From Paracoccus caeni (GTDB lineage Bacteria; Pseudomonadota; Alphaproteobacteria; Rhodobacterales; Rhodobacteraceae), in assembly GCF_016629665.1 (NCBI RefSeq), contig NZ_JAEPRQ010000001.1:992001-1056000 (forward strand): a DNA stretch of 64,000 nucleotides, read 5' to 3'. The notes below the pieces were generated by a model. The model had not been told where the DNA came from and ran no database searches. It worked only from the letters and a program-made list of their open reading frames with translations. The position numbers and the translations under genes were made by a program. Below are positions 1 through 64,000 of the stretch, in pieces (positions within the stretch are counted from its first letter, which is position 1; each line of letters opens with the position of its first letter).

Positions 1-418
1 GGCGCTGACCGCCCGAAAGCTGGCCCGGACGGCGATCCAGATAATCGGTGAGGTTCAGGATGCCTGCCGCGTGCTGGACACGCTTTTCACGCTCTGCCTC
101 GGGCATCTTCGCCATCTTCAGCGGGAAGGCGATGTTCTTGCGCACCGACATATGCGGGTAAAGCGCATAGGACTGAAACACCATTGCCAGCCCGCGTTTG
201 GCGGGCGAAGCGTCGGTGACGTTCTTGCCGTCGATCATGATCTGGCCGTCGGTCACATCTTCCAGCCCGGCGATCAGCCGCAGCAGCGTCGATTTCCCGC
301 AGCCCGAGGGGCCGACGAAGACGACGAACTCGCCCTCGTTGATTTCCAGATCGACGCCGGGAATGACCTCGACCTCGCCAAAGGCCTTGCGGACCGATTT
401 GAGCGTAATGCTTCCCAT
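1..418 (-). CDS. smoK: Polyol ABC transporter ATP-binding protein SmoK-like (3' end outside window)
   Basis: ATPase subunit of a carbohydrate importer of the MalK/UgpC group, energising uptake from the cytoplasmic side. The visible 139 codons begin [14 protein letters not shown] and contain the Walker A motif GPSGCGKST, the Q-loop region [10 protein letters not shown] and the start of the LSGGQR signature, where the window ends. The Walker B motif, H-loop and C-terminal regulatory domain lie to the left. It is the fourth gene of a minus-strand operon after the binding protein and two permeases, starting 12 bases after the upstream permease gene ends. The same order (smoE-F-G-K) is known for the sorbitol/mannitol transporter of Rhodobacter sphaeroides, where polyol dehydrogenase genes lie nearby. 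The family is certain; the polyol assignment comes from the neighbours. Confidence 0.88.
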
Positions 419-430
419 TGCTCCTACCCC

Positions 431-1255
431 TTATTTCACCGCGCCGAAGGTCAGGCCGCGTACGAGTTGTTTCTGGCTGAACCAGCCCATGATCAGGATC
501 GGGGCGATGGCCATCACCGATGCTGCCGAAAGTTTTGCCCAGAACAGGCCCTGCGGGCTGGAGAACGAGGCGATGAAGGCCGAAAGCGGCGCCGCATTCG
601 TGGTCGTCAACTGGATGGTCCAGAAGCTTTCGTTCCACGCCAGGATGATGTTCAAAAGCAGGGTCGAGGCGATGCCCGGCACCGCCATCGGCGTCAGGAC
701 GTAAACGATCTCTTGCCCAAGCGTGGCGCCGTCCATCCGCGCGGCTTCAAGGATCTCGCCCGGAATTTCGCGGAAATAGGTGTAGAGCATCCAGACCACG
801 ATCGGCAGGTTGATCAGCATCAGCATGACCGTCAGGCCGATCCGCGTGTCCATCAGCCCGGTGCGCAGGAAGATCAGGTAGATCGGCACCAGCACCGCGA
901 CCGCAGGCATCATCTTGGTGGACAGCATCCACATCAGGATGTCCTTGGTCCGTTTGGTCGGCGAAAAGGCCATCGCCCAGGCCGCCGGGATCGCCACGAT
1001 CAGCGCAAGGATGGTCGAGCCGACGGCGATGATGACCGAGTTCATGAACGGGCGGATATAGTTGTATTGGGACTGCACGTCCTCGTAGCTTTGCAGCGTG
1101 AAGGATGGGATCAGGTTGAAGCCCGAGATCGCCTCTTGTTCGGTCTTCAGGCTGGTGATGATCGTGTAGAGGATCGGAAAGAAGATCAGCAGGGCGACGA
1201 ACCATGCGGCGATCGTGTAGCCGATCTTGGTATTGCGGGATACTGCGCGTGCCAT
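431..1255 (-). CDS. smoG: Polyol ABC transporter permease SmoG-like
   Basis: Inner-membrane permease subunit (274 aa) of the MalG type. It has six predicted membrane segments and the cytoplasmic EAA loop that contacts the ATPase, seen as EAARMDGATLGQEI near residue 190. It starts with an N-terminal transmembrane helix, followed by a periplasmic stretch rich in Tyr and Gln, as in MalG proteins. The start ATG is preceded by GAGGAA at 7 bases. The upstream smoF gene ends 10 bases before it, so the two are almost certainly co-transcribed. The sequence reads like the polyol permeases of Rhodobacter (SmoG/MtlG); this is recalled family knowledge, not a search. Confidence 0.88.
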   Translation of the reverse strand: MARAVSRNTKIGYTIAAWFVALLIFFPILYTIITSLKTEQEAISGFNLIPSFTLQSYEDVQSQYNYIRPFMNSVIIAVGSTILALIVAIPAAWAMAFSPTKRTKDILMWMLSTKMMPAVAVLVPIYLIFLRTGLMDTRIGLTVMLMLINLPIVVWMLYTYFREIPGEILEAARMDGATLGQEIVYVLTPMAVPGIASTLLLNIILAWNESFWTIQLTTTNAAPLSAFIASFSSPQGLFWAKLSAASVMAIAPILIMGWFSQKQLVRGLTFGAVK

Positions 1256-1265
1256 GGTGCGTTCC

Positions 1266-2135
1266 TCAATCCAGGTTCTTGCCGACGGCGCGCATCAGGA
1301 AGATGGCGACGATATTTGCCAGAATGACCGCGATGATCCCGCCTGCCGCTGCTCCGCCGATGTCAAAGTTCAGACGTGCGGCGCGGTAGATCAGATAGGT
1401 CAGGTTGGTCGAGGCATAGCCGGGGCCACCATTGGTGGTCACAAGGATCTCGGCATAGACGCCCAGCAGGAAGATCGTCTGGATCAGGATCACCACAGTG
1501 ATCGCCCGCGACATATGCGGCAGGGTCAGGTGGGTGAAACGGGCAAAGGCGCTGGCGCCGTCCATCTCGGCCGCCTCGACCTGCTCGCCGTCAAGCGATT
1601 GCAGCGCGGTCAGCAGGATCAGCGTGGCGAAGGGCAGCCATTGCCAGGCGACGATCAGGATGATCGACAGCAGCGGATATTGGGCGAACCAGTCCACCGG
1701 CGTCGCGCCGAAGAATTTCGCGATATCGGCAAAGACCCCGTAGCTGGGATGCATGATCATGTTCTTCCAGATCAGCGCGGCCACCGGCGGCATGACGAAA
1801 AAGGGCGAGATCACCAGAATGCGGACGATGCCCTGACCGAAGATCGGCTTGTCGATCAGCAGGGCGATGGCGATGCCGCCGCAGACGGTGATCAGCAGCA
1901 CGCCAAGGACCAGAACCAGCGTGTTCCAGATCGACTGGAAGAAGGCGGGGTCAGTGTAGAAATACTGGTAATTGAACCAGCCGGCCCAGCTTGTCGTGCC
2001 GGGGCTGAGCAGGTTGTAATTCAAAAACGAATAGTAAAGCGTCATCCCAAGCGGAACGAGCATCCAGATCAACAGCAAGATGATCGCAGGTGCGCGCATG
2101 AGCCTGGCGAGGCTTTGTGTCTGACGTGTCGCCAT
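1266..2135 (-). CDS. smoF: Polyol ABC transporter permease SmoF-like
   Basis: Inner-membrane permease subunit (289 aa) of the MalF type, partner of the following smoG product. It has six predicted membrane helices and an EAA loop near residue 190 (EAAEMDGASAFARF). A GGAGG ribosome-binding site lies just upstream of the start. It sits between the binding-protein gene, separated by 88 bases with a strong hairpin, and smoG (10-base gap). The hairpin at 2190-2217 could lower its expression relative to the binding protein, as is common in binding-protein-dependent import operons. Confidence 0.88.
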   Translation of the reverse strand: MATRQTQSLARLMRAPAIILLLIWMLVPLGMTLYYSFLNYNLLSPGTTSWAGWFNYQYFYTDPAFFQSIWNTLVLVLGVLLITVCGGIAIALLIDKPIFGQGIVRILVISPFFVMPPVAALIWKNMIMHPSYGVFADIAKFFGATPVDWFAQYPLLSIILIVAWQWLPFATLILLTALQSLDGEQVEAAEMDGASAFARFTHLTLPHMSRAITVVILIQTIFLLGVYAEILVTTNGGPGYASTNLTYLIYRAARLNFDIGGAAAGGIIAVILANIVAIFLMRAVGKNLD

Positions 2136-2189
2136 CGCTGGTTCCCTCCTCCGGCATGGCGCGGATCGCAGCCTTGCCCCGAAAAATTT

Positions 2190-2217
2190 GCGCCGCCCGA
2201 GGGAGGTCGGGCGGCGC
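2190..2217 (-). terminator. Intra-operon hairpin with T-run after smoE
   Basis: Perfect 11-bp inverted repeat (GCGCCGCCCGA / TCGGGCGGCGC) with a 6-base loop. On the minus strand it is followed at once by AAATTTTT. It lies between the binding-protein stop and smoF, so it probably acts as a partial terminator or 3' stabiliser that leaves the binding protein in excess over the permeases. Confidence 0.7.
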
Positions 2218-2223
2218 GACCAC

Positions 2224-3540
2224 TTACTTGATGTAACCGGCGCGGGTCATCTCGCGTGTGGTGTTGGCTTGCGCTGCTGCCAGCGCATCGGTTGCCGACA
2301 TCTGGCCCGCCAGAGCTGCCGAGAACTGCTGACCGACTGCCGTGCCGATGCCCTGGAATTCAGGGATCGCGACGAACTGGCCACCCGTATAGGGGATGTC
2401 CTGAACCGAGGATTTCTGCGTATTGGCAGCCTCGATCGCGGTCAGGGTCATGGCAGCGAAGGGTGCTTCGGCCTGATATTCCGCGTTCTCATACAGCGAG
2501 GTCCGCGTGCCCGGAGGTGCCGCGCGCCAGCCTTCGGCGGCTGCGACTTCTTCGGTATAGGCTTTGCTGGTCGCCCATGCGACGAACTTCTTCGCCGCGT
2601 CGGGCGAGTTGGACGAGGACGGGATCGCAAGGCTCCATGCCCACAGCCAGTTGCCGTGGTTGTCAACGCCGTCCTTGTTCGGGAACTTGGCGAAGCCGAC
2701 CTTGTCAGCCACGGTCGAGTTGGCCGGATCGGTCACGAAGCTGGCTGCGACGGTGGCGTCGATCCAGATACCGCATTTGCCCTGCTGGAACAGCGACAGG
2801 TTTTCGTTGAAGCCGTTCGAGGACGCGCCCGGCGGACCGTAATTGGTCATCAGGTCCAGATAGTCGGTCAGCGTCTCGTTCCATTCGGCGCTGTCGAATT
2901 GCGGGTTCCATTCGGGATCGAACCAGCGTGCGCCATAGCTGTTGGACATGGCGGTCAGGAAGGCCATGTTCTCGCCCCAACCCGGCTTGCCACGCAGGCA
3001 GATACCATAGGTTTCGCTGCCCTTGTCGGTCATCGCTTCGGCGGCGGCCTTGATCTCGGTCCAGGTCGGGTTTTCCGAAATGGTCACGCCAGCGGCTTCG
3101 GCCAGATCGGTGCGATACATGACCATCGCCGATTCAGCATAGAAGGGCACCGCATAAAGCGTGTCTTCGACCGAAAGCGCCGCGCGGACCGGCGGCAGCA
3201 GATCGTCCACATCGTAATCGTCGCCCAGATCGTCAAGCGCGACCAGCCAGTCCTGTGCGGCCCAGATCGGAACCTCGTAGGTGCCGATGGTCAGCACGTC
3301 ATACTGACCGCCGCTGGTGGCGATGTCGGTGGTCACACGCTCGCGCAGGATATTTTCCTCCAGCGTCACCCATTCCAACTGGATGTCGGGATTCGCATCG
3401 GTGAAGGACTTCGTCATCTTCTGCATGCGGATCATGTCGCCGTTGTTCACGGTCGCGATGGTGATGGTCTCGGCCACTGCCGGGAACACCAGCGCAGTCG
3501 CTGCACAGGCCCCCATCAAAGAGCGCCACATCATGCTCAT
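2224..3540 (-). CDS. smoE: Polyol (sorbitol/mannitol) ABC transporter substrate-binding protein SmoE-like
   Basis: Periplasmic solute-binding protein of family 1 (438 aa with the chosen start), capturing polyols for the SmoFGK permease. It begins with a signal peptide whose hydrophobic core runs to about residue 19, with likely cleavage at AVA-ET. The mature start ETITIATVNNGDMIRMQK is the pattern I know from Rhodobacter polyol-binding proteins. The frame is open further upstream, but the ATG at 3540 is preceded by GGGGAGG at about 8 bases and gives a normal secretion signal; ATGs two and three codons later are alternatives. It is first gene of the operon. The family call is strong; the exact substrate is inferred. 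Confidence 0.88.
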   Translation of the reverse strand: MSMMWRSLMGACAATALVFPAVAETITIATVNNGDMIRMQKMTKSFTDANPDIQLEWVTLEENILRERVTTDIATSGGQYDVLTIGTYEVPIWAAQDWLVALDDLGDDYDVDDLLPPVRAALSVEDTLYAVPFYAESAMVMYRTDLAEAAGVTISENPTWTEIKAAAEAMTDKGSETYGICLRGKPGWGENMAFLTAMSNSYGARWFDPEWNPQFDSAEWNETLTDYLDLMTNYGPPGASSNGFNENLSLFQQGKCGIWIDATVAASFVTDPANSTVADKVGFAKFPNKDGVDNHGNWLWAWSLAIPSSSNSPDAAKKFVAWATSKAYTEEVAAAEGWRAAPPGTRTSLYENAEYQAEAPFAAMTLTAIEAANTQKSSVQDIPYTGGQFVAIPEFQGIGTAVGQQFSAALAGQMSATDALAAAQANTTREMTRAGYIK

Positions 3541-4110
3541 CAGGCTATCCTCCCCTAGGATAAGTAAATGCCAAACTGGTGGGCAAATGCTCACATATTG
3601 GTCGCGTGAATGTCAAGGTCTCGTGGAGCGTGGCCTGAAACTTTGTTCGGGGCATGAAAAAATTGCTCAGCGGCAAGGGGATGGGCTGAATTTCGCTCAA
3701 AACGAGCAAATTGGAATGGTGCGGGCGTGTCGCCTGAGGTGGATCGGAGTCGGGCGAATCGAGCAGAAAGGTCGTGGCGATGCGGTGGGATATGCAGGCT
3801 GGTGGCTGGGCTGGGCTGTTGATCGCGAGGCGCTACATTCACGCGACTCTCTCAGCGCGAAGGGCTCAATGTGGTCTTTTGAACCGCGGGCGTTGTTTGC
3901 ATGTTCAGCAGAGCAGGCGGTCCGGGCCGGTCGTCGGACCAAACTATAGAATACGTCGTTTGCAGACCGCACGACTGTTGTGCACCGCAAGCGCCACGCC
4001 AGAAGACGGACGGTTCTCTGGATCGTAGTGAATCCGGACCTTCGCCGTACCTTGCAAGGAGATTCTTTGCAGATAATTCTACATAACGGAATGTGGCGGT
4101 TTTGTTTAAC
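3541..4110. other. 570-bp gene-free stretch between smoE and the orphan gene
   Basis: No frame here has coding character: all are short and lack ribosome-binding sites. The smoE promoter must lie near its left end. On the minus strand a TTGACA occurs about 90 bases before smoE, but no -10 box stands at the right distance. An inverted repeat TGCC-N9-GGCA at 3571-3587 could be a regulator site. The base composition is more even than in the flanking genes. Confidence 0.4.
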
Positions 4111-4121
4111 AGGAGAATTGA

Positions 4122-5198
4122 ATGAAGTCGATTGGGATCATTCCACGAGACCGGCTGGTTCATATGCCAAGGCGCTACCATGCGCGGCATGAGTTCTGTT
4201 TTCATCTGCACGATCTCATGGTTGGACTACTGGTGCAGATGGAGAGTACACGTGCCGGCGACGTCAAAATTGATCTTGCTGAGGGCGATCAGGAAAGGCT
4301 GGATAATAGCCCGCATGTACTCGATTTCCTTGCGGCCTCAGGACGGGGCGAGATCGAGCGACGGATCGTCGTGAATCATATGGCGATCGCGCTCTACGCC
4401 GACTTGCTACATTTCGTCTACGAAGCCCTTCGGGCGTTGGAGAAGCGCAAATTCGCTGTTGCCTTTTCACTGCTCCGCAAACCTTTCAAGGAAAGCCTGC
4501 TGATCGCCGCACAGATTTGCGTCGACGAAACTGCCCTGTTTGCGAAGCTCAAGAGTGATGCTGCAAACCTGCTCAACCGAAGAGAGCTGGACGAGCAGCG
4601 GACGAGACAACTCCTCAAAGATGCGATCTCGGTGGCGTGCAAAGGGCCGTGCATTGTTCAAGCCGATACGGTGTACGACACAGTCTTTGACCGGAAGAAC
4701 GCGCTCGGGCTCGCGGGACTCTTTGATAAGGCGACCCATCTCATCACGGAAAACAGCCAAATTCGAACAGAGAACTACAACATAAATTTCATTTTCAAGA
4801 ATCCGTCAGACGACGATGTGTATTCGGGAGAAACCTATCAGCAGATCGCAATGGTGCTGCAGTTTCTCGCTCTCATGCAGATCAATCTTTACGGTCGCAT
4901 GACTGAGATCAGCCGCCACCATCGCAATTGGCTGCTCTTCACTTCGCTGGGAACATTCGAGGCTCTGTTTGCCTCTGGCAGCGCACCTATTACCCGGTTC
5001 GTACGTTCCGCTTTTGGTGAGCTTCTTAAATGCGGCTTATGTGAGAAACGTATGCGGCTATTAAAGACGGACGCGCCACGTTTCTTTATTGCCGAACGGA
5101 TAGAGTGTTCCGAATGCGGCGTTGATCAAGGCTTTCCGTTCGGCTGGCTTCTATCTCAGTTCGACATAAACGTCTTCGACGAGGAGAACGCGGATTGA
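4122..5198 (+). CDS. Orphan protein with C-terminal zinc ribbon, unknown function
   Basis: I do not recognise this 358-aa protein. Visible features are an N-terminal region with a helical hydrophobic stretch (about residues 85-135, including LLHFVYEALRALEKRKF), a mostly helical middle, and near the C-terminus two Cys pairs (CGLCEKR about residue 305 and CSECG about residue 334) that look like a zinc ribbon. No signal peptide. AGGAG lies 6 bases before the start, so translation is credible. Codon use is visibly less GC-biased than in the neighbours (many AAA, ATT, TTT and GAA codons), and it has no operon partner, which suggests horizontal acquisition. The pattern in the first half loosely recalls DUF5677-type proteins seen near defence genes, but that is a weak impression. 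Confidence 0.7.
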   Translation: MKSIGIIPRDRLVHMPRRYHARHEFCFHLHDLMVGLLVQMESTRAGDVKIDLAEGDQERLDNSPHVLDFLAASGRGEIERRIVVNHMAIALYADLLHFVYEALRALEKRKFAVAFSLLRKPFKESLLIAAQICVDETALFAKLKSDAANLLNRRELDEQRTRQLLKDAISVACKGPCIVQADTVYDTVFDRKNALGLAGLFDKATHLITENSQIRTENYNINFIFKNPSDDDVYSGETYQQIAMVLQFLALMQINLYGRMTEISRHHRNWLLFTSLGTFEALFASGSAPITRFVRSAFGELLKCGLCEKRMRLLKTDAPRFFIAERIECSECGVDQGFPFGWLLSQFDINVFDEENAD

Positions 5199-5373
5199 AG
5201 CGGACATCTGCGCCTTTCATAGCGAATGCCCATCGCTCGTTTTTCAACTCAATAGTGCTGCGAAACCGAAAGAAGTCCACGCGAGAGAAGCGGACGACCG
5301 TTTCGTCCCGCAGATCTAACATCTCCTCGCGGGCGGCATCTCCATGCCGCTCTACCGCGTCATGCGGCGACCC

Positions 5374-6021
5374 TCACCCTAACCTTGCAAACGCCGCCAT
5401 CACCGCGCGCTCTGACTGGTCCAGATATTCGGCCAATATCTGCGAGGCTTCCTCGGGATTGCCCGCTTCCAGCGTCGTAAGGATCTGGCGGTTCCGTTCG
5501 ATATAGGGGCGGTGTAGCATCTCGGGGCTGTCGAGAAGGCCGAAGGCCAGTCGCAACTCCACCACGATCCGCGCGAAGAACGAGATCAGGCGGGGGCTGT
5601 CGGTCAGCGCCACGATGCCCATGTGGAAATCCATATTGGCGCTGCCGACGCCGCGCCAGTCGTCCTTTGCGCGCAACGCCTCGGCCCGTTCCACCGCCTC
5701 GCGCATCCGGGCAACCGCCTGATGGCGGGGCCATGCCTGTGCCAAAGCCGGAATCTCGATCAGGCGGCGGACGCGGAAGATGTCCAGCGTCGAGGCCATC
5801 GAGGGCGTCGCCACATACATGCCGCGATTGGGTTCGTGTTCCAGAATGCCGTCGCGGGTCATCAGCCGGAACGCCTCGCGCAGCGTGTTCCGCGAGATGC
5901 CCAGTTCCGCCGACAGCTTCGCCTCGGACAGTTTCTGTCCCGCCGTCAGTCTGCCATGCGCGATCTCTTCGCGGATGCGGGCCGCGGTTTCTTCGGCAAG
6001 GCTGGGCGGCAGTTCGGTCAT
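5374..6021 (-). CDS. GntR-family regulator, FCD (FadR-like) subfamily
   Basis: DNA-binding repressor (215 aa) with an N-terminal winged helix (about residues 10-72; RLTAGQKLSEAKLSAELGIS then RNTLREAFRLM) and an all-helical FCD effector domain (about 80-205). The Asp and first His of the usual FCD metal site can be seen (NMDFHMG), but the later His positions seem replaced (ERNRQIL; EYLDQSE), so ligand binding may be metal-independent. The start at 6021 was chosen over in-frame upstream codons because it puts the winged helix at the usual distance from the N-terminus. It is divergent from the NRAMP-like and pxp genes and is their probable regulator. Bacillus subtilis uses an IclR-type protein (KipR) at the equivalent place. 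Confidence 0.87.
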   Translation of the reverse strand: MTELPPSLAEETAARIREEIAHGRLTAGQKLSEAKLSAELGISRNTLREAFRLMTRDGILEHEPNRGMYVATPSMASTLDIFRVRRLIEIPALAQAWPRHQAVARMREAVERAEALRAKDDWRGVGSANMDFHMGIVALTDSPRLISFFARIVVELRLAFGLLDSPEMLHRPYIERNRQILTTLEAGNPEEASQILAEYLDQSERAVMAAFARLG

Positions 6022-6173
6022 TCGGCACCTGTCATCATTCACGCGGTCAGGACCGGCAAAAGCCACAAATGCCCTGATTCGCGGTTTTACCCGGAAAATC
6101 GGGCCATGGAACCAGTCGAGAGGACGAATTTGCACAGGTTGTGATTGCGAAACGGGCAAGTCAAGGGATTGTC

Positions 6174-6201
6174 TTGGTCTTATTGTTCAACAATTTAGTA
6201 T
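6174..6201 (+). promoter_or_regulatory. Predicted promoter and GntR operator for the oxoproline cluster
   Basis: A palindrome ATTGTT-C-AACAAT (6182-6194) lies between a weak -35 (TTGGTC, 6174) and a -10-like TAGTAT (6196). FCD-type GntR proteins typically bind TTGT-N-ACAA elements. A further half-site, ATTGTTGAC, occurs at 6215-6223. It lies in the divergent region between the GntR gene and the permease gene, so binding could control both. Predicted from sequence only. Confidence 0.55.
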
Positions 6202-6294
6202 AAAGTGTCACATAATTGTTGACGGATCGCCCCTCTGACCTCACAGTTTCAGCGGCAACGAATAAAAATCACCACTCCAACGGGAACCTAGACG

Positions 6295-7533
6295 ATGAGC
6301 GAACCAGCACCGACCAGTCCCTCGGCCGCCTCTGCCACCATGCGTGGCGGCTTCATGGCGGCGATCTTCCTGATGGCGACATCGGCCATCGGGCCGGGCT
6401 TCATCACCCAGACTGCGACCTTCACCGCCCAGCTTGGCGCGGCCTTTGCCTTTGCGATCCTGGCCTCGATTGTCATCGACTTCGTGGTGCAGTTGAACAT
6501 CTGGCGGATCACGGCGCTGACCGGCAAGCGCGCCTCGGACACGGCGAATGCGGCGATCCCGGGATCGGGCTATCTGCTGACGGTGCTGGTGGTGATCGGC
6601 GGGCTTGCCTTTAACATGGGCAACATCGCCGGGGCCGGGCTTGGTATGAACGCGATGTTCGGGCTGGACCCGAAGATTGGCGGCGCGATCTCGGCCTTTC
6701 TGGCGATCGGGGTGTTTCTGGCCAAGCGGGCCGGGATGCTGCTTGACCGGCTGATGATCATTCTGGGGCTGATGATGATCGGGATGACGCTGGCCGTCGC
6801 GGTGATCTCGAACCCGCCGGTGGGCGAGGCGCTGCGCCAGACGGTCTTCCCCGATGTGATCGATTTCGCCACCATCACCACCATCGTCGGCGGCACGGTC
6901 GGCGGTTACATCACCTATGCGGGCGCGCACCGGATGCTGGATAAGGGTCTGGCAGGGCCGCATAATCTTGCCGCCGTCTCGCGCGCCTCGCTGACCGGGA
7001 TTGCGGTCACCGGCGTCATGCGCTTCGTGCTGTTTCTGGCGATCCTTGGCGTCGTAGCCTCGGGCGTGACGCTGGATCTGTCGGGGCAGGCGGCGAACCC
7101 CGCCGGGCAGGCCTTTGCGGCGGCGCTTGGCGGTTTCGGGATGCGGCTGTTCGGGCTGATCTTCTGGGCGGCGGCGATCACCTCGGTCATCGGGGCGGCC
7201 TATACGTCGGTCAGCTTCCTCACCGTTTTCCGCGACATGGATGAGAAGGGCCGCAATTATTGCACCGTCGCTTTCATCTCGGTCTCGCTGGCGATCTATC
7301 TGATGATCGGCACCACGCCTGCCGCGCTTCTGGTGTTTGTGGGCGGTTTCAACGGGCTGATCCTGCCGATCGGTCTGACCATCTTCACCTATGTCGGCTT
7401 CGCGCGGTCCGACTTGATGGGCGGGCATCATTACAACCGCCCGCTGCTCTATCTTGGTGCGCTGGTCTGCCTGCTGACCTGGTATATGGGCTTCAGCTCC
7501 ATCGGGCCGATCTTCGCCTTCCTGTCCATGTAA
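6295..7533 (+). CDS. NRAMP-fold membrane transporter (YcsG-like), probably not a metal carrier
   Basis: Integral membrane protein (412 aa, about 11 predicted helices) of the NRAMP/LeuT-fold group, at the position of ycsG in the Bacillus ycsF-ycsG-ycsI-kipI-kipA cluster. The first helix reads SAIGPGFITQT, so the metal-binding DPGN of true NRAMP proteins is replaced by GPGF (residues 33-36). The sixth helix has YAGAH (208-212) in place of the MPH element. These losses argue against divalent-metal transport. The context suggests import of 5-oxoproline or a related organic acid, which is my inference. It is first gene of the rightward operon; a hairpin at 7540-7569 separates it from pxpA. Confidence 0.83.
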   Translation: MSEPAPTSPSAASATMRGGFMAAIFLMATSAIGPGFITQTATFTAQLGAAFAFAILASIVIDFVVQLNIWRITALTGKRASDTANAAIPGSGYLLTVLVVIGGLAFNMGNIAGAGLGMNAMFGLDPKIGGAISAFLAIGVFLAKRAGMLLDRLMIILGLMMIGMTLAVAVISNPPVGEALRQTVFPDVIDFATITTIVGGTVGGYITYAGAHRMLDKGLAGPHNLAAVSRASLTGIAVTGVMRFVLFLAILGVVASGVTLDLSGQAANPAGQAFAAALGGFGMRLFGLIFWAAAITSVIGAAYTSVSFLTVFRDMDEKGRNYCTVAFISVSLAIYLMIGTTPAALLVFVGGFNGLILPIGLTIFTYVGFARSDLMGGHHYNRPLLYLGALVCLLTWYMGFSSIGPIFAFLSM

Positions 7534-7539
7534 GCCATA

Positions 7540-7569
7540 ATCGCGGCGGCCCTTTGCGGTCGCCGCGAT
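7540..7569 (+). other. Hairpin between the permease gene and pxpA
   Basis: Inverted repeat ATCGCGGCG / CGCCGCGAT (9 bp, 12-base loop) fills most of the 55-base spacer and has no T-run. It probably stabilises the upstream 3' end or tunes relative expression rather than ending transcription. Confidence 0.5.
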
Positions 7570-7588
7570 CCAGCGAGGAGGAACCAAG

Positions 7589-8359
7589 ATGACCGCTACC
7601 ATCGATTTGAACAGCGATCTGGGCGAGGGCTATGGCGCCTGGAAAATGGGCGACGATGCCGCGATGCTGGAGATCGTCAGCTCGGCCAACGTCGCCTGCG
7701 GGTTTCATGCGGGCGATCCGCTGACCATCCGCGCAACCGTGGATCAGGCTGCTGCACGGGGCGTGGCCGTGGGTGCGCATGTGTCCTATCCCGACCGCGT
7801 TGGCTTTGGCCGCCGTCCGATGGACGTGACCTCGGCGGAACTGACGGCAGATGTGATCTACCAGATCGGCGCATTGCAGGGCATCGCCAAAGCGGCCGGC
7901 ACGCGCGTAACCTATGTCAAACCGCATGGCGCGCTTTATAACACCATCGCCAATGATGCCCGGCAGGCCGATGCCGTGATCGCGGCGATCCGCGAGATCG
8001 ATCCCTCGCTGGTCCTGATGGGACTTGCCGGAACGCCGGTGCTGACCCGCGCCCGTGAGGCCGGTCTGCGCGTCGTGGCCGAGGCTTTTGGCGACCGCGC
8101 CTATACGCCCGACGGCCAGCTTGTCTCGCGCCGCGAGAAGGGGGCGGTTCTGCACGACCCGGAACTGGTCGCCGCCCGCATGGTGCGGCTGGCGCGCGAG
8201 GGGGTGCTGGAAGCCATCGACGGATCGACCCTGACGCTTCAGGCGGACAGCATCTGCGTGCATGGCGACAGCGACGGTGCCATTGCCATGGCCCGGCGTA
8301 TCCGTGAGGAACTGGTGACGGCGGGCGTCCTGATCGCGCCATTCGCGGGGGTGGCGTGA
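7589..8359 (+). CDS. pxpA: 5-oxoprolinase subunit A (LamB/YcsF family)
   Basis: Subunit A (256 aa) of the ATP-dependent prokaryotic 5-oxoprolinase PxpABC, which hydrolyses 5-oxo-L-proline to L-glutamate in the cytoplasm. It shows the family hallmarks: N-terminal [11 protein letters not shown], then [19 protein letters not shown] and VKPHGALYN. Length is normal for LamB/YcsF proteins (about 250). A GAGGAGG ribosome-binding site precedes the ATG. The next gene starts on the last base of the stop codon, so they are translationally coupled. Confidence 0.95.
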
Positions 8360-9144
8360 TGCGTCCCGATCCGGATACCGCCCGCAAGGCCCGGCTTGAT
8401 TGCCGCGCAGGAATGATCGCGCCGACCGCCGGACTGGCGCCGGGCTTTACGCAGGTCAATATGATCTCGCTGCCGAAGGACTGGGCATGGGACTTTCTGC
8501 TGTTTGGTCAGCGGAACCCGAAACCCTGCCCGGTTCTGGATGTGACTGATCCCGGCAGCCACCGGACCACGCTGGCCCCCGAGGCCGATCTGCGCAAAGA
8601 CCTGCCGCTTTACCGCGTCTGGCGCGATGGTGTGCTGGCCGATGAATTGCCGGACGCGACCGAGGTTTGGGCCGAACATGCCGATCTGGTGACGTTCCTG
8701 ATTGGCTGCTCGTTCACCTTTGAAACCCCGCTGCAACAGGCCGGGATCGAGATGCGCCATATCGCGCAGGGCAGCAATGTCCCGATGTATCTGACCGACC
8801 GCCCCTGCCGCGAGGCCGGGCGGCTGCATGGACAGATGGTCGTCTCGATGCGCCCGATCCCTGCGGCGCGCGTGGCCGAGGCGGCGATGATCTCGGGCCG
8901 GTTTCCTGCGGTTCATGGCGCGCCCGTCCATATCGGTGCGCCCGAGGGCTTGGGCATCGCGGATCTCTCGAAACCCGATTTCGGCGATCCGGTCCAGGTC
9001 CGCGATGGTGAGGTGCCGGTCTTCTGGGCCTGCGGCGTGACCCCTCAGGCAGCGGTGATGGCGTCGAAGCCGCCATTTGCGATCACCCACGCGCCGGGTC
9101 ATATGTTCATCACCGACGTTCCCGACAGCGAGTGGCAGGTGTGA
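8359..9144 (+). CDS. YcsI/DUF1445 family putative hydro-lyase
   Basis: Cytoplasmic protein (261 aa) of the D-glutamate cyclase-like/DUF1445 family, annotated in general as a putative hydro-lyase. Typical blocks are an N-terminal Arg-rich segment followed by [10 protein letters not shown], then [10 protein letters not shown] and a C-terminal FWACGVTPQ with [10 protein letters not shown] chose the ATG that overlaps the pxpA stop (TGATG) over the GTG one codon earlier. It is found with pxpABC in many genomes; its role in oxoproline metabolism is not established, though lactam/amino-acid interconversion would fit. Confidence 0.88.
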
Positions 9145-9146
9145 CG

Positions 9147-10718
9147 ATGCGATTTCTTCCCGTTGGTCCACGGACCCTGTTGGTCGAGCTTGCCGATCTG
9201 AACGAAACGCTGGCTCTGTTCGACGCGCTTCTGGCCGATCCGATCGAGGGCGTCGCCGAAATCATCCCCGCCGCCCGCACGCTGATGGTGCGGACCGCGC
9301 CGGGCTTTGCCGCCGATGCTGCGCTGGCCGGGGCGATCCTTGCCAGAAAACCCGCACCCGGCACCGAGCGCGAGGAAGGCCCGATTGAGACGGTCGAGAT
9401 CCCCGTCACCTATGATGGCGAGGATTTGCAGGATGTCGCGGGCTTCATGGGCCTGTCGGTGGCCGAGGTTATCGCCGCGCATCAGGAAACGACTTGGCAG
9501 GTGGCCTTCTGCGGCTTCGCGCCCGGCTTTGCCTACATGACCTGCGATGATCCGCGCTTTGATATGCCGCGCAGACCCGCGCCCCGGACCCGGATTCCGG
9601 CAGGCTCGGTCGCCTTGGCGGCGCGGTTCTGTGGCATCTATCCGCAGGATACGCCGGGGGGCTGGCAATTGATCGGCACGACCAAGGTGCCGATGTGGGA
9701 TTTGTCCCGCGATCCGCCCGCGCTGCTGCGCCCCGGCGTGCGGGCGCGCTTTGTCGAGGGGGCGGCCGAGGTTCACCCCTCTGCTGCGATCACCGAGCCG
9801 CCGAAAACTGCGGCACTGACGATCCTCTCGACCGCCTTCCCGGTGGTGTTTCAGGATGAGGGGCGACCCGGTCAGGGCGGGCAGGGGGTTTCGGCCTCGG
9901 GCGCGCTGGACATGGGCGCACTGCACCTTGCGAACCGGCAGGTTGGCAATCCCGCCGATGCCCCGGCGCTGGAACTGACCCTTGGGCCGGTTCGCCTGCG
10001 CGCGGATCGCAGCGTGACCCTGGCCCTGACCGGGGCCGCCGACCGGGCCGAGATCATCGCGGGCGGCGCCAAGCTGCCGGTCCCGCAAGGCGCCTTTGCG
10101 CTGGATAAAGGCGACGAATTGCTGATCCATCCGCCATCGCGGGGAATGCGCAGCTATCTAGCGCTGCGGGGCGGCTATGACGTGGCGCCGGTGCTTGGCT
10201 CTGCCTCGACCGACACGCTGGCCTTTGTCGGGCCGGATGCGTTGAAGGAAGGGGCGGTGCTTGGGCAGGCGGATGGCAAAACATTCGCCGCCGCGATGCC
10301 CGAAGATCAGGCCGATCTGCCACAGGCGGGCGAGGTGATTGAACTGCCGGTAACGCTTGGCCCCCGGGCCGACTGGTTCACGCCCGCGATGATCCGCCAT
10401 TTCCTGACGCAGGAATGGCTGGTGACGCCGCAATCCTCTCGTGTCGGCATCCGCCTTGAAGGCGCGCAGCCGATGACGCGCGAGGATGCCAATGAGCTAC
10501 CCTCGGAAGGGACCGAGACCGGCGCGATCCAGCTCCCCCATTCCGGTCAGCCGGTGCTGTTTCTGGCCGACCATCCGCTGACCGGCGGCTATCCGGTCAT
10601 CGCGACGCTGATGCCGAAGGCGCTGGACCTTGCCGGTCAGATCCCGCCCGGCGCGCGTATCCGTTTCACCGCCGACCAAGATTTTGCCCCCATCGACCCC
10701 AGTGAGGCCCAGCCATGA
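9147..10718 (+). CDS. pxpBC: Fused 5-oxoprolinase subunits B and C (PxpB-PxpC, KipI-KipA fusion)
   Basis: A 523-aa fusion of the AHS1 (KipI/PxpB, about residues 1-205) and AHS2 (KipA/PxpC, about 215-523) domains. PxpB marks are [24 protein letters not shown] and [10 protein letters not shown]. PxpC marks are [27 protein letters not shown] and a late RVGIRLEG. In most bacteria these are two genes. AHS1-AHS2 is also the carboxyltransferase part of urea carboxylase, which matters because the next gene encodes a biotin carboxylase with a biotin carrier domain. ATG 9147 follows AGGTG by 5 bases and was preferred to an in-frame GTG 15 bases earlier. The 3' end overlaps the next start by 4 bases. 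Confidence 0.93.
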
Positions 10719-12481
10719 CCCTGTTCGCCCAAGGCCCCGACCTGCAACCGCTGAACCGCCTGCTGATCGCCAATCGCGGCGAGATCGCCGTCCGGGTGAT
10801 CCGCGCCTGTCGCGACGAGGGGATCGAAAGCATCGCCATCTATGCCGACAGCGACCGCGATGCCCCCTTCGTGGCAATGGCCGACCACGCCTATGCGCTG
10901 GACGGCGAAAAGCCCGCCGACACCTATCTGAACGCCGACAAGATCATCGCCATTGCCAAAAAGGCTGGCGCGGATGCGGTCCATCCCGGCTATGGCTTTC
11001 TGTCGGAACGCGCCGATTTCGCCGCGGCTGTGCAACAGGCCGGTCTGATCTGGATCGGTCCCGATCCCAAGGTGATCGAGGCGCTTGGCGACAAGATCGA
11101 AGCCCGCCGTATCGCCGAGGCTGTCGGTGCGCCGCTGGTCGCGGGCACGCCCGGCCCGGTCGCCAATGGCGACGAGGCTTTGGCCTTCGCGAAAGAGCAC
11201 GGGTTGCCCATCGCGATCAAGGCGGCCTTTGGCGGCGGCGGACGCGGCATGAAGGTGGCGTGGCGGCTGGAAGAGGTTGAAGAGCTGTTCGATTCCGCCA
11301 CCCGTGAGGCGCTGACCGCCTTCGGTCGCGGCGAATGCTTTATCGAGCAGTTTCTGGACCGTCCGCGCCATGTCGAGGCGCAGGTGCTGGCCGACAAACA
11401 TGGCAACGTAAAGGTCATCGGCACCCGCGATTGTTCGCTGCAACGCCGTAACCAGAAGCTGGTGGAAGAGGCGCCCGCGCCCTTCCTGACCGACGATCAA
11501 CGCGCCCGCATCCACGATTCGGCCCGCGAGATTTGCGCCCATGCCGGTTACAGCGGCGCGGGGACGGTTGAATATCTGCTGTCGGCGAACGGGACGATCT
11601 CGTTCCTTGAGGTCAATACCCGCCTTCAGGTCGAGCATCCGGTGACCGAGGAAACCACCGGCATCGATCTGGTGCGCGGCATGATCCGCGTAGCGCGCGG
11701 TGCGAAGCTGGCCGATGAAAACGTGCCCGAACCGCGCGGCCATTCGATCGAGTTCCGCATCAATGCCGAAGACCCCGCGCGGGGCTTTCTGCCGACGCCG
11801 GGACCGATCAACGTCTTCGATGCACCGTCCGGGCCGGGGGTGCGGCTGGATAGCGGTGTGGTTGCAGGCTCGAACGTCTCTGGCAGTTTCGATTCGATGA
11901 TGGCGAAGCTGATCGTGACCGGCGCGACACGGGCCGAGGCTTTGCAACGCGCCGCCCGCGCCTTGGCAGAGTTCCGCATCGAAGGCGTGGCGACTGTGCT
12001 GCCCTTTGACCGCGCGGTTCTGGCCGAGGCCGATTTCCGTGCCGATGACGGCGATTTCCGCGTCCATACCCGCTGGATCGAAACCGACTTCGCCGACCGT
12101 CTGGCCGAGGCAGTCGCCCCACATGATCGCGTCACGCCTGCTTCTGCGCCGAACCTTTTGCGCGTCGCCATCGAGATCGACGGCAAGCGGCATCAGCTTG
12201 GTTTGCCCGCGAATATGCTGGCCGCCGCGCCCCAAGCCGGAGCTGCTGATAGCCAGACGGAAGCGGTGGATGAGACCGCGATCACCGCTCCGGTTCCGGG
12301 CACGCTGACCGTCTGGCAGGTCGAGGACGGGGCCGAGGTGCAGCCGGGCGATGTCGTGGCCGTCATGGAGGCGATGAAGATGGAAACCCGGGTCGAGGCG
12401 CATCGGGCAGGCCGGCTGAAACGCGAGGTTGATGCGGGTGCCACATTGCCCTTCGGCGCCGTGCTGGGCCGTATCGAGTGA
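10715..12481 (+). CDS. Biotin carboxylase-biotin carrier fusion (acyl-CoA/urea carboxylase-type alpha subunit)
   Basis: A 588-aa two-domain enzyme. Residues about 10-455 form an ATP-grasp biotin carboxylase ([50 protein letters not shown]). A linker follows, then a C-terminal biotinyl domain with EAMKMET, where Lys555 is the biotinylation site. It carboxylates biotin using ATP and bicarbonate. There is no acyl-CoA carboxyltransferase gene nearby; the ATGA overlap with the PxpB-PxpC fusion suggests that the AHS1-AHS2 protein is its carboxyltransferase partner. The substrate is unknown. It is last gene of this operon. Confidence 0.92.
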
Positions 12482-12564
12482 ATGGATCTCTGCCCGAAAG
12501 TCAGGCTATGGATCGGATATTCGGTATTGACCCGCGCTGAATTGGCGTCCCTTATGCGGCGGCG

Positions 12565-12574
12565 TTAGCGCTAA
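12565..12574. promoter_or_regulatory. Candidate LacI-family operator before the AGE epimerase gene
   Basis: Perfect 10-bp palindrome TTAGCGCTAA, 14 bases before the epimerase start. LacI-family regulators in Alphaproteobacteria commonly bind palindromes with an AGCGCT core, and a LacI gene closes this cluster at 27740. A repressor here would cover the promoter or start of the cluster's first gene. Confidence 0.5.
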
Positions 12575-12587
12575 ATAGGGGGGTGCT

Positions 12588-13787
12588 ATGCTGTCGCGGC
12601 AGTGGGGAACCAAAGAACATCGTGACTGGCTGATCGAGGATGCCGGTCAGCAATTCGCATTCTATCGCGGCTCTTTGAACCCCGATGGCGGCTTCGACTA
12701 TCTTGACGACGATGGCCGACCGCTGCCCGATCAGGTGCATGAACTTCACGCCACAGGCCGGATGGTCCATTCCTTCGCGCTTGGACATGCGGCCGGGCTG
12801 GTCGGCGATACGGTGATGATCGATCACGGGCTGGACGCATTGTGGAACCGTCACCGTGACGCGGAACATGGCGGCTATGTTTGGTCCTTCGGTGCTGATG
12901 GTCAGGTCGCGGATGGCAGCAAGCTGGCCTATGGCCATGCTTTCGTTTTGCTGGCGGCGGCGGGCGCGAAGGTGCTGGGCCACCCCGATGCCGACCGGTT
13001 GCTTGACGATATCACCGAGGTGATTGACCGCCGCTATTGGGACGCCCCGACCGGGCGCATGCGCGAGGAATATGCCCGCGACTGGTCCGAGATTTCCGAC
13101 TATCGCGGCATGAACGCCAATATGCACAGCACCGAGGCGTTTCTTGCCGCCTTCGAGGCGACGGGTGAGCGGCTGTTTCTGGACCGCGCTCTTGGCCTGA
13201 TCCGCTTTTTCGTGGGTGAAATGGGTGCCGCGAATGGCTGGCGGCTGCCCGAGCATTTCGACCTGAACTGGCAGCCCGACCCCGATTACGAGGGCAATCC
13301 GATGTTCCGCCCCGCAGGCACGACGCCGGGCCACGCTTTCGAATGGGCGCGGCTGGCGGTGCAGGCATGGGATCTGGACGGTCGCCGGGACGGCGATCTG
13401 CTGGATTGGGCGAAAAGCCTTTATCATCAGGCGCGGGCCGATGGCTGGAAGCCCGATGACGGGGGCAGCGTCGTCTATACCGTCGATCAGCAGGGGCGGG
13501 TGCTGCGCGACAACCGCTACTGGTGGCCGGTGACCGAAGCAATCGGCACCGCCGCCGTGCTGATCAAGACCGGCGAGGATTTGGCGGGTGATTACAAAGG
13601 CTATTGGGACAGCGCCTGCGCCCATTTCGTCGATGAGGATCGTGGCGGCTGGTATCCCGATCAGCATCGCGACGGTGTCCAATTCTCGGGCAAGCCCGAC
13701 ATCTATCACTCGATTCAAGCGGTGCTGTTCCCGCTGGTGCCGGAAATATCCGGCCTGACCCGCGCTTTGGAGAAGGTGCGGGGGTAA
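12588..13787 (+). CDS. AGE-family sugar epimerase/isomerase
   Basis: Cytoplasmic (alpha/alpha)6-barrel enzyme (399 aa) of the N-acylglucosamine 2-epimerase superfamily, which includes mannose isomerase, cellobiose 2-epimerase and sulfoquinovose isomerase YihS. Visible family features are the HELHATGRMVHSFALG segment, RDWSEISDYRGMNANMHS, FEATGE in the middle and RYWWPVTEAIG near residue 310, which supply the usual catalytic His and Arg residues. It is the first gene of the sugar cluster. Substrate not deducible; the glucose-type transporter downstream favours an aldose/ketose conversion of a hexose-like compound. Confidence 0.87.
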   Translation: MLSRQWGTKEHRDWLIEDAGQQFAFYRGSLNPDGGFDYLDDDGRPLPDQVHELHATGRMVHSFALGHAAGLVGDTVMIDHGLDALWNRHRDAEHGGYVWSFGADGQVADGSKLAYGHAFVLLAAAGAKVLGHPDADRLLDDITEVIDRRYWDAPTGRMREEYARDWSEISDYRGMNANMHSTEAFLAAFEATGERLFLDRALGLIRFFVGEMGAANGWRLPEHFDLNWQPDPDYEGNPMFRPAGTTPGHAFEWARLAVQAWDLDGRRDGDLLDWAKSLYHQARADGWKPDDGGSVVYTVDQQGRVLRDNRYWWPVTEAIGTAAVLIKTGEDLAGDYKGYWDSACAHFVDEDRGGWYPDQHRDGVQFSGKPDIYHSIQAVLFPLVPEISGLTRALEKVRG

Positions 13788-13831
13788 CCGCAACGACGAT
13801 TTCGGCGATGAAAATGTTTGACTCGTCGAAA

Positions 13832-13864
13832 TGGAACGATCTAAAAGATATTTGGAACGATACA
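13832..13864. promoter_or_regulatory. Two LacI-like operator half-palindromes 21 bp apart
   Basis: TGGAACGATCTA (13832-13843) and TGGAACGATACA (13853-13864) are near-copies spaced exactly 21 bp, two helical turns. Each is an imperfect palindrome around a central CG, the layout of LacI-family operators. They lie just upstream of the Gfo/Idh/MocA gene, in the only gap (about 95 bp) between the epimerase and the rest of the cluster. Confidence 0.5.
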
Positions 13865-13883
13865 AATCGAGGGGAGAACGCTT

Positions 13884-14885
13884 ATGCGTTGGGGATTGAT
13901 CGGGGCCAGCAATATTGCATCGGCGCATATGATCGGGGCGTTTCGCAGCTTTGAGGGCGATGAGGTCGTATCGGTGCTAAGCGGCGATGCTGACCGGGCG
14001 CGCGCCTTTGCCGACAAGAACGGCATTGCTGCGGCGCATACCGATCTGGATGAGATGCTGGCCGATCCTGCGGTCGATGCGGTCTATATCTCGACCACCA
14101 ACGAAAAGCATTTCCCGCAGGCCATGGCGGCCATCGCGGCGGGCAAGCATGTGCTGTGTGAAAAGCCGCTGGCAATGAATGTGGCCGACGCGGTGACCAT
14201 GGTGCGGGCCGCGAAAGAGGCGGGGTTGGTCTTTGCCACCAACCACCATCTGCGCAACGCAGGCAGTCATCTGGCGATCCGCGATCTGATCCGTGCGGGG
14301 CGGATTGGTCGGGTGCAAAGCCTGCGGGTGTTCCACGCGGTCTTTCTGCCGCCGCATCTTCAGGGATGGCGGATCGACAATCCGGCGGCGGGCGGCGGCG
14401 TGATTGCCGATATCGTCGTCCATGACGCCGACACCGTGCGCTTTCACCTTGACGAAAACCCGGCAGAGGTGGTCGCCATGACCGCCGAGACCGGACTGGG
14501 CAAGGGGGTCGAGGATAATGTGATGTCGGTCTGGTCGATGCCTTCGGGCGTGCAGGTCTTTGCGCATGAAAGTTTCACCCACAGGCTGTCGGGCACCGGG
14601 ATCGAGATCCACGGAACCGAAGGCGCGATCTTTGCAAAGGGCGTGATGACACAGCGCCCGGTGGGCGATATCGAGCTGCGCACCGATGCCGGAAGCGAAG
14701 CGATCAGCTTCCCCGACCATAATCTTTATATCCGGGGCGTCGGCCTGTTCCGCGACGCGGTCGCGGGCAGGGGGGCACCTGCCGCTGACGGCGTTGACGG
14801 CATCTGCTCGCTCGCGGTCGCCAATGCGGTGGCCGAGGCAGCCCAAACCGGGCGGCGCGTCGCTGTGGATTACGGGGGGATCTGA
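13884..14885 (+). CDS. Gfo/Idh/MocA oxidoreductase, 1,5-anhydro-D-fructose reductase-like
   Basis: NAD(P)-dependent sugar oxidoreductase (333 aa). The N-terminal Rossmann domain shows RWGLIGASNIA, then STTNEKHF and the family motif GKHVLCEKPLAM with its catalytic Lys. TNHHLRNAGSH, FHAVFLPPHLQGWR, VHDADT and HGTEG with VMTQRPVG closely follow what I recall of the 1,5-anhydro-D-fructose reductase of Sinorhizobium morelense, including an active-site Asp-His region. That enzyme reduces 1,5-anhydro-D-fructose to 1,5-anhydro-D-mannitol. The family is certain and the reaction is likely but unproven here. It begins a run of genes with almost no spacers. Confidence 0.88.
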   Translation: MRWGLIGASNIASAHMIGAFRSFEGDEVVSVLSGDADRARAFADKNGIAAAHTDLDEMLADPAVDAVYISTTNEKHFPQAMAAIAAGKHVLCEKPLAMNVADAVTMVRAAKEAGLVFATNHHLRNAGSHLAIRDLIRAGRIGRVQSLRVFHAVFLPPHLQGWRIDNPAAGGGVIADIVVHDADTVRFHLDENPAEVVAMTAETGLGKGVEDNVMSVWSMPSGVQVFAHESFTHRLSGTGIEIHGTEGAIFAKGVMTQRPVGDIELRTDAGSEAISFPDHNLYIRGVGLFRDAVAGRGAPAADGVDGICSLAVANAVAEAAQTGRRVAVDYGGI

Positions 14886-14886
14886 G

Positions 14887-16458
14887 ATGTCGAAGATCGT
14901 CTCTGCCGCCGATGCCGTGGCCCGCATTGCCGATGGGGCGGTGGTCACGGTGTCCTCGTCCTCGGCCCTTGGCTGTCCCGATGCGGTGTTGCAGGCTTTG
15001 GGCCAGCGTTTCGCGGGCGAGGGGCATCCGCGCGATCTGACCATGCTGCATCCGATTGCGGCGGGCGACATGTATGGCGTCAAGGGGATCGAGCATCTGG
15101 CGCAGGACGGTCTGCTGGCACGGGTGATTGCGGGCTCCTATCCGTCGGGGCCGTCCTCTCTGCCGATGCCCGAGATCTGGCGGATGGTGGTCGAGAACCG
15201 CATCGCCGCCTATAACGTGCCCTCGGGGATCATGTTCGACATGACCCGCGACGTGGCGGCGCGCCGTCCCGGTGTGCTGACGCAGGTTGGTCTGGATACC
15301 TTCGTCGATCCGATCCGGCAGGGCTGCGCCATGAACGACCGCGCCGCCGCCGAGCCGATCGTGTTCCGGCAGGAATTTGGCGGCCAGACCTGGCTGCACT
15401 TCCCCAATATCGTGCCGCAGGTGGCGATCATCCGGGCGACCACCGCCGATGAACATGGCAATCTGACCTATGAACATGAGGGCGCCTATCTGGGAGGGCT
15501 GGATCAGGCCATTGCCACCCGCAACCATCGCGGGCTGGTCATCGCGCAGGTGAAACGGGTGACGGCGGCGGGCTCGCTCCGGCCGCATGATGTGCATGTG
15601 CCGGGGCATCTGGTCGATCTGATCGTCATCGCCCCCGATCAGAAGCAGACCACCGAAACCGATTATGACCCCGCCATCAGCGGCGAGGTGATGCGGCCGT
15701 GGGACAGTTTCGCCCCTGCCGAATACGGGGTCGAGAAGATCATCGCCCGTCGCGCCGCGATGGAGTTGCGGCGGGGGCAGACCGCCAATCTGGGCTTTGG
15801 CATCTCGGCCATGGTGCCGCGCATTCTGCTGGAGGCGGGCCATCCCCGCGCGGTCACATGGGCTATCGAGCAGGGGGCAGTTGGCGGCATGCCCCTGACC
15901 GGCTTTGCCTTCGGTTGCGCTTCGAATGCGGATGCGTTCGTCCCTTCGCCGAACCAGTTCAGCTATTTTCAGGGCGGCGGCTTCGATCTGTCGTTCCTGT
16001 CCTTCCTCGAAGTCGATGTCGCGGGGAACGTGAATGTCTCGAAGCTTGGCAAGAAGCCTTATCTGACCGCGGGTTGCGGCGGTTTTGTCGATATTACCGC
16101 GAATGCCCGCAAGCTGGTCTTTTCCGGCTTTTTCGAGGCGGGTGCGCAGCTTGACCTGTCCGAAGACGGCCTTCGCGTCACCACGCCGGGCAAGTTCGCC
16201 AAGATGGTGCAAGAGGTCGAGCACGTCACCTTCTCGGGGCGCCGGGCTATCGAGACGGGGCAGGAGGTGCTGTATGTGACCGAACGCTGCGTGATGCGGC
16301 TGACCGCTGACGGGCTGGTCGCGGTCGAGATCATGCCGGGGATCGACGCGCAACGGGATGTCGTCGCGGCGTCCGAGGGGCGGGTGAGCGTTGCGGAGAA
16401 TGCGGCGTGGACCTCTCGCGCGTTGCTGGCGAAACACCCGCTGGATCTGCCGCTATGA
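14887..16458 (+). CDS. Family I CoA-transferase (acetate/3-oxoacid or propionate CoA-transferase type)
   Basis: A 523-aa single-chain CoA-transferase with both alpha and beta halves, as in YdiF/propionate CoA-transferase. The catalytic Glu is Glu328 in WAIEQGAVGG; the oxyanion region GFGISAMVPR precedes it. It moves CoA between acyl donors and a carboxylic acid in the cytoplasm. The frame is open 200 bases further upstream inside the previous gene, but the ATG at 14887, one base after that gene's stop, begins the normal N-terminus (MSKIVSAADAVARI). A CoA-transferase inside a sugar operon is unusual and suggests that an acid made in the pathway is converted to a thioester. Confidence 0.9.
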   Translation: MSKIVSAADAVARIADGAVVTVSSSSALGCPDAVLQALGQRFAGEGHPRDLTMLHPIAAGDMYGVKGIEHLAQDGLLARVIAGSYPSGPSSLPMPEIWRMVVENRIAAYNVPSGIMFDMTRDVAARRPGVLTQVGLDTFVDPIRQGCAMNDRAAAEPIVFRQEFGGQTWLHFPNIVPQVAIIRATTADEHGNLTYEHEGAYLGGLDQAIATRNHRGLVIAQVKRVTAAGSLRPHDVHVPGHLVDLIVIAPDQKQTTETDYDPAISGEVMRPWDSFAPAEYGVEKIIARRAAMELRRGQTANLGFGISAMVPRILLEAGHPRAVTWAIEQGAVGGMPLTGFAFGCASNADAFVPSPNQFSYFQGGGFDLSFLSFLEVDVAGNVNVSKLGKKPYLTAGCGGFVDITANARKLVFSGFFEAGAQLDLSEDGLRVTTPGKFAKMVQEVEHVTFSGRRAIETGQEVLYVTERCVMRLTADGLVAVEIMPGIDAQRDVVAASEGRVSVAENAAWTSRALLAKHPLDLPL

Positions 16459-17222
16459 GCGCGGTTCACCTAAGCCAGGCGGACGGCATCGCCACCCTGC
16501 AACTGGACAACCCGGCCAAGCTGAATGCCTTCACCCCGTCGATGCTGGACGATCTGGCCCGGCATCTTGAGGTGATCGATGCCGATCCCCGGATCGTTGC
16601 GGTCAAGCTGACCTCGGTCGGGGATCGTGCCTTTTGCGCGGGCGCCGATATCGCCGCATGGTCCGGCTATGCCCCGGATGAATTCGCGCGGATCTGGGTC
16701 AGGACCGGGCATCGCGTCTTTGACCGGCTGGCGCGGCTGTCGAAACCGACCATCGCGGTTTTGCAGGCGCATGCCTTTGGCGGCGGGCTGGAGTTGGCAG
16801 CGGCCTGCGATATCCGGGTGATCGCGCCGCAGGCGACGATTGCCTTGCCCGAGACCCATATCGGCATTGTTCCGGGCTGGTCCGGGACGCAACGATTGTC
16901 GCGACTTTTGCCCGAACCTGCCCTTAGGGAAATGGCGCTCTTCGGCAGAAGGATCGATGCGGCGCGCGCATTTTCGTTTGGTTTTGTCGCGGAAGTCGCG
17001 GATGATGCTGATGGTTCCGCTAACGGAATCGCGGACAAATTGAAGGAAACATCGCCCCGTGCCACGGAAATCGCCAAGTATATGATCAACGCTGCGGTCA
17101 ATGAGGATGCTGCCGCAATGATCGAAGCACTTGGCAGCGGCATGATCGCCGCCAGCGCTGACCGGGCCGAGGGCGTTGCCTCTTTCACCCAGAAACGCAA
17201 ACCAAAGTTCGACGGACGATAA
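16455..17222 (+). CDS. Enoyl-CoA hydratase/isomerase family protein
   Basis: Crotonase-fold protein (255 aa). The oxyanion-hole segment RAFCAGADIAAW and both catalytic Glu positions of hydratases (GGGLELAAACDI and LPETHIGIVPGWSGTQRL) are present, so true hydratase activity is plausible. The start overlaps the CoA-transferase stop by 4 bases (ATGA), a strong sign that the two proteins act in one pathway: acid activation, then hydration or dehydration of the acyl-CoA. The substrate is unknown. It is followed by 183 bases with a likely new promoter before the transporter genes. Confidence 0.9.
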   Translation: MSAVHLSQADGIATLQLDNPAKLNAFTPSMLDDLARHLEVIDADPRIVAVKLTSVGDRAFCAGADIAAWSGYAPDEFARIWVRTGHRVFDRLARLSKPTIAVLQAHAFGGGLELAAACDIRVIAPQATIALPETHIGIVPGWSGTQRLSRLLPEPALREMALFGRRIDAARAFSFGFVAEVADDADGSANGIADKLKETSPRATEIAKYMINAAVNEDAAAMIEALGSGMIAASADRAEGVASFTQKRKPKFDGR

Positions 17223-17405
17223 CAATGGCGGGCAAGGTGGCGACAGCCGGATTGATCGCGGTCACCCGACCCGAAATCGAGGTTGCCGAAAGCCCACGGA
17301 TTAGGAAAGGTTAACAAACGTCCGACCGCGCTTTCAGCGGGGGGAGAGGATGCCGGGCGACGCAAGAAGATGCCCGGACAGCACGCAAAAATAAGGGAGG
17401 ACCAT

Positions 17406-18665
17406 ATGCGTGTCTATAAAGAGATGAAGGCGAGTGTCGCGGTTGCGGCACTGGTTTTGACGGCGGCAACCGCCAATGCGCAGGAGGTGGAGGTCCTGCA
17501 TTGGTGGACCGCCGGCGGCGAGGCCAGCGCGCTGAACGTGCTGAAGGAAAACCTGCAAGCTCAGGGAATCACCTGGCGCGACATGCCGGTGGCCGGTGGC
17601 GGCGGTGAGGCTGCGATGACCGCGCTTCGTGCTCGCGTGACCGCTGGCGATGCGCCGACCGCCGTGCAGATGCTGGGCTTCGATATTCTCGACTGGGCCG
17701 AGCAGGGCGAAGTGCTGGCCGACCTGAACGAGGTCGCCGAGGCCGAGAACTGGGATGAGGTCATCCCCGAGGCGCTTCAGCGCTTCTCGAAACCCGACGG
17801 CAAGTGGATCGCCGCGCCGGTGAACGTCCACTCGACCAACTGGGTCTGGGCGAACAAGTCGGTTCTGGACGAGCTTGGCATCGAACAGCCGGGCACATGG
17901 GACGAATTCATCGCCGCGCTTCAGAAGGTGCAGGATTCGGGCAAGGTCGCGCTGGCCCATGGCGGTCAGCCTTGGCAGGAAGCGACGATCTTCGACAGCG
18001 CCGTTCTGGCGACAGGCGGGGCCGAGTTCTATCAGAAATCGATGATCGATCTGGACCCGGAAGCGCTTGGCGGCGAAGAGATGGTTCAGGTCTTCGACAA
18101 GATGGCGCAACTGCGCGGGTTCGTGGATGACAACTTCTCGGGCCGGGACTGGAACCTTGCCTCGGCGATGGTCATCAACAACGAAGCCGCCTTCCAGATC
18201 ATGGGCGACTGGGCCAAGGGTGAATTCCTGAACGCAGGCAAGGTGCCGGGTCAGGACTTCCTGTGCTTCCGCGTGCCGGGGACCGAGGGCAATGTGACTT
18301 TCAACGCCGACCAGTTCGTGATGTTCGCCCAGACCGACGAGGGCAAGCAGGCCGCGCAGAAGACCATGGCCAGCGCCATTGAATCGCCCGAATTCCAGAT
18401 CGCCTTCAACAAGGTGAAGGGCTCGGTTCCCGCGCGGACCGATGTGTCGGGGGATGAGCTGGACGATTGCGGCAAGCTGGGCATGCAGCAACTGGCCGAA
18501 GCGGCAGAAGCTGGCACTCTGCTGGGTTCGATGGGCCACGGCCATGCCAACCCGGCTGCGGTGAAAAACGCAATGTATGATGTCATCACCGCGCATTTCA
18601 ACGGCGAATATGACAGCGCCACCGCCGCCGAGGAACTGGTGAACGCGGTCGAGGCTGCGCAGTAA
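17406..18665 (+). CDS. Glucose/mannose-type ABC transporter substrate-binding protein
   Basis: Periplasmic binding protein (419 aa) with a signal peptide cleaved near ANAQ (about residue 24). The mature start [13 protein letters not shown], the Gly-rich [17 protein letters not shown] and [13 protein letters not shown] are typical of the GtsA-type glucose-binding proteins of Pseudomonas and related bacteria. I chose ATG 17406 because GGGAGG lies just before it and it gives a clean secretion signal. The frame is open upstream without one. It is followed by a strong hairpin and two permease genes plus an ATPase. The ligand is probably a hexose or a hexose derivative handled by the enzymes of this cluster. 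Confidence 0.9.
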
Positions 18666-18683
18666 GTCTGACTGACCGAAACG

Positions 18684-18712
18684 ACCGGCTCCGGGCGCGT
18701 CCCGGTGCCGGT
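18684..18712 (+). other. Stem-loop after the binding-protein gene
   Basis: ACCGGCTCCGGG / CCCGGTGCCGGT, a 12-bp stem with one mismatch and a 5-base loop, no T-run. Placed 18 bases after the binding-protein stop, it fits a 3' mRNA stabiliser that keeps the binding protein in excess over the membrane subunits. Confidence 0.6.
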
Positions 18713-18756
18713 TTCCCGGGGGGAGCCGGGATCGAACCAGATTGACGGAGGGGTTA

Positions 18757-19659
18757 ATGGCTGTCGGGCAAACCCGGACAGAAAGAGATTGGCGTATGCG
18801 ACTGCAGGACTGGCTGCCAAAGCTGGTGCTGTCACCGTCGGTCGCGATGACGCTGCTTTTCGTCTATGGCTTCATCATCTTCACCATCTATCTGTCCTTC
18901 ACCGGCAGCAAGATGCTGCCCAGCTATGACTGGGTCGGTTTCGACAATTACCGGCGCCTGTTCGGCCTCTCTGCATGGACCACGGCGCTGATCAACCTTG
19001 CGATCTTCGCCAGCCTTTACGTCACCATCTGCATCGCCATCGGTCTGTCGCTGGCGATCTTCCTTGACCAGAAGATCCGGGGCGAGGGGATGTTGCGCCC
19101 GATCTATCTTTACCCGATGGCTTTGTCCTTCATCGTCACCGGGACGGCATGGAAATGGCTGCTGGACCCCGGCATCGGCATTGAACACACCATGCATCTG
19201 TGGGGGTGGGAGACGTTCCGCTTTGACTGGATCAAGAACCGCGACTACGCCATTTACACGCTGGTTCTGGCGGCGGTCTGGCAAAGCTCTGGCTTCGTGA
19301 TGGCGATGTTTCTGGCGGGCCTGCGAGGCATCGACAACGAAATCCTGAAGGCGGCGCAGATTGACGGTGCCTCGAACTGGAACCTTTATCGCCGCATCGT
19401 CATCCCGCTGTTGCGCCCGGCATTTCTGTCGGCCTTCGTGATCCTCGCCCATCTGGCGATCAAGTCTTATGACCTTGTGATCGCATTGACGGGCGGCGGG
19501 CCGGGCAGGGCGACCGAATTACCCGCGACCTTCATGTATTCCTATACCTTCACCCGAAACCAGATGGCGGTCGGCGCGTCGTCGGCGGTGATCATGCTGA
19601 TGGGGATCGCGGCGATCATGGTGCCTTACATCTACGCCGAATTGAAGGAGAAGAACTGA
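18757..19659 (+). CDS. Sugar ABC transporter permease (MalF type)
   Basis: Inner-membrane permease (300 aa) with six predicted helices and an EAA loop at about residue 205 (KAAQIDGASNWNLYRRI). GGAGG stands 4 bases before the ATG at 18757; an ATG 13 codons later is possible. The stop overlaps the next start (TGATG). It pairs with the following permease to form the channel for the sugar delivered by the binding protein at 17406. Confidence 0.88.
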   Translation: MAVGQTRTERDWRMRLQDWLPKLVLSPSVAMTLLFVYGFIIFTIYLSFTGSKMLPSYDWVGFDNYRRLFGLSAWTTALINLAIFASLYVTICIAIGLSLAIFLDQKIRGEGMLRPIYLYPMALSFIVTGTAWKWLLDPGIGIEHTMHLWGWETFRFDWIKNRDYAIYTLVLAAVWQSSGFVMAMFLAGLRGIDNEILKAAQIDGASNWNLYRRIVIPLLRPAFLSAFVILAHLAIKSYDLVIALTGGGPGRATELPATFMYSYTFTRNQMAVGASSAVIMLMGIAAIMVPYIYAELKEKN

Positions 19660-20540
19660 TGTCGGTCGCCACGCAGGACAGCGCGGTCAGAACCGGCCGC
19701 ATCACCCGAACCTTCATCTATGTCTTTCTGATCTTCTTCGCGCTGTTCTATCTGCTGCCGTTCTTCGTGATGGTGATCAACAGCCTGAAACCGCTGGGCG
19801 AGATCACCGGCGGCAATATGATGGCGCTGCCGCAGGACTGGACCATTCAGCCCTGGCTGTCGGCATGGTCCACCGCCCAGATCGGGGTCGAGGCGACGGG
19901 GCTGAAGCCCTATTTCATCAACTCGATCCTGATGGTGGTGCCCGCGGTTGCGATCTCGACCATGCTGGGGGCGCTGAACGGCTATATCCTGACCAAATGG
20001 ACCTTTCCGGGCCATAAGATCCTGTTCGGGCTGATGCTGTTTTCCTGCTTCATCCCGTTCCAGATCGTGCTGATCCCGATGGCGCGGGTGCTGGGCGAAC
20101 TTGGCCTGTCGGGCAGCACCACCGGGCTGATCCTTGTCCATGTCGTCTATGGCGTCGGCTTTTCGACGCTCTATTTCCGCAACTACTATGCCGCCTTCCC
20201 GACCGAGCTGGTCAGGGCGGCGATGATGGACGGCGCGGGCTTTTTCCGCATCTTCTGGCGGATCATGCTGCCGGTATCCGGGCCGATCGCGGTCGTCTGC
20301 ATCATCTGGCAATTCACCAATATCTGGAACGACTTCCTGTTCGGGGCATCCTTTGCCGGGCTGAACGCCATGCCGATCACGGTGGCGCTGAACAATCTCG
20401 TGCAATCCTCGACCGGGGTTAAGGAATACAACGTCCACTTCGCAGGCGCGATCCTTGCCGCGCTTCCAACGCTTCTCGTCTATATCGTCGCGGGCCGCTA
20501 TTTCGTGCGCGGTCTGATGGCGGGCTCTGTCAAAGGGTAG
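19659..20540 (+). CDS. Sugar ABC transporter permease (MalG type)
   Basis: Second permease subunit (293 aa), six predicted helices, EAA loop at about residue 185 (RAAMMDGAGFFRIFWRI). The start shares a base with the upstream stop, so the two permeases are translationally coupled. The sequence resembles GtsC-type glucose permeases. It is followed by the ATPase gene with an effective gap of only 5 bases. Confidence 0.88.
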   Translation: MSVATQDSAVRTGRITRTFIYVFLIFFALFYLLPFFVMVINSLKPLGEITGGNMMALPQDWTIQPWLSAWSTAQIGVEATGLKPYFINSILMVVPAVAISTMLGALNGYILTKWTFPGHKILFGLMLFSCFIPFQIVLIPMARVLGELGLSGSTTGLILVHVVYGVGFSTLYFRNYYAAFPTELVRAAMMDGAGFFRIFWRIMLPVSGPIAVVCIIWQFTNIWNDFLFGASFAGLNAMPITVALNNLVQSSTGVKEYNVHFAGAILAALPTLLVYIVAGRYFVRGLMAGSVKG

Positions 20541-20545
20541 TGCTC

Positions 20546-21670
20546 ATGGGCTTTCTTGATATCAACAATGCCGTCAAAGCCTATGGCGCGGTCGAGGTGC
20601 TGCATCAGGTGGACATCTCGGTCGAAGAGGGCGAGTTTCTGGTGCTGGTCGGCCCGTCGGGCTGCGGCAAATCCACGCTTCTGAATATGATCGCCGGGCT
20701 GGAAAGCGTCACCAAAGGCACGATTTCGATCAAGGACCGGGTGATCAATGACGTTCACCCCTCGAAACGCAACATCGCCATGGTGTTTCAAAGCTACGCG
20801 CTTTACCCGAACATGACCGTCGGTCAGAACATCACCTTCGGCCTTGAAATGCACGGCACGCCCAAGCCCGAGCGTCAGGCGAAACTGGCCGATGTGGCGA
20901 AGCTCTTGCAGATCGATCATCTGCTGGACCGCAAGCCGGGGCAGCTTTCGGGCGGGCAGCGTCAGCGGGTGGCGATGGGCCGGGCGCTGGTCCGCGATCC
21001 CGACGTGTTCCTGTTCGACGAACCCTTGTCGAACCTTGACGCGAAACTGCGCGTGGACATGCGGACCGAGATCAAGAAGCTGCATCAGCGGCTGAAACGC
21101 ACCATCGTCTATGTGACCCATGACCAGATCGAGGCGATGACCCTGTCCACCCGGATCGCGGTGATGAACAAGGGCTATATACAGCAGCTTGGCACGCCGA
21201 AGGAGATCTACGACACGCCTGCGAACCTGTTCGTGGCCAGCTTCATGGGCAGCCCGTCGATGAACCTGATCCCGGCGGTTCTGGTGGCCGATGGCGATCA
21301 GATCGCGGCGCGGATCACCGGCTTTGACGGTCAGCCGCTGCTGCTGCGCCTGTCGCAGAACGATCAGACCATCCGCAACTATCTGGACGCGCAGGTGATC
21401 CTTGGCATCCGCCCCGAGGCGCTGACCGACGCCGATGGCGCCGACCGCAATGCCCGAAACCTGCAAGTGATCCGCAATCAGGTGACGGTGACCGAACCGG
21501 CGGGGTCGGATACCTTCGTAACCACGGTGCTGGGCGGCAAGGACTGCGTGGCCCGGATGCGGGCGGATGCCGATGTGCATCCCGGCCAGCCGTTTGATTT
21601 CACAGTGAATATGGACAAGGCGGTGATCTTCGACCCGAAGACAGAGGACCGCATCGCAGGACGACACTAA
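20546..21670 (+). CDS. Sugar ABC transporter ATP-binding protein (MalK/UgpC type)
   Basis: ATPase (374 aa) with all key motifs: Walker [11 protein letters not shown]-loop [12 protein letters not shown], signature LSGGQRQRVAMGRAL, Walker B DVFLFDEPLSNLD and H-loop YVTHDQIEAMT, then a TOBE-type C-terminal domain from about residue 240. ATG 20546 has AAAGGG 8 bases upstream and was preferred to an overlapping GTG two codons earlier. The stop shares its last base with the start of the next gene. Confidence 0.92.
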   Translation: MGFLDINNAVKAYGAVEVLHQVDISVEEGEFLVLVGPSGCGKSTLLNMIAGLESVTKGTISIKDRVINDVHPSKRNIAMVFQSYALYPNMTVGQNITFGLEMHGTPKPERQAKLADVAKLLQIDHLLDRKPGQLSGGQRQRVAMGRALVRDPDVFLFDEPLSNLDAKLRVDMRTEIKKLHQRLKRTIVYVTHDQIEAMTLSTRIAVMNKGYIQQLGTPKEIYDTPANLFVASFMGSPSMNLIPAVLVADGDQIAARITGFDGQPLLLRLSQNDQTIRNYLDAQVILGIRPEALTDADGADRNARNLQVIRNQVTVTEPAGSDTFVTTVLGGKDCVARMRADADVHPGQPFDFTVNMDKAVIFDPKTEDRIAGRH

Positions 21671-23145
21671 TGGACGCAGATATCGTCATCATCGGCTCCG
21701 GCATCGGCGGCGCCTCGGCTGCCGCTGCGCTGGCACCATCGGGGCGGCGGATTCTGATCCTTGAACGGGGCGGGCATCTGCCTGATACCGCCCATGCCCG
21801 CGATCCTGTGGCGATCTTCCGCGATGGGCATTATCGCCCGAAAGAGACATGGTTGGACGGATCGGGCAGCGCCTTCAATCCCGGCAATTATTACTATGTC
21901 GGCGGTAATTCCAAATTCTACGGCGCGGTCATGCTGCGCTACCGGGCCGAGGATTTTCGCCCCTTGCGCCATCTGGGCGGCACAACACCCGGCTGGCCAA
22001 TCGCCTACGAGGATCTGGAACCCTGGTATGGCCGGGTAGAGCAGCTTTATCAGGTGCGCGGCGCTTTGGGCGATGACCCGACCGAGCCCGCACATTCCAG
22101 CCCCTATCCACACCCCCCGGTGCCCGACGAGCCACCCATTGCCGACCTGCGGTCGCGGCTGCGGCGGATCGGGCTGAACCCCAGCAGCCTGCCGCTGGCC
22201 GTCGATCTGGATCTGTGGCTGAAACGCGCGGCGACGCCGTGGGACGCCTTTCCGAACGCGTCCGGCGGCAAGCTGGATGCCGAGACCGGGGCATTGGCCG
22301 ACGCCCTGCGCCATCCGAACGTGACCCTGAGGACGGGAACATTCGTGCGCGGGCTTGAGGCCGGGCCGGATGGCCGTATCGCCGCGGTTCTGGTCGATGG
22401 TGCTGAAGGTCCGCAGCGGCTGACCGCGCCTGTGGTGATCCTGGCGGCGGGTGCGGTCAACAGCGCGGCGCTGCTGCTGCGGTCGGGGCTTGCCAACAGC
22501 TCGGATCAGGTCGGGCGCAACTTTATGAACCACAATTCCTCAGCGGTGCTGGCGATCAGCCCGTGGCGGGTGAATGGCTCGATCTATCAAAAGACGCTGC
22601 AATTGAACGATTTCTACCTGACCGGCGGGCCGGACGGCACGCCCTTGGGCAATGTGCAACTGCTGGGCAGAATCTCTGCCCCCATTCTGGCGGCGGGGGG
22701 CAATTTGCCGATGCCGCTGGCCCGGCTGATCGCCCGCAATGCCATCGACCTTTACGCCATGTCCGAGGATCTGCCCTCACCCGACAGTCGGGTGACGTTA
22801 AGCGGCGATCAGATCGTGCTGGACTGGAAACGCTCGAACTGGGAGGCGCATCAGGCGCTGGTCGCCAGACTTCGGCGCGAATTGCGCCGTGCGGGCTTTC
22901 CGATCGTTCTGGCAAAGGCCTTCGACCGCCGCACACCCTCGCATCAATGCGGCACGGCGCGGATGGGGCGCGATCCGGCGACCAGCGTGGTCGATACATT
23001 CGGGCGCAGCCATGACCATCCGAACCTGTTCATCACCGATGCCAGCGTCCTGCCGACCTCGGCCGCGGTCAATCCCGCCTTGACCATCGCCGCCCTTGCC
23101 TTGCGCAGCGGCCACCACATCCTAGAGACCGAGACCGCAGCATGA
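21670..23145 (+). CDS. GMC-type FAD-dependent oxidoreductase
   Basis: Flavoprotein (491 aa) of the glucose-methanol-choline group. The FAD-binding start reads DIVIIGSGIGGASAAAAL; the C-terminal part has SHQCGTARMG, which carries the expected active-site His, and NPALTIAALALRSG, where a second His/Asn pair normally sits. No signal peptide is seen, so it probably acts in the cytoplasm. It resembles bacterial sugar/glycoside dehydrogenases that oxidise a ring hydroxyl, though I cannot name the substrate. It is coupled by overlaps to the ATPase gene before it and the SDR after it. Confidence 0.87.
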   Translation: MDADIVIIGSGIGGASAAAALAPSGRRILILERGGHLPDTAHARDPVAIFRDGHYRPKETWLDGSGSAFNPGNYYYVGGNSKFYGAVMLRYRAEDFRPLRHLGGTTPGWPIAYEDLEPWYGRVEQLYQVRGALGDDPTEPAHSSPYPHPPVPDEPPIADLRSRLRRIGLNPSSLPLAVDLDLWLKRAATPWDAFPNASGGKLDAETGALADALRHPNVTLRTGTFVRGLEAGPDGRIAAVLVDGAEGPQRLTAPVVILAAGAVNSAALLLRSGLANSSDQVGRNFMNHNSSAVLAISPWRVNGSIYQKTLQLNDFYLTGGPDGTPLGNVQLLGRISAPILAAGGNLPMPLARLIARNAIDLYAMSEDLPSPDSRVTLSGDQIVLDWKRSNWEAHQALVARLRRELRRAGFPIVLAKAFDRRTPSHQCGTARMGRDPATSVVDTFGRSHDHPNLFITDASVLPTSAAVNPALTIAALALRSGHHILETETAA

Positions 23146-23906
23146 CCACTGGTCCCCTTGCCCTGATCACCGGAGGCCAGCAAGGCATCGGCCTTGGCAT
23201 CGCCGAAGCCCTGTCTCGTGCAGGTTTCCGCGTCGTTCTGGTCTCTGATCTGCCCCCCGACGCGCCACCTGCACGCGCCGCGCTGCACCGGCTTGGCGAC
23301 CGGGCCAGCTATTTCCGGCACGACATTGCCGATACCGCCGCGATCCCCGGCCTGCTGGACCGGATCGTCGCGGCGCATGGCGGGATCGACTGCCTGATCT
23401 CGAATGCCGGGGTGCCTGCGCGGGTGCGTGGCGATCTGCTGGACATGCTGCCCGAGAATTTCGACTGGACCATGTCGGTCAACCTGCGCGGCACCTTCTT
23501 TCTTGCGCAAGAGGTCGCGCGCCGGATGATCGCCGATCCGGGCGAGGCCTATCGGTCGCTGATCTTCGTGACCTCGATCTCGGCCAGCATGGTTTCGACC
23601 GAGCGGGGCGAATACTGCATGTCGAAGGCCGGGGCGGCGATGATGGCGCAGCTTTTCGCGGCGCGGCTGGCAGGCGACGGGATCGGGGTTTTTGATCTGC
23701 GCCCCGGCATCATCCGCAGCGGCATGACCGAAAAGGTGGCCGAGAAATACGACCGCATGATCGGCGATGGGCTGGTGCCTGCCGGTCGTTGGGGAAAGCC
23801 CGCCGATCTGGGCCGGATCGTGGTGCCACTGGCATTGGGGCTTCTGGATTTCGCCAATGGCGCGGTCATTCCGGCGGATGGCGGACTGTCCATCCCACGG
23901 CTTTAG
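23142..23906 (+). CDS. SDR-family oxidoreductase
   Basis: Short-chain dehydrogenase/reductase (254 aa) of the classical type. It has the cofactor motif [15 protein letters not shown] (a variant of TGxxxGIG), the SNAGVP element at about residue 88, a catalytic Ser near 144 (TSISAS) and YxxxK as YCMSK. It overlaps the upstream GMC gene by 4 bases (ATGA). It is likely to reduce or oxidise a keto-sugar intermediate with NAD(P)H; the substrate is not deducible. Confidence 0.88.
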
Positions 23907-23926
23907 GGACGAAAAGGGGGCGCGAT

Positions 23927-25528
23927 ATCGGCAAGGATTTCGACTTCATCATCGTCGGCGGCGGCAGCGCCGGATGCGTGCTGGCCAACCGGCTGAGCGA
24001 AGACCCCTCGGCCCGTGTCCTGTTGCTGGAGGCGGGCGGGCGTCCGCGCCATCCGTTCTATGCCATGCCCGCGGGCTTTGCGAAGATGACCAAGGGCATC
24101 GGTGCCTGGGGCTGGCAGACCGTGCCACAGCGGCACATGAACGATATGGTGATCCGCTATACGCAGGCGCGGGTGCTGGGCGGGGGCTCATCCATCAACG
24201 CGCAAATCTACACGCGCGGCAATCCCGCCGATTACGACGAATGGCGTCAGATGGGCTGCGACGGGTGGAGCTATGACGACATCCTGCCCTATTTCCGCAA
24301 GTCCGAGGATAATGACAGCTTCGACGACCATTTCCACGCGCAAGGTGGGCCGCTGGGCGTGTCGAAACCGCGCGCGCCGCTGCCGATCTGTGACGCCTAT
24401 TTCCGCGCGGCGGCTGAGCTGGGTATTCCTTTCAACCCGGACATGAACGGGGCGGCGCAGGAGGGCGTCGGCTTTTATCAGCTTACCCAAAGACATGCGC
24501 GGCGATCTTCGACATCGGTTGCATTTCTGGACCCCGCCCGACGGCGTCCCAACCTGACCATCCGCTCGGGTCAGCAGGTGCTGCGGCTGTTGGTCGAAAA
24601 CGGTCGGGCCATCGGTGTCGAACTTGCCATGGGCAACGAGGTCGAGCGGCTTCATGCGCGGGCCGAGGTGATCCTGTCATCCGGCGCAATTGGCTCGCCA
24701 CGGCTGCTGATGCTGTCGGGGATCGGGCCTGCGGACCATCTGCATTCGCTGGGCATCCCGGTGGTTCTCGACCAGCCAGAGGTGGGCGCCAACCTTCAGG
24801 ATCACCTTGACCTCTTCGTCATTGCTGAATGCAGCGGCCCCTATACCTATGACCGCTATGCCCGCCCGCTATGGTCTGCGGTGGCGGGCCTGCGCTATCT
24901 CTTGACGCGCGGCGGCCCGGTGGCGTCCAGCCTCTTTGAGACCGGCGGCTTCTGGTATGCCGATCCTGCCGCCGACCGCCCGGATATACAATTCCACCTT
25001 GGCCTTGGTTCGGGGATCGAGGCGGGGGTGGCTGCGATGCCGGATGGCGGGGTCACGCTGAATTCGGCCTATCTGCGGCCCCGGTCGCGGGGGACGGTGC
25101 GGCTGGCCTCGGCCGATCCGCTGGCGCCGCCGTTGATCGATCCGAACTACTGGGCCGATCCGCATGACCGTGAGATGTCCATCCGGGGGCTGAAGCTGGC
25201 GCAAGAGATCATGGCCGGGAACGCGCTGAAGCCGATGCTGAAACGCGAGGTGCTGCCGGGACCGGATGTGCAGACCGAGGCGGATTATTTCGCCTATGCC
25301 TGCCGCAACGCCAAGACCGACCATCATCCCGCAGGCACCTGCCGGATGGGGGGCGACGATGCCTCGGTCCTTGATCCGCAGCTTCGGTTTCGGGGGATTG
25401 CGGGGCTGAGGGTCGCGGATGCCTCGATCATGCCGCGGCTGAATTCATCGAACACCAATGCGCCGACGATCATGATCGCGGAAAAGGCGGCCGACATGAT
25501 CAAGGCCGCAAACGGGCTGGCGTCGTGA
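23927..25528 (+). CDS. GMC oxidoreductase (choline dehydrogenase-like) with no canonical start codon nearby
   Basis: Second GMC flavoprotein of the cluster (533 aa from the position chosen). It has FAD motif [32 protein letters not shown], the active-site [10 protein letters not shown] and the closing [17 protein letters not shown], all typical of BetA-like alcohol dehydrogenases. The start is a problem: no ATG or GTG occurs in this frame before the FAD motif. The choice is an ATC at 23927, six bases after AAAAGGGGG and at the right distance from the FAD motif, or a TTG at 23789 deep inside the SDR gene, which would add 46 residues. I prefer ATC (or a mutated ATG) on spacing and the usual family N-terminus. 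Confidence 0.82.
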
Positions 25529-25559
25529 CGCACCGCCCGGAACAGAGGAGGTCAACAGG

Positions 25560-26729
25560 ATGCTGATCCTGCCCAATGCCGATGGCACGCTTGCGCCCTA
25601 TCGCCTGACCGGGGTGCCGCTGTCGCCCCGAGCGCCCGGCACCGCGTTCACCCGCACCGCCTTTGCGGCGGCGCATGTGGTCAGCGACCCCTTGCGCGAC
25701 GATACGCCGTGGCTGGGGCGACCGGCGGTCGATTGGGACACGACGATGGCCGTTCGGCGCGGGCTGTGGGATCAGGGACTTGGTCTTGCCGAGGCGATGG
25801 ACACGGCGCAGCGCGGCATGGGCGTGGACTGGCTGACCGCGAAGGAGCTGATCCAGCGCTGCATGGTCGAGGCGAAGGCGCATCCGCTGCGGCCACGGGT
25901 GGCCTGCGGCGCGGGGACCGATCACCAGACGCTGGACCAGCTTCGCGATCCGGGTGCGGTCATTGCCGCCTATGAGACGCAGATGGAGGCGATCGAGGCG
26001 GCAGGTGGGCAGGTGATCCTGATGGCCACCCGCGCGCTGCCCGCCATCGATGCGGGGCCGGATACCTATTTGCAGGTCTATGGCCGCCTTCTGGATCAGG
26101 CGCAGGCGCCGGTGATCCTGCACTGGCTGGGCGATATGTTCGATCCGGCGCTTGCGGGTTATTGGGGCAGCCGGGACGTGGCGGCGGCCTCGGATACGGT
26201 TCTGGCGCTGATCGAGGCGCATCAGGCCAAGGTCGATGGCATCAAGATTTCGCTTCTGGATCAGGCCCATGAAGAGGCGTTCCGGGCGCGGCTGCCGGAA
26301 GGTGTCAGGCTCTATACCGGCGACGATTTCAACTATGCCGCGCTGATTGAGGGTGACGGACGCCACCATTCCCACGCGCTTCTGGGCATCTTCGCCGCCA
26401 TCGCCCCGGCAGCGTCACAGGCGCTTGAGGCTTTGGCCAAGGGCGACCGTACCGAATATCACCGGCTTCTGGCGCCCACCGTGCCGCTGTCGCGCGAGAT
26501 TTTCCGTGCGCCGACGCAGTTCTACAAGGCCGGGATCGCCTTCCTTGCCTGGCTGAACGGCATGCAGACGCATTTCATCATGCCTGCCGGGTTTCAGTCC
26601 TCGCGCGGTATCCTGCATTACGCGCAGGTATTTCGTCTGGCCGATCAGGCCGGATTGCTGACCCAACCCGATCTTGCAGCCCATCGCATGCGCCAGCTTC
26701 TGGCGCTGCACGGTATCGTAGAGAGTTGA
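25560..26729 (+). CDS. DUF993 dihydrodipicolinate-synthase-like protein
   Basis: A 389-aa protein of the DUF993 family, usually annotated as dihydrodipicolinate synthase family, i.e. a TIM-barrel class I aldolase/lyase fold. GIKIS places Lys229 where the Schiff-base Lys of such enzymes lies. GAGTDHQTLD and YTGDDFNY are other striking segments. No member has a reaction I can name with confidence. Retro-aldol cleavage of a keto-sugar or keto-acid made by the neighbouring oxidoreductases is a reasonable inference. A GAGGAGG ribosome-binding site precedes the ATG. The stop is directly followed by the LacI gene. Confidence 0.85.
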   Translation: MLILPNADGTLAPYRLTGVPLSPRAPGTAFTRTAFAAAHVVSDPLRDDTPWLGRPAVDWDTTMAVRRGLWDQGLGLAEAMDTAQRGMGVDWLTAKELIQRCMVEAKAHPLRPRVACGAGTDHQTLDQLRDPGAVIAAYETQMEAIEAAGGQVILMATRALPAIDAGPDTYLQVYGRLLDQAQAPVILHWLGDMFDPALAGYWGSRDVAAASDTVLALIEAHQAKVDGIKISLLDQAHEEAFRARLPEGVRLYTGDDFNYAALIEGDGRHHSHALLGIFAAIAPAASQALEALAKGDRTEYHRLLAPTVPLSREIFRAPTQFYKAGIAFLAWLNGMQTHFIMPAGFQSSRGILHYAQVFRLADQAGLLTQPDLAAHRMRQLLALHGIVES

Positions 26730-27740
26730 ATGAACCGAAGACCTACCATTCTCGATGTCGCCAGCCATGCCGGCGTTTCGAAATCCACCGTTTCGCTGGT
26801 GCTGCAGGGCAGCCCGCTGGTGAAGGGAGAGACCGCCCGGCTGGTCCGGCAATCGATGTCCGATGTCGGATATGTCTATAACCGCGCCGCCGCGCAGTTG
26901 CGGTCTGCCTCGGTCGGGCTGATCGGCATGGTCATCAACGATCTGAGGAACCCGTTCTTCACCGAATTTGCCACGACCCTGCAAATGGCGCTGTCCTCCA
27001 GCGGCTATGCCACGGTCATGGCCAATTCGGACGAGGATCCCGAACTGCAAAGCCGTCTGGTCCGCTCGATGATCGAACATGGTGTCTCGGCGCTGGTCAT
27101 CTCGCCGACCTATGGCGATGTCGCGGCCAGCTTCGATCAGATCAGCCGGGCGGGATTGCCCACGCTACAGGTGCTGCGCAAGGTCGATGACCGGCTGGAT
27201 CAGTTTCCCTTCGCCTCGTTCGACTATTTCGATGGCGGCGTGCAGGCGACGCGGCATCTGATCGCCGAGGGCGCGCGCCGGATCGCATTCATCGGCGGCA
27301 CGGAAGGGCGGCCGATCACCGAGGAACGCATCTCGGGTTACCGGCACGAGATGACGCGGATTGGAGCCAAACCGCTGGTGCTTTACGGGCGTCCGACGCG
27401 GGCGAATGGCGCCGCGCTGGCCGAGGAACTGCTGCGCGACCATCCCGATGTCGATGCTGCGATCTGTTTCAACGATCTGGTCTCGCTGGGCATGATGGCA
27501 AGTTTCGGGCGGCTTGGCCGCACCGTCGGGGCCGGTTTTCGCCTTGTCGGCTTCGACGATATCGAGGAAAGCGCGCAGGTCTGGCCCGCCTTGTCCTCGG
27601 TCAGTTGCGACATCGCGACCTTTGGGAAAGAGACGGCCACTACCCTGCTCGACTGGCTGATCCGCCACCAGAAGCCGGTTGCGGAACGGCGCGAGCCGGT
27701 GCGGCTGATCGTCCGCGCCTCCAGCACCGGCAAGACCTAG
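26730..27740 (+). CDS. LacI-family transcriptional regulator
   Basis: Repressor (336 aa) with an N-terminal helix-turn-helix (TILDVASHAGVSKSTVSLVL) and a hinge helix around NRAAAQLRSASVG, then a periplasmic-binding-protein-like effector domain (about 62-336). Starting on the base after the DUF993 stop, it is the last gene of the rightward cluster and almost certainly controls it. Candidate operators are the palindrome at 12565-12574 and the paired sites at 13832-13864. The effector is presumably a sugar or pathway intermediate. Confidence 0.92.
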   Translation: MNRRPTILDVASHAGVSKSTVSLVLQGSPLVKGETARLVRQSMSDVGYVYNRAAAQLRSASVGLIGMVINDLRNPFFTEFATTLQMALSSSGYATVMANSDEDPELQSRLVRSMIEHGVSALVISPTYGDVAASFDQISRAGLPTLQVLRKVDDRLDQFPFASFDYFDGGVQATRHLIAEGARRIAFIGGTEGRPITEERISGYRHEMTRIGAKPLVLYGRPTRANGAALAEELLRDHPDVDAAICFNDLVSLGMMASFGRLGRTVGAGFRLVGFDDIEESAQVWPALSSVSCDIATFGKETATTLLDWLIRHQKPVAERREPVRLIVRASSTGKT

Positions 27741-27753
27741 CCGCCCGATCAGG

Positions 27754-27780
27754 TGATCCGCGACGGCCTTGGGCGGATCA
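27754..27780. terminator. Shared hairpin between convergent LacI and rhomboid genes
   Basis: TGATCCGC / GCGGATCA, an 8-bp perfect stem with an 11-base loop, just after the LacI stop and running into the last codons of the convergent gene. No T-run on either side, so termination efficiency is doubtful. Confidence 0.35.
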
Positions 27781-28479
27781 TCTGTCGCGGATATGCTGCA
27801 GCGCGCGGGCGAAGCCGCCATCGATCAGCAGAAAACTCAGCCCGAAGCCTGCGAAAAAGCCCGCGATCTCGGCGATCCAGCCATAGCCCATGCCGCCATA
27901 GACCAGCCCGAAGACAAGCTGGAACACCAGCAGCAACCCGATCAGCGTGAAGGCGCGAAAGCGGTTTTCGTGAACGGCGGCAAGCCGGGTCCACAGCAGA
28001 AAGGTGAACGCGCCGACCAGCCCGTAAACCGCAGGATAGCCGCCGATGATCGGGCCGGGCCGGATCGGCAACAGGCTGACCGCCAGCGTATAGATCAACG
28101 CCCCGCCAATCGCCGAGCCAAGGTAAAGCGCCACAACCGCCCAAGGCCGGAACTCGCGCGCGACCATGTTGCCAAGGGCCAGCGTAAAGACCACCACGAA
28201 CAGCGCGTGCGTCAGAGAGCTTTGGATGAAGCTGAAGCTCACCAGCCGGTAAAGCTGGTCCCATGCTACGGTGCCACGAAGCCAGATATGCTGGATGATC
28301 TCCGGCGTGAACCAAGTCGCCTGCAATGCCGTCAGCCGCAACCCGACGCCCTCGGAGCCGCCGATCATCCCCGTTTTGCCCAGCAGGAACACCAGTTCGC
28401 TGGCAATGACCGGCAGGGCCAGCAACCAGACCGGCAGGGGCAGCGGATTGATCGGTGACGAATTCACGCTATGGCGCAT
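27778..28479 (-). CDS. Rhomboid-fold membrane protein without catalytic residues (pseudoprotease)
   Basis: Inner-membrane protein (233 aa) with about six or seven helices and a clear rhomboid fold. Aligned by eye with GlpG, the active-site loop GLSGVVYALMG corresponds to GGYPAVYGLVG, so the nucleophile Ser is Tyr148. The last helix AHIAGLIVG corresponds to AEIAGFFAG, so the catalytic His is Glu204. The oxyanion Asn after His91 is also missing. It therefore cannot be a serine protease and is better seen as an iRhom/derlin-like binder. The start at 28479, 8 bases after GAAGGA, was chosen although the frame stays open far upstream opposite trpS. It is divergent from trpS. Confidence 0.82.
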   Translation of the reverse strand: MRHSVNSSPINPLPLPVWLLALPVIASELVFLLGKTGMIGGSEGVGLRLTALQATWFTPEIIQHIWLRGTVAWDQLYRLVSFSFIQSSLTHALFVVVFTLALGNMVAREFRPWAVVALYLGSAIGGALIYTLAVSLLPIRPGPIIGGYPAVYGLVGAFTFLLWTRLAAVHENRFRAFTLIGLLLVFQLVFGLVYGGMGYGWIAEIAGFFAGFGLSFLLIDGGFARALQHIRDR

Positions 28480-28554
28480 CGGATGTCCTTCACTGTTGCG
28501 GTCGCGGCAGCCAACAGCTAAGCCACCGCCAGAGAAAATCCAAGCAGGCCAGAC

Positions 28555-29589
28555 ATGAGCGAGACGACAAACACGCGCTTTACCCCGCGCATTCTCTCGG
28601 GCATCCAGCCGTCCGGGGGGCTGACGCTCGGGAATTACCTTGGCGCTCTGAAGCGCTTTGCCACATTTCAGGACACAGAGGCCGAGACGATCTATTGCAT
28701 CGTCGATCTGCACGCGATCACCGTCTGGCAAGACCCTGCCGTTCTGGCAACACGCACCCGCGAGGCGGCAGCGGCCTTCATGGCGGCGGGCGTCGATCCG
28801 GCGAAATCGGTGCTCTTCAACCAAAGCCAGGTCAGCGCCCATGCCGAGCTTGCATGGCTGTTCAACACCGTTGCCCGCGTCGGCTGGATGTATCGGATGA
28901 CCCAGTTCAAGGACAAGGCGGGCAAGAACAGCGAAAATGCCAGCCTTGGTCTGCTGGCCTATCCGGCGCTGATGGCGGCGGACATTCTGGCCTATCAGGC
29001 GACCGCCGTGCCGGTGGGCGAGGATCAGAAGCAGCATCTTGAGCTGACCCGCGACATTGCGGCAAAGTTCAACCATGATTACGGCGTCGAGCATTTCCCG
29101 ATCACCGAACCACTGATCGAGGGTGTGGCAACGCGGGTCATGTCGCTGCGCGACGGGTCGAAGAAGATGTCGAAATCGGACCCTTCGGATGCCAGCCGGA
29201 TCAATCTGACCGACGATGCGGACGCCATCTCGCAGAAAATCCGCAAGGCGCGCACCGATGCTGATCCGCTGCCCGGCACCATGGCTGGCCTGAAAGACCG
29301 GCCCGAGGCGCGCAATCTGGTCAATATCTATGCCGCTTTGTCGGACGAGACGCCCGATCAGGTTCTTTCCCGGTTCGAGGGGCAGGGCTTTGGTTCCTTC
29401 AAGCCCGCACTTGCCGAAGTCGCCGTCGCCGCGCTGGAGCCGATCACCCGGCGGATGACCGACTATCTGGCCGACCCTGCCGAGATCGACAGAATCCTTG
29501 GACGTGGCGCGGATCAGGCCGACGAAATCGCCGCGCCGATCCTTGCGAAAACCAAGGATATCATGGGTCTGCTGCGCTCGCGGAGCTAA
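28555..29589 (+). CDS. trpS: Tryptophanyl-tRNA synthetase
   Basis: Class I aminoacyl-tRNA synthetase (344 aa) that charges tRNA-Trp in the cytoplasm. It shows [17 protein letters not shown] with the HIGH-equivalent TLGN and [10 protein letters not shown], the KMSKS loop, near residue 203. Length and motif spacing are normal for bacterial TrpRS. Monocistronic, with a strong terminator directly behind it. Confidence 0.97.
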
Positions 29590-29613
29590 GGGCGGCTTCT
29601 CCGGAGAACACAG

Positions 29614-29651
29614 AAAGGCGCGGTTTCCGGTGAAAGGAAACCGCGCCTTTT
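29614..29651 (+). terminator. Rho-independent terminator of trpS
   Basis: GGCGCGGTTTCC (29617-29628) pairs perfectly with GGAAACCGCGCC (29636-29647) over a 7-base loop, extended by an A-run/T-run to 15 bp, and ends in TTTT. One of the clearest terminators in the window, 25 bases after the trpS stop. Confidence 0.9.
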
Positions 29652-29722
29652 GCGTCTCTTGGAGAGGGCGCAGCAACTGTCTTGCAATTTGCATTCGCCC
29701 GGCAACGTAGGCTCACAGGCCC

Positions 29723-30619
29723 CTATACCCGCATCCCCCGCACATTCGCCGGTCTGGCCAGCAAGCGTGACCAGCGCGGTTCGGTCGCGCCGGGCAGGCG
29801 CGCTTTCAGCATCGGGAAGGGCAGCGCCCACGGGTGGCGCAAAGCGGTGCGGTAGAAATCGAACAACCCTTGCCGCAGATAGGGTGTCCAATGCGACAAC
29901 CGCAGCGGAGCCCACTCGACCGGAAAGCCAAGCAGTTCCAAAGCCTTGAGGCTGTCTTTGCAGTCGATTTGCAGGTCGATCCAGTTCCGTGCGGGCTGGT
30001 CGAGACCAAAGCCAAGCACCCGCCGCCGACCCCGTCCCAGCCACAGCTCGATCCCGAAATCGAAGATGTCGTTCTCACGCGAGGTGATGTTGAGGATCTC
30101 GGCGCGGTTGCCTGCCTCGCTGGCGATGGCATCGGCGGCACTGTCGCGAAACTCGGCTCCGGCCAGCAGGATCGCCCGGCCGATGCTGCCCGGATCGGCG
30201 TGGTGCAGCGCCTGAAGCGCCACCCGCGCGCCCAGCGAATGCCCGATCACCGCGACCGGCCGCCCCGCCGCACCCGCCACCTCGGAAATCAGCGCCGCCA
30301 GATCGCCCCCGGCCGCGCCCGCCCGCGCATAGGCATCGGCCAGCCGTCCCCGCGCCTCCCAGCCGAAGGCCAGCGCCAGCCCCTCATCGGCATGGCCGCT
30401 GCCAAAGCCAAGCGCGCGCGGCCATGACAAGGACCGCCGCAGCGCCGGTTCGGGGTCAAGCGACAGGATATGGCGGTGCGGATCGTGCGAAGGAGTGGCG
30501 GGCGAATAGCGGTATCCGTGGATCATCACCACGATCGGCGCGTTCGGCGGCAAGGCCTGCGCCAGCCGCAGCAGCTCTGCCGGGGGTCGCTCAGGGGCGT
30601 TGATCCTGATGACGGGCAT
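29723..30619 (-). CDS. Alpha/beta-fold hydrolase
   Basis: Cytoplasmic alpha/beta hydrolase (298 aa). The oxyanion segment VVMIHGYRYSP is near residue 30 and the nucleophile elbow GHSLGAR near residue 125. A catalytic Asp/His pair is expected further on but cannot be assigned with certainty. The start at 30619 follows GGAGG and was preferred to codons further upstream. The substrate is unknown; such proteins include esterases and lipases. No operon partner; it converges on trpS. Confidence 0.82.
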   Translation of the reverse strand: MPVIRINAPERPPAELLRLAQALPPNAPIVVMIHGYRYSPATPSHDPHRHILSLDPEPALRRSLSWPRALGFGSGHADEGLALAFGWEARGRLADAYARAGAAGGDLAALISEVAGAAGRPVAVIGHSLGARVALQALHHADPGSIGRAILLAGAEFRDSAADAIASEAGNRAEILNITSRENDIFDFGIELWLGRGRRRVLGFGLDQPARNWIDLQIDCKDSLKALELLGFPVEWAPLRLSHWTPYLRQGLFDFYRTALRHPWALPFPMLKARLPGATEPRWSRLLARPANVRGMRV

Positions 30620-31215
30620 GGCTTGCCTCCGCATCTGTCCCGATGGTTGCGGGATAGGCCGAGGCTGCGACAGCACCGTGAAGGAAGCGTTAAGGCGGTG
30701 TGACGTTGCGCCGCCGCATCAGCCGCGCATGCCGCCCGGCGCAGGCTTAGGCGCAATCATCTTGCCAATCAGGTGACAAGCTGGAATTCGCCAATATCAC
30801 ATGGTGATGTTTTGGGCATTGAAATTGCCCCGAAGGAACCTCTATGTTGCGATTATGCGTCATGCACCACAATCAGGGGTTGTATGAGGCCGACAGTTTC
30901 GCAGCGCGGTATTTCTGTTCCTGAAAAACACGGACGGCAAGTGCCACGCGGGAAAGCCCGTCCGAGGCGCGCGTTCAAACGTGACCGGACGATGACAGAC
31001 AACGGTTCGACCGGCATTGGCCGTCGGACCTCATGAAGGAACCGACGCGATGACGCGTGTAGGGAACGGACAGGATCGGGAGGGACGGGCATCACGCCTT
31101 GTCCGCCGTGAAGCCGTGTCCGCCGCGCGGTCCGCGTCCTCATCAACAAACCGCAATCAATGCTTGTGGGGGCTAGCGGCCCCTCCCGGCATTCGTTTGC
31201 GTGAAAGACATAACA
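30620..31215 (+). promoter_or_regulatory. Long leader region of rne with a predicted promoter
   Basis: About 600 bases without a gene between the divergent hydrolase and RNase E genes. A good sigma-70 promoter, TTGAAA (30819) - 18 bp - TATGTT (30843), would give an rne transcript with a leader of roughly 360 bases. RNase E genes are known for long 5' leaders that RNase E itself cleaves for autoregulation. Short frames inside lack ribosome-binding sites and coding character. The structure was not folded here. Confidence 0.5.
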
Positions 31216-33858
31216 ATGGCAAAAAAAATGCTGATCGACGCCACCCATGCCGAGGAAACTCGGGTGGTTGTGGCCGACGGAACCAAGGTCGAAGAATTTG
31301 ATTTCGAGACCATAAACAAGCGACAGATTTCGGGAAACATCTATCTGGCCAAGGTAACGCGGGTTGAACCCTCGTTGCAGGCGGCATTCGTCGATTACGG
31401 CGGGAACCGCCACGGCTTTCTGGCTTTCGCCGAGATTCACCCGGATTATTACCAGATCCCCGCCGCAGACCGCGAAGCGCTGATCGCCGAGGAACGCGCC
31501 TATGCCGAGGCGCAGGAGGCCGAAGAGGCCGCCCGCAGCAGTCGCCGCCGCAAGCCGCGTCCGCAGGCAGAACGCGCCGAGACGGGTGACGAGGTTCTGG
31601 CCGAAGACGCCGCTCCGGTCGCTGTGGATGAGGACGCAGCCGCCGACGAATCTCACGCCCATGCGCATGATGCCGATGATCATGGCGATAGCGATGATGC
31701 GACCCTCGACGCCTCGGACAAGGACGAGGATATCGAGTCGATCGCCGAAGAGGACGTGGCCGAGGAAACCCGCAGCCACAAAAAGCCGCGCCCGCGCCGC
31801 TACAAGATTCAGGAAGTGATCAAGGTCCGGCAGATCATGCTGGTCCAGGTGGTCAAGGAAGAACGCGGCAACAAGGGTGCTGCGCTGACCACCTATCTGT
31901 CGCTGCCCGGTCGTTATTGCGTCCTGATGCCCAACACCGCGCGTGGCGGCGGCATCAGCCGCAAGATCACCAATGTCGCCGACCGCAAGAAGCTGAAGGA
32001 CATCGCCGGAGAGCTGGACGTGCCAAAGGGCGCGGGCCTGATCATCCGCACCGCCGGCAGCCAGCGCACCCGGACCGAGATCCGCCGTGACTATGAATAT
32101 CTGCTGCGCCTCTGGGAACAGATCCGCGACCTGACCTTCAAATCTGTCGCTCCTGCGGCGATCTATGAAGAGGGCGATCTGATCAAGCGCTCGATCCGCG
32201 ACCTTTACGGCAAGGATATCGACGAGGTGATCGTCGAGGGTGATCGCGGCTACCGCGTGGCCAAGGACTTCATGAAGATGATCATGCCGTCCCACGCCAA
32301 GAATGTCCGCAACTATGCCGACCAGATGCCGCTTTTCGCCCGTTATCAGGTGGAAAGCTATCTCTCGGGGATGTTCAACCCGGTCGTGCAGCTGAAATCC
32401 GGCGGCTATATCGTCATCGGCGTGACCGAGGCGCTGGTCGCCATCGACGTGAACTCGGGCCGGGCCACCAAGGAAGGCTCGATCGAGGAAACCGCGCTCA
32501 AGACCAACCTTGAGGCCTCGGACGAGGTGGCGCGTCAGTTGCGCCTGCGCGACCTTGCCGGTCTGATCGTCATCGACTTCATCGACATGGAAGAGCGTCG
32601 CAATAACGCCGCCGTCGAGAAGCGGTTGAAAGACAAGCTGAAATCGGATCGTGCGCGGATTCAGGTCGGCCGCATCTCGGGCTTTGGCCTGATGGAGATG
32701 AGCCGTCAGCGTCTGCGCCCCGGCATGCTGGAATCGACCACGCAGCCTTGCGCGCATTGCCACGGCACCGGCCTGATCCGCAGCGATGACAGCCTTGCGC
32801 TGACCATCCTGCGCGCCATCGAGGAAGAGGGCACTCGCAAACGCTCTCGCGAGGTTCTGGTCAAGGCGCCGGTTGCGGTGATCAACTTCCTGATCAACGC
32901 CAAGCGCGAACATGTCGCAGGGATCGAGGCGCGTTACGGCATGTCGGTCAGGCTTGAAGCTGATCCGACGCTGATCTCGCCCGATTATGCGATTGAGAAG
33001 TTCAAGACCGCGACCCGCAACGTCCCCGAAGTTTCGTCCCCGGTTCTGGGTGTCGATGCCGATCTGATGGCGCAGATCGATGATGAAGAGGACGATCTCG
33101 ACATCATCGAGGATGCCGAGGAAGTGACCGAAGAGCCGCAGCAGGAAGCCGCTGCTGCAAACGGGCCTCGTGGCGCTGATGACGAGGAAGACGAGGGGGG
33201 CCGTTCGCGCCGCCGTCGCCGTCGTCGTCGCCGGAAGAATGGCGAGCGTGGGGATGACGCCGAAGGCGATGCCGTCGCGGCAGAAGCCGAGGGCGATGAC
33301 GCTGAGGTCGCCGAAGAGACCGGCACCGCCGAAGCTGCCGAGGAAGCCCCGGCAGTCGAAGCCGCGGAAGAACCTGCCGAGGGTGGCCGCCGTCGGTCGC
33401 GCTCGCGCTCTCGCGGTCGCAAGCGTGGGGGCGAGGATGAGCAAGCCGGCAAGGCCGGCCTGCCCGAAGTCGTGGACCTGCGCGATCACGTCGATCAAAG
33501 CCGGGCCGACGAACTTCCGGGCGTGAACCTGCGCCCCGAAGCCGCGAAGGCTGAGGCTGCGAAACCCGAAGAACAGGCCGTCGCCGCCCCGGTCGCCGCC
33601 GTGATCGAGACACCCTTGGTCCATCACGCCGCCGATCACGTGGTCGCCGAAGTCGTGGTTGAGGAAGCCGAGCCTGCAGCGGAAGAAGCTGCGGCAGAGC
33701 CCGTGGCCGAGCCCCCCGCAGAGCCGGTTGCGCCCGAAGCCGAAGAGCAGGCTGCACCCGAAGCGGCCCCTGAACCGGCACTCGCCGAGGCCGCTCCGCA
33801 GGCCGCAGCCGACCCGGATCGCCCTAAACGGCGCGGCTGGTGGTCGGCGGGTCGCTGA
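31216..33858 (+). CDS. rne: Ribonuclease E
   Basis: Endoribonuclease (880 aa) that starts mRNA decay and processes rRNA and tRNA precursors, and scaffolds the degradosome. The S1 domain (about 35-210) is split by a long acidic insertion of roughly 100 residues, usual in Alphaproteobacteria. The DNase I-like part has the catalytic segment VAIDVNSGRAT, and the zinc-link CAHCHGTG replaces the usual CPxCxGxG. From about residue 620 the protein is a low-complexity Ala/Glu/Arg-rich tail with RSRRRRRRRRRKN and RRRSRSRSRGRK, likely RNA- and partner-binding. The start at ATG 31216 (MAKKMLID) is the conserved one. A terminator follows. Confidence 0.95.
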   Translation: MAKKMLIDATHAEETRVVVADGTKVEEFDFETINKRQISGNIYLAKVTRVEPSLQAAFVDYGGNRHGFLAFAEIHPDYYQIPAADREALIAEERAYAEAQEAEEAARSSRRRKPRPQAERAETGDEVLAEDAAPVAVDEDAAADESHAHAHDADDHGDSDDATLDASDKDEDIESIAEEDVAEETRSHKKPRPRRYKIQEVIKVRQIMLVQVVKEERGNKGAALTTYLSLPGRYCVLMPNTARGGGISRKITNVADRKKLKDIAGELDVPKGAGLIIRTAGSQRTRTEIRRDYEYLLRLWEQIRDLTFKSVAPAAIYEEGDLIKRSIRDLYGKDIDEVIVEGDRGYRVAKDFMKMIMPSHAKNVRNYADQMPLFARYQVESYLSGMFNPVVQLKSGGYIVIGVTEALVAIDVNSGRATKEGSIEETALKTNLEASDEVARQLRLRDLAGLIVIDFIDMEERRNNAAVEKRLKDKLKSDRARIQVGRISGFGLMEMSRQRLRPGMLESTTQPCAHCHGTGLIRSDDSLALTILRAIEEEGTRKRSREVLVKAPVAVINFLINAKREHVAGIEARYGMSVRLEADPTLISPDYAIEKFKTATRNVPEVSSPVLGVDADLMAQIDDEEDDLDIIEDAEEVTEEPQQEAAAANGPRGADDEEDEGGRSRRRRRRRRRKNGERGDDAEGDAVAAEAEGDDAEVAEETGTAEAAEEAPAVEAAEEPAEGGRRRSRSRSRGRKRGGEDEQAGKAGLPEVVDLRDHVDQSRADELPGVNLRPEAAKAEAAKPEEQAVAAPVAAVIETPLVHHAADHVVAEVVVEEAEPAAEEAAAEPVAEPPAEPVAPEAEEQAAPEAAPEPALAEAAPQAAADPDRPKRRGWWSAGR

Positions 33859-33877
33859 TCTTTACGAACTGATTTTG

Positions 33878-33909
33878 AAAGGCGCGCGGCATCTGTCGCG
33901 CGCCTTTTT
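33878..33909 (+). terminator. Rho-independent terminator of rne
   Basis: GGCGCGCG (33881-33888) and CGCGCGCC (33897-33904) form a perfect stem over an 8-base loop. AAA stands before it and TTTTT follows. It lies 20 bases after the rne stop. Confidence 0.88.
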
Positions 33910-33980
33910 CGTTAGCCGCCCACGAAGGCGTGACAAACTGGCCCCTGTCGCCCGCGCGATCCTTCGCTAAAGTGCCCGCC

Positions 33981-34724
33981 ATGTTGGGAATCGAACTTGC
34001 CACCGCCGCCTTTCTGCCCGCCGCTTTCGTGGCGTTGCTGGCCGGTGTGCTGTCATTCCTGTCGCCCTGCGTTCTGCCCATCGTGCCGCCCTATCTGGCC
34101 TATATGACCGGCGTTGGCGTCAATGGCCTGAAAACGAGAGAGCGCAGCGCGGTCCTTCCCGCCTGTTTCTTTGTCCTGGGCCTTTCGACGGTCTTTCTGG
34201 TCATGGGCTTCGCGGCCTCGGCCTTCGGGCGCGCATTCCTGCAATATCAGCATCTTCTGGCACAGGCTGCCGGGGTGATGGTGATCGTAATGGGCCTGCA
34301 TTTCCTGCACATCATCCGCATCCCGATCCTTGATCAGGAAGCCCGGATCGAGGCGGGCAAGCAGGATGGCGGCGCGTTCGGTGCCTATGTGCTAGGCCTC
34401 GCCTTCGCCTTCGGCTGGACCCCCTGCATCGGCCCGCAGCTTGGCATGATCCTGTCGCTGGCCGCGACGGGCGGCGAAATGTCCCGCGGCACCGCGCTGC
34501 TTGCCGTTTATGCGCTTGGCCTTGGCATCCCGTTCCTGCTGGCCGCGATTTTCATCAATCGCGCGATTGCCGTCATGAACCGGATCAAGCCCTGGCTGAA
34601 AACCATCGAGCGGGTCATGGGTGTGCTGCTGATCGTGGTCGGGGTGATGCTGATCACCGGCGCGTTCACCGAATTCAGCTTCTGGCTTCTGGAGACTTTC
34701 CCCGGATTGGCACTCTTGGGCTGA
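33981..34724 (+). CDS. ccdA: Cytochrome c biogenesis protein CcdA
   Basis: Inner-membrane thiol transporter (247 aa, six predicted helices) that passes electrons from cytoplasmic thioredoxin to the periplasm for cytochrome c maturation and disulfide isomerisation. The two reactive cysteines are in SFLSPCVLP (helix 1) and GWTPCIGP (helix 4), each with the typical neighbouring Pro. ATG 33981 (MLGIELA) was chosen because it starts directly before the first helix; an open extension upstream looks non-coding. It stands alone after the rne terminator. Confidence 0.93.
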   Translation: MLGIELATAAFLPAAFVALLAGVLSFLSPCVLPIVPPYLAYMTGVGVNGLKTRERSAVLPACFFVLGLSTVFLVMGFAASAFGRAFLQYQHLLAQAAGVMVIVMGLHFLHIIRIPILDQEARIEAGKQDGGAFGAYVLGLAFAFGWTPCIGPQLGMILSLAATGGEMSRGTALLAVYALGLGIPFLLAAIFINRAIAVMNRIKPWLKTIERVMGVLLIVVGVMLITGAFTEFSFWLLETFPGLALLG

Positions 34725-34760
34725 GCCTTCCGTCGAATGAAGAGTCCCCGCCCGGAACAA

Positions 34761-34812
34761 GGTGCCGAAGGCACCGCCGGGCAGTGCCCGTCCGTCCCAC
34801 CGGGCGGGCACT
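34761..34812. repeat. Nested inverted repeats downstream of ccdA
   Basis: GGTGCC-gaa-GGCACC (34761-34775), followed by AGTGCCCG / CGGGCACT (34783-34790 and 34805-34812). Two hairpins in succession without a T-run; they may end ccdA transcription or be part of an intergenic repeat element that continues to about 34918. Confidence 0.5.
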
Positions 34813-34857
34813 TCGGTGATGTTTCGCACAACAGGGAGGGAGGACGGGCTGGCACCA

Positions 34858-34918
34858 TAAAGTGTGAAGAACACCTGTTGTAGTGCCCAACCGACGGACC
34901 GGCACTGCCCTCCGCTCT
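34858..34918. repeat. Dispersed intergenic element, copy A
   Basis: A 61-base stretch starting TAAAGTG and ending CTCCGCTCT that matches 41896-41956 at 47 of 62 aligned columns by hand. Neither copy is inside a gene. Possible small genus-specific repeat. Confidence 0.55.
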
Positions 34919-34980
34919 GACCGGCCCACACCCTTGCACCTCAGCTTATTTCCGGCACCATGCACGGCGAAGGAGCCGCC

Positions 34981-35838
34981 ATGACCCGCGATCACACCCC
35001 ACCCGCCGATGCCGATGCCCGCCGTGCCATCGCCCCCGTGACCTGCTACCCGACCGAAAGCCTGCCGCCTGTCGATCTTGCGGCCTATCGCGCCGCCCGC
35101 GACGGCTGGCAGATGATCTCGGAAACCATCGTCCCGCCGCGCGAGGCGCGTTGCTTTGATATTCCCGCCGGTCATTTCTTCCGCATCATCAGCACTGAAG
35201 GCCCACAGGTCGGCGACCTCAACCTCTGGTCCGCTGACCTGACCGAGCGCTTCTATTCCGGCAAAACCCGCGCCCTTCACGGCACCCACCTGACAACCGG
35301 CGCGCGGCTGTGGTCATCCTTCCCGACCATGCGCCCGCTGGCCACGATCACCAATGACACGCTGGATTGGTATGGCTTCGACCAATATGGCTGCGGCGTC
35401 CATGATGTGATCGGCACCCGCTGCGATCCCTACACGCATAATCTGCTGTCAAAGGGCGGCCAATATCATCATTGCTGCCATTCGAACCTGACACGCGCGC
35501 TGTCGGATGCCCGCAATCTGCCGCAGGATCGGGCCGAGGCGCTGGTCCATGACGTGCTGAACGTGTTCATGTGCACCGGGTTTTCGCGCCAGACCGGCCA
35601 ATATCTGATGAAGGCCAGCCCGGTTCGGCCCGGCGATCATCTGGAATTTTTCGCCGAGATCGACCTTTTGGGTGCCCTGTCCGCCTGTCCCGGAGGCGAT
35701 TGCAGCGCCGAACATTCCTCGGACGCCGCCGCCTGTTATCCGCTGCTGGTGCAGGTTTACCGCCCGCTGTCGCCGCCCCAGGGATGGCGGGCACCTTTGC
35801 CCAACGGCTACGACCGTAGCCATGGCATATCGCGATAA
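34981..35838 (+). CDS. DUF1989 (urea carboxylase-associated) family protein
   Basis: A 285-aa protein of the DUF1989 family, whose members are often encoded beside urea carboxylase/allophanate hydrolase genes and are of uncertain function. Conserved features include CFDIPAGHFFRII, VGDLNLW near residue 80, YHHCCHSNL with adjacent Cys and His near 160, and SVR-type EFFAEIDLL; a metal site formed by Cys/His is likely. The start was chosen at the ATG six bases after AAGGAG. No urea gene is adjacent here, but a two-chain urea-carboxylase-like pair lies at 9147-12481. Confidence 0.85.
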   Translation: MTRDHTPPADADARRAIAPVTCYPTESLPPVDLAAYRAARDGWQMISETIVPPREARCFDIPAGHFFRIISTEGPQVGDLNLWSADLTERFYSGKTRALHGTHLTTGARLWSSFPTMRPLATITNDTLDWYGFDQYGCGVHDVIGTRCDPYTHNLLSKGGQYHHCCHSNLTRALSDARNLPQDRAEALVHDVLNVFMCTGFSRQTGQYLMKASPVRPGDHLEFFAEIDLLGALSACPGGDCSAEHSSDAAACYPLLVQVYRPLSPPQGWRAPLPNGYDRSHGISR

Positions 35839-36161
35839 CCTGTCCCACCTGTCAGACGCGCCCTCAGACAATAGGTATCCTTACCTATGGAAACCGATCT
35901 CAGGGAACATAGATTTCCCGCAACCGATGGCAAAAGCTGAAGATTGTTTCGCCAGTTTTTGAAATCGTGCGTAGCGTGACCAGTATGACCCCCGGACCCT
36001 CCCACGGGGGTCTTTTGCTGTCCGGGCTATCGAAAATCCCCGCTTTTGCTGGCCGGAAGGGCCGGTGCAATCGACTGTGGCGCGACAGGATTTTTCGCGC
36101 TATGCTGCCCCTTAGATCCGGAGAAACCGGACAAGGCAGAGGCAGTGACGGCGGTATTCCC
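35839..36161 (+). other. 323-bp region between the DUF1989 gene and ftsW
   Basis: No gene found. It contains a hairpin ATAGGTA-tcct-TACCTAT (35871-35888), a Rho-independent terminator (35987-36016) and about 145 bases leading to ftsW that must hold its promoter. A TATGCT at 36101 is a -10 candidate without a convincing -35. A small RNA ending at 36016 is possible. Confidence 0.4.
35987..36016 (+). terminator. Rho-independent terminator upstream of ftsW
   Basis: GACCCCCG (35987-35994) pairs with CGGGGGTC (36005-36012) over a 10-base loop, followed by TTTT. It is about 150 bases after the DUF1989 stop, so it ends either that transcript or a small RNA. Confidence 0.75.
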
Positions 36162-37325
36162 ATGACCGAGATGGTCTTTGGCGCCACGCCCGTAAGGGCG
36201 GGTGATCCGATTCTTCCCCGCTGGTGGCGGACATTGGACAAATGGTCCCTTGCATGCGTGCTGGGCCTGTTTGCCATAGGTCTGTTGCTGGGATTGGCGG
36301 CCTCGGTTCCGCTGGCAGAAAAGAACAACCTTCCACGCTTTTACTATGTCGAGCGACAGGCGATGTTCGGCGGTGTCGCGCTGGTCGTGATGCTGGTGAT
36401 CTCGATGATGTCGCCGCGACAGATCAGGCGGATCGGGGTTTTGGGCTTTCTGGCCTCGTTCCTGCTGATCGCGGCGCTGCCGATCATCGGCACCGATTTC
36501 GGCAAGGGGGCAACGCGCTGGCTAAGCCTTGGCTTCGTCTCGATCCAGCCCTCGGAATTTCTGAAACCCGGCTTCGTCGCCATCTGCGCGTGGTTCATGG
36601 CCTCCTCGCAAGAGGTGGGCGGCCCTCCCGGCAAGACCTATTCCTTCGGCGTGGCGCTGATCATCGTGGTCCTTCTGGCGCTGCAACCCGATTTCGGCCA
36701 AGCCTCGCTGGTCCTGTTCTCATGGCTGGTGATGTATTTCGTCGCCGGAGCGCCGATGTTCCTGCTGCTCTGCGTGGCCGGTATGGCGGTGATGGGGGGG
36801 GCTTTCGCCTATGGTGCATCGGAACACTTTGCCCGCCGCATCAACGGCTTTCTCTCGCCCGAGATCGATCCGCGCACCCAGATCGGCTATGCCACCAAGG
36901 CCATTCAGGACGGCGGCTTCTTTGGCGTCGGCGTCGGTGAAGGCTCGGTCAAATGGTCGCTGCCGGATGCCCATACCGACTTCATCATCGCCGTCGCGGC
37001 CGAGGAATACGGCACCATCTTGGTCCTCGCCATCATCGCGCTTTACTGCACCATCGTGATCCGCTCGCTGTTTCGCATGTTGCGCGAACGTGATCCCTTC
37101 GCCCGCATCGCCGGGACCGGCCTTGCCTGCGCCTTCGGTGTGCAGGCGCTGATCAATATGGGTGTGGCCGTGCGGCTGCTGCCCGCAAAGGGGATGACGC
37201 TGCCCTTTGTCAGCTATGGCGGCTCGTCGGTCATCGCTTCGGGCATTGCGCTTGGTATGCTGCTGGCCCTGACCCGCTCGCGCCCGCAGGGCGAACTGGC
37301 CGAGATCCTGCGGCGGAGAGGCTGA
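36162..37325 (+). CDS. ftsW: Septal peptidoglycan polymerase FtsW
   Basis: SEDS-family glycosyltransferase (387 aa, about ten helices) that builds septal glycan strands from lipid II with the cognate penicillin-binding protein. It shows [20 protein letters not shown], the extracellular loop [17 protein letters not shown] and FVSYGGSS near the end, all SEDS signatures. The start ATG 36162 gives a cytoplasmic tail of normal length; the longer open frame has no ribosome-binding site. It is coupled to murG by TGATG. It is first gene of the cluster here, without murD in front. Confidence 0.94.
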
Positions 37326-38410
37326 TGGCGGCTCCGCTTGCTTTGATCGCCGCCGGGGGGACCGGCGGCCATATGTTTCCGGCACAGGCTTTGGCGGAAC
37401 TGCTGCTGTCCGAAGGATGGCGCGTCAAGCTGTCCACCGATGAACGCGGAGCCCGCTATGCTGGGAATTTCCCGCAAGAGGTCCAGCGCAGCGTGGTCCA
37501 ATCCGCGACCACGTCGCGCGGCGGTGTGCTGGGCAAGCTGGCCGCGCCGTTCAAAATCGCCGCGGGCGTGCTGTCAGCCCGATCCGAATTTCGCCGTGAC
37601 CGGCCCAGTGTGGTGATCGGCTTTGGCGGCTATCCAACCATTCCGGCGCTGTCGGCGGCGCTGACCCTTGGCCTGCCGCGCATGATCCACGAACAAAATG
37701 GCGTGATGGGCCGCGTGAACGGTCTCTTCGCGCGCCGCGTTGATCGGGTGGCCTGCGGCACATGGCCAACCGAACTCCCTGAGGGGGTCGAGGGCGTCCA
37801 TACCGGCAATCCGGTCCGCGGCACCGTGCTGGATTTCGCCGCCGCACCCTATACCGCGCCGGGGCAGGGCGATCTGCACCTGCTGGTCATCGGCGGCTCG
37901 CAGGGGGCGCGCGTCCTGTCGGATCTGGTCCCGCAAGCCGTGGCAGCCTTGCCTGACGATCTGCGTCAGCGCCTGTATATCAGCCATCAGGCCCGCGCCG
38001 AGGATGCCGACCGCGTCAGTCGCGCCTATTCGGATGCAGGTGTCCGGGCCGAGGTGCAGCCCTTCTTTACCGATGTGCCGGAACGGCTGGCACAGGCGCA
38101 ACTGGTCATCAGCCGGTCGGGCGCATCCTCGCTTGCCGACATCACCGTGGTCGGGCGCCCGTCAATCCTGATCCCGCTGGCCATCGCCACCGGCGATCAC
38201 CAGACCGCCAATGCTCAGGCGCTGGCCGAGGCGGGCGCGGCCCTTGTCCACCCGGAATCCGTCCTTGACGCGGAAAGCCTGACGCGCGACATCCGCGCAA
38301 TTCTTACCGACCCCGCCCGTGCCAGCGATATGGCCCGCGCGGCCTTGTCGCTTGGACGCCCGGATGCGGCGCGGCGGCTCTATGAAATCGTCACGGAGAT
38401 GATGCCATGA
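37325..38410 (+). CDS. murG: UDP-GlcNAc:lipid I N-acetylglucosaminyltransferase MurG
   Basis: Peripheral membrane glycosyltransferase (361 aa) that turns lipid I into lipid II. The N-terminal glycine loop [26 protein letters not shown] and [11 protein letters not shown] bind lipid I; the C-terminal half has [13 protein letters not shown] and [12 protein letters not shown] for the donor. Normal length. It overlaps ftsW (TGATG) and murC (ATGA), so the three are translated together. Confidence 0.97.
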
Positions 38411-39834
38411 ACGCGGCCACCAAACTGCCCGGCGAACTGGGTCCGATTCATTTTGTGGGCATCGGCGGTATCGGCATGTCGGGCATCGCCGAGGTACTGC
38501 TGACCCTTGGCTATCAGGTGCAGGGCAGCGATCTGAAACGCTCGAAGATCACCGACCGGCTGGAAACCCTTGGCGCCCGCGTCTTTGAAGGCCAGACCGC
38601 CGAGAATATCGGAGAGGCGGCGGTGATCGTCATCTCGACCGCGATCAAGAAGGGCAATCCCGAACTGGAAGAGGCCCGCCGCCGTGGCCTTCCCGTCGTC
38701 CGCCGGGCCGAGATGCTGGCTGAACTGATGCGGATGAAATCCAACATCGCCATTGCCGGAACTCACGGCAAGACCACCACCACCACCATGGTCGCGACTC
38801 TGCTGGACGCTGGCGGCATCGATCCGACGGTGATCAATGGCGGGGTGATCCACGCCTATGGCTCGAACGCGCGGGCCGGGGCGGGCGAGTGGATGGTGGT
38901 CGAGGCCGATGAAAGCGACGGTAGCTTCAATCGCCTGCCTGCCGACATCGCCATCATCACCAATATCGACCCCGAGCATATGGAGCATTGGGGCAGCTTC
39001 GATGCGCTGCGTCAGGGCTTTCTGAATTTCGCATCCGGCATTCCCTTCTACGGCCTTGCCGTCTGCTGCACCGACCACCCCGAAGTGCAGGCGCTGGTCG
39101 GGAAACTGACCGACCGCCGCGTGGTCACCTTCGGCTTCAACGCGCAGGCCGATGTGCGGGCGATGAACCTGCATTATCAGAACGGCATCGCCCATTTCGA
39201 CATCGCGCTGCAAGGCGAAGGCCCGACCGAGACCGGCGATATCGAGATGATCGAGGGCTGCACCCTGCCGATGCCCGGCGATCACAACGTCTCGAACGCC
39301 TTGGCCGCCGTGGCCGTGGCCCGTCACCTTGGCATGAAGAAATCCGAAATCCGCGAGGCGCTTGCGAAATTCGGCGGTGTCGGCCGCCGCTTTACCAAGG
39401 TGGGTGAAGTGAACGGCGTCACCATCATCGACGATTACGGCCACCACCCGGTCGAGATCGCGGCGGTGCTGAAAGCCGCCCGGCAATCCACGCAGGGCCG
39501 CGTCATCGCCGTGCATCAGCCGCACCGCTATTCGCGCCTGTCGAACCTGTTCGAGGATTTCTGCACCTGCTTCAACGAAGCCGATGTCGTCGCCATCGCC
39601 GAGGTCTATTCGGCAGGCGAAGACCCGATCCCTGGCGCCTCTCGCGACGATCTGGTCGCCGGGCTGATCGCCCACGGCCACCGCCATGCCCGCGCCATCA
39701 TCAGCGAGGACGATCTTGAGCGGCTGGTCCGCGAACAGGCCCGTCCGGGCGATATGGTGGTTTGCCTTGGCGCGGGCACGATCTCGACCTGGGCCAATGC
39801 GCTGCCCGCGCGACTTCAAGGCGCGGCTGCGTGA
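38407..39834 (+). CDS. murC: UDP-N-acetylmuramate-L-alanine ligase MurC
   Basis: Cytoplasmic ATP-dependent amino-acid ligase (475 aa) adding L-Ala to UDP-MurNAc. Motifs are [18 protein letters not shown], the P-loop [32 protein letters not shown] and, at the C-terminal domain, DDYGHHPVE and HQPHRYSR. All active-site elements are present. It overlaps murG by 4 bases and the DUF2484 gene by 4 bases (GTGA). Confidence 0.97.
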
Positions 39835-40097
39835 GCCGGGCCGAACTTCTTTCCCTTGCGCTGCCAGCCCTGTGGCTGCTGCTGGTCTGGATTATCCCGA
39901 TGCTGCGCGCCGAATATCGCCGCCACGCACTGCGCGCGATGGTGGTGGTGGGCGTGCCCATCCTGGGCTGGCTGACGCTTTACTGGGGCCCGATCATGGG
40001 CATCGGCGCTTTCGCGGTCGGGCTGATCCTGCTTGTGACCCTGCCCAGCGGCACGGCCCGCCGCCCGACCCCTCCGGCACAGGGGGAAATGCCGTAA
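39831..40097 (+). CDS. DUF2484-like small membrane protein
   Basis: An 88-aa protein with two or three hydrophobic helices (about residues 5-20, 33-50 and 52-70), starting at a GTG that overlaps the murC stop. A small DUF2484 protein stands at the same place between murC and murB in other Rhodobacteraceae; the [17 protein letters not shown] segment fits that family as I remember it. Function unknown; its constant position suggests a link to envelope synthesis. An upstream in-frame ATG inside murC is less likely. Confidence 0.68.
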
Positions 40098-40202
40098 GCG
40101 ACGCCGCGTGGCGATGGTCCTACGGATAAACCCTTGGCGTCGATTTTTGTGTTTCTTCCGATTTTCTGTATCATTTTCAGTATGCCTGTTTGAGGTCGCA
40201 CC

Positions 40203-40589
40203 ATGGAGCTTCTGCTTTACGCCGTCCCGATCGCCTTGGCGCTTGGCGCAATGGCCATCGGCATCATCCGCGTCTCGTCCCGAACATGGCTGCCGCTGGC
40301 AATCGGTTTCGGCACCTTGGCGGGCTCGGCATTCGGCTGCTACGCGATTTCGATGGGCAAATCCGGTCACTATCTGGCGGGCCTCATCGGCGCACTTTTC
40401 GCCATGCTTCTTGGACTTTGCGCGGGCGCGATTGGCACAGGCGTTATCCTCCGCTGGCTTTACCAGCAGTTTCAACGCGGCGTGGCAAAGCAGATGGTGA
40501 CGATCTACAGCCCACCCTCGCGACCATGGGACATTGCCATCTACGTGCTTCTGTCGCTGGCCGGGCTGATCCTCAGCGCGATTGAGTAA
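40203..40589 (+). CDS. Hypothetical membrane protein (128 aa)
   Basis: Not recognised. Three strongly hydrophobic segments (about residues 3-22, 28-46 and 52-78) and a fourth at the C-terminus (about 112-126), with a positively charged stretch near residue 90 (YQQFQRGVAKQ), suggest a small four-helix inner-membrane protein. GAGG lies 7 bases before the ATG. The 100 bases upstream are T-rich and can hold an own promoter. It is inserted between DUF2484 and murB, outside the usual gene order. Confidence 0.65.
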   Translation: MELLLYAVPIALALGAMAIGIIRVSSRTWLPLAIGFGTLAGSAFGCYAISMGKSGHYLAGLIGALFAMLLGLCAGAIGTGVILRWLYQQFQRGVAKQMVTIYSPPSRPWDIAIYVLLSLAGLILSAIE

Positions 40590-40673
40590 GCGGGCGCATG
40601 ACAGCACCGCGAAACGCGCGCTAAACCATTAAAAAAGCTTGCCGAACGCCTGCCAAGAGGTGATTTTCCTCGC

Positions 40674-41852
40674 ATGAGCGATCTGCCCCGGATTAACGAC
40701 AGAGACAGCCTTGAAGCATGGCTGCGGACACGGCCGCAAGGCGATGCGTTTGAGATCGTCCATCGGGCCGCACTCCGCCTAATGCCGCTAAGCATCGCAG
40801 CGATGTCTGGACCTTGGGCGCAAGAACGCCATGTGACCGCGACCCCGATCCTGCGTTTGAATCTGATCCTCGGCGTTGCGAAAGCGTATCCTACCCCGGA
40901 GATCAGAGAGGCTACCGAGCTTGCCGTTCGCTCGGCGCATAATGTCGAGTCCGCCGCAGAGGGTGTCGGCTTCAGTACCGAAAGAGGCCTCGCCTATCGC
41001 GCCTACATATCCATCAACACCGCTGTCGGCGCCGCCCATGCTATCCGCGCTGCGGACATTCACCTTACGGGATACCTCGTCGACGGCGCTTTGCTTGTTA
41101 TCAACAACGCTCTCGCCACCTTAGCCCGCCGCAATGTGTCCGCTCAGGGTTACTGGAATTCTATAGCAATGGATGTTCACGCCTTCGTCGTCGGCAGGGA
41201 CGTGAATACTGTGCCGCTCTGGGCAGATGTCAGTCCCCTAGCAGAGCAGTGGCAGGCCAGTATTCCCGTACTACGAAGCACCCCGGCAGGCGATTTCTGG
41301 CGCGATTGGTATCAGGCCGCGCTTGATGGCCGTCCACAGGACTGGGCATTGCTACGTGACATCGCGCTGATCCCCGACGATCTGTGGAACGAGGGCGGTA
41401 ATAGACTGGATCGAGAAATCAGAAACACGCTTGAACGCCACAGGCTCCTGGCTCAGGTCCGTGATCTGAAGGCGCAACTGCAAGCGTCGGATACTGAGGC
41501 GATCCCGCTCGCTTATCGAGGGCACAATAATCCGCCGGAACTTGTGAATGAGCCCGTCCACGAAATCGACAGATTGGTCGACGTTCTGGACGAGGCGGAA
41601 CAAGCGCTGCAGAAATCCAAACCTTCTCGATCGCTCCTTCGTCACATTGCGCAAAGCGTCGCAACGACCGTGACAGCAATAGCGGCATATTGCGCCACTC
41701 TTGGCGATGAGGTTCTGAAGGCTACAGCGAAAGAGATCGGAAGCTCTGCCGGGAAATGGATGGTACGTGCAGGTGTTGCGTATTTTGTCGTGAACCAGTC
41801 AGCATTCATGGAACTTGTTGAGGCACTGAAGCAACTGGCTAGGGTGTTATGA
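40674..41852 (+). CDS. Hypothetical protein with GHNNPPE motif and C-terminal hydrophobic segment
   Basis: Not recognised; 392 aa. The N-terminal two thirds look helical and soluble. A predicted coiled coil follows (about residues 245-265, LERHRLLAQVRDLKAQLQ), then YRGHNNPPELVNEP, a short motif I know from the C-terminal regions of many alphaproteobacterial proteins of unknown function. It ends with two amphipathic or hydrophobic helices (about 320-390) that may touch the membrane. Base use is less GC-biased than in mur genes (CTA, TTA and ATA codons occur), which with its odd location between murC and murB suggests later insertion. AGAGG lies 12 bases before the start, a long spacing. Confidence 0.68.
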   Translation: MSDLPRINDRDSLEAWLRTRPQGDAFEIVHRAALRLMPLSIAAMSGPWAQERHVTATPILRLNLILGVAKAYPTPEIREATELAVRSAHNVESAAEGVGFSTERGLAYRAYISINTAVGAAHAIRAADIHLTGYLVDGALLVINNALATLARRNVSAQGYWNSIAMDVHAFVVGRDVNTVPLWADVSPLAEQWQASIPVLRSTPAGDFWRDWYQAALDGRPQDWALLRDIALIPDDLWNEGGNRLDREIRNTLERHRLLAQVRDLKAQLQASDTEAIPLAYRGHNNPPELVNEPVHEIDRLVDVLDEAEQALQKSKPSRSLLRHIAQSVATTVTAIAAYCATLGDEVLKATAKEIGSSAGKWMVRAGVAYFVVNQSAFMELVEALKQLARVL

Positions 41853-41888
41853 GCGCCCGCCCACGCCACAAAGACGTACGGCGGGCGC
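41853..41888 (+). terminator. Hairpin after the GHNNPPE gene, no T-run
   Basis: GCGCCCGCC and GGCGGGCGC form a perfect 9-bp stem around an 18-base loop, starting at the stop codon. Without a T-run it is a weak terminator candidate or a 3' stabiliser. Confidence 0.4.
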
Positions 41889-41895
41889 GGCGCCT

Positions 41896-41956
41896 TAAAG
41901 TGCGCAGGAGCATCTGTCGCAGTACCCACCCGCGGTCGGGCACCGGCCTCCGCTTT
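41896..41956. repeat. Dispersed intergenic element, copy B
   Basis: Shares TAAAGTG...CTCCGCT with 34858-34918 in the same orientation, 47 of 62 aligned columns by hand, with one single-base gap on each side. Confidence 0.55.
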
Positions 41957-41973
41957 CGAACACCGATGAAGGC

Positions 41974-41989
41974 TTAACAACCCCTTAAC
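41974..41989 (+). promoter_or_regulatory. CtrA-type box (TTAAC-N6-TTAAC)
   Basis: TTAACAACCCCTTAAC matches the full alphaproteobacterial CtrA recognition pattern TTAA-N7-TTAA, with the preferred C after both half-sites. It stands 174 bases before murB in the distal division cluster. CtrA controls division genes in Caulobacter and motility or gene transfer agent genes in Rhodobacteraceae. Confidence 0.6.
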
Positions 41990-42003
41990 CCACCGTTCGC
42001 AAG

Positions 42004-42058
42004 CTGTGTACGCCCTGTGTACATCCTGTGCATGCCCGGTGGACGCGCTGTGCAGCCG
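42004..42058 (+). repeat. Five imperfect 11-bp tandem repeats
   Basis: Units CTGTGTACGCC, CTGTGTACATC, CTGTGCATGCC, CGGTGGACGCG and CTGTGCAGCCG follow each other without gaps. The 11-base period is close to one DNA turn, so all units face the same side of the helix, as in an array of protein-binding sites. Confidence 0.7.
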
Positions 42059-42162
42059 AAAACCCAGCATTTGCTGGCCGATCCTTGCCGGAGCTACGCA
42101 ACATGTCATCACCCCCGTTGCGCCGATATTGACGCCTCTGCCGCGGCTGGCTACCAGAACGG

Positions 42163-43104
42163 ATGACCTTCGATTTGCCCCCCGTTCGCGGCACGCTGAC
42201 CCCGAACCGCCCGCTCGATTCCCTGACATGGCTGCGCGTCGGCGGCCCCGCCGACTGGCTTTTCCAGCCCGCCGATGACGATGATCTCGCGTCCTTCCTT
42301 GCCGCGTTGGACCCCGCCGTGCCAGTCTTTCCGATTGGCGTCGGCTCGAACCTGATTGTCCGCGACGGCGGTATCCGCGGCGTCGTCATTCGCTTGGGCC
42401 GTGGCTTCAATGGCATTGAAACCGCAGGAGAAAATGTCACAGCAGGGGCTGCGGCACTGGATGCCCATGTCGCGCGGCGCGCGGCGGATGCGGGGCTTGA
42501 TCTGACTTTCCTGCGCACCATTCCGGGCAGCATCGGCGGCGCCATTCGCATGAACGCGGGCTGCTATGGCAGCTATACTGCCGACCATTTGATCGAGGCC
42601 CGAGCCATCACCCGCGACGGCACCCGGATCACGCTGACACCCGCCGACCTGAACTTCGCCTACCGCCATTCGGACCTGCCCGAAGGCTGCATCCTCACCG
42701 AGGCCACCTTCCGCGCCACGCCCGGCGACCCCGATGCGCTGCACGCGAAAATGGCCGCCCAACTGACCAAGCGCGACGAAACCCAACCCACCAAGGAACG
42801 CAGCGCCGGCTCAACCTTCCGCAACCCCGCAGGCTTCAGCTCGACGGGACGCGAGGACGATACGCATGACCTGAAAGCATGGTCGCTGATCGACCGTGCC
42901 GGTCTGCGTGGGCATAGCTGGGGTGGGGCGCAAATGTCTGAAAAGCATCCGAATTTCCTGCTGAACACCGGCGGGGCGACGGCTGCGGAACTGGAAGCCC
43001 TGGGCGAGCTGGTCCGCCGCCGCGTGCTGGAAGACAGCGGCCATGAGTTGCAATGGGAAGTCATCCGGGTCGGTGATCCGGGGGATGATCCGAACGAGGG
43101 CTGA
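42163..43104 (+). CDS. murB: UDP-N-acetylenolpyruvoylglucosamine reductase MurB
   Basis: FAD enzyme (313 aa) that reduces UDP-GlcNAc-enolpyruvate to UDP-MurNAc with NADPH. FAD-binding marks are [12 protein letters not shown] and [19 protein letters not shown]. The catalytic Ser lies in [10 protein letters not shown] and the catalytic Glu in [12 protein letters not shown], so this is a type II-like MurB. Start ATG 42163. It is separated from murC by the inserted genes, so it probably uses its own promoter in the repeat-bearing region upstream. Confidence 0.96.
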
Positions 43105-43106
43105 AT

Positions 43107-43128
43107 GGCGCGGAACCGTTTCCGCGCC
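43107..43128 (+). terminator. Hairpin directly after murB, no T-run
   Basis: GGCGCGGAA / TTCCGCGCC, 9 bp with a 4-base loop, beginning 3 bases after the murB stop. The lipoprotein gene converges from the right, so it may serve both sides. No T-run. Confidence 0.5.
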
Positions 43129-43148
43129 ACCCTGCTTTACCCCTTGGC

Positions 43149-43538
43149 TTACCGGCAGCGTGCCAAGGCGTAGAGGGTGAAATCTGCGCCACCCGCCATC
43201 GAGGTATATTGCGCGTTCACCGCCGGATCGAACCGTGCCCATTCGCAACGCGAGCTTGTCTCAAGCGCCGCTTGCGCCAGTCTCTGACGCTCGGCAAGCG
43301 ATGCCGAGCGGTCGCTGCCGGTGACCGTCGGCGTGATGATGAACATGATCGGCGTCAGTCCGTCATCGCGCTTGCCGAATGCCGATGCATCGGCCCATTT
43401 CACGTTGTAATCGCCGACCGTCACTTTGTTGCTGTCGCTGAAATGGACGCTATTGCCGCTCGAACAGGCAGCAAGCAGCGCTGCGGTCATGGTCAGGCCC
43501 AAAAGGCGCATCATTTTCTTGCCGGGAATCATGTTCAT
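43149..43538 (-). CDS. Putative lipoprotein, unknown function
   Basis: A 129-aa secreted protein with a lipoprotein signal: a charged start, a hydrophobic core and the lipobox LLAAC (Cys about residue 25). The mature part is small and has two further Cys (SSRCEW and the penultimate CR) that could form a disulfide. I do not recognise the family. The start is uncertain, with several Met codons in the first ten. It lies on the strand opposite to the division genes between murB and ddl. Confidence 0.72.
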   Translation of the reverse strand: MNMIPGKKMMRLLGLTMTAALLAACSSGNSVHFSDSNKVTVGDYNVKWADASAFGKRDDGLTPIMFIITPTVTGSDRSASLAERQRLAQAALETSSRCEWARFDPAVNAQYTSMAGGADFTLYALARCR

Positions 43539-43764
43539 CTTTGAAATCCAATGGTGTTTCCGCGCGGAATATGCGTTGCCGCCAAGAACGTCGCAAGCGA
43601 TTGGAGTCGCGGAAATATTCCGCTGAACGACGATAATTGCTCTTTTGTGATTCGGGCTTGTCGGCTAATGTGGGTTATACAGAACGAACAGCAGGCATGA
43701 ACGGTCGTCTAAAAGACTGACATGGCTACGAAAACCCGGAACAACCGGGAAGAAGAGGCGAAAA

Positions 43765-44697
43765 GTGGCGGGCAGGTCGAGCAGGACAGCCCACACCGTT
43801 GCAGTCCTGATGGGTGGCCCCTCGGCCGAGCGCGAGGTGTCCCTGTCTTCCGGTCGCGAATGCGCGGCTGCACTGCGGGTGGCGGGTTATGACGTGACCG
43901 AGGTGATCCTCGGCAAGGATCGCGGCGGCGATGTCGTTGCGGAACTGAGCAAACTTGCCCCCGATGTCGTCTTCAACGCCCTTCATGGCCGCTTTGGCGA
44001 GGATGGCTGCGTGCAGGGCATCCTTGAATGGATGGACCTGCCCTATACCCATTCGGGTGTGTTGGCCTCGGCCTTGGCGATGGACAAGACCCGCTCGAAA
44101 CTGGCGCTGCGCGAGGCGGGGTTGCCGGTGCTGGAAAGCCTGATCGCCGATGCCGATGAGGTGCGCAGCCGCCATGTGATGCAGCCGCCCTATGTGGTGA
44201 AGCCGAATGACGAGGGCTCTTCGGTCGGCGTCTATCTGATCCATGACGGCGCCAATCAGCCGCCGCAATTGTCGGATGCGATGCCCGCGCGGGTCATGGT
44301 CGAAACCTATGCGCCGGGGCGCGAGATGACGGTGGCGGTCTTGGGCGACCGGGCGCTTGGGGTGACCGAGATCATCACCGACGGCTGGTATGATTACGAT
44401 GCCAAGTACAAGCCCGGCGGTTCGCGCCACGAAATTCCCGCCAATATTCCGGCAGAGATCACCGAGGCCTGCCTCGACTATGCCGTCAGGGCCCATCAGG
44501 CGCTTGGCTGCAAGGGGCTTTCGCGCACCGATTTCCGGTGGGACGAGACGCGCGGTCTTGCCGGGCTGTTCCTGCTGGAGGTGAACACGCAACCCGGTAT
44601 GACCCCCACTTCGCTTGCGCCCGAACAGGCGGCGAAGGTGGGCATCGATTTCCCCGCGCTGATGCGCTGGATGGTGGAGGATGCGCTGTGCCGCTGA
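43765..44697 (+). CDS. ddl: D-alanine-D-alanine ligase
   Basis: ATP-grasp ligase (310 aa) that makes D-Ala-D-Ala for peptidoglycan. It has VAVLMGGPSAEREVSLSSG, FNALHGRFGEDG, the ATP-grasp KPNDEGSSVGV and the Mg-binding EVNTQPGMTPTSL. The start is a GTG at 43765; an ATG shortly before it is out of frame. The stop overlaps the ftsQ start region by 10 bases. Confidence 0.96.
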   Translation: MAGRSSRTAHTVAVLMGGPSAEREVSLSSGRECAAALRVAGYDVTEVILGKDRGGDVVAELSKLAPDVVFNALHGRFGEDGCVQGILEWMDLPYTHSGVLASALAMDKTRSKLALREAGLPVLESLIADADEVRSRHVMQPPYVVKPNDEGSSVGVYLIHDGANQPPQLSDAMPARVMVETYAPGREMTVAVLGDRALGVTEIITDGWYDYDAKYKPGGSRHEIPANIPAEITEACLDYAVRAHQALGCKGLSRTDFRWDETRGLAGLFLLEVNTQPGMTPTSLAPEQAAKVGIDFPALMRWMVEDALCR

Positions 44698-45644
44698 TCA
44701 CCGATCACCGTCCGAGCCGTCAGCCGCAACCGCAGCCCCAGCAGGCGCCGCGGGTGAAGCGCGATCCGGCGCCCTCGCGGCTGCAATACCGGCTGGAGCG
44801 GATGTGGCTGAAGCCGCTTTATCGCCGGGTGGTTCGGATCGGGCTTCCGGCCTTTCTGATCGCGATGATCGCTGGCCTGTGGCTGTCCGATGATGACCGG
44901 CGCGCGTCGCTGAACGAGGATCTGACGGCCATTCTGCAAAAGGTGCAAAGCCGCAAGGAGTTTCAGGTCCAGATGATGACGGTCGAGGGTGCCTCGCCCG
45001 TCGTGGACAAGGCGCTGCGGTCGATGCTGCCGGTCGATCTGCCTGCATCGAGCTTCGAAATCGATCTGGCGGCTTTGCGGCTTCAGGTGATGCAGCTTGA
45101 CGCGATTGAATCGATCGATCTGCGGATCAAGCCCGGCGGCATTCTGTCCGCGGTGGTGAAAGAGCGTCAGCCTGCGGTTCTGTGGCGCAATGCGCGCGGG
45201 ATCGAAATGCTGGACGCGACCGGGCACCGGGTGGCCAGCGTCACGTCGCGCGATGTGCGCAGCGATCTGCCGCTGATCACCGGAGAAGGCGCCGATCTGA
45301 AGGTGGACGAAGCTCTGGCGCTGTTCGATGCCGCCGGGCCGATCCTGCCGCGTGTGCGTGGATTGGTGCGCCGGGGTGAACGGCGTTGGGATCTGGTGCT
45401 GGATCACGGTCAGCGGATCATGCTGCCTGCGGACGGTGCGCAGATCGCGCTGGAAGCCGCCGTCGCGCTGGACCGGGCGCAGGATATGCTGGGCCGCGAT
45501 CTGAGCGTGGTCGATTTGCGCAATCCGTCAAAGCCGGTTCTGCGCCTGGGCATCGATGCCAGAAACACCATCCGAGAAGCCCGCAAGCAGCCTCTTCTGG
45601 GGCCTGACGGGCGGATCATCACAGACGAAAACAAGGGGGGCTGA
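44688..45644 (+). CDS. ftsQ: Cell division protein FtsQ
   Basis: Bitopic inner-membrane protein (318 aa) of the FtsQLB complex. A basic, Pro/Gln-rich cytoplasmic tail of about 50 residues is followed by one helix (about 51-67). The POTRA domain comes next (FEIDLAALRLQVMQLDAIESID) and then the FtsQ domain with PLITGEGAD. The start is a GTG at 44688 inside the last codons of ddl, with GGAGG before it. Followed after 4 bases by ftsA. Confidence 0.93.
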   Translation: MPLITDHRPSRQPQPQPQQAPRVKRDPAPSRLQYRLERMWLKPLYRRVVRIGLPAFLIAMIAGLWLSDDDRRASLNEDLTAILQKVQSRKEFQVQMMTVEGASPVVDKALRSMLPVDLPASSFEIDLAALRLQVMQLDAIESIDLRIKPGGILSAVVKERQPAVLWRNARGIEMLDATGHRVASVTSRDVRSDLPLITGEGADLKVDEALALFDAAGPILPRVRGLVRRGERRWDLVLDHGQRIMLPADGAQIALEAAVALDRAQDMLGRDLSVVDLRNPSKPVLRLGIDARNTIREARKQPLLGPDGRIITDENKGG

Positions 45645-45648
45645 GCCG

Positions 45649-46983
45649 ATGCCAGAGCTTTACGAAACGCAGCGCGCCATGCGCAATATTCGCCGCGCAG
45701 CCCTGCAACGCGGTGTGATCGGCATCCTTGATATCGGCACCTCGAAGATCGCCTGTCTGGTGCTGCGCTTTGACGGCACCGGCACGTTCCGCGAAACCGA
45801 CGGTGTCGGGCCGATGGCAGGGCAGGCGAATTTCCGGGTGATCGGCGCGGCCTCGACCCGGTCGCGCGGCGTGCGCCGGGGCGAGATCGAGACCATGGCC
45901 GAAACCGAACGGGCGATCCGCACCGTGGTCACCGCCGCGCAGAAAGTGGCGGGCGTGCGGGTGGATCATGTGATTGCCTGCCTGTCTGGCGGGCGTCCGG
46001 CCTCTTACGGTTTGGCGGGTGAGATTTCCTTGGCGGCGGGCAAGGTCCATGAATACGATATCGCCTCGGTTCTGGCCGCCTGCGATGCGCCGGATTTCGG
46101 GCGCGGGCGCGAAGTGCTGCATGCTCAGCCGGTGAACTTCGCCGTGGATAACCGCAGCGGGCTTGCCGATCCGCGCGATCATGTCGGCAACAAGCTGGCC
46201 TGCGACATGCATGTGCTGACCGTCGATGGCGACGCCATCGGTAACCTGATCCAGTGCATCCGCCGTTGTGATCTGGAACTGGCGGGGATTGCCTCGGCTT
46301 CCTATGCCTCGGCCCGTGCCTCGATGGTCGAGGATGAGCAGGAATTGGGCGGGGCCTGCATCGATTTTGGTGGCGGCGGAACCGGCGTATCAGTTTTTAT
46401 CCGCAAACACATGATCTTCTCGGATAATGTTCGAATTGGCGGCAACCTGATCACGCAGGATATTGCCCAAGGCTTGCGGGTGTCCTTGCCTGTGGCCGAG
46501 CGTCTGAAGACCCTGAATGGCGGTGTCGAGGCCACCGGACGCGATGATCGCGACATGATCGAGGTGGGCGGAGATACCGGCGATTGGGAATCCGACCGTC
46601 GTGCCGTCAGCCGTGGCGATGTCATCGGCGTGATGCGCCCGAGGGTCGAGGAGATTCTGGAAGGTGTCCGCGAAGTCCTTGATGCGGCTGGATTTGACTC
46701 GCTTCCCAGCCAGCAGATCGTGCTGACCGGCGGCGGCAGCCAGATCCCCGGTCTGGACGGGCTGGCCGCGCGTATCCTTGGCCCCAACATCCGCTGCGGG
46801 CGTCCGCTGCGCATCGATGGGCTGGCGCACCAATTGACCGATCCCAGCTTCTCCAGCGCGGTCGGTCTGGCGTTGTTCGCGGCGCATCCGCAGGACGAAT
46901 GGTGGGATTTCGAAATCCCCGCCGACCGCTATCCGACCCGCAGCCTTCGGAGGGCTTATCGCTGGTTCAGGAATAACTGGTAA
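45649..46983 (+). CDS. ftsA: Cell division protein FtsA
   Basis: Actin-like membrane tether for FtsZ (444 aa). It has the phosphate-binding GILDIGTSKIACLVLRF, the 1C domain with RRGEIETMAETERAI, IDFGGGGTGVSVF and VLTGGGSQIPGLDGLA. The C-terminal RSLRRAYRWFRNNW is an amphipathic membrane-targeting helix. ATG 45649 lies 4 bases after the ftsQ stop. A 222-base gap follows, with ftsZ promoter space. Confidence 0.96.
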   Translation: MPELYETQRAMRNIRRAALQRGVIGILDIGTSKIACLVLRFDGTGTFRETDGVGPMAGQANFRVIGAASTRSRGVRRGEIETMAETERAIRTVVTAAQKVAGVRVDHVIACLSGGRPASYGLAGEISLAAGKVHEYDIASVLAACDAPDFGRGREVLHAQPVNFAVDNRSGLADPRDHVGNKLACDMHVLTVDGDAIGNLIQCIRRCDLELAGIASASYASARASMVEDEQELGGACIDFGGGGTGVSVFIRKHMIFSDNVRIGGNLITQDIAQGLRVSLPVAERLKTLNGGVEATGRDDRDMIEVGGDTGDWESDRRAVSRGDVIGVMRPRVEEILEGVREVLDAAGFDSLPSQQIVLTGGGSQIPGLDGLAARILGPNIRCGRPLRIDGLAHQLTDPSFSSAVGLALFAAHPQDEWWDFEIPADRYPTRSLRRAYRWFRNNW

Positions 46984-47205
46984 GGCATTCAACGCTCTGG
47001 AATGTGTGTGGGCGGGCCGCGCCTCACCACATTCTGCGTTGATGGCAAGATACCGCCAAGCAATAGGCTGCTGACCGCCATATTTTGTGGTTTCAGCCGC
47101 TTTTTCGGATGACGAGACCTGCCTCAACCGGTAGGATTATCTACATGCGGGGATTCGGGCAGGCGCATATGGCCCGACAAAACAGTGAATAAACAGGCGG
47201 AACCC

Positions 47206-48801
47206 ATGAACCTCAATCTGATGATGAACGACGAAGACGAGCTGAAGCCGCGGATCACCGTGTTTGGTGTGGGCGGCGCTGGCGGAAACGCGGTCAACAA
47301 CATGATCGAGAAGCAGCTTGACGGGGTCGAGTTCGTGGTGGCGAACACCGACGCGCAGGCGCTGGCAGGGTCGCGGGCGACCAGCCGCGTTCAGATGGGT
47401 CCGAAAGTGACCGAGGGTCTGGGCGCTGGCGCAAAGCCCTCGATCGGGGCGAAGGCCGCTGAAGAGACCATCGAGGATATCGTCGATCACCTGATGGGCG
47501 CGCATATGTGCTTCATCACCGCCGGGATGGGCGGCGGCACCGGCACCGGCGCCGCGCCGATCATCGCGCAGGCCGCGCGTGAGATGGGCATCCTGACCGT
47601 CGGCGTCGTGACCAAGCCGTTCCAGTTCGAGGGCAGCAAGCGGATGCGTCAGGCCGAAGAGGGCGTCGAAGCCCTTCAGAAGGTCGTCGATACGCTGATC
47701 ATCATCCCCAACCAGAACCTGTTCCGGCTGGCGAACGAAAAGACCACCTTTACCGAAGCCTTCGCCATGGCCGATGACGTGCTGTATCAGGGCGTCAAGG
47801 GCGTGACCGACCTGATGGTCCGTCCGGGCCTGATCAACCTCGACTTTGCCGACGTGCGCGCGGTGATGGACGAGATGGGCAAGGCGATGATGGGCACCGG
47901 CGAAGCCTCGGGCGAGAACCGGGCGCAGGAAGCCGCCGAGCGTGCGATTGCCAACCCGCTCTTGGACGAAATCAGCCTCAACGGCGCCCGTGGCGTGCTG
48001 ATCAACATCACCGGCGGCTACGACATGACCCTGTTCGAGCTGGACGAGGCCGCAAACGTGATCCGCGACAAGGTGGACAGCGATGCGAATATCATCGTCG
48101 GCTCGACCCTTGACCCGGATATGGACGGCTCGATCCGCGTGTCCGTGGTCGCGACCGGCATCGATGCCAGCGCTGCCGTGGCCGATATTCCGGCCCCGCG
48201 CCGCAGCATGGCCGAACCGCTGACCCAGAACCCGCCCGTCACCCGCAAGGAAGATGTCGCGGTCGAGGATGATCTGCCGGTTCCGCCGCGCCGCAATCCG
48301 GCCCCCGCCGCCGAGATCCGTCACGAGCAGCAGCCTGCCGCCCGCGTCGAACATGACGTGCCGCCCCCGGCCTATCAGCCGAAAGAGCAGCCGACCCGCG
48401 CCGCCGCCGTCCGCATCGAGGATGACAGCAACGACTTCGTCGCGCCGCGCCCGGCAGCAGGTGGCCGTGGTCAACCCGGCCCGGAAGTAATGGAGCGTCT
48501 GCGCCGCGCGGTCGAGCATCACGGTGAGCGTCAGCAGGCGCAGCAACGCGCCCCCGAACCCGAAGCGCCGCGCAACCAAAGCCGCATGGCCGGTCTTGGC
48601 CGCATGCTGGAGCGGATGGCAGGTCACGGCGATCAACCCGCCCCGCAAAAGCCCGCCGCCTCGTCGATTTCCGAGCGCGTGAATGAGCGTGTGGCGGTTC
48701 GTGCCCGTCAGCAGGAAGCCGATTTTGACGATCTGGCCAGCCCGGACAGCGCTCAGGACAATGTCGAAATCCCGGCATTCCTGCGTCGTCAGGCGAACTG
48801 A
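47206..48801 (+). CDS. ftsZ: Cell division protein FtsZ
   Basis: Tubulin-like GTPase (531 aa) that forms the Z-ring. [13 protein letters not shown] and the signature [10 protein letters not shown] bind GTP; the T7 synergy loop is [12 protein letters not shown] long Pro/Ala/Glu-rich linker of roughly 200 residues leads to the C-terminal peptide [12 protein letters not shown] that binds FtsA. Long linkers are usual in Alphaproteobacteria. ATG 47206 was chosen over a GTG seven codons earlier because AGGCGGA lies before it. Confidence 0.97.
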
Positions 48802-48836
48802 TAGCGTTCACGAAAACGATACGATCGAGCAGGGAA

Positions 48837-48866
48837 AGGGCCGCCTCGGGCGGCTCTTTTTCTTTT
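48837..48866 (+). terminator. Rho-independent terminator of ftsZ
   Basis: AGGGCCGCC-tcg-GGCGGCTCT, a 9-bp stem with one G-U pair and a 3-base loop, followed by a long T-run (TTTTTCTTTTT). It is 35 bases after the ftsZ stop and separates ftsZ from lpxC. Confidence 0.88.
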
Positions 48867-49029
48867 TGTTTCAGCGGCTTGTTTGCCATCCTCGCATTGT
48901 CGGCGATAACCGGCCCGCGAATGTTTCACCCCGTCACAATTCGTTAGTTGAACGTGCCCGTCAGCGGTCCTAGCTGGAATGATGTCGGAACAATCGATTC
49001 CGGCTAACGGATTTGAAGGCAGGCAGAAA

Positions 49030-49959
49030 ATGCAGGCGACGCTGAAAAAAATGGTGAAATTCTCGGGCATGGGGCTGCATAGCGGCGCCCCTGTCCGGCT
49101 GGAAATCCATCCCGCGCCTGCAGGCCACGGCATTGTCTTTCGCCGCACCGACCTGCAACCCGCCGTGGATATCCCGGCGCTGTGGGATCACGTCACCCCG
49201 TCGAAGCTGTGCACGCTGATGGATGACGGCAAGGGCACCACCCTGTCCACGGTCGAGCATGTCATGGCCGCTTTGGTCGGCACCGGCATTCACAATGCGC
49301 TGGTGACCGTCGATGGCCCGGAAGTGCCGATTCTCGACGGTTCCTCGGCACCCTTTGCCGATGGCATCCTGCGCGCGGGGATCGAGGTGCTGGATGCGCC
49401 GCTGCGCGCGATCCGCGTGCTGCGCCCGGTCGAGGTGCGCGAGGGTGAGGCTTTTGCCCGTCTGGAACCGGCCGATCACCTGCAGATCGATTTCGACATC
49501 GACTTCGTTGATGCCGCCATCGGTCATCAGGAAAAGCGGCTGGACATGGCCAATGGCGCTTTCCTGCGCGAACTGGCCGACAGCCGCACCTTCTGCCGGC
49601 AGTCGGATGTCGAGGCAATGCGCCGCAATGGTCTGGCCCTTGGCGGCACCTATCTGAACGCGGTCGTCGTTGATGGCGCGAAGGTTCTGTCGCCGGGTGG
49701 TCTGCGCCACCGGGATGAAGCTGTGCGCCACAAGATGCTGGACGCAATGGGCGATCTTGGCCTTGCCGGTGCGCCGCTTCTGGCCCGCTATACCGGCCAC
49801 CGCGCCGGGCATGCAATGACGAACCGTCTGCTGCGGGCCTTGTTTGCGGACCCGACGGCGTGGGAATGGGAAACCTGTTCGCCCGCGCTGGAAGATCGTC
49901 TGCCGGGTGCCGGTGTGGCCAATTACATCGTAGAGCAGAATGATTGGGCGGTCGCGTAA
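49030..49959 (+). CDS. lpxC: UDP-3-O-acyl-N-acetylglucosamine deacetylase LpxC
   Basis: Zinc amidase (309 aa from ATG 49030) that commits UDP-GlcNAc to lipid A synthesis. It has KFSGMGLHSG at the N-terminus, the zinc-binding TLSTVEHVMAAL, LDGSSAPF, and RHKMLDAMGDL with the other zinc ligands; GHRAGHAMTNRLL supplies the catalytic His. ATG 49030 (MQATLKKM) matches the usual N-terminus; an in-frame ATG at 48979 would add 17 residues. It has its own promoter after the ftsZ terminator. Confidence 0.95.
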   Translation: MQATLKKMVKFSGMGLHSGAPVRLEIHPAPAGHGIVFRRTDLQPAVDIPALWDHVTPSKLCTLMDDGKGTTLSTVEHVMAALVGTGIHNALVTVDGPEVPILDGSSAPFADGILRAGIEVLDAPLRAIRVLRPVEVREGEAFARLEPADHLQIDFDIDFVDAAIGHQEKRLDMANGAFLRELADSRTFCRQSDVEAMRRNGLALGGTYLNAVVVDGAKVLSPGGLRHRDEAVRHKMLDAMGDLGLAGAPLLARYTGHRAGHAMTNRLLRALFADPTAWEWETCSPALEDRLPGAGVANYIVEQNDWAVA

Positions 49960-50123
49960 CCTTGCGCGGCCGCAGCCGATTTTCGCCGCTGCGTCCCATA
50001 GTATTTCAATGGCGAAATTCAATGGATTGCCATTTTGCGCCCCCTGATGTTCTGTGCTAGGAGATGCCGGCAGCCGCGCCAGAAACGGGTGGCCGCTCAG
50101 AAGAATCGTAGGGCAGGGTGAAT

Positions 50124-50972
50124 ATGGCGCGCTCGAAAATATCGGCAACCATGATGGCTGCGGTCGTAGCGGGTATGACGCTGGCCGGATGCTCTGGTTC
50201 CTCATCGGATGCCGAGCGGCGGAATCTGGATCGCTTTACCGCCGAGCAGATCTATAAGCGTGGCGAGTATGAGCTGGAAAACAGCCGCAAGCCGGAAGAC
50301 GCAGTTTTCTATTTCAGCGAGGTCGAGCGGCTTTACCCCTATTCCGAATGGGCCAAGCGCGCGCTGATCATGCAGGCCTATTCCAACCACCGGGCCAAGA
50401 ACTATGAAGAGGCGCGGGGCGCGGCGCAGCGGTTCATCGACACCTATCCGGGCGATGAAGATGCGGCTTATGCCCAGTATTTGCTGGCTCTTTCCTATTA
50501 TGACCAGATTGATGAGGTTGGCCGCGATCAGGGTCTGACCTTCCAGGCGCTCAGCTCGCTTCGCACGGTGATCGAGGAATATCCCGACAGCGAATATGCC
50601 CGCAGCGCCATTCTGAAATTCGATCTGGCCTTCGATCACCTTGCCGCCAAGGAAATGGAGATCGGTCGCTATTACCTGAAGCGCGGCCATTACGCCGCCT
50701 CGATCAACCGCTTCCGCGTCGTGGTCGAGGAATTCCAGACGACCACCCAAACGCCCGAGGCTTTGTTACGTCTGGTCGAGGCCTATCTGGCGCTTGGCCT
50801 GAATGACGAGGCGCAGACGGCGGGTGCGATTCTGGGCCACAACTTCCAGTCCTCGCCCTTCTACGATGACGCCTATCGCCAGCTTCGCGGTCGCGGACTT
50901 TCGCCGGAAGCAAGTGGCGATAGCTGGCTGACCAATGTCTATCGCCAGATGATTCAGGGCCGCTGGCTGTGA
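50124..50972 (+). CDS. bamD: Outer membrane assembly lipoprotein BamD
   Basis: Periplasmic lipoprotein (282 aa) of the BAM complex that inserts outer-membrane proteins. It has a signal peptide with lipobox TLAGC (Cys about 23) followed by five TPR-like repeats. Recognisable parts are AEQIYKRGEYELEN, FSEVERLYPYSEWAKRA and RYYLKRGHYAASINRF. ATG 50124 was chosen; a GTG two codons earlier is equally open. It is followed by recN after 28 bases. Confidence 0.94.
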   Translation: MARSKISATMMAAVVAGMTLAGCSGSSSDAERRNLDRFTAEQIYKRGEYELENSRKPEDAVFYFSEVERLYPYSEWAKRALIMQAYSNHRAKNYEEARGAAQRFIDTYPGDEDAAYAQYLLALSYYDQIDEVGRDQGLTFQALSSLRTVIEEYPDSEYARSAILKFDLAFDHLAAKEMEIGRYYLKRGHYAASINRFRVVVEEFQTTTQTPEALLRLVEAYLALGLNDEAQTAGAILGHNFQSSPFYDDAYRQLRGRGLSPEASGDSWLTNVYRQMIQGRWL

Positions 50973-51000
50973 TGCCAAGCGCCGCCTGAGGGGGCGCAAG

Positions 51001-52647
51001 ATGCTGCGATCGCTTGATATTCGCAATATGCTGTTGATTGACCGGCTCGAACTTTCGTTCGGGCCGGGTCTCAACGTGCTGACTGGCGAGACCGGGGCGG
51101 GCAAGTCGATTCTGCTGGATTGTCTGGGCTTCGTTCTGGGCTGGCGCGGGCGGGCCGATCTGGTTCGCCAAGGTGCGGCGCAGGGCGAGGTGACGGCGGT
51201 GTTCGATCTGCCCGAGGATCATCCGGCCCATTCGGTTCTGTCGGATGCCGGGATCGAGATCGACGAAGGCGAACTGATCCTGCGCCGTGTGAATGGCGGC
51301 GACGGGCGCAAGACTGGCTATGTGAACGACCGTCGTGTCTCGGGCGAGGTGCTGCGGCAATTGTCCGAGGCGCTGGTCGAACTGCACGGTCAGCATGATG
51401 ATCGCGGGCTTTTGAACCCTCGCGGCCACCGGCTGTTGCTGGATGCTTTTGCCGGGCTGGATCTGGAACCCGCCCGGCGTGCCTGGGCCGAACGTCGCGC
51501 CGCCTTGCGCGATCTGGATGAGGCCGAGGCGCGTCTGGCCGCCGCCCGCAGCGAAGAGGATTTCCTGCGTCATGCGGTGAAGGAATTGGACGATCTCGCC
51601 CCCGTTGCGGGGGAGGAGGCCGAACTCGACACACGCCGCCGCGCGATGCAGGCGGCAGAACGTATTCGCGGCGATGTCGCCCGCGCCTTGCAGATGCTGG
51701 GCGGTGAGGGGGCCGAGGGCGCGATGCTGGACGCGAACCGCTGGCTTGAGGGTGCCGCCGACCGGGCCGAGGGGCGTCTGGACGAGCCGATCTCGGCCTT
51801 GTCGCGCGCGCTGATCGAACTGGGCGAGGCGCATCGCGGGGTCGAGGATGCGCTGCGCGAGATGCAATTCGATCCCGCCGCGCTGGAAGCCGCCGAAGAG
51901 CGGCTTTTCGCCCTGCGCGCTTTGGCCCGGAAGCATGACGTTCTGGCCGACGATCTGGCCGGTCTGGCGGATGAGCTGCGCCAGAGGCTAGGTCGGATCG
52001 ATGCCGGTGAAAGCATGATCGCCGATCTGCGCCAACGCGCTGATGAGGCCGCGCGCCGTTACGAGGATGCGGCGGCGCTGCTGTCCAAGTCGCGGAAGAC
52101 GGCGGCGGGGCAGTTGGACAAGGCCGTATCGGCCGAGCTTGCACCCCTGAAGATGGAACGCGCGGTGTTTGAGACCATCGTCTCTGCCGCCGAACCGGGA
52201 CCGGACGGGCAGGACGCAGTGGCCTTTACCGTCGCCACCAATCCCGGCGCGCCTGCCGGTCCTTTGGACAAGATCGCCTCGGGCGGTGAGCTTTCGCGGT
52301 TTCTGCTGGCGCTCAAGGTATCGCTGGCGCGGGGCAATGATGCGCTGGTGCTGATCTTTGATGAGATTGACCGCGGGGTTGGCGGCGCGACGGCGGATGC
52401 CGTGGGACGACGGCTGAAGGTTCTGGCGGATACGGCGCAGGTGTTGGTGGTGACCCACTCTCCGCAGGTCGCGGCGCTTGGAAACAGCCATTTCCGGGTG
52501 GCGAAAACGGTGGCCGACGGCATGACCACCTCGGGCGTGTCGGCGCTGGATCATCCGCAAAGGGTGGATGAGATCGCGCGAATGCTGTCGGGTGACCGGA
52601 TCACCGACGCGGCGGTTGCGGCGGCACGGTCGTTGCTGGAGGGGTAG
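51001..52647 (+). CDS. recN: DNA repair protein RecN
   Basis: SMC-like ATPase (548 aa) acting in double-strand-break repair. The P-loop GETGAGKSILLDCLGFVLG is near the N-terminus, a central coiled coil spans about residues 150-370, and the C-terminal lobe has ASGGELSRFLLALK (signature) and LIFDEIDRGVGGATA (Walker B) with THSPQVAALG. Full length. It is the usual downstream neighbour of bamD. Confidence 0.96.
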   Translation: MLRSLDIRNMLLIDRLELSFGPGLNVLTGETGAGKSILLDCLGFVLGWRGRADLVRQGAAQGEVTAVFDLPEDHPAHSVLSDAGIEIDEGELILRRVNGGDGRKTGYVNDRRVSGEVLRQLSEALVELHGQHDDRGLLNPRGHRLLLDAFAGLDLEPARRAWAERRAALRDLDEAEARLAAARSEEDFLRHAVKELDDLAPVAGEEAELDTRRRAMQAAERIRGDVARALQMLGGEGAEGAMLDANRWLEGAADRAEGRLDEPISALSRALIELGEAHRGVEDALREMQFDPAALEAAEERLFALRALARKHDVLADDLAGLADELRQRLGRIDAGESMIADLRQRADEAARRYEDAAALLSKSRKTAAGQLDKAVSAELAPLKMERAVFETIVSAAEPGPDGQDAVAFTVATNPGAPAGPLDKIASGGELSRFLLALKVSLARGNDALVLIFDEIDRGVGGATADAVGRRLKVLADTAQVLVVTHSPQVAALGNSHFRVAKTVADGMTTSGVSALDHPQRVDEIARMLSGDRITDAAVAAARSLLEG

Positions 52648-52662
52648 GGATCAGGCCCCCTA

Positions 52663-52977
52663 TCACTGGCCCTCAACAGGCCGCAGGATCGACAAAATCT
52701 TGCCGTTCTCGGGATCGATACGCACCAGCATATCGTTGATGATCGCATAGCGATCACCTTCGGGGGCCAGTGCAAGCCCGTAATCCTCGGGCTGCTCGAC
52801 AATCACCGCCTGCTCAAGCGAGACGACATCGCCCACCGCGACCTCACCCGCCTCAGCCGAGCCGGGCTGTTCCAGAACGGCCATTTCCGTGTCTTCGGGT
52901 GACTGGGCGGTGGCGAGGCCGGAAACGATCATCACGCCCAGGATTGCGGCCAGCGCAACCGGCTTGTGAGCCTTCAT
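52663..52977 (-). CDS. Small secreted protein, paralogue 1 of a tandem pair
   Basis: A 104-aa protein with a signal peptide (cleavage near ATAQS, about residue 25). The C-terminal half DYGLALAPEGDRYAIINDML then VRIDPENGKILSILR repeats the plan of the neighbouring gene: YGL, five residues, G, then YAI, LVR-D and KILS-LR. The middle is Glu/Val-rich. I do not know the family; periplasmic location is likely. The start at 52977 follows AAGGAAG. It converges on recN. Confidence 0.75.
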   Translation of the reverse strand: MKAHKPVALAAILGVMIVSGLATAQSPEDTEMAVLEQPGSAEAGEVAVGDVVSLEQAVIVEQPEDYGLALAPEGDRYAIINDMLVRIDPENGKILSILRPVEGQ

Positions 52978-53072
52978 CACAGTAACTTCCTTGACTGACT
53001 TGAGGAATGAACCGCCTTCCTGCGGCATCGGTTCCGTAGCTTGCGGGGACGGGCAAGGTTCTGCCGGAAGGA

Positions 53073-53408
53073 TCAGTCCAGAACTTCGGCGTGACTGCGC
53101 AAAACCGAGAGGATTTTGAAGGACGAAGCATCCACCCGGACCAGCGTGTTCGAGACGATGGCATAGTGGCTGCCCGGAAGCTCTGGCCCAAGGCCATATT
53201 TGCCGGGTCGATCGATCAGGTGAATGGAATCGCGCGGCGGCACATCGCCGGCGCTGAAGCCGACAATTGTGGGGGTGATGCCTGCCTCGATGGCGGCAGG
53301 CGATGCCGCCACCGGCCCATCCCTCTGTCCGCTGCCGAACAGGTTGTGGGCCAGCGCCGTGACGCCTGCCAAAGCGGCGACGGCTGCAATTGTGACAACG
53401 TGTCTCAT
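53073..53408 (-). CDS. Small secreted protein, paralogue 2 of a tandem pair
   Basis: A 111-aa protein with an N-terminal hydrophobic signal or anchor (about residues 4-20) and the same C-terminal plan as the gene at 52663: KYGLGPELPGSHYAIVSNTL then VRVDASSFKILSVLR. The two probably arose by tandem duplication and then diverged in the middle. Unknown function. The 95-base gap shows no terminator, so they may share a transcript. Confidence 0.75.
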   Translation of the reverse strand: MRHVVTIAAVAALAGVTALAHNLFGSGQRDGPVAASPAAIEAGITPTIVGFSAGDVPPRDSIHLIDRPGKYGLGPELPGSHYAIVSNTLVRVDASSFKILSVLRSHAEVLD

Positions 53409-53441
53409 ATTCTCGGTCGTCAGTAGATCTGCCTATGGGAC

Positions 53442-53470
53442 CGGAACCATCCAGAACGGCTCCGGTTCCG
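53442..53470. repeat. Inverted repeat upstream of the paralogue pair
   Basis: CGGAACC (53442-53448) and GGTTCCG (53464-53470), spaced by 15 bases, lie between the paralogue pair and mmsB. Could be an operator or a weak hairpin; no T-run on the minus strand. Confidence 0.35.
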
Positions 53471-53492
53471 TCACTGACGGTTTGGTTCCCCC

Positions 53493-53519
53493 AAAAAACG
53501 CCCTTTCAGCGATTTTTTT
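53493..53519 (-). terminator. A/T-tract hairpin at the 3' end of mmsB
   Basis: On the minus strand AAAAAAATCGC-TGAAAGG-GCGTTTTTT: a short GC stem extended by an A-tract pairing with a T-tract. The mmsB stop codon lies in the loop. Probable terminator of the valine operon. Confidence 0.5.
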
Positions 53520-54375
53520 CGGTGAACCGTGGCAACATTGCCGAAAAGTCGCGCCCCTGACCGCCTTCTTCCTCGACAAAGACGCGATAAAGCTCGCGGG
53601 CAAGCGCACCCATCGGCGTGTCCGCGCCCGCCGATTGCGCCGCCGATTGCGACAGTGTCAGGTCTTTCAGCATCAATTCAGACGCGAAACCGGGTTTGTA
53701 ATCATTGTCCGCAGGCGATTTCGGGCCGATGCCGGGGGCCGGGCAATAGGCATTCATGCTCCAGCTATAGCCCGACGAGGTGGACACCACGTCGAACATC
53801 TTCTGCCGGTCCAGCCCAAGCTTGTCCGCCAGCGCAAAGGCCTCGCAGGTGGCGATCATGGTGACGCCAAGGATCATGTTGTTGCAGATCTTGGCCGATT
53901 GTCCCGCGCCCGAGGCTCCGCAATAGACCGTCTTCTGCCCCATGATGTCAAAGAGCGGCTGGACCTTGGTGAATTCGTCCTCACCGCCGCCGACCATGAA
54001 GGTCAGCGTGCCCGCCTGCGCCCCGCCGATCCCGCCGGATACGGGCGCGTCCAGCGCGCCAAGCCCGGCCTCATGGGCCAGCCGCGCCACCTCGCGGGCG
54101 CTGTCCACATCGACGGTCGAACAATCGCAGAGCACCGCGCCGGGTTGCATCGCCGGGATCGCCTCGGCAGCGACCGAGCGCAGGATACGGCCATTCGGCA
54201 GCATGGTGATGACCACATCCGCGCCCGTCGCGGCCTCTGCGCTGCTGGCGGCCTTGGTCACGCCCTCGGGCATCGGGGCGGCCATGTCGAAACCTGCTAC
54301 CTCATGCCCGGCCTTGGCCAGATTGGCGGCCATCGGCCCGCCCATATTCCCCAGACCGATGAATCCGATTTTCAT
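53506..54375 (-). CDS. mmsB: 3-hydroxyisobutyrate dehydrogenase
   Basis: NAD-dependent dehydrogenase (289 aa) that oxidises 3-hydroxyisobutyrate to methylmalonate semialdehyde in valine degradation. Cofactor motif GFIGLGNMGGPMAANLAKAG, the substrate segment DAPVSGGIGGA and the catalytic Lys in GAGQSAKICNNMIL are all in place. It overlaps the upstream hydrolase gene by 4 bases (ATGA). It is third gene of a minus-strand operon of three consecutive valine steps. Confidence 0.95.
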   Translation of the reverse strand: MKIGFIGLGNMGGPMAANLAKAGHEVAGFDMAAPMPEGVTKAASSAEAATGADVVITMLPNGRILRSVAAEAIPAMQPGAVLCDCSTVDVDSAREVARLAHEAGLGALDAPVSGGIGGAQAGTLTFMVGGGEDEFTKVQPLFDIMGQKTVYCGASGAGQSAKICNNMILGVTMIATCEAFALADKLGLDRQKMFDVVSTSSGYSWSMNAYCPAPGIGPKSPADNDYKPGFASELMLKDLTLSQSAAQSAGADTPMGALARELYRVFVEEEGGQGRDFSAMLPRFTEKNR

Positions 54376-55394
54376 TTCGCGTCCTCCCAGTTCAGTTCCT
54401 GATCACCCAAGGGGGCCAACATCCTGTTCACATGCTTGGGCGATGCATCCGCGCGCCATGCGGGATTGCGATCCTTGTCGATGATCTGGGCGCGCACGCC
54501 CTCGATGAAATCGCCCAGTTCGGTGGCGCGCCAGGTGAAGCGATATTCGCGGCTGAGCGCGTCCTGAATGCGCTGATCGCCCCGCGCGGCGCGGACCATC
54601 ACCAGCCCCGCCGCCATCGACAGCGGAGAGTTGCGGCGGATCGGTTTCAGCATGTCCTCTTCACCGGCCTGTTCGAGCGTCTTGACGATCTCGTCCAGAT
54701 TCTTCCCCCCGAAGGCGGATAGATCGCGGTCGGCCAGTTCCGAGTCCGGGCGTTTCGCGCCCTTGATCGAGGCAGTCTCGCCGGTTTCTTCCAGCTTCGC
54801 GATCAGCGCGGGCCATTCGGCCTCGGGTAGATAGAAATCGGCGAAACCCGCATGTAGCGCATCGCCCGCGCCCATCCGTCCACCGGTCAGCGTCAGATAT
54901 TCTCCAATCCGCCCCGGCGCGCGGGACAGAAGCCATGTCCCGCCGACATCCGGGATGAGACCGATCCCCGATTCCGGCATGGCGATCTGCGAACTGTCAC
55001 CAACGATCCGGTGCGAGGCATGGCCGCCGACGCCCACACCGCCGCCCATGACAAAGCCCTGCATGAAGGCCACGACCGGCTTCGGATAATCGGCAATCGC
55101 CGCGTTCATCAGATATTCGTCACGGAAAAAGTCCCGTCCGATCTGATGATCGCCCGCCAGCCCCCCGCGATAGACGGCGGCAATATCGCCGCCCGCACAG
55201 AAGGCGCGGTCGCCCTTGGCGTCGATGATGACCAGCGCGACATCAGGGTCATGCCGCCATTCGTCCAGCGCCGCGTGCAGATCCAGAGCCATCTGATGGC
55301 TCAGCGCGTTCAGTGCCTGAGGGCGGTTGAAGGTGATGCGGCCTGCGCGGCCGGTCTTGCGGATCAGTAATTCGGGTGCGTTCGGATCGTCCAT
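54372..55394 (-). CDS. 3-hydroxyisobutyryl-CoA hydrolase (enoyl-CoA hydratase/isomerase family)
   Basis: Crotonase-fold thioesterase (340 aa, longer than hydratases at about 260) that frees 3-hydroxyisobutyrate from CoA. It has RAFCAGGDIAAVYRGG, GFVMGGGVGVGGHASHRI and PESGIGLIPDVGGTW as in HIBCH. The C-terminal extension is typical of the hydrolase subgroup. It sits between the acyl-CoA dehydrogenase and mmsB, exactly its place in the pathway. Confidence 0.9.
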   Translation of the reverse strand: MDDPNAPELLIRKTGRAGRITFNRPQALNALSHQMALDLHAALDEWRHDPDVALVIIDAKGDRAFCAGGDIAAVYRGGLAGDHQIGRDFFRDEYLMNAAIADYPKPVVAFMQGFVMGGGVGVGGHASHRIVGDSSQIAMPESGIGLIPDVGGTWLLSRAPGRIGEYLTLTGGRMGAGDALHAGFADFYLPEAEWPALIAKLEETGETASIKGAKRPDSELADRDLSAFGGKNLDEIVKTLEQAGEEDMLKPIRRNSPLSMAAGLVMVRAARGDQRIQDALSREYRFTWRATELGDFIEGVRAQIIDKDRNPAWRADASPKHVNRMLAPLGDQELNWEDAK

Positions 55395-55397
55395 GGC

Positions 55398-56543
55398 TTA
55401 CCCCCGTTCGGCCAGAAGCGCGCGGCCAACGATCAGCCGCATGATTTCATTGGTGCCTTCCAGAATCTGATGAACCCGCAGATCGCGGACGATCTTTTCG
55501 ATCCCGTAATCGGCCAGATAGCCATAACCGCCATGCAGTTGCAGGCATTGATTGGCGACCTCAAAAGCGCGGTCGGTCACATAGAGCTTGGCCATGGCGC
55601 AGAATTTCGTGGCATCGGGCGCGCCTGTATCCAGCTTCCACGCCGCCTGCCGCAGGAAAATCCGCGCCGATTGCAGCGCAGTTTCCATCTCGGCCAGCCG
55701 GAATTGCAGCGCCTGAAACTGATCAATGGATTTGCCGAAGGCCTTGCGCTCGCCCATATAGGCCAGCGTCGCATTCAGCGCCGCCTGCGCCCCGCCAAGC
55801 GCGCCGGCAGAGATGTTCAACCGACCGCCATCCAGCCCGGCCATGGCATAGCTGAAGCCACGCCCTTCCTGTCCCAGCAGGTTGTCTGCGGGGATCACGC
55901 AATCATCGAACTGCACCTGACTGGTGGGCTGAGCACGCCAACCCATCTTGTCCTCAAGCCCGCCAAAGCTGAGACCCGGCGTGCGATCCTCGACGATGAT
56001 GGTGCTGATGCCTTTTGGCCCATCCTCGCCGGTGCGGACCATGACGATATAGGCATCCGAATAGCTGCCGCCCGAAATGAAGGCCTTGGTCCCGTTAAGC
56101 GTCCAGCCATCATCGCCGCGCTGCGCGCGCGTCCGCAAGGCCGCCGCGTCCGAGCCAGAGCCGGGTTCGGTCAGGCAATAGCTGAAGACCTTTTCCATGC
56201 TGCAAAGATCGGGCAGGAAGCGGGCCTTGATCTCGTCGCTGCCGAATTTGTCGATCATGCCGCCGCACATATTGTGGATCGACAGGAACGACCCGACCGA
56301 GGGACAGGCCATGGCCAGTGCCTCGAAAACCAGCGTGGCATCCAGCCGCGACAGGCCAGAGCCGCCATATTCCTCGGCCACATACAGCCCGCCAAAACCA
56401 AGCTGCGCGATTTCGGACCACAGCTCTTTCGGGATCGATCCGTCGGCTTCCCAGGTTCGGGCGAACGGTGCGATACGGCTTTGACCGAAATCGTAAGCCA
56501 TGTCGAAAATTGCCTGCTGTTCTTCGCTGAGTGCGAAATCCAT
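55398..56543 (-). CDS. Isobutyryl-CoA dehydrogenase (acyl-CoA dehydrogenase family)
   Basis: FAD enzyme (381 aa) oxidising branched acyl-CoA to the enoyl-CoA. It shows YCLTEPGSGSDAAALRT (FAD and substrate loop), GLEDKMGWRAQPTSQV and the closing HQILEGTNEIMRLIVGRALL, with the catalytic Glu in LEGTNE. Neighbouring valine-pathway genes and the absence of a leucine-pathway gene support isobutyryl-CoA as substrate; 2-methylbutyryl-CoA may also be used. First gene of the operon, with a purine-rich GGGGAGGG before the ATG. The crotonase that hydrates the product is not in this operon. Confidence 0.9.
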   Translation of the reverse strand: MDFALSEEQQAIFDMAYDFGQSRIAPFARTWEADGSIPKELWSEIAQLGFGGLYVAEEYGGSGLSRLDATLVFEALAMACPSVGSFLSIHNMCGGMIDKFGSDEIKARFLPDLCSMEKVFSYCLTEPGSGSDAAALRTRAQRGDDGWTLNGTKAFISGGSYSDAYIVMVRTGEDGPKGISTIIVEDRTPGLSFGGLEDKMGWRAQPTSQVQFDDCVIPADNLLGQEGRGFSYAMAGLDGGRLNISAGALGGAQAALNATLAYMGERKAFGKSIDQFQALQFRLAEMETALQSARIFLRQAAWKLDTGAPDATKFCAMAKLYVTDRAFEVANQCLQLHGGYGYLADYGIEKIVRDLRVHQILEGTNEIMRLIVGRALLAERG

Positions 56544-56695
56544 GCGCTATCCCTCCCCTGATAATCGCGACCACGCGGGTCTAAGGTGCAAAGTTTTGCG
56601 GGTATGTTGCAAGAGCCGGGGCGGTGCGACATTGGCCGCATCCGCCACCCCTTCGGCTGCGGGCGAGTGCAAAGGACGGGTGTCCATTTTCGCCC

Positions 56696-56725
56696 CGTCA
56701 CAGATCACGACGTCACAGATCACGG
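56696..56725. repeat. 15-bp tandem duplication across the ybdK stop codon
   Basis: CGTCACAGATCACGA (56696-56710) is followed directly by CGTCACAGATCACGG (56711-56725), 14 of 15 positions identical. The second unit contains the stop codon of the YbdK-type gene, so the first repeats the last codons beyond the stop. Confidence 0.7.
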
Positions 56726-57843
56726 CGGAACTCCGTTACCAGATGCGCCACCACGGCCCTCAGCGCCTGATCGTGTGACGCCCCCGCAGCCATCGCGCCT
56801 GCCAGCACCTTGCGCTGTGCCTCGGCTGCGGTGCCGGCCTGCACCATCTCGCGCAGCCGCGCCACTGCGGGCTGGCAGTCCAGCGCGTCGGCATCTTCGG
56901 CGATCAGCTCCAGCCATGTCTCGGCCAGATCGGGGAAGGGGATGATCTCCTCGGCCCCGAAGTCGATCTGGCCCTTGGTGGTGCCGTAACGCACAGCCCG
57001 CCAGCGGTTCTCGCCCAGCAGGAAATTGTCGTAGTGCCGCCAGCGCGCATTTTTCAGCGACAACCGCCACAGCATCCGCGTGGTCGTCTGGATCAGCGCC
57101 GCCAGCGTGATCGTATCATCCAGCCGTGGGCAGGCATCGCAGATCCGCGTTTCCAGCGTCGGGAATTTCGACGAGGGCCGCATGTCCCACCAAATCTTGC
57201 TGCTATCCTCGATAATCTCCAGCCGGGTCAGCGCCTCGACCGAGCGTTCGAATTCGCCCCATCCACCCATTTGCGGCGGCAGGCCGGTGCGGGGCATATC
57301 GCCGAACACCGTGGTCCGGTAAGAGGCAAGCCCGGTATCATCCCCCTGCCAGAACGGGCTGGACGCCGACAGCGCCAGCAACCAGGGCAGGAAATAGCTG
57401 AACTGGTTCATCAGGTCGATCCGCAGCGCCTTGTTGGCGACGCCGACATGGACATGCATTCCGCTGATCAGCATCCGCCGCGCGACACCGCCCATATCGC
57501 GGGAAAGCTGGTTGTAGCGGTCTTTGTCGGTATGCACCTGTTCGCGCCAATCCGCGAAAGGATGGCACGAGGCAGAGATCGGGGCGAGGTCATAGAGGGT
57601 CGCCACCTCGGCCACATTGCCGCGCAGATCCGTCAGCATCTGCCGGGCGTCGACAATATTGGCAGCGACAGGGGTGCCGATCTCGACCTGACAGCGCAGA
57701 AATTCGGGGCTGAAACTGTTGCCCAGTCGGCGCTGGCATTCCTCCATGAAACCGTCGGGCGCGTGGACCAGATCACCGCTGTCGGGATCGACCAGCAGAT
57801 ATTCCTCTTCGATCCCAAGGGTCAGTTCGGGTTCATCGCGCAT
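56713..57843 (-). CDS. ybdK: YbdK-type carboxylate-amine ligase (GCS2 family)
   Basis: ATP-dependent carboxylate-amine ligase (376 aa) of the glutamate-cysteine ligase family 2. It starts with LTLGIEEEYLLVDPDSG, then QVEIGTPVA, HPFADWR, MLISGMHVHVGV and ETRICDACPRLDD, all typical for YbdK; the family has weak glutamate-cysteine ligase activity in E. coli. A GGAGGG lies 5 bases before the ATG. No partner gene nearby; a role in glutathione-like or other amide synthesis is possible. Confidence 0.9.
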   Translation of the reverse strand: MRDEPELTLGIEEEYLLVDPDSGDLVHAPDGFMEECQRRLGNSFSPEFLRCQVEIGTPVAANIVDARQMLTDLRGNVAEVATLYDLAPISASCHPFADWREQVHTDKDRYNQLSRDMGGVARRMLISGMHVHVGVANKALRIDLMNQFSYFLPWLLALSASSPFWQGDDTGLASYRTTVFGDMPRTGLPPQMGGWGEFERSVEALTRLEIIEDSSKIWWDMRPSSKFPTLETRICDACPRLDDTITLAALIQTTTRMLWRLSLKNARWRHYDNFLLGENRWRAVRYGTTKGQIDFGAEEIIPFPDLAETWLELIAEDADALDCQPAVARLREMVQAGTAAEAQRKVLAGAMAAGASHDQALRAVVAHLVTEFRRDL

Positions 57844-58225
57844 GCCAGCCCTCCTGGTTGAACGGAGTTGTCATCGGAGCCCGTAGGATTTAGAGCGTCA
57901 GAAGCTGACGAAAAACTTGCTCCGAATGGCTGAAACGCGCGGGAAAGAGTAATTTTACTGTCACGTTTTCGTGACAATTCTTTTTTGGCTATTTCATGCC
58001 TGCGCATGCAACTTTCAGATGTCGATAATAATATCATGACAAAACCGCAGCTTGTGCGAGTTTGATTGAATCTTCGTGGGGCACACCCGAATTGCGCTCA
58101 ACTGCCGGTAAATTCGATGCAGGCCGTGATATATTCCGGTTGTGAGACTGTCTAAATCGCCAAGTTCCGAAATCTCCGACTGCTGTTAACGATTTATTTA
58201 GTTTGTTAAATGGTCGGGGGTTTAC
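57844..58225 (+). other. 382-bp AT-richer region between ybdK and the VPLPA-CTERM gene
   Basis: No gene seen. It contains a plus-strand terminator-like element (57959-57986), a small inverted repeat CGTCAG-aag-CTGACG (57897-57911), a near-CtrA box TTAA-N7-TTTA (58186-58200) and much lower GC than its surroundings. Promoters for the divergent genes must be here. Confidence 0.4.
57959..57986 (+). terminator. Orphan Rho-independent terminator on the plus strand
   Basis: TGTCACG-tttt-CGTGACA followed by ATTCTTTTTT. No plus-strand gene ends before it: ybdK runs the other way. It could end a small RNA, act as an attenuator in the leader of the next gene, or be an operator palindrome. Confidence 0.6.
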
Positions 58226-58816
58226 GTGACCTGTATAAGAACTTTGGCATGCGCTTCGGCAATTGCCATCGCAGCAAGTTGTGCCGGTGCGGCGACGATT
58301 GATTTCGAAAATGCATCTCTGGGCACTCATACCAACTATGTCGAGGACGGTTTTGTTTTCGACAAACTGCGGATTGTCAGGGGCGCTTGCGCCAATAATC
58401 CGACGAAGCCGTGTGGGGCCGAAAATGCTTTCCGCGACTCGACGATGACCCGTGTGAATGGCGGTGTGTTCGACGTGAAGAACCTGTGGTTCAACATCGT
58501 CAATCCCGCAGCGCCGTTGACGCTGGTTACGGATCGGGGCGAGGCGACCTTCTCGGTCGGCGCCTTCATTGATCAGGTTCTGATCGAACAGGGCAAAGGC
58601 TACACGCTTGATCTGACGAGCTACGCCATCTTCAAGGACGTCAGTTTCCTGAAGATTGTCGATATCACTTTGGGTCAAGCTGGAACCGGACATGGCAAGG
58701 GCAACCTGCGGTTTGACAATATCGAGCTTGCGGTCATGCCTGTGCCGGGCGCCGGAATCCTGCTGCTGGCAGGGCTTGGCGGTTTTGCCGCTTTACGTCG
58801 GCGGCAACGGGCCTGA
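58226..58816 (+). CDS. VPLPA-CTERM sorting-domain protein
   Basis: Exported protein (196 aa). It has a signal peptide (about residues 1-22), a beta-rich middle with two close Cys (RGACANNPTKPCGAE), and the C-terminal sorting tail: VPGAGILLLAGLGGFAALRR, i.e. a Val-Pro-x-Pro-like box, a hydrophobic helix and a basic end. Such tails are recognised by exosortase-type enzymes in Rhodobacteraceae, linking the protein to the envelope or matrix. The start is a GTG with GGGGG before it, so weak translation is possible. Monocistronic with a strong terminator. Confidence 0.83.
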   Translation: MTCIRTLACASAIAIAASCAGAATIDFENASLGTHTNYVEDGFVFDKLRIVRGACANNPTKPCGAENAFRDSTMTRVNGGVFDVKNLWFNIVNPAAPLTLVTDRGEATFSVGAFIDQVLIEQGKGYTLDLTSYAIFKDVSFLKIVDITLGQAGTGHGKGNLRFDNIELAVMPVPGAGILLLAGLGGFAALRRRQRA

Positions 58817-58836
58817 TCGCATTTACATGAGCAAGA

Positions 58837-58866
58837 AAAGAAGGCGGGATATTTCCCGCCTTCTTT
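58837..58866. terminator. Bidirectional terminator between the VPLPA-CTERM gene and mmsA
   Basis: GAAGGCGGGA-tatt-TCCCGCCTTC, a perfect 10-bp stem flanked by AAA and TTT, making it effective for both converging genes. Confidence 0.85.
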
Positions 58867-58878
58867 CGTCTGATCGGA

Positions 58879-60378
58879 TCAATCCATGGCCTTGAAGTTG
58901 AATTCTCCGCCTTCCTTGATCCCCGAGGGCCAGCGCGCGGTGACCGTCTTGGTCCGCGTATAGAAACGGAAAGCATCCGGGCCGTGCTGGTTCAGGTCGC
59001 CGAAGCCGGATTTCTTCCAGCCGCCGAAGGTGTGATAGGCCAGCGGAACCGGGATCGGAACGTTGACGCCGACCATGCCGATATTGATCCGACTGGCGAA
59101 ATCACGGGCGGTGTCGCCGTCGCGGGTATAGATCGCGGTGCCGTTGCCATATTCATGGCTCATCGCCAGCCCGATCGCCTCTTCATAAGAACCGGCGCGG
59201 ACGGTGGACAGGACCGGGCCGAAAATCTCTTTCTTGTAGATGTCCATATCCGGGGTCACCCGGTCGAACAGATGCGGGCCGACGAAGAAGCCGTCCTCGT
59301 ATCCCTGCAGGCTGAAATCGCGACCGTCCAGGACCAGTTCCGCACCCTGATCGATCCCCGACTGAACTAGACGCAGGATGTTTTCTTTCGCAGCAGCGGT
59401 GACGACCGGACCGTAATCCACGTCATTGCCTGCGGTATAAGGGCCGACCTTCAGCTTCTCGATCCGCGGCACCAGCTTTTCGATCAGCGCATCGGCGGTC
59501 TTGTCGCCCACCGGCACCGCGACCGAGATCGCCATGCAGCGTTCGCCCGCCGCACCGTAACCGGCCCCGACCAGCGCATCCGCCGCCTGATCCAGATCGG
59601 CATCGGGCATGATGATCATGTGGTTCTTGGCACCGCCAAAGCATTGTGCCCGCTTGCCGGTCGCTGCCGCGCGCTCATAGATATATTGCGCGATCGGGGT
59701 CGAGCCGACAAAGCCCACCGCCTGAATGACCGGGTTGTCCAGAATGGCATCGACGCTGTCCTTGTCGCCATTGACGACCTGCAGCACGCCATCGGGCAAA
59801 CCAGCCTCTTGCAGCAGTTGCGCCAGCATCAGCGGGACCGAGGGGTCACGCTCGGACGGTTTCAGGATCATCGCATTGCCTGCGGCCAGTGCCGGACCCA
59901 TCTTCCACAGCGGGATCATCGCCGGGAAGTTGAACGGGGTGATCCCCGCCACGACGCCCAGCGGCTGACGCATCGAATACATGTCGATGCCCGGACCGGC
60001 GCTGTCGGTGAACTCACCTTTCAAAAGATGCGGCGCACCGATACAGAACTCGATCACTTCCAGACCGCGCTGAATGTCGCCCTTGGCATCGGGGAAGGTC
60101 TTGCCATGTTCCGAGGACAGAACCTCGGCCATCTTGTCCATGTCGCGGTTGATCAACCGCACGAATTCCATCATCACCCGCGCGCGGCGCTGCGGGTTGG
60201 TGGCGCCCCATTTGATCTGCGCCTTGGCGGCGCTGTCCACGGCGGCGTCAAGCTCGGCCTTGGTGGCCAGCGACAGTTTCGCCTGAACTTCGCCGGTCGC
60301 GGGATTGAAGACATCAGAGAAGCGGCCCGACGTGCCTTTGACTTCCTTGCCATCGATCCAGTGGTGAATCTCGCGCAT
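58879..60378 (-). CDS. mmsA: Methylmalonate-semialdehyde dehydrogenase (CoA-acylating)
   Basis: Aldehyde dehydrogenase-fold enzyme (499 aa) that converts methylmalonate semialdehyde to propionyl-CoA in valine and thymine degradation. It has ITPFNFPAMIPLWKMGPALA, GSTPIAQYIYERA, and the nucleophile Cys in AGERCMAISV; the late PIPVPLAYHTFGGWKKS is characteristic for MmsA. Two ATGs stand in a row; the second (60378) is better spaced (5 bases) from AAGGAGG. It is divergent from a LysR gene. Confidence 0.95.
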   Translation of the reverse strand: MREIHHWIDGKEVKGTSGRFSDVFNPATGEVQAKLSLATKAELDAAVDSAAKAQIKWGATNPQRRARVMMEFVRLINRDMDKMAEVLSSEHGKTFPDAKGDIQRGLEVIEFCIGAPHLLKGEFTDSAGPGIDMYSMRQPLGVVAGITPFNFPAMIPLWKMGPALAAGNAMILKPSERDPSVPLMLAQLLQEAGLPDGVLQVVNGDKDSVDAILDNPVIQAVGFVGSTPIAQYIYERAAATGKRAQCFGGAKNHMIIMPDADLDQAADALVGAGYGAAGERCMAISVAVPVGDKTADALIEKLVPRIEKLKVGPYTAGNDVDYGPVVTAAAKENILRLVQSGIDQGAELVLDGRDFSLQGYEDGFFVGPHLFDRVTPDMDIYKKEIFGPVLSTVRAGSYEEAIGLAMSHEYGNGTAIYTRDGDTARDFASRINIGMVGVNVPIPVPLAYHTFGGWKKSGFGDLNQHGPDAFRFYTRTKTVTARWPSGIKEGGEFNFKAMD

Positions 60379-60453
60379 CATATCCTCCTTGCGTGCTATC
60401 GGCACTGTAGCCTTGCGGAAATGCCGATCAAAGAGGCAAGATGACAAAGAAGT

Positions 60454-60469
60454 TTTGCATTTTCGCAAA
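60454..60469. promoter_or_regulatory. Candidate LysR binding site
   Basis: TTTGC-N6-GCAAA, an inverted repeat of the LysR T-N11-A type, in the divergent region between mmsA and the LysR gene. A regulator bound here would repress its own gene and could activate mmsA. Confidence 0.5.
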
Positions 60470-60480
60470 GGGCAGGGCGG

Positions 60481-61392
60481 ATGGATTGGGACGATCTTCG
60501 CATTTTTCTGGCTGTGGCGCGGGCGGAAAGCCTGTCGGGGGCTGGGCGAAGGCTGGCCATGGACGCCTCGACCATCGGGCGAAGGATCGCGCGGCTTGAA
60601 CAGGCCATCGGCGCGGTTCTCTTTGCAAAAACGCCGCAAGGCTATGCGCTGACGGCCGAGGGCGAGCGGTTGATTGCCCCCGCCGAAGCCACCGAGCAGG
60701 CCGCCGCCGCCGCAAGCGAGGCCACACGAAGCGAGGCTGGTCTGACCGGACAATTGCGCATCGGTGCGCCGGATGGCTGTGCGAATTACCTGCTGCCGCA
60801 GATCGCCCGCGATCTCTGTGCGGCCCATCCGGGACTGGAGGTGCAGATCCTCGCTCTGCCGCGCGTGGTGAACCTGACCAAGCGCGAGGCCGATATGGCC
60901 GTTGCCGTCTCGGCCCCCGATACCGGGCGGCTGGTGGCGCAACGGCTGACCGATTACCGGCTGCATCTTGCAGCGCATCAGGATTATCTGGACCGTCATC
61001 CGCCGATCCGCGACATTGCCGATCTGAAGGGGCACGGGCTGATCGGTTATATCCCCGACATGATTTTTGATCGCGAACTGGATTATCTGTCGGAAACCGG
61101 GACGCAGACGGCTGCGATCACCTCGAATTCGGTGTCGGTGCAGATGCAGGCGATCCGGGCGGGGGCGGGCTTGGGCATCGTGCACGACTTCGCCATTCCC
61201 TTCGCACCCGGCGTGCGTCGGGTGCTGGAGGACAAGATTTCGCTGAAACGCAGCTTCTGGCTGATCCGGCATGCCGATGACCGGGCCTCACGGCGGCTGA
61301 CGCTTCTGGCCGAGCTTGTGGCACAGGCGGTGAGGGCCGAAGTGTCACGCCTTCAGGCGGAAGTTTCGGCTGCACCCCATAGACTGGCTTGA
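60481..61392 (+). CDS. LysR-family transcriptional regulator
   Basis: LTTR (303 aa) with N-terminal winged helix (DWDDLRIFLAVARAESLSGA, then STIGRRIARLEQAIG) and an effector domain (about 90-290). It belongs to the subgroup whose effector domain starts GQLRIGAPDG. It is divergent from mmsA, so control of that gene in response to a valine-pathway intermediate is likely, though unproven. Confidence 0.9.
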   Translation: MDWDDLRIFLAVARAESLSGAGRRLAMDASTIGRRIARLEQAIGAVLFAKTPQGYALTAEGERLIAPAEATEQAAAAASEATRSEAGLTGQLRIGAPDGCANYLLPQIARDLCAAHPGLEVQILALPRVVNLTKREADMAVAVSAPDTGRLVAQRLTDYRLHLAAHQDYLDRHPPIRDIADLKGHGLIGYIPDMIFDRELDYLSETGTQTAAITSNSVSVQMQAIRAGAGLGIVHDFAIPFAPGVRRVLEDKISLKRSFWLIRHADDRASRRLTLLAELVAQAVRAEVSRLQAEVSAAPHRLA

Positions 61393-61449
61393 CGCAACGG
61401 GATTCGCGGCAAGATAATGAAATCAACAACTCGCGAAGGAGGGCGTTCG

Positions 61450-61911
61450 ATGCTGGTCAACCAGTTGCTGTCGATGAAGACCATTTCCGGGAAAGACGGG
61501 ATCGAGTCAGGCTCGATCATCACCATCGCCCCCGACGCGACCTTGGCCGAAGCGGTGCGCCTGCTTTCTGAACGCCGTATCGGCGCGGTGGTTGTCTCGA
61601 CCGATGGCGCGACACCGGAAGGGATCCTGTCCGAACGCGACATCGTGCGCCAGCTTGGCGCGAACGGGCCGGATATCCTGTCCTCGCCGATCAACTCGAT
61701 CATGACCAAGGCGGTGCAGACCTGCACGGCGGGCGAAGATGCGCTGGTGGTTCTGGACCGGATGACCCAAGGCCGCTTTCGTCACATGCCGGTGGTTGAT
61801 GGCGATGGCCGGATGCTGGGCGTCATCTCGATCGGCGATGCGGTCAGCGGTCGGTTGAAGGAACTGGCGGCCGAGAAGGAAGCCCTGACCGGCATGATTA
61901 TGGGCAGCTAG
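61450..61911 (+). CDS. CBS domain protein
   Basis: A 153-aa cytoplasmic protein made of two CBS domains (about residues 15-72 and 80-138), a module that binds adenine nucleotides and senses energy state. Visible marks are PDATLAEAVRLLSERRIGAVVV and GRFRHMPVVDGDGRMLGVIS. AAGGAGG stands just before ATG 61450. No catalytic domain is attached; the partner is unknown. Confidence 0.9.
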   Translation: MLVNQLLSMKTISGKDGIESGSIITIAPDATLAEAVRLLSERRIGAVVVSTDGATPEGILSERDIVRQLGANGPDILSSPINSIMTKAVQTCTAGEDALVVLDRMTQGRFRHMPVVDGDGRMLGVISIGDAVSGRLKELAAEKEALTGMIMGS

Positions 61912-61997
61912 GCCACAGGCATTTTGGGCCACGGCCTTGCAATCCCGTGCGAAATCGGATTTTCCTGCGGGAAAGCCATGTTGAGGGACATGTAGCC

Positions 61998-62489
61998 ATG
62001 CGCATCGGTCTGTATCCCGGCACCTTCGATCCGATCACTCTGGGCCACGTCGATATCATCCAGCGCGCCTTGGCGTTGGTTGATCGTCTGGTGATCGGTG
62101 TTGCGATCAATCGCGACAAGTCGCCGCTTTTCGATCTGGAAGAGCGGGTCGCGATGGTAAAGTCTGAATGCGATGCAATCGTGGCCAATCGCCCGGGCGA
62201 GATCATCGTTCATCCGTTCGAGAACCTGCTGATCGATTGCGCCCGCGATGTGGGCGCGACCGTGATCGTTCGCGGTCTGCGCGCAGTGGCGGATTTCGAG
62301 TATGAATTTCAGATGGTCGGTATGAACCGGGCGCTGGATTCGACTGTCGAAACGGTGTTCCTGATGGCCGATGCCCGGCGTCAGGCGATTGCCTCGAAAC
62401 TGGTCAAGGAAATTGCGCGGCTGGGCGGCGATGTCTCGAAGTTCGTGACGCCCTCGGTGCGCGACTCGCTGGTTTCGAAGTTTCGTTAA
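61998..62489 (+). CDS. coaD: Phosphopantetheine adenylyltransferase
   Basis: CoA-pathway nucleotidyltransferase (163 aa). It has IGLYPGTFDPITLGHVDII with the TxGH element, RGLRAVADFEYEFQMVGMNR and a final SVRDSLVSKF. Length is normal. An ATG at 61998 was chosen as the conserved start. The stop codon overlaps that of the convergent SDR gene. Confidence 0.97.
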   Translation: MRIGLYPGTFDPITLGHVDIIQRALALVDRLVIGVAINRDKSPLFDLEERVAMVKSECDAIVANRPGEIIVHPFENLLIDCARDVGATVIVRGLRAVADFEYEFQMVGMNRALDSTVETVFLMADARRQAIASKLVKEIARLGGDVSKFVTPSVRDSLVSKFR

Positions 62490-63208
62490 CCACGCCCGAT
62501 GAAGGGCATGTTCGTGGCCATGACGGTCATGAACTGTGTGTTCGCCCCGTCCGGCATGCTTGCCATGTGCAGAACCGCATCCGCCACGACCGAGACATCC
62601 ATCAGCGGCTCGGGGTTTCCTGAGGCGCTGCTGACCTGCGTCAGCAACTCGGTCGCAGCATTGCCGATATCGATCTGACCGCAGGCGATGTTGAAGGCGC
62701 GGCCGTCCAGCGACAGGCTACGCGTTAACCCGGTGACGGCGTGTTTCGACGTCGTGTAAGCGATCGAGCCCTCGCGCGGGGAATAGGCCGCAATCGAGCC
62801 ATTGTTGATGATCCGCCCGCCTTGCGGAGACTGATGGCGCATGGCGCGAAAGGCCGCGCTGGCGCAATGAAACATGCCGGTCACATTGACCGCGATCACC
62901 TCGGCGAACAGAGCAGGGGATAATTCATCCGGCATTGTCGGCGGCGCACCGCGACCCGCATTGTTGAACAGCGCGTCAAGCCGACCCCAAGTGGCGAAAG
63001 CCGTCGCGAAGGCCGCATCGACTGCCGCTGCATCAGTTACATCGCATGGCAGGATCAGGGCTTCGCTTTGCGCCGCCGTCTCGCGCAGTGCGTCCTCGCC
63101 GCGGCCGATCAGGCCGACCCGCCAACCCGCCGCGATAAAACGTCTGGCTGTGGCGCGGCCAATACCGCTGCCTGCGCCGGTGACGAGGATGCTTTTCTGA
63201 TCGGCCAT
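62486..63208 (-). CDS. SDR-family oxidoreductase
   Basis: Short-chain dehydrogenase (240 aa) with SILVTGAGSGIGRATARRF (NAD(P) motif), NNAGRGAPP, NNGSIAAYSPREG and the active-site YTTSKHA. The start at 63208 (MADQKSI) was chosen over an open upstream extension. Substrate unknown. It converges with coaD, and the two stop codons share bases TTAA. Confidence 0.88.
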   Translation of the reverse strand: MADQKSILVTGAGSGIGRATARRFIAAGWRVGLIGRGEDALRETAAQSEALILPCDVTDAAAVDAAFATAFATWGRLDALFNNAGRGAPPTMPDELSPALFAEVIAVNVTGMFHCASAAFRAMRHQSPQGGRIINNGSIAAYSPREGSIAYTTSKHAVTGLTRSLSLDGRAFNIACGQIDIGNAATELLTQVSSASGNPEPLMDVSVVADAVLHMASMPDGANTQFMTVMATNMPFIGRG

Positions 63209-63333
63209 GCTCTGTATCCCGCTGAAATCTCTCGATACCCGCCACCGCAGGTGATCTGTCGCGGGGCAGGATAGCGGGGCAGCCCATGTAACGAAACCTC
63301 GTTCAGCGCCGGCCTTGCGGCAGCACAAACGAA

Positions 63334-63359
63334 AACGGCCCGCGATGAAGCGGGCCGTT
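63334..63359 (-). terminator. Rho-independent terminator of the bactofilin gene
   Basis: AACGGCCCGC / GCGGGCCGTT, a 10-bp perfect stem with a 6-base loop; on the minus strand a T-rich stretch follows. About 20 bases after the bactofilin stop. Confidence 0.8.
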
Positions 63360-63380
63360 CAAAAGATCATCAGCGCGGGA

Positions 63381-63878
63381 TTATTCTGCGCTCGGCGGGG
63401 CCAGTTTCTTGGTGCCGCCGCCATTGGCAATCGGGTCGTCCTGACGCTGAACCGAGCCCTCGAAATGGGCGCCGGATTCGATGGCGATTGTCTTGTGAAT
63501 GATGTCACCCTCGACGCGGGCGGTGGCCGACAGGCGCACTTTGATGCCGCGGACGCGACCGACGACGCGACCGTTCACCACGATCTCGTCACCGACGATC
63601 TCACCCTTGATGGTGGCGCTTTCGCCGACCACAAGCTGATGGGCGCGTACGTCGCCTTCGACATTGCCCTCGATCTGGATATCGCCTTCGGTGCGGATAT
63701 TGCCCGTGACGGTCAGGTCCGAGGAAAGAACCGACGGCGCGGTCCGGGCGCGCGGAGCCGCCGGAGGCGTTTCGCTGGCGCGCGGTTCAGGAGCTGCGGG
63801 AGCGGCGACAGGTTCTGCGCCAGCGGAAGCGGGGTTTTGTTGGGGGCGATTTTCAGTCACGCGGGTCTTAGAAAACAT
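63381..63878 (-). CDS. Bactofilin (polymer-forming cytoskeletal protein)
   Basis: A 165-aa cytoskeletal protein. A disordered Pro/Ala-rich N-terminal part of about 45 residues precedes the beta-helix core (about 48-140) with repeated G-x-I/V turns: LTVTGNIRTEGDIQIEGNVE, then GRVVGRVRG. Bactofilins polymerise without nucleotide and localise cell-wall enzymes. Its start overlaps the 3' end of an M23 peptidase gene, the usual partner. Confidence 0.92.
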   Translation of the reverse strand: MFSKTRVTENRPQQNPASAGAEPVAAPAAPEPRASETPPAAPRARTAPSVLSSDLTVTGNIRTEGDIQIEGNVEGDVRAHQLVVGESATIKGEIVGDEIVVNGRVVGRVRGIKVRLSATARVEGDIIHKTIAIESGAHFEGSVQRQDDPIANGGGTKKLAPPSAE

Positions 63879-64000
63879 TCTCTGCTGCCTTGATGAAACT
63901 CATCGGGTCTACGGCCCGGCCATTCATGCGCACTTCATAGTGAAGATGCGGCCCGGTCGAGCGTCCGGTATTCCCCATATCACCAATCAGATCGCCTTGC
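63868..64000 (-). CDS. M23-family peptidoglycan endopeptidase (3' end; 5' part outside window)
   Basis: The last 43 codons are visible and read QGDLIGDMGNTGRSTGPHLH then YEVRMNGRAVDPMSFI, typical for LytM/M23 zinc endopeptidases; HLHYEV carries catalytic and zinc-binding His residues. It cuts peptide bridges in peptidoglycan. The stop (63868-63870) lies 11 bases inside the bactofilin gene, a translational-coupling overlap. The rest lies to the right of the window. Confidence 0.88.
   Translation of the reverse strand, partial: QGDLIGDMGNTGRSTGPHLHYEVRMNGRAVDPMSFIKAAENVF

Follow-up and report, generated by a model that had tools for sequence, protein, structure and literature searches.

Background

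According to PMC13274462, PxpABC is the majority type of 5-oxoprolinase in the prokaryote genomes analysed there, and pxpABC clusters without a biotin carboxylase (BC) are needed for the use of 5-oxoproline in B. subtilis and C. glutamicum. A BC partner within the operon is thus not obligatory for PxpBC. The same source describes the growth of C. glutamicum on 5-oxoproline as dependent on PxpT and its regulator PxpR as binding 5-oxoproline with a KD of 726 nM, and it presents the phosphorylation of 5-oxoproline by PxpB and PxpC as an assumption (PMC13274462). The way in which PxpABC uses ATP has so far only been assumed. An in vitro reconstitution from recombinant PxpABC was reportedly achieved by Niehaus in 2017.

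Urea carboxylase (UC; TIGR02712, structures KlUC 3va7 and KlUA 5i8i) has BC, CT_A_B, CT_C_D and biotin carrier domains, and Lys1605 is described as the general base of urea amidolyase (K. lactis numbering; PMC5770610). A 2011 study did not settle whether homologues of the UC transferase that stand alone pair with other biotin carboxylases or catalyse a different reaction (PMC3199775). In mycobacteria, AccA3 is reported to serve several acyl-CoA carboxylases (PMC11001197), and PDB entry 9yx5 is titled as a long chain acyl-CoA carboxylase complex of Mycobacterium smegmatis with MSMEG_0435-MSMEG_0436 bound. From its title and chain names, 9yx5 contains AccA3 together with KipI/KipA-type chains. 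Searches of the open-licence literature brought up no paper describing 9yx5, nor one on a 5-oxoproline cluster that includes a biotin carboxylase.

A PxpB-PxpC fusion and a biotin carboxylase in one 5-oxoproline cluster

The window, the whole stretch of 64,000 nucleotides of Paracoccus caeni DNA that was analysed, contains the following features.

5374 to 6021, minus strand: GntR/FCD regulator, divergent from the cluster and probably the counterpart of PxpR (Pfam GntR and FCD)
6182 to 6194, no strand: palindrome ATTGTTCAACAAT, an exact match to the core of the PxpR site proposed for Corynebacterium glutamicum (site text from PMC13274462)
6295 to 7533, plus strand: transporter of the Nramp superfamily, YcsG/PxpT-like, putative importer of 5-oxoproline (Pfam Nramp)
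7589 to 8359, plus strand: PxpA (LamB/YcsF), putative lactam-opening hydrolase (Pfam, 348.9 bits)
8356 to 9144, plus strand: DUF1445 / D-glutamate cyclase family protein (Pfam D-Glu_cyclase, 231.2 bits)
9147 to 10718, plus strand: PxpB-PxpC (CT_C_D + CT_A_B) fusion, putative carboxyltransferase subunit, 523 aa, 55.0 kDa (Pfam, AlphaFold)
9570 to 9572, plus strand: codon of Arg147, equivalent of the general base Lys1605 by alignment (numbering of protein P0001, counted from GTG 9132)
10715 to 12481, plus strand: biotin carboxylase-biotin carrier protein (BC-BCCP) of the AccA3 type, 588 aa, 62.7 kDa (Pfam, PDB match)
12377 to 12379, plus strand: codon of Lys555 in the EAMKM motif of BC-BCCP, presumed site of biotinylation

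The fusion ORF has start options at 9132 and 9147, ends at 10718 on the plus strand and shares four nucleotides, ATGA, with the BC-BCCP ORF. Pfam recognised CT_C_D in residues 6-199 and CT_A_B in residues 252-513 of the fusion, and Biotin_carb_N, CPSase_L_D2, Biotin_carb_C and Biotin_lipoyl in BC-BCCP, all above the curated cut-offs. The ORFs, the Pfam domains and the position of EAMKM thus confirm the first-pass annotation, which had described a PxpB-PxpC fusion overlapping by 4 bases with a BC-BCCP biotinylated at Lys555, the two together holding the full set of BC, CT_A_B, CT_C_D and carrier domains on two chains. The AlphaFold model of the fusion (pLDDT 89.1) resembles the structures of MSMEG_0435/0436, TTHA0988 and urea carboxylase, and scans with Pfam and NCBIfam recognised no nucleotide-binding family in PxpBC. 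In BC-BCCP the closest PDB match is AccA3 (713.8 bits across residues 13-587), and in the window protein, to which this reading is confined, EAMKM and the BC motifs that we take to be catalytic are intact.

For comparison 151 places were classified (the window and L013-L162), two of them, L041 and L120, being incomplete. The classes compared were 67 loci of T3, the lineage of the window's PxpBC, 60 loci with PxpBC but without biotin carboxylase (noBC), 10 T2 loci and 12 UC loci; from 46 places with CT_C_D, 40 together with the window and L033 were taken in and four with UC-sized frames were left out. ATGA, GTGA or TTGA stands at the PxpBC stop in 52 of the 67 T3 loci, counted irrespective of the frame of the second gene.

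That the pair lies in an oxoproline cluster was also borne out, its neighbours being the GntR/FCD regulator, the PxpT/YcsG-like transporter, PxpA and the DUF1445 protein. The regulator ORF is open to 6159 and its start at 6021 was chosen by eye; a homologue above 60 bits is found in 46/67 T3 loci as against 0/82 other classified loci. The exact PxpR core sits in the promoter of the cluster; in the whole window 0.02 matches with at most one mismatch are expected. At the same tolerance the core occurs at the operon 5' end in 40/67 T3 loci and in 0/60 noBC, 0/10 T2 and 0/12 UC loci. In the other 27 T3 loci it was not found at the operon 5' end, and 12 further matches in T3 loci fell outside the 5' windows used; L170, which is not T3-like, also has a match with one mismatch. 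PxpA reaches 383 bits against the NCBIfam PxpA subfamily (cut-off 226) and is present in 67/67 T3 loci. The transporter scores 78.5 bits with Pfam Nramp (cut-off 29.8) and 32.8 bits, below the cut-off of 50, with the divalent metal transporter family Nramp_1 of NCBIfam, and the DUF1445 protein scores 409.9 bits as an NCBIfam putative hydro-lyase (cut-off 324). Of the 67 T3 loci, some of which are cut, 25 were seen to have the transporter and 26 to have DUF1445, so that these two are not constant companions.

The cluster thus has the PxpA, PxpB and PxpC domains, the YcsG/PxpT-like transporter and the PxpR-type operator of the PxpABC systems of B. subtilis, E. coli and C. glutamicum, but differs from them in that PxpB and PxpC are fused and a BC-BCCP gene is in the operon. 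The fusion falls short of the NCBIfam equivalog cut-offs for PxpC (175.1 against 500) and PxpB (123.3 against 145.55).

Linkage of the two genes

The genome_contigs set has 64 relatives of the fusion, and in 60 of them, two being on one plasmid, BC-BCCP is the adjoining gene. Among the four exceptions, L120 is cut by a contig end, L121 has its BC-BCCP elsewhere in the genome, and neither L096 nor L104, both T3-clade loci from metagenome assemblies, shows a BC in its vicinity or an AccA3-type BC-BCCP anywhere in its assembly. When up to 11 candidates from each of 120 genomes in the phylum were scored, BC-BCCP at E<=1e-140 was found in six genomes as seven copies, and these are exactly the six genomes and seven loci with a T3 PxpBC, all of them adjacent. 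In a sample of 289 genomes of the class either protein was found only in the window's own genome, but as the best 4-5 candidates per genome were scored this sample adds little.

In a sample centred on Austwickia, and taken from that name to be Actinomycetota, the fusion was matched in 29 of 119 genomes, and 20 of the 28 matching genomes besides Austwickia were examined. A BC-BCCP at E<=1e-130 is present in each of the 15 genomes that have T3-like loci (Austwickia and 14 others), with an identity of 58-62% in 11 and 48% in four; it lies in cis at L168, about 2.3 kb away on the opposite strand at L175, and elsewhere in the other T3-like genomes. Six genomes were not T3-like (G519, G480, G517, G507, G505 and G478), and three of them had no match at E<=1e-130. 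AccA3 is a housekeeping protein in Actinomycetota and therefore the presence of BC-BCCP there does not discriminate. At least three further lineages (T2, L125/L144 and L170/L185/L187) likewise have BC genes next to PxpBC.

The linkage, the joint phylogenetic profile and the complex 9yx5 of the mycobacterial relatives all bear out that the two genes are one system, as had been proposed, and very probably they form one shared enzyme. That they are chance neighbours, unrelated genes in one operon, is a practically negligible prospect: the only point in its favour is the differing ancestry of the two parts, and it was rejected on the 60/64 adjacency and on the co-location of 7/7 BC-BCCP copies in 6/120 genomes among the best 11 candidates per genome, with 9yx5 also against it.

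The M. smegmatis pair, in 9yx5 and alone in 3mml, is of the KipI/KipA type and has most of the T3 residues when read by eye, with a structural-alignment identity to the fusion of 42% (9yx5_W) and 37% (3mml_A). Its PxpB and PxpC are separate chains whereas those of the window are fused, and the window's BC-BCCP is encoded inside the operon whereas AccA3 of M. tuberculosis is described as common to several acyl-CoA carboxylases. On the question of 2011, the genomics of the window's lineage favours a partnership with other biotin carboxylases, and the partner here is an unusually tight one.

Carboxyltransferase partners in the genome

The window's own genome has five Biotin_carb_C places, four Carboxyl_trans places and one CT_C_D domain, which is that of the fusion. 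Judged by size and adjacency, the other four carboxylases would be AccC (with AccA/AccD), a single-chain pyruvate carboxylase and two alpha subunits of 716 and 677 aa, each of which has a carboxyltransferase (CT) gene at a distance of about 3 kb, and on the same grounds all four Carboxyl_trans places would go to acetyl-CoA carboxylase and the two other alpha subunits. With these assigned, only the window's BC-BCCP has no classical CT to go with it. The earlier statement that no other CT gene is nearby holds: no free Carboxyl_trans gene for BC-BCCP is found in the cluster and none is left over in the genome. BC-BCCP is an alpha chain of the AccA3 type that differs from an AccA3-type acyl-CoA carboxylase in having no cognate Carboxyl_trans beta subunit, and its being an acyl-CoA carboxylase orphan was rejected.

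Comparison with urea carboxylase

Compared to urea carboxylase, the window enzyme is on two chains with the order of the CT domains reversed, its BC is of another lineage, and its cluster has PxpA in place of allophanate hydrolase; the two chains score 139.7 and 511.9 bits with TIGR02712, below the cut-off of 1303.85. In the alignment the equivalent of Lys1605 is Arg in 67/67 T3 and 60/60 noBC loci and Lys in 12/12 UC loci. At the loci, allophanate hydrolase above 250 bits was found in 0/67 T3 as against 6/12 UC, with a weaker amidase in 3/67 T3. Because the general-base Lys is Arg, PxpA is always near and no allophanate hydrolase above 250 bits was found at the T3 loci, the enzyme is not a urea carboxylase. 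In FastTree trees of sequences thinned by identity, the PxpBC part falls among PxpBC of the oxoprolinase type, and the BC part groups with actinobacterial BC-BCCP by way of the one such protein in its tree, L163. As UC is the tree neighbour of neither part, a split urea carboxylase by descent was rejected. Of the first-pass reading of a split, urea-carboxylase-like enzyme, the single system stands and the descent from urea carboxylase, in view of the trees and of Arg in 67/67, does not.

T2 clusters (PxpA-BCCP-BC-PxpB-PxpC; 10 loci, e.g. L050-L054 and L154) likewise combine PxpA, biotin carboxylase and PxpB/PxpC, but in separate genes and with BC and PxpBC of other lineages than the window's. 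The UC-type Lys and Tyr are kept in 8/10 of them, and the other two (L125, L144) lie elsewhere in the tree. When residues were compared, these two were left out of T2 (8/10 used), and L096, L104, L121, L124 and L137, also elsewhere in the tree, were left out of noBC (55/60 used). The mean retention of UC-invariant columns in T3 and noBC was 0.29 and 0.23 in PxpB and 0.45 and 0.41 in PxpC. Overall similarity of T3 to UC was rejected as proof of carboxyl transfer, this retention being hardly above that of BC-less PxpBC, and hence only the shared residues described below are used as evidence. Of 248 UC-invariant residues, 11 (P46, R152, V160, Y170, G176, Q179, N268, N273, V431, R441 and D480) are common to UC, T2 and T3 (kept in 90% or more of the sequences of each class, with 8 in T2 and 67 in T3) and absent from at least 40% of BC-less PxpBC (kept in less than 60% of 55 noBC). 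These eleven may be ancestral.

A proposed reaction and its alternatives

The gene structure, the conserved pairing, the intact motifs of the window protein and the operator are established here. For the substrate, the first-pass annotation had named a lactam or amide; with the exact PxpR core in the promoter and PxpA in 67/67 T3 loci, we infer that the pair probably acts on 5-oxoproline. Whether it does so by carboxylating it is in our judgement an even question, and so is the whole reading, the most likely of those considered, of the pair as a two-chain, biotin-dependent, urea-carboxylase-like enzyme of 5-oxoproline catabolism which carboxylates 5-oxoproline for PxpA. On this reading BC-BCCP would use ATP and bicarbonate to form carboxybiotin on its own carrier domain, and the fusion, as the carboxyltransferase, would pass the carboxyl group to 5-oxoproline, most simply at the ring nitrogen. 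PxpA would then open the activated lactam to N-carboxyglutamate, whose loss of CO2 would yield glutamate. Overall the cluster would work as a 5-oxoprolinase driven by ATP, in parallel with the pairing of urea carboxylase and allophanate hydrolase, with the PxpT-like transporter importing 5-oxoproline and the PxpR-like regulator sensing it. Against carboxylation stands the Arg at the general-base position, which T3 shares with every noBC locus.

That Arg fits a classical PxpABC, in which PxpBC phosphorylates 5-oxoproline for PxpA and BC-BCCP provides ATP chemistry, bicarbonate or regulation with no net carboxylation of the lactam. The requirement for BC-less pxpABC clusters in 5-oxoproline use (PMC13274462) and the two T3-clade loci without BC (L096, L104) speak for it too. 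The adjacency of BC-BCCP in 60/64 relatives, its intact catalytic and biotin motifs in the window protein and the lack of a nucleotide-binding family in PxpBC in the Pfam and NCBIfam scans make us consider it unlikely. A carboxylase as proposed with another substrate, be it a different lactam, a cyclic imide, an amide or urea, is quite improbable. Urea carboxylase has the same carboxyltransferase fold, and in M. smegmatis the 0435/0436 transcripts, placed under urea in PMC4617892, are reported there to rise under nitrogen limitation (ratios of 2.40 and 2.17), but the PxpR-type operator and PxpA in the cluster, the Arg in place of the UC lysine and the absence of strong allophanate hydrolase matches at T3 loci argue against it.

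It is also very unlikely that PxpBC regulates, or serves as a docking factor for, the alpha subunit of an acyl-CoA carboxylase, with BC-BCCP making malonyl- or methylmalonyl-CoA. AccA3 does work in several mycobacterial acyl-CoA carboxylases (PMC11001197), and 9yx5 has MSMEG_0435-0436 on such a complex, where the pair could be a regulator. The window's genome, however, has no leftover Carboxyl_trans gene and the cluster has none, the rest of the cluster is a 5-oxoproline cluster, and among the best 11 candidates per genome in 120 genomes BC-BCCP occurs only beside PxpBC. As for the preferred reading of a biotin-dependent 5-oxoprolinase, activation of a lactam by carboxybiotin would, if carboxylation is confirmed, to our knowledge be a new reaction for biotin enzymes, and, if carboxylation is true, a possible tool for lactam hydrolysis.

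Possible relation to the P. putida 5-oxoprolinase

It is conceivable, though doubtful, that such a biotin-dependent 5-oxoprolinase, with carboxylation in place of phosphorylation, is also the P. putida enzyme of Meister's group. If this identity is true, the enzyme behind the assumed phosphorylation by PxpB/PxpC had a biotin carboxylase in it, and its 5-oxoproline-dependent ATPase seen without component B would be futile carboxylation followed by decarboxylation. According to PMC6061476 the sequence of that enzyme was not reported. Component A is described as polypeptides of 64 and 51 kDa in a hexamer of dimers with 5-oxoproline-dependent ATPase activity, and component B as 82 kDa (PMC8453981); PMC6061476, from the same group of authors as PMC8453981, gives different subunit sizes of 75 and 63 kDa. 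The masses of the proteins encoded at Pseudomonas T3 loci are 61, 56 and 3 x 27 kDa.

The PxpBC/BC-BCCP partnership

The cluster encodes a GntR/FCD regulator, an Nramp-superfamily transporter whose NCBIfam metal-transporter score falls short of the cut-off, PxpA, a member of the DUF1445/D-Glu cyclase family, a fusion of PxpB with PxpC (PxpBC) and a biotin carboxylase-biotin carrier fusion (BC-BCCP), the last two genes overlapping by ATGA.

5374-12481, gene cluster, the GntR/FCD regulator divergent from the remaining genes
6182-6194, putative PxpR-type operator ATTGTTCAACAAT between the regulator and transporter genes, an exact match to the core of the proposed PxpR site
9147-10718 (+), PxpBC
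10715-12481 (+), BC-BCCP

Domain scans and the sequence bore out the domain reading, coordinates and Lys555 that the first-pass annotation had assigned to this pair. In the public record of Paracoccus sp. TOH, where the arrangement is identical, each gene has its own label, 'urea amidolyase family protein' for the one and 'biotin carboxylase N-terminal domain-containing protein' for the other. A 358-aa ORF at 4122-5198 (+) adjoins the regulator gene and has no Pfam match at E<=0.001; an AGE-family epimerase/isomerase gene at 12588-13787 (+), D-mannose isomerase-like but below the NCBIfam cut-off, starts 106 bases 3' of BC-BCCP and was judged to lie outside the cluster.

When PxpBC was used as query against genome_contigs, BC-BCCP adjoined it in 60 of 64 loci. 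Among the four exceptions, L120 is truncated by a contig end, L121, from an actinobacterium, has BC-BCCP encoded elsewhere in the genome (58% identity), and L096 and L104, from metagenome assemblies, are without BC-BCCP in cis, an AccA3-type protein being found in neither assembly; in these two, either biotin dependence was lost or the assemblies are incomplete. Samples independent of the query sequence comprised 61 family-level genomes and 120 at the level of the phylum, which the window's Paracoccus relatives suggest to be Pseudomonadota; from these, 46 and 40 further stretches, respectively, were fetched. The window and 150 loci were then classified by script.

Locus classes (two loci were incomplete); the residue is that at the site equivalent to Lys1605 of urea amidolyase
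Class; loci; architecture; PxpA present; residue
T3 (type of the window); 67; PxpB-PxpC fused in 66, separate genes in L141; 67/67; Arg 67/67
T2; 10; unfused PxpB and PxpC beside a shorter BC gene; 10/10; Lys 8/10
UC; 12; single-chain urea carboxylase; 0/12; Lys 12/12
noBC; 60; BC absent nearby; 53/60; Arg 60/60

The transporter and DUF1445 were detected in 25 and 26 of the 67 T3 loci, some of which are cut, and are thus less constant companions. With BC-BCCP as query (E<=1e-140), seven copies were found in six of the 120 phylum genomes among the best 11 or fewer candidates per genome, and within that range all seven adjoin the seven T3 PxpBC loci and none lies elsewhere. In the P. caeni genome, 4.19 Mb in 20 contigs, a single CT_C_D domain, five biotin carboxylases and four Carboxyl_trans places were counted; the four other carboxylases were judged from size and adjacency to be already served by transferases, which leaves PxpBC as the sole candidate transferase for BC-BCCP.

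The best PDB match of BC-BCCP is AccA3 (713.8 bits, residues 13-587). PDB entry 9yx5 (released 2025-11-26) is, by its title, the M. smegmatis long chain acyl-CoA carboxylase complex with MSMEG_0435-MSMEG_0436 bound, and by its chain names it contains AccA3 and allophanate hydrolase subunits 1 and 2. The predicted PxpBC structure (pLDDT 89.1, pTM 0.87, 35 sequences) matched 3mml_A (Z 36.8, rmsd 1.7, 284 residues, 37%), urea amidolyase 5i8i (Z 32.4, rmsd 3.1, 300 residues, 29%) and 9yx5_W (Z 23.9, rmsd 2.7, 207 residues, 42%). PxpBC and BC-BCCP are genuine, conserved partners, and a relative provides a structural precedent.

Substrate and active site

The C. glutamicum sensor PxpR binds 5-oxoproline (KD 726 nM) and represses pxpTABC, and agattgttcaacaatct is its proposed site (PMC13274462). 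The motif of 6182-6194, with at most one mismatch, stands at an operon 5' end in 40 T3 loci (27 are without it), a position where the remaining 82 classified loci lack it; L168 also carries it, next to a GntR gene, and a single match occurs in L170, a locus that is not T3-like. An allophanate hydrolase above 250 bits was found in none of the 67 T3 loci and in 6 of the 12 UC controls. Since PxpA is present in every T3 locus as well, 5-oxoproline is the best candidate and, judging by gene content, most likely the substrate of the pair. The MSMEG_0435-0436 transcripts of M. smegmatis are reported to rise under nitrogen limitation (PMC4617892), which fits nitrogen scavenging.

In K. lactis urea amidolyase, Lys1605 is described as most likely the general base (PMC5770610). 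It is the Lys of TKYNPSRT, and its equivalent, counted on the HMMER alignment, is Arg147 of the fusion protein numbered from GTG 9132. 5-Oxoproline carries a carboxylate, absent from urea, to which this Arg may bind. Of the 248 columns invariant in UC, eleven (P46, R152, V160, Y170, G176, Q179, N268, N273, V431, R441 and D480) are likewise conserved in at least 90% of T2 (n=8) and T3 sequences and in less than 60% of noBC (n=55), and the biotin site may lie among them; when all UC-invariant columns are taken together, T3 is barely closer to UC than noBC is. UC loci have Lys at the general-base site and no PxpA, whereas T3 loci have Arg and always PxpA. As an analogy, a urea-carboxylase-like enzyme on two genes, perhaps carboxylating a lactam or amide, serves well for how the pair may work but not for its membership, given the Arg and the lack of a detected allophanate hydrolase.

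The T2 loci L050-L054, L058, L154 and L158 are a separate lineage with the order PxpA-BCCP-BC-PxpB-PxpC; their PxpB has the urea-carboxylase Lys-Tyr pair and, read by eye, the lysine of their BCCP stands in VMK[TS]F. From these sequences this lineage would be a stronger candidate for urea-carboxylase-like chemistry than T3. In the lineage of L144, L137 and L125, a second biotinyl/lipoyl-like domain lies near the BC/BCCP genes, at L144:6456-6932(+), L137:11787-13256(-) and L125:3328-3816(-); it matches Pfam Biotin_lipoyl, below the cut-off in two of the three, lacks an MKM-type lysine motif, and is possibly an unbiotinylated carrier-like subunit.

Carboxylation or phosphorylation

Urea carboxylase and allophanate hydrolase achieve ATP coupling in that the amide nitrogen is first carboxylated and the product then hydrolysed. 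Opening the 5-oxoproline ring is energetically unfavourable (Keq about 0.035; PMC13274462) and thus requires ATP coupling. By urea-carboxylase logic, the pair would carboxylate 5-oxoproline with ATP and PxpA would then hydrolyse the product, a scheme that would account for every cluster gene but DUF1445; that the pair performs the carboxylation step we regard as a coin-toss. The other explanation, that PxpB/PxpC phosphorylate 5-oxoproline, is an assumption in print, for which PMC13274462 names Li, Seddon and Meister 1988 and a 2019 paper as sources. The 1988 work is connected with the P. putida enzyme by PMC6061476, and if that enzyme is the same as T3, the trapped intermediate reported in a title and the secondary statement of phosphorylation in PMC6061476 would speak against carboxylation. 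Component A of the P. putida enzyme is described as a hexamer of dimers made of 64 and 51 kDa polypeptides, and 82 kDa is given for component B (PMC8453981); an earlier paper of that group gives 75 and 63 kDa for the subunits (PMC6061476). The T3 loci of Pseudomonas have products of about 61, 56 and 27 kDa (counted from the first Met; the L112 fusion is without an early Met), and the E. coli YbgK and YbgJ chains have only 310 and 218 residues. By these sizes, that component A is a T3-type enzyme is a lead, not an identification.

Ancestry of the two partners

In the PxpC+PxpB tree T3 is a single clade, with L096 and L104 inside it, nested among actinobacterial PxpB/PxpC that share much the same residues, and the main T2 group stands apart. 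In the BC tree T3 BC-BCCP groups with that of Austwickia (support 0.91), the sole actinobacterial BC-BCCP included, and is apart from AccC, two acyl-CoA carboxylase alpha chains, UC and T2. Both partners thus indicate a pair of actinobacterial type. Among the sampled actinobacteria BC-BCCP is mostly encoded away from PxpBC; in L168 it directly follows a fused PxpBC. Two more lineages in the PxpC+PxpB tree have their own BC genes, L125/L144 and L170/L185/L187, the latter being actinobacterial, apart from T2 and T3, with the order PxpB-PxpC-BC-DUF1445-PxpA.
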